Assembly: GCA_024639325.1 (NCBI GenBank)
Contig: JAHEIO010000019.1
Span: 4,485 to 45,503 of the forward strand
Direction: 5' to 3'
Length of the DNA stretch: 41,019 nucleotides
From: Gammaproteobacteria bacterium
Lineage (GTDB): Bacteria; Pseudomonadota; Gammaproteobacteria; Arenicellales; JAANXG01
Shown here one piece after another: positions 1 to 41,019 of the stretch. Made by a program: the position numbers and the translations under genes. Within the stretch, counting starts at the first letter, position 1. Every line of letters begins with the position of its first letter. The notes under the pieces are model-generated. The model ran no database searches and was not told the origin of the DNA. It saw only the letters and a program-made list of their open reading frames with translations.

Positions 1-295
1 AACAGGCCCGCGAGGCTGGAGTTCCCTGTTTTATCCGTATGTCGAAACAGGTGCCGCAAAACAAGATCGACGGGATCAAGGCGTTGGGCGCCGAGGTGCG
101 CATCGTAGGTGTCTCAAAAGACGATGCACAGAACGAAGTCGACCGGCTTGTTTCGTAGGAATGAATGACCATTGTGCTGCGTTTCGATCATCACGACATA
201 AGTGGCGGTCAGGCTACGGTTGCAGTGTCGATATGGAATTGCATCATCGCGTCATTGCCGGGGAAGATGTGGATGTACCCAGCGTATCTAAATGA
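1..295 (+). pseudogene. eutB: eutB remnant, hydroxyectoine-utilisation dehydratase (5' end outside window)
   Basis: The frame from base 3 reads as the middle of a threonine-dehydratase-like PLP enzyme (MSKQVPQNKIDGIKALGAEV, then DDAQNEVDRLV), closest by recall to EutB of ectoine/hydroxyectoine catabolism. Two in-frame nonsense codons follow (TAG 156-158, TGA 162-164), yet the same frame continues with a recognisable family stretch (VLRFDHHDISGGQ, from 174). Near 215-230 a frameshifting deletion joins this to the EutB C-terminus (DMELHHRVIAGEDVDV), ending at TGA 293-295. Most of the C-terminal half is missing. The final TGA overlaps the eutC ATG by 4 bp, preserving an operon-style ATGA junction. 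The gene cannot make a working enzyme. The EutB assignment, rather than another serine/threonine dehydratase, rests on the eutC remnant next door. Confidence 0.8.
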
Positions 296-599
296 ACATG
301 CCTAAAATCACAATTCTCACCGAAACAGATTTGCGCCAAGTGGTTTGGCTCGATCTGGATGCGGTCGATCGCATCGAATCCGCCTTCACGGTTCTGGCGA
401 GCGGTAGAGTGGTTATGCCACCGGTGCCGTGGCTGCGCAACATCTGTCGCGACCTGGCGCTGAACGCGCCTGCATTATCGGCGCTGGAACCCAAGGTCGT
501 TTGCAGCTTAAAGCGCTGTGCCTGGTGCGACCGATCAAATACGCCGTAATCTGGGCCCGCGATGCCCACAAAGCCGCATCGGCGGCACTGTTAAAACTC
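292..599 (+). pseudogene. eutC: eutC remnant, ornithine-cyclodeaminase-like ectoine-utilisation protein
   Basis: The frame from ATG 292 gives a typical EutC N-terminus (KITILTETDLRQVV, then DAVDRIESAF and GRVVMPP). At about 420-423 the sequence jumps to another frame that reads GAVAAQHLSRPGAERACIIG, then AGTQGRLQLKALCLVRPI and WARDAHKAA. That is the NAD-binding core of the ornithine cyclodeaminase/mu-crystallin family, normally about 80 residues further on. A non-triplet internal deletion therefore removed the first part of the catalytic domain. The EutC match fades near 595, where a different gene's end is joined. The real protein is about 330 residues; roughly 100 remain, in two frames. In intact operons EutC acts with EutB in hydroxyectoine breakdown; here neither can function. 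Confidence 0.8.
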
Positions 600-734
600 G
601 GCGTCATCGCCCGAGCTATGCCACAGGGCGACATTTTCGGCTTCGCACCGCCTTTGTGCCTGACGCGCGCGGAAGCGGACACAGTAGTCGAGAAGACGAA
701 AGAAGCGGTTGACGAGACCTTCGCAGCGGGATAA
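600..734 (+). pseudogene. C-terminal remnant of a class III (ectoine-pathway type) aminotransferase
   Basis: In the same frame as the second eutC block the sequence becomes ARAMPQGDIFGFAPPLCLTR, followed by AEADTVVEKTKEAVDETF and a TAA at 732-734. This is the characteristic last 40 or so residues of class III PLP aminotransferases, where an APPL(C/V)xT segment precedes the final helix. In ectoine-degradation clusters such an enzyme (DoeD/EutD-like, acting on diaminobutyrate) lies near eutBC, which fits. Everything upstream, including the PLP lysine domain, is gone. The in-frame join to eutC makes an accidental chimeric open frame of about 100 codons from GTG 429. That frame could be translated but resembles no functional protein. 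The exact substrate class of the lost enzyme cannot be decided from the C-terminus. Confidence 0.65.
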
Positions 735-821
735 AGCATCTCGCACTTATCGGTATACGGGATGCCCCGGAGAAAGGCAGGCGTGATTGAATATCGTTGC
801 TTGTGCTGTGGTCGTCGTTTA

Positions 822-840
822 CGCTCCGATGGTCGGAGCG
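822..840. other. Perfect 8-bp stem hairpin, 3-nt loop
   Basis: CGCTCCGA and TCGGAGCG pair perfectly around a TGG loop. No T-run follows on either strand, so it is not a standard terminator. It lies in the gap between the ectoine-gene remnants and the 3' end of the minus-strand permease gene. It is immediately followed by GGGGTACACTAG (841-852), a 12-base word also found at one end of the dispersed repeat at 15029-15104. Confidence 0.45.
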
Positions 841-979
841 GGGGTACACTAGATCAACCGTTGAGACGCACCGGCCGCGATTCGAGGTGCTGTTTTTTCT
901 GGTGAGTGGATTGCCAAACCATGGATTCCGCCGTTTGAGTCCGACGACAGCTTGAATGAGCTCTTGAGATGAACCCTTA

Positions 980-1942
980 CTAAATCGGCCCACTCGTCGT
1001 CTGCTCGAGTTTGGGTTTGGTAACCAGTTCAAATGCAGCCCGCAATGCCACCGCGAGAATAATCAGGCCGCCACCGATTACCGTCCAGATCGACGGGTTC
1101 TCGCCGATGAACAGCCAAACCCAAACCGGGCCCAGTGAAAATTCAAGCAGCATTATCAGCGTGACTTCCGCGGCGGCCAGATGCCGCGATGCAATAATAA
1201 ACATCCAATTTACAAACCCGGACAGGCAGCCGCCCCAGAACAGGCAAAGAAAAATGTCTCGCGGAGGTATATTAATATCCCCCATTTTCAACAGCGCAGA
1301 AATCGCGACGACAATAACTGAAGACAGCAGCAGAACCGGCAGCATGTCGGTCTGGCGCTTGTAGCGCACGATGACGGCGAACAGGGCAAAACTGACCGCC
1401 GTCAACACCGCCATCGCGTTGCCGAACCCGGTGCCGACACTAAGTCCGCGCACCACCATAATTCCCAAACCGACGGTGGCGCCAACCATGGTAACCAAAG
1501 TCGCACGGCGCAACTTCTCGCCCAGAAACAATCGCGCGAACAACGCGGTAAAAAATGGTATGGCACCGAGAATAAACAGCGCATTCGCAACCGATGTGTG
1601 GGCCAGCGCCTGAACAAAACCAATGCCGGCGACGGATACCATCGCGGCGGCGAGCAGGCCCAATCCGCCGATACCGGCCATCGTACGCAATTTACAACCT
1701 CGATTGTTGAAGCCGATGATGACAATGACCGCGCCGAGCAAGCCGATTGCACGGTAAAAACTGACCTGCCATGGGTCGGCGAACTCGATGTTTCGCTGTA
1801 CCAGGCCGCCAAAACTGATCACCACCGAACCCACTACCATCAGCATCATCGCATAACCGCGCCGCGAATCTATCGCGTGAGGAAATGAGGTGCCTATCGC
1901 CATCGGCCAAGTGTGCACGCGATGTACAGAGGGGGCAAACAC
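980..1942 (-). CDS. EamA/DMT-superfamily membrane transporter
   Basis: This is an inner-membrane permease of the drug/metabolite transporter superfamily with two EamA repeats. The 320-residue frame has about ten hydrophobic segments in two five-helix halves (roughly residues 30-165 and 170-310), short charged loops and a polar C-terminal tail. The length is normal for the family (280-320). The longest frame opens with GTG at 1942. ATG at 1903 (MAIGTSFPHA) would leave a shorter, more typical N-terminus. Neither has a clear ribosome-binding site, so the start is unsure. Family members export amino acids, metabolites or drugs, and the substrate cannot be read from sequence. It is convergent with the ectoine-gene remnants and may or may not have belonged to that locus. 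Confidence 0.85.
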   Translation of the reverse strand: MFAPSVHRVHTWPMAIGTSFPHAIDSRRGYAMMLMVVGSVVISFGGLVQRNIEFADPWQVSFYRAIGLLGAVIVIIGFNNRGCKLRTMAGIGGLGLLAAAMVSVAGIGFVQALAHTSVANALFILGAIPFFTALFARLFLGEKLRRATLVTMVGATVGLGIMVVRGLSVGTGFGNAMAVLTAVSFALFAVIVRYKRQTDMLPVLLLSSVIVVAISALLKMGDINIPPRDIFLCLFWGGCLSGFVNWMFIIASRHLAAAEVTLIMLLEFSLGPVWVWLFIGENPSIWTVIGGGLIILAVALRAAFELVTKPKLEQTTSGPI

Positions 1943-2946
1943 TGAATCAATTTAAAGATTTATTCCCTGGCGATCAGGTATAGTCATCCGCCAAGTGTGA
2001 GCAGACCTTAGATCTGAGTACGCTGCAGGAGAACGGGTGGTCGTTCTTGATCGCAGTGGGGCAGAGTGCCGCGCGCCAACCTCAGACCCTCTCGACTACA
2101 AAGTACCGACGTGCGTTCCAATCACGCTCCGCAGAAGGCATATAGTGGGCCGACGAACCGAACGAAAATCACGTAGAAAACATCAATAAAACAGTAGCTT
2201 ACGTATCTTATGATGGTTAGTGACGTCGTTGCGCGCCGGTGCCGAGGCGAGGACTTTGCCCCCCCGCTGACTTGCCTGACCGAACAGCTCGGGCCGTTTG
2301 GCCAATTTGAACGCACGGAGAGCATCACGCGGACGCTATAAATTCCATTAAAATCATAGAATTGCGATCGTTTTAGAGAATTTCTGGAGCTGAGGGATCC
2401 GGTCGCATTCTCTTCGGTACGAAAATCTCCCGCTGCCCAAGATAACGAAGCGTGATAAGACTGTGTTCCGCTGGGTCCGAAGGTGACAGCATTCGCATCA
2501 GCTTTCACCACGATGGGTCAATTTGGATTCGGTTCCGCTTTGACCAAATTTTAGCCGCAACCGACAGCTGAGCCAAACCAGCGCCTTGTTGACATTGGTG
2601 ACAGTTCAATCACCGTCGCCGGTAGGCTTTTCCGGACTTCACGTGTATTGGATCTCCAGGGTAGGCTAGTACACTTTGTACCTTGTATTGATCGCCACGA
2701 GTCGTCAGAATAATATCTACACATGGATGTGACCTCGAGATGCCAGCCGGCGTCTAAACGGATGTTGATTGAACAATGGATGAGTTGTATCAACCGTAGT
2801 GGCAGGAAGGCGGTAAGCAAGTCGTCGACTTGAATCCGCCGGGCAGTGATCGGTTCGATACATGAAAATTTGCGAAATAGGATTTGAACCTGCACCAGCG
2901 TGCCGCGCCATTCTTGGGCGCATTCGCTGGTTTTACATATGAATCT
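1943..2946. other. Gene-free stretch of about 1 kb
   Basis: I find no open frame here with a recognisable domain or a plausible ribosome-binding site. The frames present are short and low in complexity or antisense to each other. AT-rich patches lie near 1945-1960 and 2160-2210. A frame at about 2580-2712 on the plus strand (VDIGDSSITVAGRLFRTSRV and onward) looks protein-like for about 40 codons but matches nothing I know. The stretch ends in a tRNA-like relic at 2871-2927. Given the decayed neighbours, it is probably degraded former coding sequence. Confidence 0.5.
2871..2927 (-). other. Possible degenerate tRNA-Leu relic
   Basis: Read on the minus strand, this 57-nt stretch begins GCGAATG and ends TTTCGCA, which can pair like an acceptor stem. 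It also carries GGTGCAGGTTCAAATCC, very close to the variable-arm/T-arm segment of bacterial tRNA-Leu, preceded by GGCGCGGCACGC, which recalls the D-arm/anticodon side. It is about 30 nt shorter than a tRNA-Leu, the 3' half of the T stem is imperfect (CCTAT), and no anticodon loop can be drawn. It could be an internally deleted tRNA gene or an integration-site scar. Chance resemblance is possible. Confidence 0.3.
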
Positions 2947-2963
2947 ATGGGACTTGATCCCAT
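2947..2963 (+). promoter_or_regulatory. Hairpin just upstream of the ompA-like ribosome-binding site
   Basis: ATGGGA and TCCCAT form a perfect 6-bp stem around CTTGA, ending three bases before the AAGGAGAG ribosome-binding site (2966-2973). In the mRNA this would place a small stem directly against the Shine-Dalgarno, a position suited to translational control or 5'-end stability. No further evidence for a function is visible. Confidence 0.35.
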
Positions 2964-2979
2964 TTAAGGAGAGTTGACT

Positions 2980-3513
2980 ATGCTGAAAATTGGCAGTTTT
3001 AAACCGGCGTTGAAAGTGGTAACCCTGGCCGCGGTCGTAATCGGTGCGGGCTGTGCAACCGCCAAGCCCGAGAAAGCCGAAATGGCCGCACCCGCCGAGC
3101 CCGCGATGAAGGTCGTGATGAAGGAGGTGGCGTTAGATACGACAACGTTGTTTGCCTTCGACAGCGACAAGCTCACAAGCGAGGGCATGGCGGCGATAGA
3201 CCGTCTTGTCAGCGACGCAGGCGGTAAAGCGGCCGCACAAATCACCGTGACCGGTCATGCCGATCGAATTGGCAACGATGACTACAACATGAAGCTGTCG
3301 GAGCGGCGAGCGAACTCGGTCGCCAGTTACATGGCCGCAAAAGGCGTTCCGTCTGATTCGATTAATGCATCCGGCAGAGGTGAATCGGAACCCGTTGTCA
3401 TGGAGTGCCCTGATTCGAACTGGAAAGCTCTGGTCGACTGCCTCGCTCCCAACCGTCGTGTTGTGGTGCAGTACCCGGTGATGGTCGAAGAAGAGGTCAT
3501 GATCCAAAATTGA
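2980..3513 (+). CDS. OmpA-family peptidoglycan-binding lipoprotein
   Basis: This is an outer-membrane-anchored protein with a C-terminal OmpA domain that binds peptidoglycan non-covalently. From ATG 2980 the product has 177 residues: a basic start, a hydrophobic segment and a lipobox-like GAGC at about residues 23-26 (the -3 position is Gly, slightly atypical). A short Ala/Pro/Lys linker follows, then the OmpA_C core with TTLFAFDSDKL, TGHADRIGNDDYNMKLSERR and SGRGESEP. The CPD...VDC pair and NRRVVV are usual OmpA C-terminal features. The start is fixed by AAGGAGAG about seven bases upstream of ATG 2980; a TTG at 2974 is in frame but sits on that site. There is no beta-barrel domain, so it is Pal-like in layout. 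It probably stands alone or is weakly cotranscribed with the pqi operon. Confidence 0.9.
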   Translation: MLKIGSFKPALKVVTLAAVVIGAGCATAKPEKAEMAAPAEPAMKVVMKEVALDTTTLFAFDSDKLTSEGMAAIDRLVSDAGGKAAAQITVTGHADRIGNDDYNMKLSERRANSVASYMAAKGVPSDSINASGRGESEPVVMECPDSNWKALVDCLAPNRRVVVQYPVMVEEEVMIQN

Positions 3514-3528
3514 ATTGAAGCGATGGTA

Positions 3529-3594
3529 ATCACAGCCTAAAAACGGGTCGGTATAATCCGCTGTTTTCGCGGGCAGGTCGATATCCTCGCCCGC
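3529..3594 (+). promoter_or_regulatory. Candidate promoter and 5' UTR hairpin for the pqi operon
   Basis: A perfect -10 hexamer TATAAT (3552-3557) lies 17 bp after ATCACA (3529-3534), which matches four of six -35 positions. Transcription would start near 3564. The leader then contains a near-perfect stem, GCGGGC (3569-3574) with GCCCGC (3589-3594), extended inside by AGG/CCT. No T-run follows, so it is a leader structure rather than a terminator. It is about 60 bp ahead of the first pqiA. Confidence 0.55.
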
Positions 3595-3655
3595 TGGCTG
3601 CTGAACCGCCAACACGTCGTCATCGAATATCCGACGGCGCCGGCAGGGGGGCGCT

Positions 3656-4321
3656 ATGGATGACCCCGGGACGATGACGATAAGCTCAGCGATGTCGGCG
3701 TCATCGACCAGAATCGATCAACTTATTGCCTGCCCCGACTGTGATCGGTTGACCAAGAAGCCGGAACTGCGTCCGCATCAGATTGCCCGATGCCGATACT
3801 GCGGCGCTTTGCTGCGTCGTGGGCACGGAGAGTCGCTGCAACCAGTCATCGCGCTGTCGCTGGCGTCACTGATTCTTTTCGCGATTGCGAATCTATTTCC
3901 GTTTGTATCCCTTCGCTCCGGCGGTGTGGAACAGGAAATACGTCTGTCATCGGGCCTTTTCGCTATGGCCGAATCCGGCGTGCCACTGCCGGGTCTGGTA
4001 GCGATAGGTTTCATCCTCATTGCGCCGATACTTCGACTGGCAGGATATTTGTATGTGCTGGTTCCACTGTGGCGGCATACCGAACCTCCCGCCTGGCGTG
4101 CGGTGCTGCGACTCGCGAATTTCATGCTGCCGTGGAGTATGCTGGAGATTTATTTGCTTTCGGTAGTGGTGGCGTTGGTCAAGATCTCGGAGCTCGGCAG
4201 CATCGTTATTGGCGTCTCGTTCTGGTCTTTCGTTCTGCTGGTGGTTACCTCCACCTGGTTGTCGAGTATCACCGACCGCTTCGCGCTGTGGGAACTGGTG
4301 GAATTATGGCGGCAAAAGTGA
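3656..4321 (+). CDS. pqiA: Paraquat-inducible protein A domain protein (first copy)
   Basis: This inner-membrane protein belongs to the PqiA family, which works with PqiB in phospholipid transport between the inner and outer membranes. The 221-residue product starts with a polar N-terminus and a zinc-ribbon-like pair of CxxC motifs (CPDC, about residue 24; CRYC, about residue 46). Four hydrophobic segments follow, with family signatures around FPFVSLRSGG, PWSMLEIYLLS and the closing SITDRFALWELVE. ATG 3656 has AGGGGG six bases upstream. E. coli PqiA carries two such domains in one chain of about 420 residues; here each domain is a separate gene and the second overlaps this one by 16 bp. The operon is pqiA-pqiA-pqiB. 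Confidence 0.88.
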   Translation: MDDPGTMTISSAMSASSTRIDQLIACPDCDRLTKKPELRPHQIARCRYCGALLRRGHGESLQPVIALSLASLILFAIANLFPFVSLRSGGVEQEIRLSSGLFAMAESGVPLPGLVAIGFILIAPILRLAGYLYVLVPLWRHTEPPAWRAVLRLANFMLPWSMLEIYLLSVVVALVKISELGSIVIGVSFWSFVLLVVTSTWLSSITDRFALWELVELWRQK

Positions 4322-4935
4322 ATCGAGGCGGCACCACCGCCGCTCAGGCCGGCGTTGCCGGTTGTCATCAATGCGGTAAACTCACCGCAGACGGTAACAG
4401 CCGTTGCCGTCGCTGCGGCGCCCGCGTCTTCTTCCGCAAGCCGCATTCGATTCAGCGCACCTGGGCCTTACTGATCACTGCCATACTGCTTTACATCCCT
4501 GCGATGACGTTACCGATCATGGATACCAGCATTCTCGGAGAAACCATTGCGAGCACCATCGTCGGAGGCACAATTCTGTTATGGCAAGAAAACTCCTACG
4601 CCGTAGCCGTCACCGTGTTCCTGGCGAGTGTTTTCGTACCGGTAGCAAAATTCGCAATAATTCTGCTACTGCTGCTTACCGTTCGCAGCCGGGGTGAGTG
4701 GCGCGCCCGGGACAGGGTGGTTCTGCACCGCATCATCGATTTTATCGGCCGCTGGTCGATGCTGGATATTTTTGTCGTTGCCATCCTGGTGGCACTGGTG
4801 CAAATGGGTGTGTTCGCCACCATCGTGCCCAACGCCGGCGCCGCCGCATTTGCCGCCTCGGTTGTCGTGACCATGCTGGCCGCGAGATCGTTTGACGTCA
4901 GGCTGATCTTCGACCACATGGGAGAAAGGCAATGA
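4306..4935 (+). CDS. pqiA: Paraquat-inducible protein A domain protein (second copy)
   Basis: This is the second PqiA-domain membrane protein, 209 residues from ATG 4306. It has the same plan as its neighbour: a zinc ribbon with CHQC and CRRC (about residues 19-38), then four membrane segments. Family signatures are TLPIMDTSILG, VFVPVAKFAIIL, GRWSMLDIFVVAILVALVQ and FDVRLIFD. The start is chosen at MAAKVN because the frame upstream of it is out of phase with real coding sequence. It overlaps the previous gene by 16 bp and shares ATGA with pqiB, so the three are almost certainly translated from one mRNA. Together the two copies correspond to the two halves of the single PqiA or LetA chain of enterobacteria. 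Confidence 0.87.
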   Translation: MAAKVNRGGTTAAQAGVAGCHQCGKLTADGNSRCRRCGARVFFRKPHSIQRTWALLITAILLYIPAMTLPIMDTSILGETIASTIVGGTILLWQENSYAVAVTVFLASVFVPVAKFAIILLLLLTVRSRGEWRARDRVVLHRIIDFIGRWSMLDIFVVAILVALVQMGVFATIVPNAGAAAFAASVVVTMLAARSFDVRLIFDHMGERQ

Positions 4936-6569
4936 CGGATCTCGACATACCGGACGGTGTTGCACAGCCCGATGTCGTCTCTTCGAGAGGCGGCGGAGTC
5001 TCTCTGATTTGGCTGGTGCCCATATTCGCCCTCCTGCTCGGCGCGGGAATCGCCTGGCAATACTATGACAACCTGGGTCCGGTCATTACCATAACCTTCG
5101 ATTCTGCCGAGGGTGTGATTCCCGACGCCACCAAGGTTCGTTACAAACATGTTGAAATTGGGGACGTAGTCGCCGTAGGCCTCGATCCGGGCGCCGACGA
5201 AGTTGTCGTCAGCGCAAGAATCGATAAGGCCGCTCAGCATTTGCTGGGGTCCGAAACGCGATTCTGGATCGTCAAACCGAGGGCGGGCTTGGGCGGTATT
5301 TCGGGTATCGGGACCATCCTGAGCGGGACCTATATCGATACCGATCCCGGTGGCGCTGTTGGCACCACCGAGTTCACCGGGCTTGAAGAACCTCCGCTGA
5401 CGCCGTTGTCCAAGCCCGGGTTGCGGATCGCCATAAAGTCCGAGCTGGCGAGTTCGGTGCGGGTGGGCTCGCCTGTGTACTACCGCAACATCAAGGTGGG
5501 TCAGGTGGACGGCCGCACGTTTACCGACAACTTCAGTGTGGTGGAATTCGGTTTATTCATTCAGCAGGCATATTCAGATTTGATTACCACCAATTCACGT
5601 TTCTGGAATGCTGGTGGACTGGACATCAGGATTACGGCGGATGGAGCGGACATACGTTCCCCCTCGCTGGAGTCTCTGCTGGAAGGTGGGATTTCGTTCG
5701 ACACACCGCTCCATGCCGACGCCGGAGATCAGGTGGGCAACGGAGCGGAATTTACGTTGTACCCCGATCGCGAAAGTGCATTTAAAAGCGGCCTCTATGG
5801 AAAGGTGCGTTATCTGTTGTATTTCGATGGATCCGTGCGTGGACTCAACTCCGATGCACCCGTCGAGTTCCTGGGTATACGGGTAGGCGACGTAGTCAGT
5901 GTTGATCTTTCATACAATTCTCTATCCAACGAAGTTTCTATTCCGGTGCTGATAGAGATCGACCCATGGCTACTTTTTGGGGAGCGGCTCGATGCCGAAG
6001 CGGTGCACCTTAGAATCGTGCAACTGGTGGAGCGGGGCATGAAAGCGCAGCTTAAGAACGCCAACCTTGTGACGGGGCAGCTACTGGTGGAACTCGGCAT
6101 GTATCCCGGTGAGCGAGTGGCCGAGGTCTCGAACGACGGCGAATTCCACATGCTGCCTACCGTTCCCAATACCATCGCCCAGATATCGCAAGGGATCGAA
6201 GGCCTGGTGGCAAAATTCAATTCGCTGGAAATCGAACCAGTGCTTGCCGAAATTCAACAGCTCGCAGCTGAATTGCGCGGTTATACCTCGTCACCGGCGA
6301 TGAAGGCCCTGCCAGAAAGTATCGATCAAGTCGCCAGCGCTTTGGAGGTTCTGATGGAAGGCAAGGCCACCGACATGGCCAGCACCCTTGCTCCGAACGG
6401 CGAGTTACACGACCAACTCGTTGCCGCACTGACCGAACTGCGTAAAATGGCCGACTCGCTGCGACAGCTGTCGGACACTCTGGTGGAAAAACCCAATGCC
6501 TTGATTTTCGGCCGAAACAAAACGTCGCCAGACCGAAAGCCGGTAAGGAGCGAATACGATCGTCAATGA
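4932..6569 (+). CDS. pqiB: PqiB-type MCE protein, intermembrane lipid transport
   Basis: This protein has a single N-terminal anchor and three MCE (MlaD-like) domains, and it spans the periplasm. In E. coli, PqiB forms hexameric needle-like tubes that carry lipids between membranes. Of 545 residues, 26-42 are hydrophobic (SLIWLVPIFALLLGAG). MCE1 begins near GPVITITFDSAEGV (about 50), MCE2 near GLRIAIKSELASSVRVGSPV (about 165) and MCE3 near VRYLLYFDGSVRGLNSDAPV (about 295). A long helical C-terminal region (about 400-530) matches the coiled-coil part of the PqiB needle. Length agrees with E. coli PqiB (546). ATG 4932 overlaps the pqiA stop by 4 bp. The usual partner lipoprotein gene pqiC should follow but only a dubious remnant is seen. 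Confidence 0.92.
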   Translation: MTDLDIPDGVAQPDVVSSRGGGVSLIWLVPIFALLLGAGIAWQYYDNLGPVITITFDSAEGVIPDATKVRYKHVEIGDVVAVGLDPGADEVVVSARIDKAAQHLLGSETRFWIVKPRAGLGGISGIGTILSGTYIDTDPGGAVGTTEFTGLEEPPLTPLSKPGLRIAIKSELASSVRVGSPVYYRNIKVGQVDGRTFTDNFSVVEFGLFIQQAYSDLITTNSRFWNAGGLDIRITADGADIRSPSLESLLEGGISFDTPLHADAGDQVGNGAEFTLYPDRESAFKSGLYGKVRYLLYFDGSVRGLNSDAPVEFLGIRVGDVVSVDLSYNSLSNEVSIPVLIEIDPWLLFGERLDAEAVHLRIVQLVERGMKAQLKNANLVTGQLLVELGMYPGERVAEVSNDGEFHMLPTVPNTIAQISQGIEGLVAKFNSLEIEPVLAEIQQLAAELRGYTSSPAMKALPESIDQVASALEVLMEGKATDMASTLAPNGELHDQLVAALTELRKMADSLRQLSDTLVEKPNALIFGRNKTSPDRKPVRSEYDRQ

Positions 6570-6820
6570 CTTTTTCGCCGGCACCGTCACGACTATGTAT
6601 TCCAGCTGCGAAGGAGCTTTCCGGCCCAATGCGATGGGCTGAAGACACGCAAGACGTTTTGTCAATATTCACGGCTGGAGGTGATCTCCTAACGAGCGGC
6701 ACCTCGCGGACATTGCGGCCGAGGCGTTGTCGCGGGAGGGGCGTTCGATGCTCCGAATGCGCCGCGCGGATACGCTTGTTCAGTCAGCCAATGTGGAACC
6801 AGTGCGAACAAGAGACGTAA
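6566..6820 (+). pseudogene. Short ORF in the pqiC position, possibly a decayed pqiC
   Basis: An 84-codon frame starts at ATG 6566, overlapping the pqiB stop as ATGA, exactly where pqiC is expected. The product lacks a signal peptide and lipobox. Two pieces faintly recall the PqiC/YmbA family: APSRLCIPAA (compare PSRxYxLP near the mature N-terminus) and RWAEDTQDVLSIF (compare the RWAEPL...VL block). If this is right, most of the gene of about 190 codons was removed by internal deletions. Its end also runs 40 bp into the convergent gene at 6780. It may equally be a meaningless frame; I put decayed pqiC only slightly ahead. Confidence 0.3.
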
Positions 6821-8141
6821 GGTGCTTCGCTGTGAGGGGCGGTGAAATGTGATAACCCTGCACTATATCGCACCCCAATTGCTCGAGCGATCGATACTTC
6901 TCTTCGTCTTCCACGCCTTCTGCAGTAACCAGGAGTCCCAGGTTATGGCCCAGATCAATGATGGTACGCAACACGGTTTCTTTGTCGGTGTTTCCCCGCA
7001 TGCTGTTCACTATTGATTTGTCTATCTTTAGTTCCTTCACCGGCAGATCGCATAGGTAGGCAAACGATGAATAACCGGTTCCAAAGTCATCGATCGAGAC
7101 CAGAACTCCCAGATGAGCTAACTGATTCAGTATCTCGGTTCCCTCTTCCCGATATTGCATGATGGCGGTTTCCGTGACCTCCAGGGTTAGATACTCCGGT
7201 GGGAGCGACCATATATCCAACGCGTTCTTGACTATCTCAAGCAGCTCAGGATCGTGAAGTAGTTTTGCCGACACATTTGCGGATATTTCGAGTTTCAATC
7301 CTTCACCGTGCCACGCGGCACACTGGCGTACCGCTTCGTTGATCACCCACGATGTGAGCGGCCGAATCAGGTTACCTTCTTCTGCAACGGGAATGAACTT
7401 GCTGGGACCGATCAGGCCATGATCCCGATGCGGCCAGCGCACCAATGCCTCGGCCGCAGCGATCTTTTTTTTCTCCACGTCCCATTTGGGTTGGTAGTGT
7501 AGGATCAACTGGTTCTGCTCAACCGCTGAGCGTAATTCAAGCGCGTGTGCGTAATCCGCCAGGTCCGTGTCTACAGCACCCCCGTAGTACACGGAGAATG
7601 GCCTTCCTCGCTCTGTCGCGTGGAGTAGGGCCAACGTGGCGTGTCGAACAAGCTGGTCCGTGTTTGCACAGGTGTCCGGGAAAAGAGCTACACCAAACCT
7701 CAAATCGATGTTCAAATTCAGGCCGGCAACTTCGAATGGCTCTTGAAATGCGCTCAGTAGTTTATTGATGGCGAGTGTTGGATGATCCTCACTGATCATG
7801 GAAGGTAACAGCGCGGCAAACTCTCCGTTACCCAAGCGGGCGACCGAATCGCAACCACGCAAAGCACCGCGCAGTCGCCTGCCGGTCTCACACAGAACCG
7901 CGTCTCCCGCATCCAGGCCCGTGGCAAGGTTGACGCGCCGAAATCCGACGATATCGATGATAACCAGCGCAAGCCTGCTATGCTCAGACCTGCATTTTTC
8001 GATCTCGTTATTGACCAGATGAAAGAAGTATTTTCGACCGAGCAGCCCGGTCAAAGAATCATAAAGCTCGACGACCTTGGCCGGGTCAAGTGTGTGTCCG
8101 CGTCGTAGCGCGGATGCTGATTCATGGCGTTGGTCTGGCAT
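6780..8141 (-). CDS. GGDEF-EAL protein, probable cyclic-di-GMP phosphodiesterase
   Basis: This is a cytoplasmic protein of 453 residues with a GGDEF domain (about 25-185) followed by an EAL domain (about 200-445). The cyclase signature is degenerate, GNGEF at 104-108, so diguanylate cyclase activity is unlikely and the domain may only sense or bind nucleotide. The EAL domain keeps the residues needed for hydrolysis: EAL 231-233, the Asn in ISANVS, E324 in VTETA, DDFGTG 351-356, the Lys in LKIDK, AEGVE 407-411 and Q428. There is no transmembrane segment or PAS domain. ATG 8141 has AGG-rich sequence upstream but no strong spacing. It is 45 bp downstream of the HD-GYP gene on the same strand, so the two probably form an operon devoted to cyclic-di-GMP turnover. 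Confidence 0.92.
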   Translation of the reverse strand: MPDQRHESASALRRGHTLDPAKVVELYDSLTGLLGRKYFFHLVNNEIEKCRSEHSRLALVIIDIVGFRRVNLATGLDAGDAVLCETGRRLRGALRGCDSVARLGNGEFAALLPSMISEDHPTLAINKLLSAFQEPFEVAGLNLNIDLRFGVALFPDTCANTDQLVRHATLALLHATERGRPFSVYYGGAVDTDLADYAHALELRSAVEQNQLILHYQPKWDVEKKKIAAAEALVRWPHRDHGLIGPSKFIPVAEEGNLIRPLTSWVINEAVRQCAAWHGEGLKLEISANVSAKLLHDPELLEIVKNALDIWSLPPEYLTLEVTETAIMQYREEGTEILNQLAHLGVLVSIDDFGTGYSSFAYLCDLPVKELKIDKSIVNSMRGNTDKETVLRTIIDLGHNLGLLVTAEGVEDEEKYRSLEQLGCDIVQGYHISPPLTAKHLTSLVRTGSTLAD

Positions 8142-8186
8142 CCTTTTAAAATTCCTTGAATTGACTCGGCTGTGCGCCGCTCAGTT

Positions 8187-9449
8187 TTACACGAAAAAAT
8201 CGTCTGGATTGAGCTTGTACTCGGAAGGATCAACGACCTTCGATATACTCCATTTCTCACCGTCATCATTGGTATCCTGCTTATATAGATCTACGGTCTT
8301 GGCCTCTTTCAAGCGTTTACCTTTCTTGTCCAGCACCAGCATGACATGCGGCTTAAGCTGCGCAAAGTTGTTGCGGCTGATCACCACGCCCACCTCCCCG
8401 GAACTGAGTTCCACGAAGCTGCCAACAGGGAATACCCCGATGCAGCGAATAAAATTCTCGACGACGGCGGCGGGAAACAGATTGTCCCGTTCACTATAGA
8501 GTGCCATCAGGGCCTGGAAAGAAGTTTTAGACGGCCGGTACGGACGCTCGGAGATCATCGCCACATAGCTGTCCACAATCCCTGACACCGAGGCGGTGAT
8601 CGGAATACCGGCCTCTTTCCTACCGCGCGGGTAACCGAGGCCGTTATATCGCTCATGATGTGATCGTATAATTCCTATGGAAGCCCGATCCAATCCGCTG
8701 TTTTCTCGCAACATGATTACGGAAGCATCAACGTGTATTTGCAGTAGGCGTCGATCTTGATCCGACAGCTTCTGTGTTTTCATCAATAGGCTTTCTGGCA
8801 GTTTAATTTTTCCGACGTCCTGCAACAATAAAGCTGCTCCCAGGATATTGAGCTCAGACTCGGGTAAACCCACATACCGGCCCATCGCCAAGCCGTTTAC
8901 ACACACGGCCATTGCATGGAGGTAGGTGTAATCGTCGGCACGCTTGAGTTTGATCAACAACGACGCTGCATCTGGATTACGGATGACACTGTTTACCAAT
9001 GAACCCACCGTATCTTTGACGGCAGCCGTGTCGATCGTTTTGCCGGCCTTCAGGTCTCCTATAACGTCGGCATAGACCGCGTGTGTGTCCTTCAGTATCT
9101 CACGGGTACGAGCAATTTCTTCTTCGACTGTCAGCTGATCGTGGTAGACCGGCACCAGGATCTCAGACTCGAGTTCGAACAAGCTTTCATTGGCCTCAAC
9201 ACCCTTGGCATTGACTGTGGCTACGTCGTCGTCGTCGAGGTAGCTGTCCGCTCCAATGCCATGTTGAGGATCGATATAAACGAAATTGCAAAATTCCCCG
9301 ACACGCTCCCGCTCGAACGACGACTCGACAAAAAACCCCTGGAGTTCGAAAGGGGCCTCGAATGGCACTTGATCCCAGGGGCGGTCCAGCTCAACCACAT
9401 ACATGCCTGGCTTAACGTCGCCAACCGCTACCTTCCGTTTTTGGCCCAT
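8187..9449 (-). CDS. DUF3391 / HD-GYP domain protein with altered HD motif
   Basis: This 420-residue cytoplasmic protein has an N-terminal DUF3391 domain (about 5-130, starting KVAVGDVKPGMYVVELDRPW) and an HD-GYP domain (about 150-340). HD-GYP enzymes hydrolyse cyclic-di-GMP with metal ions. The GYP part is good: HHERYNGLGYPRG at 264-276. The HD motif, however, reads LLQDVGK, with Gln210 in place of the metal-binding His, and the later D-x-Y-D block is DSYVAM. One metal ligand is therefore missing, and activity may be reduced or lost. I recall Q at this site in other DUF3391 proteins but cannot verify it. Residues 345-420 form an extra conserved tail (VGSFVELSSGEVGVV), typical of this subfamily. 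It is first in a two-gene operon with the EAL protein. Confidence 0.9.
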   Translation of the reverse strand: MGQKRKVAVGDVKPGMYVVELDRPWDQVPFEAPFELQGFFVESSFERERVGEFCNFVYIDPQHGIGADSYLDDDDVATVNAKGVEANESLFELESEILVPVYHDQLTVEEEIARTREILKDTHAVYADVIGDLKAGKTIDTAAVKDTVGSLVNSVIRNPDAASLLIKLKRADDYTYLHAMAVCVNGLAMGRYVGLPESELNILGAALLLQDVGKIKLPESLLMKTQKLSDQDRRLLQIHVDASVIMLRENSGLDRASIGIIRSHHERYNGLGYPRGRKEAGIPITASVSGIVDSYVAMISERPYRPSKTSFQALMALYSERDNLFPAAVVENFIRCIGVFPVGSFVELSSGEVGVVISRNNFAQLKPHVMLVLDKKGKRLKEAKTVDLYKQDTNDDGEKWSISKVVDPSEYKLNPDDFFV

Positions 9450-10002
9450 AATCTCGATTTTTTACTGCAATCAGTCTCACCTTCCTTACCCCTAAGGATA
9501 GACCACAGCGGCGCCGCTTCAACAAGAATGGGACCACATCCGGCGCAATGTTACGGATAGTATTACCGGACGCTTACCCCTCCTCCCCGGAATCCTGCAA
9601 TTCGCGAAAAATCACAGGAATGTCCCGCATAATGTTCGTCTAACCCACGTGTTTCAACAGGATCCCGAGAAAAGACCAGGGCCAGAGGGGCCTGGCCCGG
9701 ACAGCGCCGGGATAGGCGCTTCCAAGACGGACCGTGTTGGACGAAACCATGGATTTCACTGTTTGCAATGCTTGACAATCATCCCTGGCCGCCTGGTCAG
9801 CAATGCGGGTTAGCCATCGGGCATTCGGAGCGGGTCGTACTCTCCTCAATATGAAGAGAATGATGGCCTTGGGTTTGGCAAATACGATGTTAAAATCAGG
9901 ACCAGTGAGCCGCGTCGCTTTTTACTCAAGTGTGATAGCGAATGCGGACGCCAGTCCAATACAAAAGCGAGTAACAGCGCGTTTAATCATACCGGAGATA
10001 TT
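9450..10002. other. Intergenic stretch of about 550 bp with a hairpin and a weak promoter
   Basis: No gene is supported here. GGGCCAG (9679-9685) and CTGGCCC (9692-9698) form a perfect 7-bp stem with a 6-nt loop and no T-run. A weak sigma-70-like pair, TTGGGT (9869-9874) and TAAAAT (9891-9896) with 16 bp spacing, could drive the ferritin-like gene at 10003. The region is the divergent space between that gene and the HD-GYP gene, so promoters for both should lie in it. Confidence 0.4.
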
Positions 10003-10425
10003 ATGTCCACTGTGTCTGAAAACAGGGCCCTTGTGGCCAAACTCAACCGGGCCTTGGGTCTGGAAATGCGAGCGGAAGTGATGTACGCCCATTACGCTGA
10101 ATACGTCAAGGGTATAAATCGGCTCTACCTGAAAACCTATTTTGAGGCGGAAGCCACTGAATCTTTCACGCACGCCGGTTCGGTCCGACACGCGATCAAT
10201 CAGTTGGGCGGTGAGGCGGTAACAGATCGTGATACCACCCCTATTCGCCATACCACCGATTATCAAGTCATGCTGCAAGAGGTGCTCAAGACCGAACAGC
10301 TGGCGGCGGAGACTTATCATGGAATTCTTCAAATGGTTACCGATAACGAGGAACTTTACGATGCAATAGAGCAAATCTACTTCGCCGAAGTTCGCAGCGT
10401 CGAGGAATTGAACCAACTTATCTAG
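10003..10425 (+). CDS. Ferritin-like (bacterioferritin-family) protein
   Basis: This is a small all-helical protein of 140 residues in the ferritin-like superfamily. It has the four-helix arrangement with acidic and histidine side chains spaced for a di-iron site: E21/E25 in LGLEMRAEVMYAHY, E49 and H54 in EATESFTHAGS, E102 near LKTEQLAAETYHGIL, and FAEVRSVEEL near the end. LNRALGLEMRAEVMYAHYAE and INQLGGEAV follow the bacterioferritin pattern, but the usual ExxH is spaced as ExxxH (ESFTH). Whether it stores iron, binds haem or only handles di-iron chemistry is uncertain. ATG 10003 has CCGGAG seven bases upstream. The stop TAG (10423-10425) lies inside the CTAG that begins the dispersed repeat, so the repeat supplies the end of the protein. 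Confidence 0.82.
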   Translation: MSTVSENRALVAKLNRALGLEMRAEVMYAHYAEYVKGINRLYLKTYFEAEATESFTHAGSVRHAINQLGGEAVTDRDTTPIRHTTDYQVMLQEVLKTEQLAAETYHGILQMVTDNEELYDAIEQIYFAEVRSVEELNQLI

Positions 10426-10497
10426 TGTACTCCGTGGTAAATTCGGTGACATTCAGCGAAGCGACAAGCATCCGAATTCAAGGCGCATTCGCGAAGC
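10422..10497 (+). repeat. 76-bp dispersed repeat, copy A
   Basis: This matches the reverse complement of 15029-15104 at 72 of 76 positions without gaps; the four differences lie in the first 25 bases and the last 51 are identical. It begins CTAGTGTAC, and the TAG in it is the stop codon of the ferritin-like gene. The core contains GAATTC and the palindrome TTCGCGAA. Outside the 76 bp the two copies share nothing. Confidence 0.92.
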
Positions 10498-10627
10498 CGA
10501 ACCGTGTCGACCCCTGAAAGTCGATCTAAGAAAACCACAAAAAGTAACGCCCTATAATAGCGAAAGCCCGGTGTCTTGTTTAGAATCAGCCTTTTTCCTG
10601 ATTACAGAAAATTCTCGGAGCAAGTTA

Positions 10628-10884
10628 ATGCAAAAGCTGGTTCTTCTGTTCGCCGGCTCATCACTGAGTACGGTGGCAGTCGCCGACGCGTCCAAAGGCG
10701 AAGCGGATTTCTCCAGCCTGAATGGCGGGCGATGTCACAGCTGTCATTGCACCGATGGAAAAAAATCCGTCGGACCCGGCTTGGAAGGAGTCAGGCAACG
10801 CCATTCCCGCGAACGTTGTGTAAAAAAAATCCCATGAGTGGCGAAGAGCTGCAAGATATGCTGGACTCTCTGTCAACGCTTTAG
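10628..10884 (+). pseudogene. Broken class I c-type cytochrome
   Basis: From ATG 10628 (GGAG about nine bases upstream) the frame encodes a signal-peptide-like start (MQKLVLLFAGSSLSTVAVAD), then the haem attachment motif CHSCH (about residue 37) and SVGPGLEGV, as in short periplasmic cytochromes c. At a run of eight A (10822-10829) the frame slips: the original frame stops at TGA 10836, while the -1 frame continues KNPMSGEELQDMLDSLSTL to TAG 10884, a normal cytochrome C-terminus. A ninth A would restore one frame. Even then, the segment that should hold the axial Met (a KMPP-type motif) is missing, pointing to an internal deletion as well. It is probably a pseudogene. A sequencing slip at poly-A could explain the frameshift but not the lost ligand. 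Confidence 0.75.
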
Positions 10885-10895
10885 GCGCACTCGTA

Positions 10896-11432
10896 GTGAT
10901 TGAGATCGAAAACACCAAACTGGATGGTGTGAAAATAGTCAAACCGAGGGTTTTCGGGGATGAACGTGGCTTTTTCATGGAGACGTTCAATGCCAGGGAC
11001 GCCGGTGACGCCGGTCTCGCTGTTTCATACGTTCAGGATAATCATTCGCAATCCTCACGGGGCGTCCTGCGCGGCCTCCATTATCAATACCCGCAGTGGC
11101 AGGGTAAACTGGTCAGGGTCGTGGGCGGAGAGGTTTTCGACGTTGCCGTTGACATCCGCAAAGACTCGGAGACTTACGGCAGATGGTTTGGTCTGAATCT
11201 TTCCGCTGAAAACAAACTGCAGATGTACGTACCGGAAGGTTTCGCCCACGGCTTCGCAGTATTGTCCGCAACGGCTGACGTCATTTATAAGTGCACCACG
11301 CTGTATGAACCCAGTCAGGACCGCTGCCTGTTGTGGAATGATCCCGATATTGGCATCGAGTGGCCCCTACAAAATCCTATCATTTCGGAAAAAGACAAAA
11401 AAGGCAGTAAATTCAGAGACCTCGATTTATAG
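10896..11432 (+). CDS. rmlC: dTDP-4-dehydrorhamnose 3,5-epimerase
   Basis: This enzyme epimerises C3 and C5 of dTDP-4-keto-6-deoxyglucose, the third step of dTDP-L-rhamnose synthesis for surface polysaccharide. The product is a 178-residue cupin. It has the family start (PRVFGDERGFFMETFN), the catalytic His in RGVLRGLHYQYP (about residue 62), GEVFDVAVDIRKDS with the partner Asp/Arg, and FAHGFAVLS and DVIYKCTTLYEP around the active site. The length is standard. The start is GTG 10896; no strong ribosome-binding site is visible, and the gene follows the cytochrome remnant by 11 bp. rmlD lies 125 bp downstream on the same strand. rmlA and rmlB are not in the window and must be elsewhere. Confidence 0.95.
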   Translation: MIEIENTKLDGVKIVKPRVFGDERGFFMETFNARDAGDAGLAVSYVQDNHSQSSRGVLRGLHYQYPQWQGKLVRVVGGEVFDVAVDIRKDSETYGRWFGLNLSAENKLQMYVPEGFAHGFAVLSATADVIYKCTTLYEPSQDRCLLWNDPDIGIEWPLQNPIISEKDKKGSKFRDLDL

Positions 11433-11557
11433 TCCGTATTTCTCAGCAAGCGGCGATGGAACCATAATAAAGCAATGCGAATGAATCGGTATTTGGTTTT
11501 GCCTGAAAAAATGCGTGTATTCGCAACGGCTATCCTGGTGAGAAACCCGGCTTAGAT

Positions 11558-12433
11558 ATGCGAATACTGGTATTTGGGAAGACCGGCCAGGTGGGTTCCG
11601 GGTTGGCCAAGGATCTGGGCGGCATGGGTTCCGTGCGGTGTGTGGGACGGACCGAGGCGGACCTGTCCGATCTGGCTGCGGTCGAAAATATAATCCAGGA
11701 GGATCACCCGGACGTCATCATAAACGCAGCGGCATACACCAATGTGGACCATGCCGAGACCGATGTCGAGATTGCCCGTCTTGTCAACGCCAGGGCGCCG
11801 GGCGTAATGGCGGAAATGGCGGCGGTCAACGACGCATGGATCGTACATTACTCCACCGATTACGTTTTTGATGGTGAACTGGACGCTCCGTACGCCGAGG
11901 AGGCGGTCAAAAATCCAAAAAATGTGTACGGTGATACGAAATCTTCCGGAGAGGACGCGATCCGGCAGGCGACGGATCGTCATTTGATCATTCGTACCAG
12001 CTGGGTGTACTCGAACGAGGGCAGGAACTTCCTGAATACCGTATTGCGCCTGGCGAGCCAGCAGGGTGAGCTGAGAATCGTGGACGATCAGATGGGGACC
12101 CCCACGTATGCAAGGATACTGTCTAGAACGACCGCGGCGATGTTGAAAAGAATTTCCGCAGATCGGAACGACTCGAATCTGGCGGGGATTTACAATGTAA
12201 CGTGTGAAGGGGCCACCACATGGTACGGGTTTGCCTGCGAAATCCTGCGCTGTGCCGGAATAGACAAAGTGAGTATCGAACCGATCGGCACGGGTGACTA
12301 CCCAACGCCGGCTGAAAGGCCGCGCTATTCAGTGCTCGACACTTCGAAACTGGATCGAGTTTACGGATTGCGTTTGCCACCTTGGCAGGCGTCGTTGAAA
12401 GAATGTATGGCGGAACGTGCCGTTCAACGATGA
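11558..12433 (+). CDS. rmlD: dTDP-4-dehydrorhamnose reductase
   Basis: This is the final enzyme of dTDP-L-rhamnose synthesis, an extended short-chain dehydrogenase that reduces the 4-keto group with NAD(P)H. It has 291 residues. The Rossmann motif is FGKTGQVGSGL at 6-16. NAAAYTNVDHAE matches the nucleotide-binding loop, STDYVFDG carries the catalytic Thr/Ser region, and YGDTKSSGE contains the catalytic Tyr-x3-Lys. RTSWVY and PTYARILSRTTAAML complete the family pattern. The start ATG 11558 lies two bases after the end of a 24-codon frame (11481-11555), which could be a leader peptide but has no supporting feature. The last 17 bp overlap the helicase gene, indicating cotranscription. Confidence 0.95.
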   Translation: MRILVFGKTGQVGSGLAKDLGGMGSVRCVGRTEADLSDLAAVENIIQEDHPDVIINAAAYTNVDHAETDVEIARLVNARAPGVMAEMAAVNDAWIVHYSTDYVFDGELDAPYAEEAVKNPKNVYGDTKSSGEDAIRQATDRHLIIRTSWVYSNEGRNFLNTVLRLASQQGELRIVDDQMGTPTYARILSRTTAAMLKRISADRNDSNLAGIYNVTCEGATTWYGFACEILRCAGIDKVSIEPIGTGDYPTPAERPRYSVLDTSKLDRVYGLRLPPWQASLKECMAERAVQR

Positions 12434-14351
12434 AAGCGGAGAGCTGCTGGGTCCTGACGGCCCGTTTGTCGGTTCGATACCGGGATTTCAGCCCAGATCG
12501 AGTCAGGTCAAGATGGCGGATGCGGTGGCACGGTGTCTGGCCGACAACGACGTATATGTAGTTGAATCCGGAACGGGTACTGGAAAAACCTTCGCTTATC
12601 TGGTTCCGGCCGTTTTGTCCGATAAACGGGTGATCGTTTCAACGGGCACCAAACCTCTGCAAGACCAACTCTACCACCGCGACCTGCCCGCGGTTCTGCG
12701 GGTTGTCAATACGACCGCCAGGGTCGCCCTGCTAAAGGGCCGGGCAAACTATTTATGCAAGCATCGGTTGGCTTTCGCCACCCAACAAATGGACCTGTCG
12801 CCGGACGGCACGACCAGGGAGCTTCTCGAGGTGGAAAAGTGGGCCCGTGAAACGATGACTGGCGATCTGGCGGAATTGACCGCGATTGCGGAAGACTCGA
12901 CGGTCCGGGGAACGGTCACTTCGACAGTTGACAATTGCCTCGGATCGAGATGCCCGCAATATGACGATTGCTATGTCAACCGGGCGCGTCGGGCGGCGCT
13001 TGCTGCGGATATTCTGGTAATAAACCATCATCTTTTTTGTGCAGACCTCGTGCTGAGAGAAGATGGCTTTGGTCAGCTATTGCCGGGTGCCGATGCGGTA
13101 ATCTTCGATGAAGCACACCAACTCGCTGAGGTGGCGACGAACTTCCTCGGAATTTCCGTGAGTTCCAATCAGATTCGGGAACTGTGCCGGGACATCGCTG
13201 CAGAAGAGATGCGCGAGCAGAGCCAGGTGCGCGGACTCTTGGAATCGGTGCAAAGCGTTCAATCAGTGCTCGAAAAACTCGCCGGGTGTGTCGGGACCTC
13301 GAACGAACGACAGGGATGGGATGCGTTTGGCAGCGATGCTGACATCATTGACCGTCTGCACCTGCTGTTGACCAGGATCTGTGACCTTGGTGATATCCTC
13401 GAACTTGCCGCGCCGGCCGGCGAGGGAATGACCCGCTGCTGGCAGCGTGTCCTGGTCTGCGCGGAGCGATTGAGCAGATTTTCGGAATCGTCCGGCTCGC
13501 GATACGTGCGGTGGATGGAAACCGGACGGCAATGGTTCAGGTTCCATGAAACACCGCTGCAACTCGGTGAATCACTCAGGCCGTATCTTCATGACCGTGG
13601 CAAAGCCTGGTTCTATACCTCCGCGACGCTTTCGGTCAAAGGTGATTTTTCCTATTTCTGTGACCAGCTTGGGATCGATGCCGCGGAATCGTTCAGCCTG
13701 GACAGCCCGTTCGACTATCGAGCACAGGCGCGGTTGTACATCCCTCGTGGATTGCGCGATCCACGACAACCCGGGTATGTTAGAGAAGTCGTCATGAAAG
13801 CGCTGCCGGTATTGGAGATCGTAAGAGGACGTACATTCTTTTTATTCACCAGCCATAGCGCGCTGCGAGAAGCCCGCGACGTACTGACAGAATGTTCGCA
13901 CTACCATTTGTTGGTGCAGGGTCAAAAACCCCGAACCGAGCTTCTACACCAGTTCCGAACGACACCGGGTGCGGTGCTCCTGGGAACGTCGAGTTTTTGG
14001 GAAGGCGTGGATGTCCGGGGCCCGGCCTTGTCCTGCGTCATCATCGACAAGTTGCCATTTGCTTCTCCCACGGATCCGGTTTTACGCGCCAGACTGGAAG
14101 CCATCGAATCCGAGGGGGGCAGGCCTTTCTTGGACCATCAGCTGCCGCACGCCGTGATCGCGCTGAAGCAGGGGGTCGGCAGGCTCATCCGGGACCGCAA
14201 TGACGTCGGCATCCTGATGTTGTGCGATCCTCGATTGCTAAGCAAAGGTTACGGCAAGGTGTTCCTGAACAGCATTCCGGATATTCCGGCGACCCGGGAC
14301 ATCGAAGAGGTCCGGCGGTTTTTCGATGAATCGAGCGGAGCCGGGGAGTGA
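12417..14351 (+). CDS. yoaA: DinG-family ATP-dependent DNA helicase (YoaA-like)
   Basis: This is an XPD-like superfamily 2 helicase of 644 residues with an iron-sulfur cluster, acting 5'-3' in DNA repair. Walker A is SGTGTGKT (51-58). Four cysteines at 114, 174, 179 and 185 fit the Fe-S ligand pattern (YLC, NCLGSRCPQYDDC). Walker B is the DEAH box at 231-234. The C-terminal helicase motifs include FLFTSHSALREA, GTSSFWEGVDVRG and the motif VI block KQGVGRLIRDRNDVG. It is closest by recall to YoaA, and it lies directly upstream of tsaB as yoaA does in other gammaproteobacteria. The start is GTG 12417, inside the rmlD end. An internal start is unlikely because residues 20-35 (GFQPRSSQVKMADAV) belong to the Q motif. 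Confidence 0.92.
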   Translation: MPFNDESGELLGPDGPFVGSIPGFQPRSSQVKMADAVARCLADNDVYVVESGTGTGKTFAYLVPAVLSDKRVIVSTGTKPLQDQLYHRDLPAVLRVVNTTARVALLKGRANYLCKHRLAFATQQMDLSPDGTTRELLEVEKWARETMTGDLAELTAIAEDSTVRGTVTSTVDNCLGSRCPQYDDCYVNRARRAALAADILVINHHLFCADLVLREDGFGQLLPGADAVIFDEAHQLAEVATNFLGISVSSNQIRELCRDIAAEEMREQSQVRGLLESVQSVQSVLEKLAGCVGTSNERQGWDAFGSDADIIDRLHLLLTRICDLGDILELAAPAGEGMTRCWQRVLVCAERLSRFSESSGSRYVRWMETGRQWFRFHETPLQLGESLRPYLHDRGKAWFYTSATLSVKGDFSYFCDQLGIDAAESFSLDSPFDYRAQARLYIPRGLRDPRQPGYVREVVMKALPVLEIVRGRTFFLFTSHSALREARDVLTECSHYHLLVQGQKPRTELLHQFRTTPGAVLLGTSSFWEGVDVRGPALSCVIIDKLPFASPTDPVLRARLEAIESEGGRPFLDHQLPHAVIALKQGVGRLIRDRNDVGILMLCDPRLLSKGYGKVFLNSIPDIPATRDIEEVRRFFDESSGAGE

Positions 14352-15013
14352 AGCTGCTCGCCCTGGATACCTCCACGCAGGCCTGTTCAGCGGCCATTTG
14401 GCTCGATGGCCAGGCCGTCGAGGTTTTGGAGATCGCATCGAACCGACACTCAAGCCTGATCCTGACAATGGTTGACCGGGTGCTTGCGGAGAGCGGAACG
14501 AGTTTGAACCAGTGCGACGCCATCGCATTTAGCCGGGGGCCGGGTTCATTTACCGGGCTGCGAATCGGTGTGGGCGTAGTCCAGGGATTGGCTTATGGTG
14601 CGGATGTTCCAGTGTTGCCCATATCGTCACTGCGGGCGCAGGCCGCGAGAGCGGGGGCGGGAGCGAAAAACGTTCTCGCCGCATTCGACGCCCGGATGCG
14701 GCAGGTGTATTGGGGTTTGTATCGACTGAATACGGACGGTTACGCCCAAGCCGACAACGATATCATGCTGACCGCGCCGGAGCTGGTACGCGTGCCCGTC
14801 GCAAAAAAGTGGTTAGCTGCCGGCGGGGGGTGTGATCTTTACCGGGAGATAATCGAGGCGGCGAACTCGGGAGCAGAAATCAGTTTCATCCCGCGAAGTC
14901 ATCCTCACGCCACTGACGTCGCAAGGCTTGGGGCAGTTGATTATCGTGCCGGAAGGGCGGTGCCCGCGGCGTTAGCGCTGCCGGAGTATGTGCGAAATCA
15001 GGTGACGACCTGA
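14348..15013 (+). CDS. tsaB: tRNA threonylcarbamoyladenosine biosynthesis protein TsaB
   Basis: TsaB (YeaZ) is the non-catalytic partner of TsaD and TsaE in making the universal t6A37 modification of ANN-decoding tRNAs. It has 221 residues and an ASKHA/actin-like fold. Typical pieces are the N-terminal LALDTSTQACSAAIW, the conserved FSRGPGSFTGLRIGVGVVQGLAYG (in part), and AAFDARMRQVYWGLY. The GTG start at 14348 overlaps the helicase stop by 4 bp, so it is translationally coupled. It is convergent with the minus-strand gene at 15101, and repeat copy B lies between the two. The other threonylcarbamoyl-related gene here, yciO at 29097, is distant. Confidence 0.94.
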   Translation: MKLLALDTSTQACSAAIWLDGQAVEVLEIASNRHSSLILTMVDRVLAESGTSLNQCDAIAFSRGPGSFTGLRIGVGVVQGLAYGADVPVLPISSLRAQAARAGAGAKNVLAAFDARMRQVYWGLYRLNTDGYAQADNDIMLTAPELVRVPVAKKWLAAGGGCDLYREIIEAANSGAEISFIPRSHPHATDVARLGAVDYRAGRAVPAALALPEYVRNQVTT

Positions 15014-15023
15014 GAAATGCGCG

Positions 15024-15104
15024 CTAGTGCTTCGCGAATGCGCCTTGAATTCGGATGCTTGTCGCTTCGCTGAATGTCACAGGATTTACGACGGGGTACA
15101 CTAG
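15024..15104 (-). repeat. 76-bp dispersed repeat, copy B, with CTAGTG at both ends
   Basis: The reverse complement of 15029-15104 matches copy A (10422-10497) at 72 of 76 positions. On the minus strand it begins CTAGTGTACCCC, and its TAG (15101-15103) is the stop codon of the exported-protein gene. At the other end the plus strand reads CTAGTGC (15024-15030), so this copy is bounded by inverted CTAGTG words. CTAG at both edges fits either short terminal repeats or a 4-bp target duplication. It lies between convergent genes and has no coding capacity. Confidence 0.9.
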
Positions 15105-15556
15105 CAGAGAACCGAGAAGCTCTTCGTTTCTAATGGCTCGTTGTCTATGGCCAAATGCAGTTCCCACTTGCCGATGAACTCGTCCATCCCGGCGCTGGGA
15201 TTGATGAACGACACCAGCGCTGCCTCGGCGGGGCGATGAAGTTTCAGCCACACCCAGATGCGTTCACTGTCGTTGTTGGCCTGGAATTCATACTCGGTAA
15301 ACTCCCGGTCTTTCCCCTGCGGGTCGCGCCAAACCGCATCGAGTTTGTGCATTTCCCTGGATAAACCAGAGAGTTCGATGACGGCGTATATCTTATCGCT
15401 GCAACTGAACTCCGTGGCCGGCTGCTGCACCGGGATACCTTCCGACTCGCTGGCGGTCAGGTAGACGTTGTGGGGGGATGCGGAGAGTACGGTATTGCCG
15501 TACGAGTATGTTGCAACAAGGCATGCCGCCCAGATTAATTTAGATACATTAGCCAT
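15101..15556 (-). CDS. Exported protein of unknown function
   Basis: I do not recognise the family. From ATG 15556 the product has 151 residues with a probable Sec signal peptide (MANVSKLIWAACLVATYSYG, cut near TVLSA). A compact, mostly beta-looking domain follows, with aromatic-rich strands (DKIYAVIELSGL, RIWVWLKLHRP, GKWELHLAIDN) and three cysteines, two of them in the mature part (FSCSD and the terminal VLC). The lengths and strand spacing suggest an immunoglobulin-like or beta-sandwich fold, which is inference. GAGG eight bases before ATG 15556 favours this start over GTG 15562. The stop codon TAG is contributed by the repeat. It lies 18 bp downstream of a lipoprotein gene on the same strand, so the pair probably forms an operon. 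Confidence 0.72.
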   Translation of the reverse strand: MANVSKLIWAACLVATYSYGNTVLSASPHNVYLTASESEGIPVQQPATEFSCSDKIYAVIELSGLSREMHKLDAVWRDPQGKDREFTEYEFQANNDSERIWVWLKLHRPAEAALVSFINPSAGMDEFIGKWELHLAIDNEPLETKSFSVLC

Positions 15557-15574
15557 TATCACTACCTCAGGTTT

Positions 15575-16222
15575 TTATTCTTCGATTGGTGGCTCGAGCG
15601 GGCCTCCGTCTCCTATGATTACAGTGCAATCGAATGTCCCGATCTCCATCTGGGTATCGGTAACCAACGTAACGGGCTGATTAGTGATGAAGTCGCGACC
15701 TTGGTAAGTAATTTTGACGTTGTAGGTATTGGGCGACGCGGAGTCCCTGGAAATGTATTCGAGCTTGGTTTCGAGATCGACCAAGACAATTTCAACCGCC
15801 ACAGTGGTACTTGTGGATCCATTTGGCAGAGGTACCGGCACAGTCAACGCGCGCTGCCTGGGTGTCAGTGGGATAGGGATGCCCTGGTTGATCGGCGTGT
15901 AGACTAGGCGGTAGTTGTCGAAGGTGACGCCCCGGTTCTGAAGTGTTGTCAGTCCTGCGGTCGGATCCTGGAGGGTGATGTTGAGCGTGACGGTGTCGGT
16001 TTCAATTGGCTCAGGGTCTGGCAGGCCGGTCGTTTCATCTACGCATTGTCCCGTATTGGAAGACAGAAAGGTAGGGGACACCGATGCGAAAAGAATATAT
16101 TGAGTAGTGCCTGTATTGGTGCCCGGGCCGCCGGCGTTTGACGCGCTGGTTCCGCTGCCGCAGGCGCTCAGAAAGACGGCCGGAAATAACGCAAAAAACA
16201 GAGTTCGCACGTGTTTATTCAT
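15575..16222 (-). CDS. Putative lipoprotein of unknown function
   Basis: This is a 215-residue protein with a clear lipoprotein signal: basic start MNKHVR, a hydrophobic core, and the lipobox LSAC with the modified Cys at residue 21. A Gly/Ser/Thr-rich linker follows, then a region rich in Thr, Val and Pro with alternating hydrophobic residues, likely all-beta. Two further cysteines (GQCVDE and FDCTVI) could form a disulfide. No known domain is recognised. The acidic Pro-rich end (GPLEPPIEE) is unstructured-looking. The leader upstream of 16222 is AT-rich (16223-16330) and may hold the promoter. With the downstream exported protein it forms a two-gene unit, possibly an envelope-associated pair. 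Confidence 0.72.
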   Translation of the reverse strand: MNKHVRTLFFALFPAVFLSACGSGTSASNAGGPGTNTGTTQYILFASVSPTFLSSNTGQCVDETTGLPDPEPIETDTVTLNITLQDPTAGLTTLQNRGVTFDNYRLVYTPINQGIPIPLTPRQRALTVPVPLPNGSTSTTVAVEIVLVDLETKLEYISRDSASPNTYNVKITYQGRDFITNQPVTLVTDTQMEIGTFDCTVIIGDGGPLEPPIEE

Positions 16223-16346
16223 TTTATAAACTCTTTATTATCAACCAGATAAAAAGGATTCCCGATGTACCCTCTTCAATATTATAGATAATTTCCTGAA
16301 AAAGAAAATAAAATTCAGCGGGTTATTATTAATTTTCATCGATCGA

Positions 16347-16860
16347 TCAGCCGTCCCTACTTATTGTAGGTTGGATGCGGGCAATGTCCACCGCCGTATC
16401 CCGTGTCCTTAACGCTTCGATTGGATATCCAGCCAACAGCATAACTGGTGCCCGGCTCTGGTGTCGCCTCCAGCTGTTCCAGAACCAGTCCGTTGAGCTT
16501 TTTTGGGCCGTTTTGCGGCAGGGTCCAGAGTATCCGGCGATATAGGTCTCGAATGTTTGAATTCCCCGTATTCGTCTACCACCAGACCGAATGTCCCGGG
16601 TTCGTTCTGAAGATTCAGCAAGTATTAAGTGATCCTGGTTCCTTCCGGAACATAGTAAGGCTTGCGCATGATCATCTCCAAATTTTTCTTGTTGAATGTT
16701 CGGGTCCGGCGGAGATGCATAACTTTTCTCAAGTGTAATACTCCAACGATGTTGTCGAGGGAACCCCGGTACACCGGCAACCTGGTGTGCAGGCTGGTCG
16801 CCAACTGTTCCTATCGATATATCGTTCCATCAGATCGATCCGGGCATCGCGGACGGAATT
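16347..16860 (-). pseudogene. corB: corB (yfjD)-like CBS-domain protein remnant
   Basis: Minus-strand reading gives pieces of a CNNM/CorB-family protein in order but in changing frames: QLATSLHTRLPVYRGSLDNI and VGVLHLRKVM then YYVPEGT (16807-16625, the CBS pair). Next come GTFGLVVDEYGEF (to about 16560), a gap where the LVTLEDILEEIVGE block should be, then RDLYRRILWTLPQNGPKKLN and TPEPGTS, and finally AGYPIEALRTRDTAVDIARI, ending at 16347. The N-terminal DUF21 membrane domain is absent. At least three frameshifts or stops and one internal deletion separate the pieces. The site, directly after ypjD and opposite ffh, is where E. coli keeps its intact corB (yfjD), which strengthens the call. The protein, implicated in Mg/Co efflux, cannot be made. 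Confidence 0.82.
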
Positions 16861-16882
16861 CTGGACTGAGCATGCATCTCGT

Positions 16883-17692
16883 TCAGCTCAGTATGAATTC
16901 GACGACGTATTTCGTGCCGAAATACGCCAGAACCAGCACAACAAATCCACCAATGGTCCAATGCACCGCATGCCTGCCGCGCCAACCGAAAAAAAAATGT
17001 CCGATGAGCAGAATCCCAAAAATCAGCCATGCCAGAAAAGTCAGCACGGTGTGATGGTTGAATGTGAACGTCACGCCCACTAGGGAACGGGTATAAATCG
17101 CTCCGCTGATCAGCGTGAGCGTGAGCAGAACGAATCCGACGCCTGTCAACAGGAACAGAACGGTTTCCATGGTCTGGATCGGTGGTAGAGCCTTGAGAAC
17201 GCGCCCCGGTGCCCGGTGACGAAGCCTGCGCTCCTGTGTGCGCAACAGCACGGCCTGGATGACCGCCAGGGTGAGAAAGGCGTAGGCCGTCACGGACAGG
17301 GCGAGATGCAAAGTAAACTGTTTCGAAGGCGCTACGAGTGCCTGCGTATCGGCCGGCCACAACCAGGCGCCGAGAATGGAAATTGCCGCCGCCGGCAATA
17401 CCGCAACTCCCAGGTTCTCGATCGGACGCCAGAACGCAAGAATCGTGAAAATGGCCGCTACGGCGCAAGCGACGATGGAAAAGGCATTGGTCATGCCCAT
17501 GCTCCACTGGTCGTTGGGCGACATGGTGATGTATATAATCAGGGCATGGATCAGCACCGCCACGACGGATATCGGCAGAATCGATGTCTTGCCGGTCCAT
17601 CCGCCCTGCTTGGAAATCAGCTGCCTGAACAATATGACTCCCGCGGTGCTGTAGAGCAGGACGGCCGCGAGGTTTAGAATCACCATTGTCAT
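16883..17692 (-). CDS. ypjD: YpjD-type CcsA-like inner-membrane protein
   Basis: This is a polytopic membrane protein of 269 residues in the cytochrome c assembly (CcsA/CcmC-related) superfamily. About eight hydrophobic segments are visible. Typical features are HLALSVTAYAFLTLAVIQA in the centre, SGAIYT, FNHHTVLTFLAWLIFG with paired histidines, and GWRGRHAVHWTIGGF near the end. E. coli YpjD occupies the same place beside ffh. Its exact role is not settled; it is not one of the main Ccm components. The start ATG 17692 is only 35 bp from the divergent ffh start, so the two promoters must overlap or lie partly in coding sequence. The gene that normally follows it, corB, is decayed here. Confidence 0.9.
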   Translation of the reverse strand: MTMVILNLAAVLLYSTAGVILFRQLISKQGGWTGKTSILPISVVAVLIHALIIYITMSPNDQWSMGMTNAFSIVACAVAAIFTILAFWRPIENLGVAVLPAAAISILGAWLWPADTQALVAPSKQFTLHLALSVTAYAFLTLAVIQAVLLRTQERRLRHRAPGRVLKALPPIQTMETVLFLLTGVGFVLLTLTLISGAIYTRSLVGVTFTFNHHTVLTFLAWLIFGILLIGHFFFGWRGRHAVHWTIGGFVVLVLAYFGTKYVVEFILS

Positions 17693-17727
17693 AAGCGTTA
17701 ATCCTATCAGATTGTGGAGGTTGAAGA

Positions 17728-19083
17728 GTGTTCGAACAATTAAGTGAACGCCTGCAGCACACGGTGAAACGGGTCCGTGGTCGGGCGCGGATCACGGAGC
17801 AGAATGTCAAAGAGACGCTGCGGGAGGTCAGAATTGCACTGCTGGAGGCCGACGTGGCGCTTCCCGTGGTCAAGGATTTCATAAAACAGATTCAGCAGCG
17901 GGCCGTCGGCCAGGAAGTCATGGGCTCGCTGACGCCCGGACAGGTTGTCATCAAGATCGTAAATGAAGAACTGGTCTCGGTAATGGGTGGGACCAGCAGC
18001 GGAATTGATCTCAAGACCCGCCCGCCCGCGGTTGTCCTGGTGGCGGGACTGCAGGGCGCGGGAAAGACGACGACGGTAGTCAAGCTGGCTAACTGGCTCA
18101 AAATCAACAGTAAGAAGCGGGTGTTGGTGGCGAGCGCGGACGTCTATCGCCCTGCGGCAATTCAGCAGCTCGAAAAACTGGCGATGGATGCCGGCATCGA
18201 CGTGCTGACGCCGGGTGCGTCCGCTGCCCTCGATATCGCGCAGGCCGCGCTGACTCATGCCAGATCGTCGGGTTTCGATGTGCTGATACTCGATACGGCG
18301 GGGCGCCTTCACGTGGACGAGTCGATGATGCAGGAAATTCAGGACATATCCCGCGTTCTGGATCCGGTCGAAACCCTGTTTGTGGCTGACAGCATGACCG
18401 GACAGGATGCCGTAAATAGCGCGTCCGCGTTCAATGACGCCCTGAAGTTGACCGGCGTTATCCTGACCAAAACCGACGGTGACGCTCGAGGTGGTGCCGC
18501 ATTGTCGGTGCGCCACGTCACGGGCCAACCGATCAAGTTCCTGGGCACGGGTGAGCACCTCGAAGCGTTCGAAGTATTCCACCCTGACAGACTGGCGTCC
18601 CGCATACTGGGCATGGGTGACGTACTCAGCCTTGTGGAACAGGTCGAGCAGAAGGTAGACAAGGCCAAGGCCGAGAAAATCGCCAGGAAAATTTCCTCGG
18701 GTAAACGCTTTGATCTCGAAGATTTTCGAGAGCAGATCCGGCAAATGGAGCAGATGGGCGGGATCGGAAGCCTGATCGAAAAGCTGCCCGGAGCGGCCGG
18801 GCTGTCAGGCCAGTTGGCCGGCCAGGTAGACGATGATCAGTTCAAGCGGGTAGTTGCAATCATCAACTCGATGACGCCCCACGAGCGGCGAATGCCCGCC
18901 GTGATCAAGGCATCGCGAAAACGGAGGATTGCGACCGGGTCCGGTACGCAGGTACAGGAGGTGAACCGGCTGCTGAAGCAGTTTACCCAGATGCAGAAAA
19001 TGATGAAAAAAATGCGCAACAAGGGGGGAATGAACCGGCTGTTGGCTGGAATGAAAGGCAGGGCTCCGGGTATGCCCTTTTAG
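17728..19083 (+). CDS. ffh: Signal recognition particle protein Ffh
   Basis: Ffh is the GTPase that binds 4.5S RNA and signal sequences and delivers ribosomes to FtsY at the inner membrane. It has 451 residues. The N domain begins MFEQLSERLQ. The G domain has the P-loop GLQGAGKTTT (107-116), DTAGRLHVDESMM (G3) and TKTDGDARGG (G4). The M domain is Met-rich, with QMEQMGGIGSLIEKLPG and MQKMMKKMRNKGGMNRLL at the end, including the RNA-binding SGSGTxVQEVNxLLKQF block, here as GTGSGTQVQEVNRLLKQ. GTG 17728 has GGAGG seven bases upstream. It is followed by a 243-bp gap and the rpsP operon, as in other gammaproteobacteria. No 4.5S RNA gene is in the window. Confidence 0.97.
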   Translation: MFEQLSERLQHTVKRVRGRARITEQNVKETLREVRIALLEADVALPVVKDFIKQIQQRAVGQEVMGSLTPGQVVIKIVNEELVSVMGGTSSGIDLKTRPPAVVLVAGLQGAGKTTTVVKLANWLKINSKKRVLVASADVYRPAAIQQLEKLAMDAGIDVLTPGASAALDIAQAALTHARSSGFDVLILDTAGRLHVDESMMQEIQDISRVLDPVETLFVADSMTGQDAVNSASAFNDALKLTGVILTKTDGDARGGAALSVRHVTGQPIKFLGTGEHLEAFEVFHPDRLASRILGMGDVLSLVEQVEQKVDKAKAEKIARKISSGKRFDLEDFREQIRQMEQMGGIGSLIEKLPGAAGLSGQLAGQVDDDQFKRVVAIINSMTPHERRMPAVIKASRKRRIATGSGTQVQEVNRLLKQFTQMQKMMKKMRNKGGMNRLLAGMKGRAPGMPF

Positions 19084-19240
19084 CCCGAATCTACTGCAGG
19101 ATTTGTAAAAAGCAGTAAAAACAAAGAGTTATTAAATTTATCTCGATTCGAATTGATCCTCTTTTCAGGCTTGTCGCAACTACCCGGCGTTGTTAACGCA
19201 TAAGTGTATGAAATAATTTATAAAAACTGTGTTTCGGTGG

Positions 19241-19269
19241 TTTTCATTGTTCGGCAGTGAGGATAGAAT
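19241..19269 (+). promoter_or_regulatory. Candidate sigma-70 promoter of the rpsP operon
   Basis: TTTTCA (19241-19246, four of six -35 matches) and TAGAAT (19264-19269, five of six -10 matches) are 17 bp apart, in an AT-rich 243-bp gap after ffh. Transcription would begin near 19276, giving a leader of about 50 nt before the rpsP ATG at 19327. Confidence 0.5.
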
Positions 19270-19326
19270 CGCGCACCTTTGAATTTGGCGGTCCGATAAC
19301 GGGCCCTCAACAACGACAGGTTGATT

Positions 19327-19572
19327 ATGGTAAGAATTCGGTTGGCACGAGGCGGTGCCAAAAAAAGACCTTTTTATACGGTCGTGGTGGCGGACCAGCG
19401 GCGGGCACCACGAGGCCGCTTTATCGAACGTGTGGGATTTTACAATCCCAGGGCCGAGGGAATGGAGGAAAAACTTCGCCTCGATCGTGAGCGCATCGAT
19501 TACTGGGTCAGTCAGGGCGCGCAGCCGTCCAGTAGGGTGAGCCAACTACTTAAGACCAGCGAGGCCGGTTGA
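19327..19572 (+). CDS. rpsP: 30S ribosomal protein S16
   Basis: S16 is a primary small-subunit protein required for 30S assembly. The product has 81 residues and the full family pattern: [20 protein letters not shown], then [34 protein letters not shown] and the basic/polar end. ATG 19327 fits the conserved MVxIRL start better than the in-frame TTG at 19321. It is the first gene of rpsP-rimM-trmD-rplS. The rimM frame continues in the same register directly after the TGA (19570-19572), so only this stop codon separates the two proteins. Confidence 0.96.
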
Positions 19573-19596
19573 TTCATTTCCGAGGCTGGTGACAAC

Positions 19597-20088
19597 CTGG
19601 AATTCATCGAGCTTGGTGAGGTTGTCGGCGTTTGGGGAATAAAGGGCTGGATCAAGGTCCGGTCACATACCAGGCAGCGGGACGACATCCTGGATTACGA
19701 AACCTGGTTCCTTGGACGTGACCGGCAGGCGCGCAAGCTGCTGGCCGGGCGCAGGCAGGGTGCCGGAATCGTTGCCCACATCGATGGTATAGATGATCGG
19801 GATGCGGCCCATGGCTGTATCGGTTGTAAGATATACGTTCCGGCGTCGGAGATTCCGACACTGGAGGAAGGCGAATATTACTGGGCCCAATTGGAGGGGC
19901 TCGAGGTGGTCAACATGGATCGTGCCCCCCTGGGTATAGTGAACCATCTGTTCGAGACAGGCGCCAATGATGTGATGGTCATTGACGGGGAAGAGGGAGA
20001 AATGCTGGTGCCGTTTGTTCCCGGCGTCGTGCGCGAGGTGAATCTGGAGGAAGGTTACATAAAGCTGGATTGGCAACCCAACGACTAA
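19597..20088 (+). CDS. rimM: Ribosome maturation factor RimM, with non-standard start
   Basis: RimM binds S19 and assists maturation of the 30S head. The frame encodes an N-terminal RimM domain (FIELGEVVGVWGIKGWIKVR) and a C-terminal PRC-barrel (YYWAQLEGLEVVN, then MLVPFVPGVVREVNLEEG and IKLDWQ). No ATG, GTG or TTG occurs in frame between the rpsP stop (19572) and TTG 19891, which lies past the first domain, so the true start must be unusual. I favour CTG 19597, which has GAGG eleven bases upstream and gives 163 residues, near the family length. ATT 19576 and ATC 19606 are alternatives. A GTG at 19589 is one base out of frame, so a single-base error or deletion there is also possible. The PRC-barrel is followed by trmD after 27 bp. 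Confidence 0.88.
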   Translation: MEFIELGEVVGVWGIKGWIKVRSHTRQRDDILDYETWFLGRDRQARKLLAGRRQGAGIVAHIDGIDDRDAAHGCIGCKIYVPASEIPTLEEGEYYWAQLEGLEVVNMDRAPLGIVNHLFETGANDVMVIDGEEGEMLVPFVPGVVREVNLEEGYIKLDWQPND

Positions 20089-20115
20089 TCCCTGATCAGC
20101 GGCCCCGGGCAGCAC

Positions 20116-20889
20116 ATGCATTTCGATGTCATAACAATATTTCCCGAGATGATCAGGTCGGTGACCGAATTCGGCGTCACCGGTCGGGCGGTGGGCAAGA
20201 GTTTGCTGCAGGTTCAATGCTGGAACCCGAGAGATTACTCGGAAGGGGATTATCGGGCGGTGGATGACCGACCCTACGGTGGCGGCCCGGGAATGGTCAT
20301 GATGGCGAAACCACTGGCCGGGGCGATTAACGCGATCCGCGAGGATGCAGGATGCAAACCGCCGTTGATCTACTTGAGCCCACAGGGCAAGCTGTTGGAT
20401 CAGCGCATCGTCGAGGAGCTGTCCGGACACAGACGCTTGATTCTTCTGGCGGGCCGGTACGAGGGAATCGACGAGCGAATCGTAGATGAGTATGTGGACC
20501 GGGAATACTCGATAGGGAACTACGTAGTATCCGGCGGTGAGCTGGCCGCGATGGTGATTATCGACGCCGTGGCGCGACAATTGCCCGGAGTGCTTGGCAA
20601 CGATGAATCGGCCAGCCGCGAATCTTTCGTGGAAGGCCTGCTGGATTGCCCGCACTACTCGAGGCCGGAAGCATTCGAGGGTGCGAAAACGCCTGATGTG
20701 CTGTTGAGTGGAAACCACGAGGCTATCAGGCGCTGGCGCCTGAAGCAGTCCCTGGGACGCACATGGCTCAGGCGCCCGGAGCTGCTCAGCCGCGTCGAAA
20801 TGGATGCGGAGCGGTATGCGTTGCTGAATGATTTTATAGATGAACACGAACAGGAGCAGAAAAATGACGAACCTGATACAGGAACTTGA
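20116..20889 (+). CDS. trmD: tRNA (guanine-N1)-methyltransferase
   Basis: TrmD makes m1G37 in tRNAs reading CNN codons, preventing +1 frameshifts. It is an essential SPOUT-class enzyme with a trefoil knot. The product has 257 residues. The family pattern is clear: [41 protein letters not shown] and [20 protein letters not shown], which forms the AdoMet-binding knot with [20 protein letters not shown]. The catalytic Asp region lies in [11 protein letters not shown] and the C-terminal part in [22 protein letters not shown] 20116 lies 27 bp after rimM. Its end overlaps the rplS start by 26 bp. Confidence 0.97.
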
Positions 20890-21208
20890 AGCCGAACAGG
20901 TCAAATCCGATATCCCGGATTTCAGCACGGGCGATACCGTAGAGGTGCAGGTCCGTGTAAAAGAGGGCGCGCGCGAGCGGTTGCAGGCGTTCGAAGGTGT
21001 GGTAATCGCTAAACGCAGCCGGGGTTTGAATTCCTCTTTTACGGTGCGCAAAATTTCTTACGGCGAGGGCGTAGAGAGAGTGTTCCAGACCCACAGCCCG
21101 CTGATAGCTGACATCAAGTTGAAGCGGCGTGGTGATGTTCGAAGAGCCAAGCTCTATTATCTGCGAGAGCGCACCGGTAAAGCAGCTCGCATCAAGGAGA
21201 AAGTCTAG
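20864..21208 (+). CDS. rplS: 50S ribosomal protein L19
   Basis: L19 sits at the 30S-50S interface. The product has 114 residues with family landmarks [68 protein letters not shown] and [20 protein letters not shown] 20864 has GGAG eight bases upstream. An in-frame ATG further upstream (20840) would add eight residues absent from the family. The 26-bp overlap with trmD implies coupled translation. It closes the rpsP-rimM-trmD-rplS operon. Confidence 0.97.
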
Positions 21209-21252
21209 CCCGCATATTGCGCCAGTATCCCGAGCGATGACGCAGGACGGGT

Positions 21253-23046
21253 TTGGCTGAGCAGGTGCGCAGTGCAACATCGCGTCTTGGGCTGGGTTTG
21301 TTGTTCTTCGCCTGGTCGGTGTGCGCTGCGGCCGATAATGAAGACCTGTTCGCCCGAATCGAGAGGCTCAATAAAAGCGGGGCCACGCAGCTGGCCTTGC
21401 GTATCCTCGACAGCGAGCAGCCGCCCGTCGAGCAGATCGAAGACTGGTTGCGCGCCGAGCAGCTGCGTTTTGCAATTTACCGTAAACAGGAGGCCTGGGA
21501 TGCGCTTACCGGCCGACTGGATCGAATTCCTGCCGAACTGCCTCTCATTTACCAGCACCGTGTCGTCACCCATGCGGTGGAGTCGTTACTGCAATCGGGG
21601 GTCGGCACCGCCAGCCGAAAATATCTCAGGGATCTGATCTGGCGCGGCAGCGGTGATTCCCTTCAGGTGGCGCACTGGCGCCGGCTGGTGATACGCAGTT
21701 ACCTTGTCAATGATTTACTCGTCGATGCGCGCATCGCCATGGCGCGCTACCAGAAAGAATATGCGCCGACTGACCAGGACTGGTCCTATCTGTACGGATT
21801 GACATTGTTGAAATCCGGGGCATTCGAGCAAGCTGCCGCCCGACTCTCACTGGTTCAGACCGACGGGGCGCGGATCTTGATGTGGCTGGCGCGGCTGCGC
21901 GCCGGTATCGATGATCCCGGTGAGGTCATCAAGCAGGCCGAGGCGCTCTACGAGAAGGTAAACAAGAATGACGAGCAGCAGCCCAACGTATTGCAGCGCA
22001 TCTGGTCGCTGCAGGCCGAGGCGGCGGCCGCGGCCGGGAATATGGGGTTGCGGGTCAAGGCGCTGGAAAGATTGTTTTCACGACCACTGCGCGCGGATGT
22101 GGAATTCCCGCTAGAATTCATGCCGGCGCATCTCTGGCAGGCCTATGAAGAACTGGGCGCGGATGCCGGAAACCGGCAAAACCTCCTCGTTGGCGACACC
22201 GAGTCGTGGCTCAGGCATGCCGCGGAACTCAGGTCGGAACACGTGTACGATGCCCGTGCTATGTACGCCTTGCTGGCGCTGCGTTCCCGAAATATTGAGC
22301 AGATGGACAGGCTCCACGGAGATTTTTACGACCTCCTGCGTGGCGCCGATCTGGAGTTCGTCGGGATCAGTCTGTACAAAGATCCATCTCGATTCTCCAA
22401 AATTGATCAGATCCCCCCCTCGGTCAGGCACCGTATCGTCAACTACGCGGTGCAGAAGCGCGATCTCGGCCTCGCCGCCGCCATGGCCCGCGACCTGACC
22501 ACGACCTATGCCGGGCAGTCCCCGGATGAATGGAAGCTCGTGCGGGCGAGGCTGGCTATCTATGCGGGCGAGCTGTCCGCAGGCAAGGCCCTGCTCTATG
22601 AGTTGATCAGACCGCAGGCGAGTCTGCAGGAAGATAAGGCGGATCGCATCTTGCAGCTCGTGTTCGATCTTCAGAGTGTAGGACAACATGCACAGGCCCT
22701 CGAACTGTTTCAGTTGATACTGGAGCGCGTTCGATCTGAAAACCTGCAGCGGGAGATCCATTTCTGGATCGGTGAATCGCTGAAAGACTTGGGGGAGTAT
22801 GAACGCGCCGCCGAGTCCTTTATCCGCTCCGCTTTCTACGCTGGCGACGATCTGGATATGTGGGGGCAGACCGCACGCTATCATGCGGCCGAAGCCCTCG
22901 CTGAAGGCGGCATGCTCGAGGACGCCCAGGAAATGTACGACGATCTGCTCAAGGTCACCACCGATCCCGCACGGGCCATGTCCCTCGAAAGAAAAATTCA
23001 GGACCTGTGGTTGCGTAAACAGGGCCTGGAACGCGGTGATAACTGA
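21253..23046 (+). CDS. Exported TPR-type protein of unknown function
   Basis: This is a 597-residue protein with a likely signal peptide (SRLGLGLLFFAWSVCAAADN) and a mature part built almost entirely of paired helices. TPR-like repeats are clearest at the C-terminus, around residues 480-585: HAQALELFQLILERV, EIHFWIGESLKDLGEYERAA and HAAEALAEGGMLEDAQEMYD. Earlier helical pairs (about 25-450) are more divergent. The profile fits a periplasmic scaffold or assembly protein. The start is uncertain: TTG 21253, with AGGAC upstream, or GTG 21265, which begins directly at the signal peptide. It lies 44 bp after rplS and 29 bp before xerD on the same strand, so it is probably cotranscribed with them. 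I cannot name a specific partner. Confidence 0.82.
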   Translation: MAEQVRSATSRLGLGLLFFAWSVCAAADNEDLFARIERLNKSGATQLALRILDSEQPPVEQIEDWLRAEQLRFAIYRKQEAWDALTGRLDRIPAELPLIYQHRVVTHAVESLLQSGVGTASRKYLRDLIWRGSGDSLQVAHWRRLVIRSYLVNDLLVDARIAMARYQKEYAPTDQDWSYLYGLTLLKSGAFEQAAARLSLVQTDGARILMWLARLRAGIDDPGEVIKQAEALYEKVNKNDEQQPNVLQRIWSLQAEAAAAAGNMGLRVKALERLFSRPLRADVEFPLEFMPAHLWQAYEELGADAGNRQNLLVGDTESWLRHAAELRSEHVYDARAMYALLALRSRNIEQMDRLHGDFYDLLRGADLEFVGISLYKDPSRFSKIDQIPPSVRHRIVNYAVQKRDLGLAAAMARDLTTTYAGQSPDEWKLVRARLAIYAGELSAGKALLYELIRPQASLQEDKADRILQLVFDLQSVGQHAQALELFQLILERVRSENLQREIHFWIGESLKDLGEYERAAESFIRSAFYAGDDLDMWGQTARYHAAEALAEGGMLEDAQEMYDDLLKVTTDPARAMSLERKIQDLWLRKQGLERGDN

Positions 23047-23075
23047 GTCATAGGCGTGTTGAAAACGGGTACGGA

Positions 23076-23978
23076 TTGGCGCTGAACTCCGAAAACCTGG
23101 ACACCATCGAGCGTTTTCTGGATGCCCTGTGGCTCGAGCGCGGCCTGAGCGAAAACACGCTCAGTGCGTATCGCAGGGATCTGGGCGGGCTGTCGCGGCA
23201 CTTGTCAAAAAACGGTGTCGACCTGATCCATGCCCGCCCGGAGCACCTGCACTCCTATCTCCATGCGCTCTTTCGCAAGAACATCAGTGCCCGCAGCGTG
23301 GCACGATGCGTCTCAACGTTGAGGCGTTTTTATCAGTATCAGCTGAGGGAAAACAGGATTGCGATAGATCCCTCCGCAGAGGTCGAGGCGCCCAAGCTGG
23401 GCCGGACCCTACCTCACACCCTGACCGAACGGGAGGTCGAGGGTCTGCTGGCGGCGCCGGACACGGGCCAAGCGCTGGGCCTGCGGGACCGTGCCATGCT
23501 GGAAACCCTTTACGCCACGGGCCTTCGCGTGTCGGAGCTTGTCAATCTGCTGATCATGGAAGTCGACATCATCACGGGGGTGGTCCGGGTCATGGGAAAG
23601 GGCGGCAAGGAACGGCTGGTGCCGCTAGGCGAGACCGCCATACATTATCTGGATCAGTACATTTCTCGAGGCCGCGGAGAAATTCTCGGCCGAAAGCAAT
23701 CGGACGCGTTATTCGTTACCCGGCGGGCCGGGCCCATGACGAGGCAGGCCTGCTGGCATATGATCAAGCGATACGGCCTTGTGGCGAACATCGGTGGTCA
23801 CCTCTCACCGCACACCCTGCGCCACGCCTTTGCGACGCACCTGCTCAATCATGGTGCTGATCTTCGCTCGGTCCAGATGCTTCTGGGGCATTCGGATCTG
23901 TCGACGACGCAGATTTATACCTACGTCGCCCAGGAGAGGTTGAAAAAACTTCACCAGCAACATCATCCAAGAGGCTAG
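23076..23978 (+). CDS. xerD: Site-specific tyrosine recombinase XerD
   Basis: XerD works with XerC at dif, under FtsK control, to resolve chromosome dimers. The product has 300 residues: a SAM-like N-terminal core-binding domain (about 8-95) and a catalytic domain (about 115-295). All active-site residues are present: R151 (ATGLRVSEL), K175 (GKGGKER), H246 and R249 (SPHTLRHAFATHLL), H272 (LLGHSDLSTTQ) and nucleophile Y281. The length and end (QERLKKLHQQHHPRG) match XerD rather than a phage integrase. The start is TTG 23076; no stronger codon lies nearby in frame. It follows the TPR gene and is convergent with the thioredoxin-like gene, with only 10 bp between them. Confidence 0.94.
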   Translation: MALNSENLDTIERFLDALWLERGLSENTLSAYRRDLGGLSRHLSKNGVDLIHARPEHLHSYLHALFRKNISARSVARCVSTLRRFYQYQLRENRIAIDPSAEVEAPKLGRTLPHTLTEREVEGLLAAPDTGQALGLRDRAMLETLYATGLRVSELVNLLIMEVDIITGVVRVMGKGGKERLVPLGETAIHYLDQYISRGRGEILGRKQSDALFVTRRAGPMTRQACWHMIKRYGLVANIGGHLSPHTLRHAFATHLLNHGADLRSVQMLLGHSDLSTTQIYTYVAQERLKKLHQQHHPRG

Positions 23979-23988
23979 CCCGCGCCGG

Positions 23989-24855
23989 TTAGTTCAGCGC
24001 CCTGGCAAGCCGCTTTCTGTATTCGCTTACGAGTTCTCCCTTGCCGCCAGCCAGATCGAAAACGCGCAGGATTATCCGCCGGGGTTCGTCTTCTCGGAAG
24101 TTTCTGTCACGTTGGATGATCTCTATCAGATGTTCCAGTGCACCGGCGAGTTCTCCCTCCCTGACCAGGAGCCCGGCAAGCTGAAAGCGTGCTTCGAGGT
24201 TATCGGCGTCCTGGGTGACGGAACGGATCAATTCGTCCACGGATTGATTTGATTCCGCCACGGTTCCGAGCTCCACGCGAGCGGAGACCGGGGCATAGCG
24301 GGGATCGTCCTTGCCGTCCCGGGTGATTCCGTCGAGTGTTTTTCTGGCTTCTTCAAAACGCTTCTGGTCGGCCAGCCAGCCGGCCAGCACAAATCTCGGC
24401 CGATCGTTGTCCGGATCATCCGAAATCGTCTTCACCAGCATGTCGATTGCACCAGCGGTGTCCCCGGAAGCATGCAAACTTTCAGCTCGTACAAGCTGTT
24501 CATCCGATTCGCGCACCACGTGTGTGTCGATCATGCGCCGGATAGCGGATTCGGGTTGCACGCCCATGAACTGATCGACGGGTTCGCCGTTGCGGAACAG
24601 CATTACCGTAGGCAGGCTCCGTATACCGTAGCGGGAGGCAAGTTGCTGCTGCTCATCCGTATTCACCTTGACCAGCCGCGCCGCACCCGAATACGCGATC
24701 ATGAGCTTTTCAAGTATCGGCGCGAGAGAACGGCAGGGCCCGCACCAGGGCGCCCAGAAATCGACCAGAATCAGGTGCCTGGAGGAAGGCTCCAGGACAT
24801 CGCGCTCAAACGCGCTCTCGTCAGAGTCGACGATATATTGTTGTGCATCCGTCAT
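23989..24855 (-). CDS. cnoX: Thioredoxin-TPR chaperone-like protein (CnoX/YbbN)
   Basis: This is a two-part protein of 288 residues: a thioredoxin domain (about 8-110) and a TPR-like C-terminal half (about 115-285). CnoX (YbbN) is a chaperedoxin that binds unfolding proteins under oxidative stress and hands them to GroEL or DnaK. Unlike E. coli CnoX, which has SxxC, this one keeps the full redox motif WCGPC (37-41), together with VDFWAPWC and the cis-Pro block RSLPTVMLF. It may therefore have true thiol-disulfide activity, as reported for CnoX of some other bacteria. ATG 24855 opens the frame. The gene is 41 bp downstream of the copper ATPase gene on the same strand and may be cotranscribed, which would fit a stress setting. 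Confidence 0.9.
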   Translation of the reverse strand: MTDAQQYIVDSDESAFERDVLEPSSRHLILVDFWAPWCGPCRSLAPILEKLMIAYSGAARLVKVNTDEQQQLASRYGIRSLPTVMLFRNGEPVDQFMGVQPESAIRRMIDTHVVRESDEQLVRAESLHASGDTAGAIDMLVKTISDDPDNDRPRFVLAGWLADQKRFEEARKTLDGITRDGKDDPRYAPVSARVELGTVAESNQSVDELIRSVTQDADNLEARFQLAGLLVREGELAGALEHLIEIIQRDRNFREDEPRRIILRVFDLAGGKGELVSEYRKRLARALN

Positions 24856-24896
24856 GTCGTCAACTTGGGGATTCTCCAGACAATATCAAGACCGAC

Positions 24897-27326
24897 CTAC
24901 AAACGCACTCGATTCAGCCGAACCGCGTTTGCAATCACGGAGACGGAGCTCAGGCTCATTGCGGCGGCGGCAATCATAGGCGAAAGCAGAACGCCTATGA
25001 ACGGGTACAGTATGCCGGCAGCTATGGGCACGCCGACAGAGTTGTACACAAAGGCGAAAAACAGGTTTTGACGTATGTTTTTCATGGTCGCTCTGCTCAA
25101 GCGGATCGCGCGCACAATGCCGCTCAGATCTCCTTTGACCAAGGTTACGTCAGCGCTTTCTATCGCAATATCGGTACCGGTGCCCATTGCGATGCCGACA
25201 TCCGCCTGCGCCAATGCCGGGGCATCATTGATTCCGTCGCCCGCCATGGCGACGACCTTCGCCTTTGATTGGAGCGATTTGACCACTTCGGACTTTTCAT
25301 CGGGCAGCACTTCCGCGTGCACGGTTTCGATGCCCAGCCTGGATGCAACGGATTCCGCGGTGCTCTGGTTGTCCCCGGTGAGCATCACGACGTCAACGCC
25401 GGACGTTTGTAAATCCCGTATGGCCTGCGCCGTAGAATCCTTGATTGGGTCGAAGATGCCGAATATTCCTGCCATCGCGCCAGCAATGGATACGAACAGG
25501 ACGGTCTGACCCTCGACGCGGTACGTGTCCGCTACTTCGATCCACTGTGGGCATTCCACACCTTGCCGCCGCATCATATTGAGATTGCCGATGACGACAT
25601 CTTCATTCCCAACGGTCCCGCGAATGCCCTGGCCGGTAACCGACGTGAAGTCGGTGACGGGTAAAAGCGGCAGTTCTCGCTCCGTGGCAGCGGCCACGAT
25701 GGCCGAAGCAAGCGGGTGTTCACTCGCTTGCTCGAGGCTGGCGGCGAATTGCAGAACATCGTTCTCATCGGCGCCTTGCGCCGTTGTAATCGACGCCAGA
25801 GCTGGTTTTCCCCGAGTCAACGTGCCGGTCTTGTCTACCACGAGGGTATCGATGCGTTCCAGTTTTTCGAGTGCGGCAGCGTCCTTGATCAGCACGCCCG
25901 CGAGAGCGCCGCGTCCGGTGCCAACCATGATGGACATGGGCGTCGCCAGTCCCAGGGCACAAGGGCAGGCGATTATCAAAACCGAAACTGCGGATATTAC
26001 GGCGTATCCCAGCCTGGGCTCTGGTCCCCATAGGCCCCAAACGAAAAACGCTGCCAATGCTACCGAAATTACCGCCGGAACGAAGTAGCTTGCGACGGTA
26101 TCGGCTAGCCTCTGCACAGGCGCCCGGCTGCGCTGTGCCTCGCTTACCATGCGTATGATCCGGGCGAGGAGCGTGTCTTCGCCGACCAGTTCCGCCGTCA
26201 TCAGCACGCTTCCGGTGCCGTTGACCGTAGCTCCAATCAGTCTGTCGCCCGGTTGTTTTGCGACCGGAACGGGCTCACCGGTAATCATCGATTCGTCGAC
26301 GCTGGTGGTCCCGGTGTTCACCGTACCGTCGGTGGGAATTTTCTCACCCGGCCGGATGCGAAGGACGTCCCCCGCCTTCAATTGTTCCAGCGGGACATCG
26401 GCCTCGGAACCATCGCTGCGAACGATGCGCGCGGTGTTCGGTGCCAGCTCGAGCAACAGCTGGATGGCCGCTCCGGTCTTGTCACGCGCCCTCAGTTCCA
26501 GAACCTGGCCGAGCAGTACCAGCGTGACGATTACCGCGGAAGCCTCGAAATATACCGGCACCGAGCCATCCGCCATTCTGATACTCGCCGGAAACAACTG
26601 CGGAAGAAAGGCGGCAACCACGCTGTAAGCCCACGCCACACCAACTCCCATCGAGATCAAAGTAAACATGTTCAGACGTCGATTGACCAGCGACGTCCAG
26701 CCACGCTCGAAGAAGGGCCAGCCGGCCCAGATTACGACCGGCGTCGCCAGCAGGAATTCAAGTTTCTGGACCACCGGCGTAGAGGCCACACGCAGCAATA
26801 GATCCGGAACCAGATCGTGCACCATGGCCAGAACGAAAAGCGGTGCGGAAAGCGCCAGAGCGATAAGAAATCGCCGGTACATGTCATTGTATTCCGGATT
26901 CTCTTGCCGAGCCCTGATCCGAGTCGCCTCCAGCGCCATGCCACATTCCGGGCAGGTGCCCGGTGCGTCCCGCTGGACCTCGGGATGCATCGGGCAGGTG
27001 TACAGCAGTTTCCCGCGCGGGAGCGGCGTCTCGGGCTCCAAGGCCATGCCGCATTCGGGGCAGGAGGCGGGTCCGATACTCTCGACGCCCGGGCACATGG
27101 GGCAGATGTACCTCCTCTGGTCGTCGGTTTCCTCCGCCACGATGCCGGCAGGCGAGAGGTAGCGATCCGGATCGGCCGTAAATTTGTCGCGACAGCCCGT
27201 GCAGCAGAAATAGTACATTTGCCCTTGGTGAGAAACGCTGGAAACCTTTTCCGGATTCACCGTCATGCCGCAAACCGGATCCTTGGCACTTGCCGTGGAA
27301 TCTGTACTCTCTGCGTGGCAACTCAT
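24897..27326 (-). CDS. copA: Copper-type P1B ATPase with YHS and metal-binding N-terminus
   Basis: This inner-membrane ATPase exports Cu(I), and possibly Ag(I), from the cytoplasm. It has 809 residues. The N-terminus carries a YHS domain (DPVCGMTV at 16-23, with CCTGC at 41-45) and two heavy-metal-binding segments (YICPMCPG...CPECGMALE and YTCPMHPEV...CPECGMALE, about 73-133) instead of the usual CxxC ferredoxin-like domains. The core has TGE 349-351, the membrane metal site CPC at 454-456, the phosphorylated Asp in DKTGT (498-502) and [10 protein letters not shown]. The C-terminal membrane part ends near RLNRVRL. The architecture matches YHS-bearing CopA/SilP-type pumps. ATG 27326 overlaps a small upstream frame by 4 bp. 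No CueR-like promoter palindrome was recognised upstream. Confidence 0.94.
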
Positions 27327-27505
27327 TTTCTGTTTCCCGTATCCGATCCGGTCATTTCATTTCCATCGAGCTTCCTTTTTGTTGCGGATTCTACCTCGGC
27401 CCGGGTGAGTATGTTCATACCACAATAGTAAACTCCATACTTGACGTCACGGTCCAGAGGCCAGTCGAGCCGTGCGCCCGACGGCGAGCTGAAGCCGATG
27501 GACAA
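27323..27505 (-). CDS. Small ORF translationally coupled to copA (uncertain)
   Basis: This 60-codon frame starts at TTG 27505 with AAGGAA about four bases upstream and ends in a TGA that overlaps the copA ATG (ATGA). The first 25 codons favour G or C at third positions like neighbouring genes; the remainder is less biased. The product (ending [20 protein letters not shown] and a basic tail) has one Cys, no membrane segment and no family I recognise. It might be a real small copper-locus protein or just a frame that allows coupling to copA. Confidence 0.35.
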
Positions 27506-27598
27506 TCCGTTCCTTATACGATGCCGGTTGCGTCGCCGCGTTCACTCGACTGACGGGTGAGGATGAGATGCTATCGAGGTATCCGTTGATATCCCATC

Positions 27599-27673
27599 TG
27601 GCGCTCCCTAGGGGATTCGAACCCCTGTTACCGGCGTGAGAGGCCAGCGTCCTAACCACTAGACGAAGGGAGC
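27599..27673 (-). tRNA. tRNA-Glu (anticodon CTC), CCA encoded
   Basis: The minus strand folds as a standard cloverleaf: acceptor GCTCCCT pairing with AGGGAGC, discriminator G, D-arm in TCGTCTAGTGGTTAGGAC, anticodon stem CTGGC/GCCGG with loop CTCTCAC (anticodon CTC, reading GAG), variable TAACA and T-arm GGGGTTCGAATCCCC. The 3' CCA (27599-27601) is encoded. The body closely resembles gammaproteobacterial tRNA-Glu. It lies between copA and the divergent pcnB. Confidence 0.96.
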
Positions 27674-27772
27674 GTATTGGGTGCGATAATCCTTAGTAAT
27701 CATGGTATCATGGAGCGCCATATGAAGAACACAACCCTTAGGTTTATCGAGCAGGTGGGGTAATTCCTCGGA

Positions 27773-29059
27773 GTGCAGCAACTAGGTCGTACGCCGGAAA
27801 AGATCCCCCCTTCCGCTCATCAGATTTCCCTGTCAGCGGTCAGCAAGCCGGCGCTTAAAATTGTAAGGCAACTAAATGACGCCGGGTATGAAGCCTACCT
27901 GGTGGGCGGCTGCGTGCGTGATCTGCTGCTTCAGCATATTCCCAAAGACTTCGATGTGGCGACGAACGCCTACCCGGAAGAGGTCAAGGCCGTATTCAAC
28001 CGTGCCCGGCTGATCGGACGCCGTTTCAGACTAGCGCATGTGCGAATGGGCCGAGACGTCGTCGAGGTCGCAACCTTTCGAGCCGGTTTTACCGAGGAAC
28101 AGGGCGCCGAAAACCGCCACGTCAATAAAGACGGTCAGATACTGAGGGACAACGTTTACGGCGGGATAGAAGACGACGCTTTCAGGCGCGATTTCACCAT
28201 CAATGCCCTGTATTACGATCCTAATACCCAAAATGTGGTGGACTACGTAGACGGTACCGCGCATTTGCGCGAACGCCGATTGGTCACCATCGGTGACCCT
28301 GAAACCCGCTTCAGGGAAGACCCCGTTCGAATGCTGCGAGCGGTACGCTTTGCCGTCAAATTGGGCTTTTCCCTGGATCCCGAGGTAAAGAGAGCGATTC
28401 GACGCTCCGCGGATTCGCTCAACAACGTGCCCCCCTCGCGCATGCTGGATGAAATGCTCAAGCTTTTACACAATGGATACGCACTGGACGTTTATCGGGA
28501 ACTCAAGTCTTCGGGATTGTTCGCTCACCTCTTTCCTTTCACCGAGGCCTGTGAATTCGGTGACAGCAGAGACCTGATCGAGCTGGCGTTGTCGAACACC
28601 GACGCAAGAATACGCGAGGGGAAGCCCGTTATTCCGGCGTTCCTGGTTGCCTGCTTCTTGTGGAAACCGTTGCGCCAGGAGACAGAGACGAGGATACGGC
28701 AGGGTATGCCGCCCCGGCCGGCTTTTTCGACGGCGAGTTTCGATTTGCTGACGAATCAATCGATGCATGTGGGGATCCCCAAAAGGATAGGAACGGTGGT
28801 CCGCGAGATATGGAACCTTCAGCAACGGCTGGAGAGGAGATTGCCGCGCGGCGTAAAAATGCTGCTCCGTCACCAGCGATTTCGGGCAGCCTACGATTTT
28901 TTACTGCTGCGCAGGGAAATCGGCGAGGTGGACAGCGAACTTGCCGAGTGGTGGACACGGATCCAGGAAGTGGACCCGGCAAGGCAGCATGAAATGATCA
29001 AGTCGTTGGCACCGCCTTCGAGTAGCGGCCGGCGCCGCAAACGCCGGCGCCGCAAATAA
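27773..29059 (+). CDS. pcnB: Poly(A) polymerase I
   Basis: PcnB adds 3' poly(A) tails that mark RNAs for decay. It is related to the CCA-adding enzyme. The product has 428 residues. The nucleotidyltransferase head has YLVGGCVRDLLL (43-53) and the catalytic acidic pair in KDFDVATNA (D59, D61). RRFRLAHVRMGRDVVEVATFR and RRDFTINALYYDP are the conserved following blocks. DRVRMLRAVRFAVKLGF is present as EDPVRMLRAVRFA. The strongly basic tail (RRRKRRRRK) is typical of PcnB and distinguishes it from Cca. The start GTG 27773 is weakly supported (CCTCGGAG just upstream). The usual downstream folK is absent; yciO follows after 37 bp. Confidence 0.93.
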   Translation: MQQLGRTPEKIPPSAHQISLSAVSKPALKIVRQLNDAGYEAYLVGGCVRDLLLQHIPKDFDVATNAYPEEVKAVFNRARLIGRRFRLAHVRMGRDVVEVATFRAGFTEEQGAENRHVNKDGQILRDNVYGGIEDDAFRRDFTINALYYDPNTQNVVDYVDGTAHLRERRLVTIGDPETRFREDPVRMLRAVRFAVKLGFSLDPEVKRAIRRSADSLNNVPPSRMLDEMLKLLHNGYALDVYRELKSSGLFAHLFPFTEACEFGDSRDLIELALSNTDARIREGKPVIPAFLVACFLWKPLRQETETRIRQGMPPRPAFSTASFDLLTNQSMHVGIPKRIGTVVREIWNLQQRLERRLPRGVKMLLRHQRFRAAYDFLLLRREIGEVDSELAEWWTRIQEVDPARQHEMIKSLAPPSSSGRRRKRRRRK

Positions 29060-29096
29060 CTTTATCTTGAACTACCTGATCTATCACTCTTTGCCG

Positions 29097-29717
29097 ATGG
29101 CCCAGTATTTTAGTATTCACCCGGACAATCCCCAGTTGCGACTCATAAAACAGGCGGGTCGGATATTTCTGGACGGCGGCGTGGGTGTCTATCCGACGGA
29201 TTCCAGCTATGCCATTGGATGCAGTATCGGAAACAAAACGGCCATGGACCGGATCCGCAGGATTCGGAAAATCGATGACAGTCACAATTTCACTCTGGTA
29301 GCGCGGGACCTGTCTGAGATAGCCACCTACGCGAAAATCGGCGACGAGCAGTACCGCCTCATCAAAGCCACGACCCCCGGGCCCTACACGTTCATTCTTC
29401 CGGCAACCAGGCAGGTGCCTCGCCGTCTGCAAAACCCCCGGCGTAAAACCATTGGATTACGTATTCCGGATTCCCGGATTACGCAGTGCCTGATAGAGGA
29501 ATTGGGGGAACCCATCATGAGTTCGACCTTGATCCTGCCAGGCGAACAGCTGCCCATATCGGATCCTGCGATAATCCGGTCAAAACTCGAACACGAAGTG
29601 GACCTGGTCATCGACGGAGGGTTCTGTGGCGTCGATCCGAGCACCGTCGTCAGCTGGATAGAAGACCGGCCGAGCGTCATTCGCGTCGGCCGCGGGGACC
29701 CTGCGCCATTTCTGTGA
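29097..29717 (+). CDS. yciO: YciO, Sua5/YrdC-family protein
   Basis: This is a 206-residue member of the YrdC-like superfamily, which includes the threonylcarbamoyl-AMP synthases; the precise YciO role is less certain. It aligns by recall almost end to end with E. coli YciO: MAQYFSIHPDNPQLRLIKQA, GGVGVYPTDSSYAIGC, HNFTLVARDLSE, TPGPYTFILPATRQVPRRL, RKTIGLRIPDS and VDLVIDGGFCG. ATG 29097 gives the exact conserved start; a TTG at 29067 would add ten unlikely residues. No strong ribosome-binding site is visible. The yciO-trpS-scpA-scpB-rluB order is common in gammaproteobacteria. Confidence 0.93.
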   Translation: MAQYFSIHPDNPQLRLIKQAGRIFLDGGVGVYPTDSSYAIGCSIGNKTAMDRIRRIRKIDDSHNFTLVARDLSEIATYAKIGDEQYRLIKATTPGPYTFILPATRQVPRRLQNPRRKTIGLRIPDSRITQCLIEELGEPIMSSTLILPGEQLPISDPAIIRSKLEHEVDLVIDGGFCGVDPSTVVSWIEDRPSVIRVGRGDPAPFL

Positions 29718-29839
29718 TTTCAGCTCGTACATTGCGTCAAACCGGCCGGCGAGGGACCATCGTGATGATATACTTCGCGCCGATTTTTTGTGTTGCTTGC
29801 ACGAAATCACCCATCCACATCATCTTTGGAGAGTAGCTC

Positions 29840-31060
29840 TTGATTAGTCGAGCTGGACAGCCGGAGCGCGTGTTGTCCGGTATGCGCCCCACGGGACGAC
29901 TGCACCTGGGGCATTACCACGGTGTATTGAAAAACTGGGTTGAATTGCAGCATGAATACGACTGCTATTTTTTCGTCGCCGACTGGCACGCCCTGACCAC
30001 ACACTACGAAGACGTCAATCTGAACATGGGTGAGCACGTGTGGGAGATGGTGATCGACTGGCTAGCCGCCGGTGTCGACCCTGCTCAAACCACGTTGTTT
30101 ATCCAGTCCAGGATCCCGGAGCACGCCGAATTAAATCTTGTGCTGTCCATGATCACTCCCCTTGGATGGTTGGAACGCGTTCCAAGCTTCAAGGACCAGC
30201 AGGAGAAACTCAAGGAAAAAGACCTGGCTACGCATGGATTTCTGGGCTATCCGGTGCTGCAAAGTGCCGACATCTTGATGTACCGTGCGAGCAGGGTGCC
30301 GGTCGGTGAGGACCAGGTGCCCCATATCGAACTGACCCGCGAGATTGCGCGGCGTTTCAACTTTCTATTTGGACGGGATCCCGGCTTCGAGCAGAAAGCC
30401 GAAAATGCCATCGCCAAGCTGGGTAAAAATGGCGCCAAGATGTATCGCAAGCTGCGAGTTGCCTACGTCGAGCGCGGCGACGAGGAGGCCCTGGAAAAAG
30501 CACGGGGTTTCGTGGAGGAAAACCAGAACATTTCTCTCGGCGACAAGGAGCGGTTGTTGGGATATCTCGAAGGCGGTGGGCGCATGATTCTCGTCGAGCC
30601 GGAGGCCGCGCTCACGCCAGCGTCGAAACTGCCCGGCCTGGACGGGGAGAAGATGTCCAAGTCCTACAACAACATCATAGCGCTGCGCGATGACCCGGAC
30701 AGGGTGGAGAGGGGATTGAAATCGATGCCGACGGACCCCGCCCGCAAACGACGCCATGATCCGGGAGACCCGGACAAATGTCCGGTGTGGGAACTCCATC
30801 AGGTGTATACCGGTGACGATGTGCACGCGTGGGTCAACGAGGGGTGCCGTAGCGCAAAGATCGGATGCCTGGACTGCAAACAGCCGTTGATCGATGCAAT
30901 TCTCGCGGAACAGAGGCTCATGCATGAGCGGGCGCGGCAATACTCGGACGATCCCACGCTGGTGCGAAGTATCATCGCTGAAGGCTGCGAACGAGCGAAA
31001 GACGTTGCCGAAGAAACGATGGAAGAAGTCAGGAACTGCGTTGGCCTGGCGTACTACTAG
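29840..31060 (+). CDS. trpS: Tryptophan-tRNA ligase
   Basis: TrpRS, a class Ic synthetase, charges tRNA-Trp. It has 406 residues, longer than the 334 of E. coli TrpRS. The ATP-binding HIGH-type motif is RPTGRLHLGHYHG (16-28) and the KMSKS motif is at 270-274. An insertion of about 70 residues, roughly 180-250, lies between the Rossmann-fold half and KMSKS, as in the longer TrpRS type of many proteobacteria. Substrate-binding pieces (PVLQSADILMY, PVGEDQVPHIELTREIARRFN) are intact. The C-terminal domain has four clustered cysteines (DKC, EGC, GCLDC), which might bind a metal; this is inference. The start is TTG 29840 with TTGGAGAG eight bases upstream. Confidence 0.96.
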   Translation: MISRAGQPERVLSGMRPTGRLHLGHYHGVLKNWVELQHEYDCYFFVADWHALTTHYEDVNLNMGEHVWEMVIDWLAAGVDPAQTTLFIQSRIPEHAELNLVLSMITPLGWLERVPSFKDQQEKLKEKDLATHGFLGYPVLQSADILMYRASRVPVGEDQVPHIELTREIARRFNFLFGRDPGFEQKAENAIAKLGKNGAKMYRKLRVAYVERGDEEALEKARGFVEENQNISLGDKERLLGYLEGGGRMILVEPEAALTPASKLPGLDGEKMSKSYNNIIALRDDPDRVERGLKSMPTDPARKRRHDPGDPDKCPVWELHQVYTGDDVHAWVNEGCRSAKIGCLDCKQPLIDAILAEQRLMHERARQYSDDPTLVRSIIAEGCERAKDVAEETMEEVRNCVGLAYY

Positions 31061-31077
31061 AACGACGCACTACTAAA

Positions 31078-31920
31078 ATGACGGCAAACAAAAAATCGGA
31101 CAATCGACCCGAAAAGAGCCCGGTCCAGAAAAGCCTGCCGGATACGGCCGAGCCCGGTCAGGCCATTGTCAACGGCCAGGTGCTGCAGAAATGGCCGCAG
31201 GATCTCTACATTCCTCCGGATGCGCTGGAAGTATTCCTCGAGACCTTCGAAGGCCCTCTGGACCTGCTGCTCTATCTAATCCGCAAGCAGAACCTGGATA
31301 TCCTGGACATTCCCGTGGCCGACATCACCCGGCAGTACATGGGGTATATCGAGCTAATGCGCGCCGTCAAACTGGATCTGGCCGCAGAATATCTGGTCAT
31401 GGCAGCGACGCTTGCCGAAATAAAATCTCGCATGCTGCTGCCGCGGCACAGCGAAGAAGAGGAGGACGAACAAGATCCCCGAATCGCCCTGATACGCCGG
31501 CTGCAGGAATACGAACGCTTCCGGGAGGCGGCAATGGATCTGGGCGACCGCCCGCGTGTAGATCGTGATATTTTCCTGGCGTGGGCGTCGTTCGTCGACG
31601 AGCATCCACCTGCACCGCAGGTCGATGTGACCCTGGACGAGCTTGCCAGTGCTTTTCAACGCGTAATCGAGCAGGCCGACCAGTTCCAACATCTGCACAT
31701 CACGAGGGAGGTGCTGTCGGTTCGCGAACGCATGTCGATAATCCTGAACCGGCTCCAAGAGCAGGAATTCGTGCGCTTCGAAAGCCTTTTCGTCAAAGCG
31801 GAAGGCCGCATGGGTCTCGTGGTGACCTTTGTGGCGATCCTTGAGTTGATCAAAGAGGAAATGTTGTTCGTTGTACAGAACGAGCCTTTCGCCCCCATCC
31901 ATGTTCGATCCGCAGCGTAG
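31078..31920 (+). CDS. scpA: Segregation and condensation protein A
   Basis: ScpA is the kleisin that links SMC and ScpB in chromosome condensation. The 280-residue product has a variable N-terminus of about 50 residues (rich in Lys, Pro and Gln), then the kleisin core: FEGPLDLLLYLIRKQNLDIL, PVADITRQYMGYIELMRAV and LAAEYLVMAATLAEIKSRML. The acidic linker HSEEEEDEQDP follows, then the C-terminal winged-helix part (ERMSIILNRLQEQ, VVTFVAILELIKEEML). ATG 31078 lies 17 bp after trpS. scpB follows after 8 bp. Some gammaproteobacteria use MukBEF instead; an SMC gene should exist elsewhere in this genome. Confidence 0.95.
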   Translation: MTANKKSDNRPEKSPVQKSLPDTAEPGQAIVNGQVLQKWPQDLYIPPDALEVFLETFEGPLDLLLYLIRKQNLDILDIPVADITRQYMGYIELMRAVKLDLAAEYLVMAATLAEIKSRMLLPRHSEEEEDEQDPRIALIRRLQEYERFREAAMDLGDRPRVDRDIFLAWASFVDEHPPAPQVDVTLDELASAFQRVIEQADQFQHLHITREVLSVRERMSIILNRLQEQEFVRFESLFVKAEGRMGLVVTFVAILELIKEEMLFVVQNEPFAPIHVRSAA

Positions 31921-31928
31921 GTGAAGTT

Positions 31929-32681
31929 TTGGGCAAATCGAAAAACGAACTCAAATTTATCGTCGAGGCGGCGCTGTTCGCCAGTGAAACCCCTTTGAAA
32001 GTGGGCAGTCTGATCAAATTGTTTCCCCACAATGCGGCTCCCGAGCGCGATGATATCAAGGCCGTGCTCAACGAGCTGCAGAAAGATTACAAAGACCGGG
32101 GCATAGAACTGAAGCGTGTTGGAAAGGCCTGGCGTTTTCAGTCCTGTGAGAGGTACTCGCCCTGGTTGCGAAAATTGAACGAAGGCCGCTCGCCCCGCTA
32201 CACCCGGGCCCTGCTGGAGACGCTGGCGATCATCGCATACCGGCAGCCCGTGAGCCGGGGCGACATCGAAGAGATTCGCGGTGTCACGGTCAGCTCGGAA
32301 ACGATGAAAACCCTGCTGGACAGGGAATGGGTGAAGCAGGTGGGCCAGCGCGAAGTGCCCGGCAGGCCGGCACTTTTTGGCACGACGCAGAGGTTCCTCG
32401 AATATTTCAATCTGATCAGCCTGAGTGAACTGCCGCCACTCATGGAAAAGAGGGAACCGGAAGAGATCGCAATGGAGCTCAATTTGCGATTGCCGCTGGA
32501 CGATCCCGCACTCGAACAAAAGGAAGAAACCGGTGCGGACTGCGACGTTCAACAGCAGGCCACGGCGAAGATCATTAGGCTGAATCCCGCTGGTGAACAT
32601 GGGCAGAATGACGTGGCCGAGGAGAAAACCAAGCACTTGGTATCCGATGCAACTGACACAGAAGAATCAGGAAAGCCCTGA
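31929..32681 (+). CDS. scpB: Segregation and condensation protein B
   Basis: ScpB is a dimeric tandem winged-helix protein that binds ScpA. The product has 250 residues. The core has KFIVEAALFASETPLKVGSL, a first winged helix, and the second with RALLETLAIIAYRQPVSRGD, EEIRGVTVSSETMKTLLDRE and the conserved PGRPALFGTTQRFLEYFNL. The last 70 residues are acidic and look unstructured, a common ScpB tail. The start TTG 31929 follows the scpA stop by 8 bp; GTG 31921 is out of frame. It is probably translated by coupling with scpA. Confidence 0.94.
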   Translation: MGKSKNELKFIVEAALFASETPLKVGSLIKLFPHNAAPERDDIKAVLNELQKDYKDRGIELKRVGKAWRFQSCERYSPWLRKLNEGRSPRYTRALLETLAIIAYRQPVSRGDIEEIRGVTVSSETMKTLLDREWVKQVGQREVPGRPALFGTTQRFLEYFNLISLSELPPLMEKREPEEIAMELNLRLPLDDPALEQKEETGADCDVQQQATAKIIRLNPAGEHGQNDVAEEKTKHLVSDATDTEESGKP

Positions 32682-32768
32682 ATAGAGATCGTTTCGGCAG
32701 TATTGATCGGGGATGTGACAGCAAAAAAAACGGGCCGCCCTGGTGCAATCTTCTAGATAAATTCCTCG

Positions 32769-33506
32769 ATGACCACTGAGAAACTGCACAAGGTCCTGGC
32801 GGCGGCCGGGCTGGGTTCCCGGCGGCAGATCGAAAAATGGATCGCGGAGGGCCGGGTCGGGGTCGACGGGGAGGTTGCGCACGTCGGGCATCGCGTTGGT
32901 CAGGATGCGGCGATTACGCTTGATGGCAAGCCTGTTGCGTTGAGGGATGCACCGGTCGCCCGGGTAATCATCTATCACAAACCGCTGGGTGAGATCTGTA
33001 CGCGTTCGGATCCCCAGGGCCGGCCGACGGTTTTCGATCGACTGCCCGGTGTATCCGGGCGCTGGATATCGGTCGGCAGGCTCGACATCAACACAACCGG
33101 CCTGCTTTTGCTGACCAACGACGGCCTGCTGGCATCGCGCCTGATGCACCCGTCTACCGGTTTAGAGCGTGAGTACATGGTCCGTGTGCACGGTAATCCC
33201 ACAACCGGACAGCTCGATAGGCTCACAACCGGGATCGATCTTGATGGCAGGCCCGCCCGATTCAATGCACTGGAATCCCTTGGAAAGAAAGCAGACGTAA
33301 AAAACCAGCGTTACCGGATCAAATTGAGTGAAGGTCGAAACCGAGAAATAAGACGTCTCTGGGAAAAGATTGGCTGTCGGGTGAATCAGCTCAAGCGGAT
33401 TCGCTTCGGGCCCGTCCATTTGCCCGCAAACTTGCCCCCCGGAAGCTGGCTGGAACTCGACGCCGATGCCGTTCTATCCCTCCAGCGCGGCGCGGGAACA
33501 GCCTGA
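32769..33506 (+). CDS. rluB: 23S rRNA pseudouridine synthase RluB
   Basis: RluB makes pseudouridine 2605 in 23S rRNA. The 245-residue product has an S4 RNA-binding domain (about 4-50, KLHKVLAAAGLGSRRQIEKW) and an RsuA-type catalytic domain with the nucleophile D106 in SVGRLDINTTGLLLLTNDG. NREIRRLWEKIGCRVNQLKR is the conserved C-terminal motif. It is placed in RluB rather than RluE or RsuA by its position after scpB, the usual neighbour. ATG 32769 lacks a strong ribosome-binding site. The next gene starts 5 bp after its stop. Confidence 0.93.
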   Translation: MTTEKLHKVLAAAGLGSRRQIEKWIAEGRVGVDGEVAHVGHRVGQDAAITLDGKPVALRDAPVARVIIYHKPLGEICTRSDPQGRPTVFDRLPGVSGRWISVGRLDINTTGLLLLTNDGLLASRLMHPSTGLEREYMVRVHGNPTTGQLDRLTTGIDLDGRPARFNALESLGKKADVKNQRYRIKLSEGRNREIRRLWEKIGCRVNQLKRIRFGPVHLPANLPPGSWLELDADAVLSLQRGAGTA

Positions 33507-33511
33507 ATTCG

Positions 33512-34168
33512 ATGACCCATGTCTCCCGGCTCTACCGGCGGCTCGACGCGGTGTACGGGCCACAACACTGGTGGCCCGCAAAATCGGTCTTCGAGGTCGT
33601 CGCGGGCGCCGTACTGACGCAAAATACGTCCTGGCGAAACGTCGAAAAAGCGCTGTTCAACCTCAGGCAGGTCCGGGCAATGTCTGCCGGCCGCATCCTG
33701 TATCTGCCGTCTGAAGAACTGGCTGCATTGATCTACCCATCGGGATTTTACAGGGTGAAAACGCAGCGGCTGCGGGCGGTGTGCGCGTGGCTCGAGGACA
33801 ATGGCGGGAGCAGGCGGCTTGCCTTGCTGCCGACGGATGAATTGCGTGCTTCACTGCTTTCCGTGCACGGCGTCGGTGCGGAGACGGCGGATGCCATCCT
33901 GCTTTATGCGTTTCAACGGCCGGTGTTTGTGGTCGATGCTTATGCCCGGCGGCTATTCAGCAGGGTAGGTATCATTCGAGGAACTGAATCCTACGATGAT
34001 ATCCGGGCGATGGTCGAATCGGAAATGGACGGTTCGGCGCCGGATTTCAATGAGTTTCACGCCTTGATCGTGGAACACGGCAAGCGGACCTGTCGAAAGA
34101 AACCGCGCTGCGGGAACTGCCGGATTCGCGGTTGCTGCAATTACCCATCACGGGGAGCGGAACAATGA
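33512..34168 (+). CDS. Endonuclease III-like HhH-GPD DNA glycosylase with Fe-S cluster
   Basis: This 218-residue base-excision-repair glycosylase has the helix-hairpin-helix GPD fold: GAVLTQNTSWRNVEKAL, the hairpin LLSVHGVGAETADAILLYA, the catalytic Asp (D142) in VFVVDAYARRLF, and a C-terminal Fe-S cysteine set (194, 200, 203 and 208 or 209). In endonuclease III the hairpin is followed by a catalytic Lys (GVGxKTA); here that site is Glu124. It should therefore act as a monofunctional glycosylase without lyase activity, similar to the MagIII type acting on alkylated bases. Specificity is inference. The spacing of the first cysteine pair is five residues rather than six. Start ATG 33512; it shares ATGA with the methyltransferase gene. 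Confidence 0.88.
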   Translation: MTHVSRLYRRLDAVYGPQHWWPAKSVFEVVAGAVLTQNTSWRNVEKALFNLRQVRAMSAGRILYLPSEELAALIYPSGFYRVKTQRLRAVCAWLEDNGGSRRLALLPTDELRASLLSVHGVGAETADAILLYAFQRPVFVVDAYARRLFSRVGIIRGTESYDDIRAMVESEMDGSAPDFNEFHALIVEHGKRTCRKKPRCGNCRIRGCCNYPSRGAEQ

Positions 34169-34995
34169 GCAGCTACGAGGACTATACCAAAATCGCGGGC
34201 GCCTACGACGCTACGAGAAGCGCTGTCGGAGTGGCAATCATTACCGGTTGTCTCGGCGTTTCGCAGGTGCCTCTGGGGCAGCAGTACGTGCTCGATGCCG
34301 GATGCGGTACCGGTAACTACTCGCGTGCATTGATCGATTACGTGCGCCGCATTGCGGCGGTGGACATGAACGCGCGTATGCTGGAGCAGGCAAAACGGAA
34401 ATTTCCGGAGCCGCACGCATCCACTATCGAGTTTCACCAGGCGGGCATCGACGGTTTGCCATTCGAGTCATCGGTCTTCGATGGGGTGATGATCAACCAG
34501 GTGCTGCACCACATCGCCGACGACGCGGAGTCCGGCTATCCGAATACCCACCGGGTCATCGCGGAATTCGCCAGGGTGCTGAAAACGGGCGGGGGATTGG
34601 TCATCAACATCTGCTCCCACCACCAGCTCGAGAGCGCGTTCTGGTACTGTGCACTCATTCCCGAGGAGGCATCGCGAATGCGTGAGCGGCATATCCCGCT
34701 GTCGCGGCTGCAGGAACTGCTGGAACGGTGCGGCTTCGAGTGCCTCGGCCGCACCGTGCCGGTGGACGCGCTCATGCAGGGACCGGCATACCTGAATCCG
34801 CGCGGGCCGCTGGACGCCGGATGGCGCAATGGCGATTCTGTCTGGAGTACGGTACTACCGGATCGGCTCGACGAGGTGTGCTCCCGTATCCGGCAGCTGG
34901 ATCGCGCCGGGCAGCTCGAGACATTCGTGCGGGAAAACGATGCCCGGAGAACGGATATTGGTCAGATGACTTTCATACACGCCAGGAGAAGATGA
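34165..34995 (+). CDS. Class I SAM-dependent methyltransferase
   Basis: This is a 276-residue methyltransferase. Motif I is VLDAGCGTGNYSRAL (about residues 46-60), motif II is AAVDMNARMLEQAKRKF, the acidic binding loop follows in GIDGLPFESSVFDGVMINQV with LHHI, and motif III is FARVLKTGGGLVINICSHHQ. The pattern resembles the UbiE/ArsM-like small-molecule group, but no substrate can be assigned; the 40 or so residues after motif III (EEASRMRERHIPLSRLQELL) are helical. ATG 34165 overlaps the glycosylase stop as ATGA, so the two are coupled. It is convergent with the importer operon 16 bp downstream. Confidence 0.85.
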   Translation: MSSYEDYTKIAGAYDATRSAVGVAIITGCLGVSQVPLGQQYVLDAGCGTGNYSRALIDYVRRIAAVDMNARMLEQAKRKFPEPHASTIEFHQAGIDGLPFESSVFDGVMINQVLHHIADDAESGYPNTHRVIAEFARVLKTGGGLVINICSHHQLESAFWYCALIPEEASRMRERHIPLSRLQELLERCGFECLGRTVPVDALMQGPAYLNPRGPLDAGWRNGDSVWSTVLPDRLDEVCSRIRQLDRAGQLETFVRENDARRTDIGQMTFIHARRR

Positions 34996-35011
34996 ACCGA
35001 TCGCCCAGCCG

Positions 35012-36730
35012 TTATCTCATCCTCCACTTCTGCGTCCGCCTTTCGATATAGGCTGAAACGATGTAGTGCAGGATTCTGACCCCGGCCGCGGTGTAGAAGA
35101 TCATCATTCCCATTGCCGCCGCCGGCGCGATGTCCCCGGCGTCGTCCATATTCAGAACGGCTACCGAAGCAAGTGTGGTGTCCGGTCCGTACAGAAAGAC
35201 CACCGCGGACACCGTGGTCATTGCGTTCACGAACAGGTATATCCCGATGTCGAAGATGGCCGGCAGGCATACCGGAACGGTGACCCGGCTGAAGACCTTG
35301 TAGAACGGCTGTTTGAGGGAAGAGGATACCGCCTCGAATTCGGCGTCCATTTGCTTCAACGCGGTCACCGCAGTGAGGTGGCTTACGGTATAGAAATGGG
35401 TGATCGTGCTGATCACCAGAATTGCCATGGTGCCGTAAATGAAATTCAGCGGATTGTTGGGCGCGTTGAAGAAAAAAATGTATGCCAGGCCCAGCACCAG
35501 CCCGGGCACAGCCATCGGCATCATGGCCAGTAACTGGAAGAATCCCCGGCCGAGCCTGAAACCGCGGCCCTTTTCGACCATGTAGGCGCCCACGAACACG
35601 ACGATGGTGCCGAAGAGCGCGGTGTAGGTTGCCATGCGTATGGAATTGAAATAGGACTCCCAGCCCCCGCCGTCCATCAGGTCGAACTGATAATTTTTAA
35701 GCCCCAGGGAAAGGTCGTAGGGATAGAACTTGACCAGTGCGGCGTATTGGCATACCGCCAGCATTCCAAGAATGAACAGGCTTACCAGGCAGGCGTAGCC
35801 CAGCATAATCGAATCGAAACGCCTGTTCGGATTGGGTTGCAGCGGCACCGCACGGGCGGATAGCAGCGCCACCTGCTTTTTCTGTACGACGCGGTCGACG
35901 AAGAAGGCGACGGCGGCCGGGATCAGCAGGACGACGCTGACCACCGCGCCCATCTCGAAGTTCTGCTGGCCTATGACCTGTTTGTAGATGTCGGTCGCCA
36001 GAACGTTGAAATCACCGCCGATCACCTTGGGCGCGCCGAAGTCGGTGATGGTCAGGGTGAACACCACGAAAGCGGCGCTGATCAAGCCGTAGCGCGCCCC
36101 GGGCAGGGTCACGGTAAAGAAGATTCTCGGCTTGCTTGCGCGCAGCGCGATGGCCGATTCGTACAGCCGGGAATCGGCGATGGACAGTGCCGTGATAATG
36201 ATGATCATCGCGTGGGGCAGGGTGAAGAACACCTCCGCGATGACGATACCGATCGGCCCGTATATGTCGTGGCCGAACAGGAGTTCCGGGATCATGCCCT
36301 GCCGGCCGAACAGGTAGACGAGCGCTATGCCCGGCAGCAGAGAGGGCACCAGGATGGGCACCATGGCGACGGATTTGAAAAATCCCTTCAAAGGCATGCA
36401 GCTGCGGGTCAGTGCATAGGCAAGAACGAAAGCCAGCGTGACCGTGATGCCTGTAGTAATGACGGCCACGAAAATGCTGTTGTTTATGGAGTAGGTGAGT
36501 GCGGGCGTGCCGAAGTACTCCAGGTAGTTTGCCAAGCCTATAAAGTCGCCGTCATGATTCTGGAAACTTTTCGACAGCATCGCATACAGCGGAAACGCCA
36601 GCGCCACCAGCAGGTACAGGCCGATAACGAGCATGAATGCGCGCATATGCCAGTCATCTCGGCTTGCCTTGGGTTTGATCCGTACGGCCGAGATCGGAAC
36701 TGTAGCGGCGGCGGGTGTGGACATCTGCAT
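35012..36730 (-). CDS. ABC importer permease, fused double module (2-aminoethylphosphonate/iron type)
   Basis: This 572-residue permease contains two binding-protein-dependent transport modules in one chain, with about twelve membrane segments. Each half has an EAA-type loop: EAVSSSLKQPFYKVFSRVTV in the second half and SAIALRASKPRIFFTVTLPG in the first. The fused layout is seen in FbpB/AfuB iron permeases and in putative 2-aminoethylphosphonate permeases (PhnU2-like). The associated binding protein favours the latter. ATG 36730 is 9 bp from the ATPase stop, so both are in one operon. It lies last, convergent with the methyltransferase gene. Confidence 0.88.
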   Translation of the reverse strand: MQMSTPAAATVPISAVRIKPKASRDDWHMRAFMLVIGLYLLVALAFPLYAMLSKSFQNHDGDFIGLANYLEYFGTPALTYSINNSIFVAVITTGITVTLAFVLAYALTRSCMPLKGFFKSVAMVPILVPSLLPGIALVYLFGRQGMIPELLFGHDIYGPIGIVIAEVFFTLPHAMIIIITALSIADSRLYESAIALRASKPRIFFTVTLPGARYGLISAAFVVFTLTITDFGAPKVIGGDFNVLATDIYKQVIGQQNFEMGAVVSVVLLIPAAVAFFVDRVVQKKQVALLSARAVPLQPNPNRRFDSIMLGYACLVSLFILGMLAVCQYAALVKFYPYDLSLGLKNYQFDLMDGGGWESYFNSIRMATYTALFGTIVVFVGAYMVEKGRGFRLGRGFFQLLAMMPMAVPGLVLGLAYIFFFNAPNNPLNFIYGTMAILVISTITHFYTVSHLTAVTALKQMDAEFEAVSSSLKQPFYKVFSRVTVPVCLPAIFDIGIYLFVNAMTTVSAVVFLYGPDTTLASVAVLNMDDAGDIAPAAAMGMMIFYTAAGVRILHYIVSAYIERRTQKWRMR

Positions 36731-36739
36731 AGGCGGTCT

Positions 36740-37870
36740 CTACCCGTTTTTAGCGTAGACGCGAATCCGTTCCCTCGGCAGCGCCACGGAAATTGTTGAT
36801 CCCTCGACGATGTCGAGCCGTCGCACCAGATTGATAGACAGGTCCGCCCGCAATCGAACATTGCCTATGCTGTCCGAAGCGAAATCGGCGCGCACGAAAG
36901 AACCCAGAAATTCGACCTCCTCAACGGATACCTCGACGACATTGTTGCCTTGGTTCGCACCGCGCGACGCTTCCTGAACCTCGATGTCCTCGGGACGTAT
37001 GGCGACCGTAACTTCACCCGAGTCGAGCGATTCGTCCAGATCGCACTGCAGGATTATTTTCCCGACTTTCACGCTCTCCGCGCTTTCGACGACGCCCGGT
37101 ACGAAGTTCATGGTGCCGATGAAATCGGCGACGAAAGACGTGGCGGGCTCGCGATAGATTTCCATGGGCGAGCCGATTTGCTCTATGAAGCCGTCGTTCA
37201 TCACGACGATTCGATCCGCCATGGTGAGCGCTTCCTCCTGATCATGAGTCACCATGATGGTCGTCACACCGAGACGCTCCTGCAGCGCGCGTATCTCGTG
37301 ACGAAGGTATGCCCGGACCTTGGCGTCCAACGCCGACAGCGGCTCGTCCAACAGGAGCAGGCCGGGGGAGGTGGCCAGCGCCCTCGCCAGCGCAACACGC
37401 TGCTGCTGTCCTCCCGACAGTTGTGCGGGATATTTGTCGGCCTGTTCGGGCAGGCCGACAAGTTCCAAAAGTTCCGATACCCGGCTTTTGATTTCAGAAC
37501 GCGCGGTTTTTCTGTTTTCGAGGCCGTAGGCGATATTCTTGCGTACGGTCATGTTGGGAAACAGGGCATAGGATTGAAACACGATACCAAAATCGCGCTC
37601 CGAAGGCGGCAACGCCGACACATCTTTTCCGCCTTGCTCGACCGTGCCGGAAGTCTGGATGTCGAGCCCGGCGATGGCCCGCAGCAGGGTTGTCTTGCCG
37701 CACCCGGACGGGCCGAGGAAACACACGAATTCCCCGTCGTAGATTTCGAGGGAAATCTCATGCAGCGCGGTGAAAGCGCCGAACATCTTGGTTAGATCGG
37801 TAATCCTGAGAAACGGGCTTTCCGTCGGTAACCGGGGACTAGCCGGCTTCCTGGTCTTCGTATTTTCCAT
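36740..37870 (-). CDS. ABC importer ATP-binding protein (2-aminoethylphosphonate/iron type)
   Basis: This 376-residue ATPase energises the importer. Walker A is GPSGCGKT (53-60), the Q-loop follows in VFQSYALFPNMT, the signature is LSGGQQQRVALARAL, Walker B is LLLLDEPLSALD and the switch His is in MVTHDQEEA. A TOBE-type domain fills the C-terminal 130 residues (VAIRPEDIEV). The chain resembles PotA/FbpC/PhnT proteins. It lies second in the operon, 128 bp after the binding-protein gene, with a terminator in between. A 9-bp gap to the permease gene shows tight coupling with that partner. Confidence 0.92.
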   Translation of the reverse strand: MENTKTRKPASPRLPTESPFLRITDLTKMFGAFTALHEISLEIYDGEFVCFLGPSGCGKTTLLRAIAGLDIQTSGTVEQGGKDVSALPPSERDFGIVFQSYALFPNMTVRKNIAYGLENRKTARSEIKSRVSELLELVGLPEQADKYPAQLSGGQQQRVALARALATSPGLLLLDEPLSALDAKVRAYLRHEIRALQERLGVTTIMVTHDQEEALTMADRIVVMNDGFIEQIGSPMEIYREPATSFVADFIGTMNFVPGVVESAESVKVGKIILQCDLDESLDSGEVTVAIRPEDIEVQEASRGANQGNNVVEVSVEEVEFLGSFVRADFASDSIGNVRLRADLSINLVRRLDIVEGSTISVALPRERIRVYAKNG

Positions 37871-37939
37871 CGTTTGGCCAGCGGTGTTCGCTGCGGTTAC
37901 CTTATCATTTTTCCGTTGGTCTTACGCCCGTTCCGATTC

Positions 37940-37975
37940 AAAAAAAAACCGGTTGCCATTCAGACAACCGGTTTT
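37940..37975 (-). terminator. Rho-independent terminator between binding-protein and ATPase genes
   Basis: On the minus strand AAAACCGGTTG pairs perfectly with CAACCGGTTTT (11 bp) around a 9-nt loop and runs straight into nine T residues (37948-37940). It is 24 bp past the binding-protein stop. Since the ATPase and permease genes follow on the same strand, it probably works as a partial terminator, giving more binding protein than membrane components. ATPase expression would need read-through or a separate promoter in 37871-37939. Confidence 0.92.
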
Positions 37976-37998
37976 CCGTGCAGTATTTAGAACGGGTG

Positions 37999-39042
37999 TT
38001 AGCTCTTCGGCTCCGACTTGGAATCGTAGCGTTTTTGCCACTCCGCCAGGATTGCTTTTCTATTACTCGCCGCCCATTCGAAGTCGTTGTCGATCATCGA
38101 TTGCGGAATGTTGTCCGGGAAATGTTCCACCGGTTGCGCCAGAGCCTGGATGCCTATGACCGCATAGCCTTCGTTGTACATCATGTTGGCTTTCTCCGAG
38201 ATCGACCAGTCGACCAGCTTCTTGGCTGCCTCCATGTTGTCCGTTCCTTTGACGATAGCGGTCGCTTCCATGTCCCAACCAATGCCCTCCGACGGAATGA
38301 TGATTTCGAGTGGGGCTCCTTCGGCTTTCGACTTGGCACCCCGGAACGCGAAAGACACCCCGACGGCGACTTCGCCGCGGGCTGCCTGTTTACAGGGTTT
38401 GGAACCGGAATGGGTGTAGTGATCGATGTTTTCGTGCAGCGCATCCATGAACGCCCAGCCGTCTTGCTCTCCGAATATCTGCAGCCAGCTGGAGACGTCC
38501 AGGAAGCCGGTACCCGATGAATTCGGGTTGGGCATCGCGACGTGGCCCTTGAATTCAGGTTTTGTCAGGTCCTTCCAGGATGTCGGCATGGGCAGTCCAA
38601 GTTTTTCGGCTTCCACCGTGTTGACACAGATGGCCGCCACCCAGGCGTCCATACCGGTCCAGTATGGCGGGTCGTCCTTGTCAACGAATTTAGGATTGAG
38701 TTTATCGAGACCCGCCGGGGCGTAGGGTTCCAGCATGCCTTCGCCTTTCATCAGCAACAGGCTCGTCGCCGCAAGGCCCCAGATGACGTCGGCCTGGGGA
38801 TTGTCCTTTTCGGCAAGCAGTTTGGCAGTGACGATTCCGGTTGAGTCGCGCACCCATTTTATGTTGATATCGGGATGGTCTTCGTTGAATCGCGCGGCAT
38901 ATTTCTTGAGGTCTTCCGCCTCGACGGCCGTGTACACGGTAAGATCGACCGCCGACGCGATCGAACTCGACAGGGCGAATCCGACTACGGCGCTGACCGC
39001 CGAAATCGTCAAGCGCCGTAAGGCATTTGGCTTGTTAGTCAT
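37999..39042 (-). CDS. Periplasmic substrate-binding protein (putative 2-aminoethylphosphonate)
   Basis: This is the periplasmic receptor of the importer, 347 residues from ATG 39042. The signal peptide is MTNKPNALRRLTISAVSAVV with cleavage near SIASA/VDL. The mature chain is a two-lobed extracellular-binding fold: LTVYTAVEAEDLKKYAARFN, STGIVTAKLLAEKDNPQADV, then PYWTGMDAWVA and PNPNSSGTGFLDVSSWLQ. It belongs to the group with iron(III)-binding FbpA/AfuA and putative 2-aminoethylphosphonate receptors (PhnS2-like). It lacks the paired tyrosines typical of FbpA's iron site near the C-terminus, which favours the phosphonate call. Ligand identity is inference. GGGG lies about nine bases upstream of ATG 39042; a GTG at 39111 would wrongly precede the signal peptide. 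Confidence 0.88.
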   Translation of the reverse strand: MTNKPNALRRLTISAVSAVVGFALSSSIASAVDLTVYTAVEAEDLKKYAARFNEDHPDINIKWVRDSTGIVTAKLLAEKDNPQADVIWGLAATSLLLMKGEGMLEPYAPAGLDKLNPKFVDKDDPPYWTGMDAWVAAICVNTVEAEKLGLPMPTSWKDLTKPEFKGHVAMPNPNSSGTGFLDVSSWLQIFGEQDGWAFMDALHENIDHYTHSGSKPCKQAARGEVAVGVSFAFRGAKSKAEGAPLEIIIPSEGIGWDMEATAIVKGTDNMEAAKKLVDWSISEKANMMYNEGYAVIGIQALAQPVEHFPDNIPQSMIDNDFEWAASNRKAILAEWQKRYDSKSEPKS

Positions 39043-39330
39043 GGTGTTATCCCCGTATGATGGTTTGAACGTTTTTATGGATGAATTCGCCAGGCAGTTT
39101 GTTGAAATCACGACTGGTTTGTCGAAATCCCGGACTCGTGCCAGCGGAGCTGACGGATTATTTTATGTATGTTGCGTAAAAATTAACACTTTCCGTTCGA
39201 ATGCAAGCATATTCCGACCGCGCGCAGTATACAAGATGTCGATGATATCCATAAATCCGGCCAAGTCGGGGAAGCCCCGCCGCATTCACCGTGCTTCGAG
39301 GGTTTCCAACAAATTGCAGGGCTGTGCGTC

Positions 39331-40080
39331 GTGAAGATTTCTATAGTAACGGCGGTATACAACGCTGCGGACACCGTGTCAGACGCCCTTGATTCAGTGA
39401 GGGCACAGCGTTTCAGCGATGTTGAACACATCGTCGTCGATGGCGGTTCCACCGACGGCACGCTTGAAATACTCGAAGCAAACAAACCGCTCCGGTTCAT
39501 CTCCGAACCCGATAACGGGTTGTACGACGCCATGAACAAGGGCATCGCAGCGGCCACCGGCGATGTTGTCGGTTTTCTCAATGCCGACGATGTCTACGCA
39601 CACGACGGGGTCCTGGACCGCGTTGCGACTACGCTCGAAAACGAAAATGCGCAATCCTGTTATGCGGACCTGGTGTACGTCGACCGCGTCGACATGGACA
39701 AGGTGGTGCGTTACTGGACGTCCAAACCCTTCGTCCCGGGTTCTTTCCGCCGCGGCTGGTTGCCGGCGCACCCGACGTTTTTCGTTGTGCGGGAAGTGTA
39801 CGAGAAATTCGGATGTTTCGATCTGAACTATAAAATTCAGTCCGATTTCGAACTGACCATGCGTTTCCTGGAGATCAACCGGATATCCTCCCGCTATGTA
39901 CCGGAAATCTGGGTCAGGATGAGAATGGGTGGACATACCAACAGGAGCCTTGTCAACATCGTAAAGGGAAATCTGGAGTCATACCGGGCATGCAGACAGC
40001 ATGGTATCCGCGTCGGTCCGGTGTTTTTCGTGACCAAGATCGCTCAGCGCGTACCTCAGTTCTTCAGGAAACCGGAATAG
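39331..40080 (+). CDS. Family 2 glycosyltransferase
   Basis: This is a GT-A fold enzyme of 249 residues that transfers a sugar from a nucleotide donor, probably in surface-polysaccharide synthesis. The landmarks are MKISIVTAVYNAADTVSDAL, VVDGGSTDGTLEI (36-48), the DxD-like NADD in GFLNADDVYA (81-90), and the acceptor-side HPTFFVVREVYEKFGCFDL. The domain order matches WcaE/WfgS-like colanic-acid transferases. There is no membrane segment; a basic C-terminal stretch (TKIAQRVPQFFRKPE) could touch the membrane. The start is GTG 39331. It is divergent from the importer operon with 288 bp between, where promoters for both must lie. The HAD gene follows after 24 bp. Confidence 0.9.
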   Translation: MKISIVTAVYNAADTVSDALDSVRAQRFSDVEHIVVDGGSTDGTLEILEANKPLRFISEPDNGLYDAMNKGIAAATGDVVGFLNADDVYAHDGVLDRVATTLENENAQSCYADLVYVDRVDMDKVVRYWTSKPFVPGSFRRGWLPAHPTFFVVREVYEKFGCFDLNYKIQSDFELTMRFLEINRISSRYVPEIWVRMRMGGHTNRSLVNIVKGNLESYRACRQHGIRVGPVFFVTKIAQRVPQFFRKPE

Positions 40081-40104
40081 CGACAGCGACTTGGGGGATT
40101 GCAT

Positions 40105-40860
40105 ATGGCGGAACTGCAAGTGGGCAACAAGAGGTTCGACATCGAGGTCGTTGTTTTCGACAAGGACGGCACGCTGATCGATTTCCACATCATGTGGGGA
40201 CGGCGCGCTAAATCCGCCGTGGACGCGTTGCTGCTCGAAACCCGGGGCGGCGACAAGCTGGAAGCCGCGCTTTATCAAACTATCGGCTATCAGCCCGACA
40301 CCGGCGTTACGGCGGGCGCCGGGCCGCTGGCCGTGGTCCCGCTTCACAAGACTTACGTGGTGATATCGACCGTGCTCTTTCAACACGGCTGGCCGTGGCA
40401 TGAGGCGGAACGGCTCACTGAAAATGCCTTTTCGCCGGTCATGTCCAGTGAGCCGACGGCAGAAACGGTGAGACCGCTGGGCGAGGTACGGAGGACGATC
40501 GAGCGGCTGAATTCAATAGGCGTGCGCACCGCAATGGCGACCGCGGACGATCGCGACCCCACCCGAAAGATCCTGCAAATGCTCGCAATCGATTCCCATT
40601 TCGATCTTCTGTATTGCGGCGACGATGAGGACCTGCCCCAGAAACCGTCTGCGCGTCTGCTCGAGCACGTTGCCGAGCGATGCCAGATAGATCTCTCGAA
40701 AATCATGATGGTGGGGGATACCATCGGTGACCTGTCCATGGCGCATGCGGCCAACGCCGGGGCCAGGATCGGCGTGGTGGGCGGGGCTACGGATGAGGCG
40801 ACCCTGGCCGAATGGAGCGATGTGTTGATCTCCTCCATAGATGAGATAACAGCATTGTAG
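40105..40860 (+). CDS. HAD-family phosphatase (phosphoglycolate-phosphatase-like)
   Basis: This is a 251-residue haloacid-dehalogenase-superfamily hydrolase. Motif I is VVFDKDGTLID with the nucleophile Asp at about residue 17 and the acid/base Asp two further. Motif II is TAMATADDRD, motif III the Lys in PQKPSARLLEHV, and motif IV VGDTIGDLSMAHAA. A helical cap (about 25-110) sits between motifs I and II, as in Gph-like enzymes. The substrate is unknown; it may be a sugar phosphate given the glycosyltransferase gene just upstream. ATG 40105 has GGGGGA about seven bases upstream; TTG 40099 is in frame but too close to that site. Confidence 0.87.
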   Translation: MAELQVGNKRFDIEVVVFDKDGTLIDFHIMWGRRAKSAVDALLLETRGGDKLEAALYQTIGYQPDTGVTAGAGPLAVVPLHKTYVVISTVLFQHGWPWHEAERLTENAFSPVMSSEPTAETVRPLGEVRRTIERLNSIGVRTAMATADDRDPTRKILQMLAIDSHFDLLYCGDDEDLPQKPSARLLEHVAERCQIDLSKIMMVGDTIGDLSMAHAANAGARIGVVGGATDEATLAEWSDVLISSIDEITAL

Positions 40861-40862
40861 GA

Positions 40863-40877
40863 GGCGCGCCTCGCGCC
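40863..40877. other. Small GC hairpin in the convergent 3' gap
   Basis: GGCGCG and CGCGCC pair around CCT immediately after the HAD stop codon, between two convergent genes. No T-run follows, so it is at best a weak or bidirectional 3'-end structure. Confidence 0.35.
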
Positions 40878-40925
40878 GATCAACGCGCGGCTCACATATT
40901 CCAGGATCTCTAGTGTGTCTCTGGG

Positions 40926-41019
40926 CTATGGCCGCAAAACAATCTTCGGCGCCGCCGCCTTGCCTTCGTGGATCTCGCGAAATGCTGCTGCGCCATCGGA
41001 GAGCCGGCGTGTCTCCACC
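40926..41019 (-). CDS. C-terminal end of a medium-chain (zinc-type) dehydrogenase, partial
   Basis: Only the last 30 codons lie in the window, ending at TAG 40926-40928. The sequence VETRRLSDGAAAFREIHEGK, followed by AAAPKIVLRP, is the standard C-terminus of zinc-dependent alcohol dehydrogenase/quinone oxidoreductase family proteins, in which a DGxxAF-EI-GKxxxKIVL block closes the catalytic domain. The substrate cannot be inferred. Confidence 0.8.
   Translation of the reverse strand, partial: VETRRLSDGAAAFREIHEGKAAAPKIVLRP

Follow-up and report, generated by a model that had tools for sequence, protein, structure and literature searches.

A short inverted repeat at two stop codons of a gammaproteobacterial genome is very probably a miniature transposable element that inserts at CTAG and landed on pre-existing gene ends

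A small, non-autonomous element with inverted ends and CTAG as target is known from Pseudomonas syringae pv. phaseolicola, in which MITEPsy1 inserts at CTAG (or YTAA) and duplicates these 4 nt (PMC3189936). MITEPsy1 is 100 nt long, carries 18-nt ends (GGAAGGTCTGAAAAAGCC) and is linked to ISPsy2 in that report. In Rhodococcus equi, CTAG is the target of TnRErm46/ISRe46 of the IS481 family, a 6.9-kb autonomous transposon with the inverted repeat TGTTGCGGGTCATGACGTTG and 6-bp direct repeats of the form NCTAGN; there, CTAG was described to provide TAG stops to some of the target genes (e.g. parB), which are hence not interrupted (PMC6794481). ISLxc2 of Leifsonia xyli, also a member of the IS481 family, combines TGT ends with a CTAG-type target in which the stop codon of the element itself is located, and has a length of 1,105 bp, a transposase and 6-bp NCTAGN repeats (PMC2516522). 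For IS630 of Shigella sonnei the preferred target is TA within CTAG (Tenzen 1990, 1991, in PMC2170065).

Judged by the published descriptions of the gene-sparing CTAG transposon (PMC6794481) and the CTAG-duplicating MITE (PMC3189936), the repeat family analyzed here is of a known kind. With a probability of about 0.93 we regard it as a non-autonomous transposable element (MITE) with terminal inverted repeats, which inserts at CTAG and landed on pre-existing stop codons. It shares small size, lack of autonomy, inverted ends and target with MITEPsy1, but its length is different, its ends are unrelated in sequence and the link to ISPsy2 was described for MITEPsy1. The CTAG target is common to TnRErm46 and the present element, whereas the latter has no transposase and a target duplication of at most 4 bp; TGT ends and a CTAG-type target are likewise shared with ISLxc2, but not its length, transposase or 6-bp repeats, and the target preferred by IS630, TA within CTAG, would fit as well. 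The sparing of genes is already in print for the Rhodococcus transposon, and the present family allows it to be counted across many copies. Less usual in the present genomes is that several unrelated repeats are bounded by CTAG and share sites with the element.

The element was identified in a window of 41,019 nucleotides, the whole stretch of DNA analyzed, on contig JAHEIO010000019.1. Positions 10422-10497 (copy A) and the reverse complement of 15029-15104 (copy B) are identical at 72 of 76 bases without gaps, with mismatches at positions 10, 15, 22 and 24. This pair was the longest reported by an inverted-repeat scan of the window, followed by a pair of 32 nt at 72%. Re-computation thereby reproduced the 76-bp inverted repeat of the original prediction, as well as its identical tail, which comprises 52 and not 51 bases as the last mismatch is at position 24. 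ORF calls agreed with its statement that the TAG within CTAG is the stop of the incoming gene in both copies. The CTAGTG that it had noted at copy B's far edge is present, and the CTAG therein is the second boundary of that copy; copy A is without CTAG at its far edge. The features are as follows, where G001 is a genome of the same genus (public assembly CAMYOI01, MAG FCS_Gamma_070), a draft with about 8% contamination in which two versions of the copy A region are present.

10003-10425, plus strand: ferritin-like gene (ORF call; Pfam Ferritin, E=1e-14), with its own TAG stop within the CTAG at 10422-10425.
10422-10425, no strand: target CTAG at the left flank of copy A and native stop codon; a single CTAG is found at the equivalent place in G001 contig C28.
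10426-10497, plus strand: copy A, the left 72 bp of the putative MITE (element positions 5-76); 96% match to positions 1-76 of the 270-bp element.
14348-15013, plus strand: gene across copy B from the exported-type gene (ORF call), with a TGA stop before the element; we take it to be TsaB-like.
15024-15027, no strand: boundary CTAG of copy B towards tsaB, one of two flanking CTAGs; the orthologous G001 C205 has a single CTAG.
15028-15100, minus strand: copy B, a 73-bp short form of the putative MITE with CTAG on both sides; absent from the orthologous G001 site.
15101-15104, no strand: second boundary CTAG of copy B, which contains the stop of the minus-strand gene, as seen from the sequence and the comparison with G001.
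15101-15562, minus strand: short exported-type protein gene with native TAG stop (ORF call; same ending without the element in G001 C205); no Pfam family was found for its product in a Pfam scan.

The sole RNA gene found in the window by an Rfam scan at gathering score is a tRNA-Glu (CTC) at 27599-27673 on the minus strand.

Genome matches and their flanks revealed a family of 270 bp, of which the 76-bp unit represents no more than the left part. The element has 35-bp inverted ends and reads CTAG, TGTACCCCGTCGTAAATTC...GAATTTACCACGGGGTACA, CTAG; complete copies start with CTAG followed by TGTACCCCGTCGTAAATTCTGTGACATTCAG and finish with the inverted version of the same sequence. In five full-length copies of the own genome the two 35-bp ends match at 34 or 35 of 35 positions (34 of the 34 compared in C117), and each of these copies matches its own reverse complement at 69-71% over the whole length. 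The original prediction had proposed to search the genome and close relatives for the 76-bp unit. Using the 270-bp copy C242:39038-39307 as reference, 13 copies and one contig-edge fragment were found in the own genome (a draft of 4.69 Mb in 352 contigs), and at least 34 copies in G001, where 40 of 47 candidates were scored. The element is thus short and multicopy, and with 270 bp it is too short to encode a transposase. Copy B matches element positions 1-86, its own CTAGs included, at 98%; the 73-bp form possibly originated by a deletion between an internal CTAG (element 78-81) and the CTAG of the right end. Copy A appears to have lost its right side in a deletion that also removed about 70 bp of flank, as judged from an alignment with G001 C28. 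At C261:11480-11495 (L210) of the own genome the element is represented by its first 16 bp alone, which are mirrored across CTAG by ...GTACA and located beside the 3' end of an ORF; this is possibly a scar.

Among 100 genomes (the own genome and 99 relatives), six contained a match at E up to 0.01, and the only element-rich ones were the own genome and G001. G002 and G003, which belong to the same genus, gave no match among the 7 of 13 candidates scored in each, and G035, G076 and G089 gave one short weak match apiece. G007 harbors two copies of a cousin element (L066, L070), which is bounded by CTAG, starts with CTAG followed by TGTACCCCGTC, contains a ACATTCAGCG block and is similar in length and ends to the present element, but differs from it in the interior and in part of the ends, the match (77%) being confined to the first 48 bp; one of its copies is located on the stop codon of the gene for ribosomal protein S6. 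The flanks of the copy in own C197 (L004) and of that in G001 C440 (L106) are 94% alike over 385 bp. To judge from this similarity, the two copies are probably one insertion common to both genomes, and some copies may therefore predate the split of the own genome and G001.

The collected loci were subjected to an ungapped end scan, which gave 61 distinct ends (18 own, 43 G001). The end is preceded by CTAG in 53 of these 61 cases and otherwise by TTAG (3), CTGG (2), GTAG (1), CCAG (1) or TGCG (1). TGT follows CTAG directly with no base between, and the base preceding CTAG varies (G 22, C 11, A 11, T 9). A 6-bp duplication is therefore excluded and the duplication comprises at most 4 bp; since TA sits inside CTAG, duplication of the 4-bp CTAG and of the 2-bp TA would be indistinguishable. 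TTAG was considered as an alternative target and rejected in the sole case compared, that of own C117, in which the TTAG reads CTAG in G001; this TTAG apparently arose by a later C-to-T change that is silent in the gene. The two other TTAG ends are in own C341 and G001 C156. A small deletion next to the insertion common with G001 C440 appears to account for the GTAG end of own C197.

Whether the two genes obtain their stop codons from the repeat was assessed at sites without the element, as the original prediction had itself suggested, and a single CTAG was found at three G001 loci. At the site of copy B, the window reads CTAG, 73 bp, CTAG, and G001 C205 contains a single CTAG instead. At the site of copy A, G001 C28 has one CTAG at the equivalent place in the ferritin-like gene and no element. 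The third site concerns a LysM gene, which ends in AACTAG in G001 C30 and in own C117 reads AATTAG, element, CTAG, another repeat, CTAG. The flanks are accordingly duplicated in the own genome, with CTAG on both sides at copy B and likewise, with one changed base, at the LysM site. The stop codons of the ferritin-like, exported-protein and LysM genes are hence present in G001 without the present element (3/3 sites compared), which means that the element landed on existing stop codons. The claim of a supplied stop was wrong at all three sites, as the genes already end in CTAG in G001; copies A and B lie next to stop codons since ...CTAG was already the end of both host genes. The G001 sites show that a CTAG-targeting element can insert at the last codon of a gene and leave the gene intact. 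The other half of the original prediction, a small mobile repeat with a preference for CTAG, is backed by the copy number, the inverted ends, the element-free sites and the CTAG at 53/61 ends.

The frequency of stop codons among element copies was compared with that among available CTAG sites. CTAG was counted in 441 kb of the own genome, consisting of the window and 20 stretches that derive mostly from element-carrying contigs. A total of 214 CTAGs was found (0.485/kb), about 8 times rarer than the 3.77/kb expected from base composition. The 198 that do not belong to the element divide into 111 within called genes, 66 intergenic and 21 at stop codons, so that stop codons account for 21 of the 87 CTAGs outside called-gene interiors. 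Genes were called with an unpublished codon-usage script of our own, which takes the longest start. By the same gene caller, 15 of the 45 element copies for which an end was scanned are located on a stop codon: both window copies and those of C242, C63, C280 and C15 in the own genome, and in G001 those of C4 (two copies), C216, C7, C80, C67, C131, C156 (with TTAG) and C101. Left out of the 45 were the contig-edge fragment of own C287, G001 C631 (contig edge) and own C63:1982-2144, which was missed by the ungapped end scan and ends in CTGG away from any stop.

Compared with all CTAGs (21/198), the 15/45 represent an excess (binomial P = 4e-5, Fisher 4e-4), whereas compared with CTAGs outside gene interiors (21/87) they do not differ significantly (binomial P = 0.16, Fisher 0.30). 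The tabulation of copies against stop codons proposed in the original prediction thus showed an enrichment over CTAGs at large, but none that is significant over those outside gene interiors. Counting C197/C440 as one insertion gives 15/44 with much the same P. When the LysM and aldo/keto reductase genes, which were missed by the caller and are supported by Pfam, are added, the share rises to 17/45 (binomial P = 0.037 and Fisher 0.11 versus 21/87), and the element may therefore have a mild extra preference for stop codons.

According to the gene calls, two of the 61 ends (C497, C411) are crossed by genes directed into the element, and six of 61 are overlapped by genes directed away from it, which, with the longest start taken, would begin inside the element; some insertions may therefore touch genes. 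Proteins that end at the element in the own genome and G001 were assigned to a Pfam family in 11 of 17 cases scanned, namely class-I tRNA synthetase E/Q, DAO, LPG_synthase_TM, Ferritin, LysM, SDR, aldo/keto reductase, YtoQ, DUF3108, TonB_C and ABC transporter, and several of these domains extend almost to the last residue. In six of the 17 (own C242 and C312, the latter at copy B; G001 C67, C131, C101 and C33) the scan detected no Pfam family. The scan left out the C216 protein and the TAG-frame ORFs of at least 76 aa on L021 (plus), L077 (plus and minus) and L106 (minus).

Since CTAG is scarce and about a quarter of the CTAGs outside gene interiors are at stops, an element that targets CTAG will often land on a stop. 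The mechanism we propose is that the MITE is mobilised in trans, presumably by a transposase with CTAG as insertion site, so that the element comes to lie between two CTAGs. With CTAG scarce, few copies inside genes and about a quarter of the non-interior CTAGs being TAG stops, a new copy would frequently meet a stop codon; the target duplication would then restore the stop and the gene would stay whole, while purifying selection would act as a filter against insertions in genes. The occurrence of one repeat at two stop codons is explained by target choice and scarcity of sites.

The original prediction had alternatively considered the repeat as a portable 3' end, kept or selected at gene ends where it would give a stop codon and fold into an RNA structure terminating or stabilising transcripts. 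That 15 of 45 copies abut a TAG stop is compatible with such a role, and so is the single long hairpin into which the full 270-nt form folds (-155 kcal/mol, z = -12.6). The proposed RNA folding was also carried out for the two pieces in the window, which were no better folded than shuffled sequences (z = 0.34 and -0.78), and a consensus scan detected no terminator-like site at copy A or B. Moreover, the stops pre-exist at the three sites compared, stops are about as frequent among the copies as among CTAGs outside gene interiors, and both ends of the element abut stops (left 9, right 6), in the same ratio as among the scanned ends (36 left, 25 right). Pre-existing stops, use of both ends, unstructured window pieces and the lack of terminator-like sites led us to reject this role, which we consider highly improbable, in favor of insertion of the MITE into existing stop codons.

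To identify the transposase that would move the element, its ends were compared with transposase loci and searched for in several collections. No autonomous partner with matching ends was found around IS481, IS701 and IS630 loci or with end patterns in genomes, viral contigs and plasmids, the genomes being drafts. An origin from an IS481-family element would account for the TGT...ACA ends and the CTAG target, which are as in members of that family. However, the CTAG-targeting members described in the cited reports duplicate 6 bp (NCTAGN), which is excluded here; this duplication is typical and not universal, as descriptions of the family give 6 bp for the majority and 2 to 15 bp as known. In addition, all ten IS481 matches of the own genome, the only genome searched for this family, were below the family cut-off, and we regard this origin as somewhat unlikely. 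IS701 gave no match over cut-off in G000, G001 and G007 and six weak ones, all in G001. IS630 gave 20 matches in the same three genomes, two of them over cut-off. IS630 itself is autonomous, unlike the present element.

An IS630/Tc1-mariner-type or IS5-type origin, with TA or CTAG duplicated inside CTAG, is possible, though short of an even chance. IS630 favors TA in 5'-CTAG-3' (Tenzen and Ohtsubo 1991, cited in PMC2170065), and MITEPsy1, which duplicates CTAG or YTAA, was linked by its authors to ISPsy2 of the IS5 family (PMC3189936). Against it, ends of this type were not seen around the IS630 matches of G000, G001 and G007; an inverted-repeat and end scan over up to 1.5 kb of flank did not show the element ends around IS481, IS701 or IS630 matches. 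In the own genome the end pattern matched 18 times, always in copies of the present element, and all 19 stretches matched among genome contigs were from the G001 assembly. Two end-pattern searches of viral contigs gave three stretches and none, respectively, and 274 genomes of the class gave matches in five, the own genome included, in neither case with a second end and a transposase. Matches outside the family had no second end within the genome loci, which reach 1.5 kb past the motif. Plasmids contained no match to the end of the present element and two short partial matches to the end of the G007 cousin.

A scan for recurrent ends in the collected loci, a sample biased towards the present family, also identified other ends after CTAG, namely CCCGCATTTCCCACCAGG (17 distinct flanks), CCTGCATATTGCGCCAGA (6) and GGAAACTCTGATTAATTC (3), while the corresponding scans after TTAA, GTAC and AGCT listed the present element only. 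The repeat with the GGAAACTCTGATTAATTC end looks, by eye, closer to MITEPsy1, as published, than the present element does. That CTAG is a common landing site for several unrelated small repeats in this genus is a possible but unlikely generalization. If it were general, the scarcity of CTAG and its overlap with TAG stop codons would turn the ends of genes into places where mobile DNA can settle safely and repeatedly, possibly with a mild additional preference for stop codons.

A second repeat, CTAGGGATGCTCTGATTAAT...ATTAATCAGAGTTTCCCTAG with a core of the type CATTGCG...GCAATGAC, was observed in G001 C551 (L150, about 518-735) and own C341 (L012/L025), and its ends resemble those of MITEPsy1 by eye. 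In G001 C551 this different, CTAG-bounded repeat fills the very same stop CTAG of the ferritin-like gene, so that two related genomes carry different repeats at one and the same native stop codon; in own C341 a relative of it interrupts the 270-bp element. A third repeat, CTAGCCTGCATATTGCGCCAG..., of about 120 bp was found in own C117 (L015, about 520-640), G001 C180 (L081) and own C11 (L171); in own C117 it is bounded by CTAG and directly adjoins the copy of the 270-bp element. The end motif CTAGCCCGCATTTCCCACCAGG recurs after CTAG with 17 distinct flanks in the collected loci. The bases left of copy B (near window 15010-15027; reverse complement CTAGCGCGCATTTCTCAGG) resemble this motif and, by this resemblance, may be a remnant of yet another repeat.
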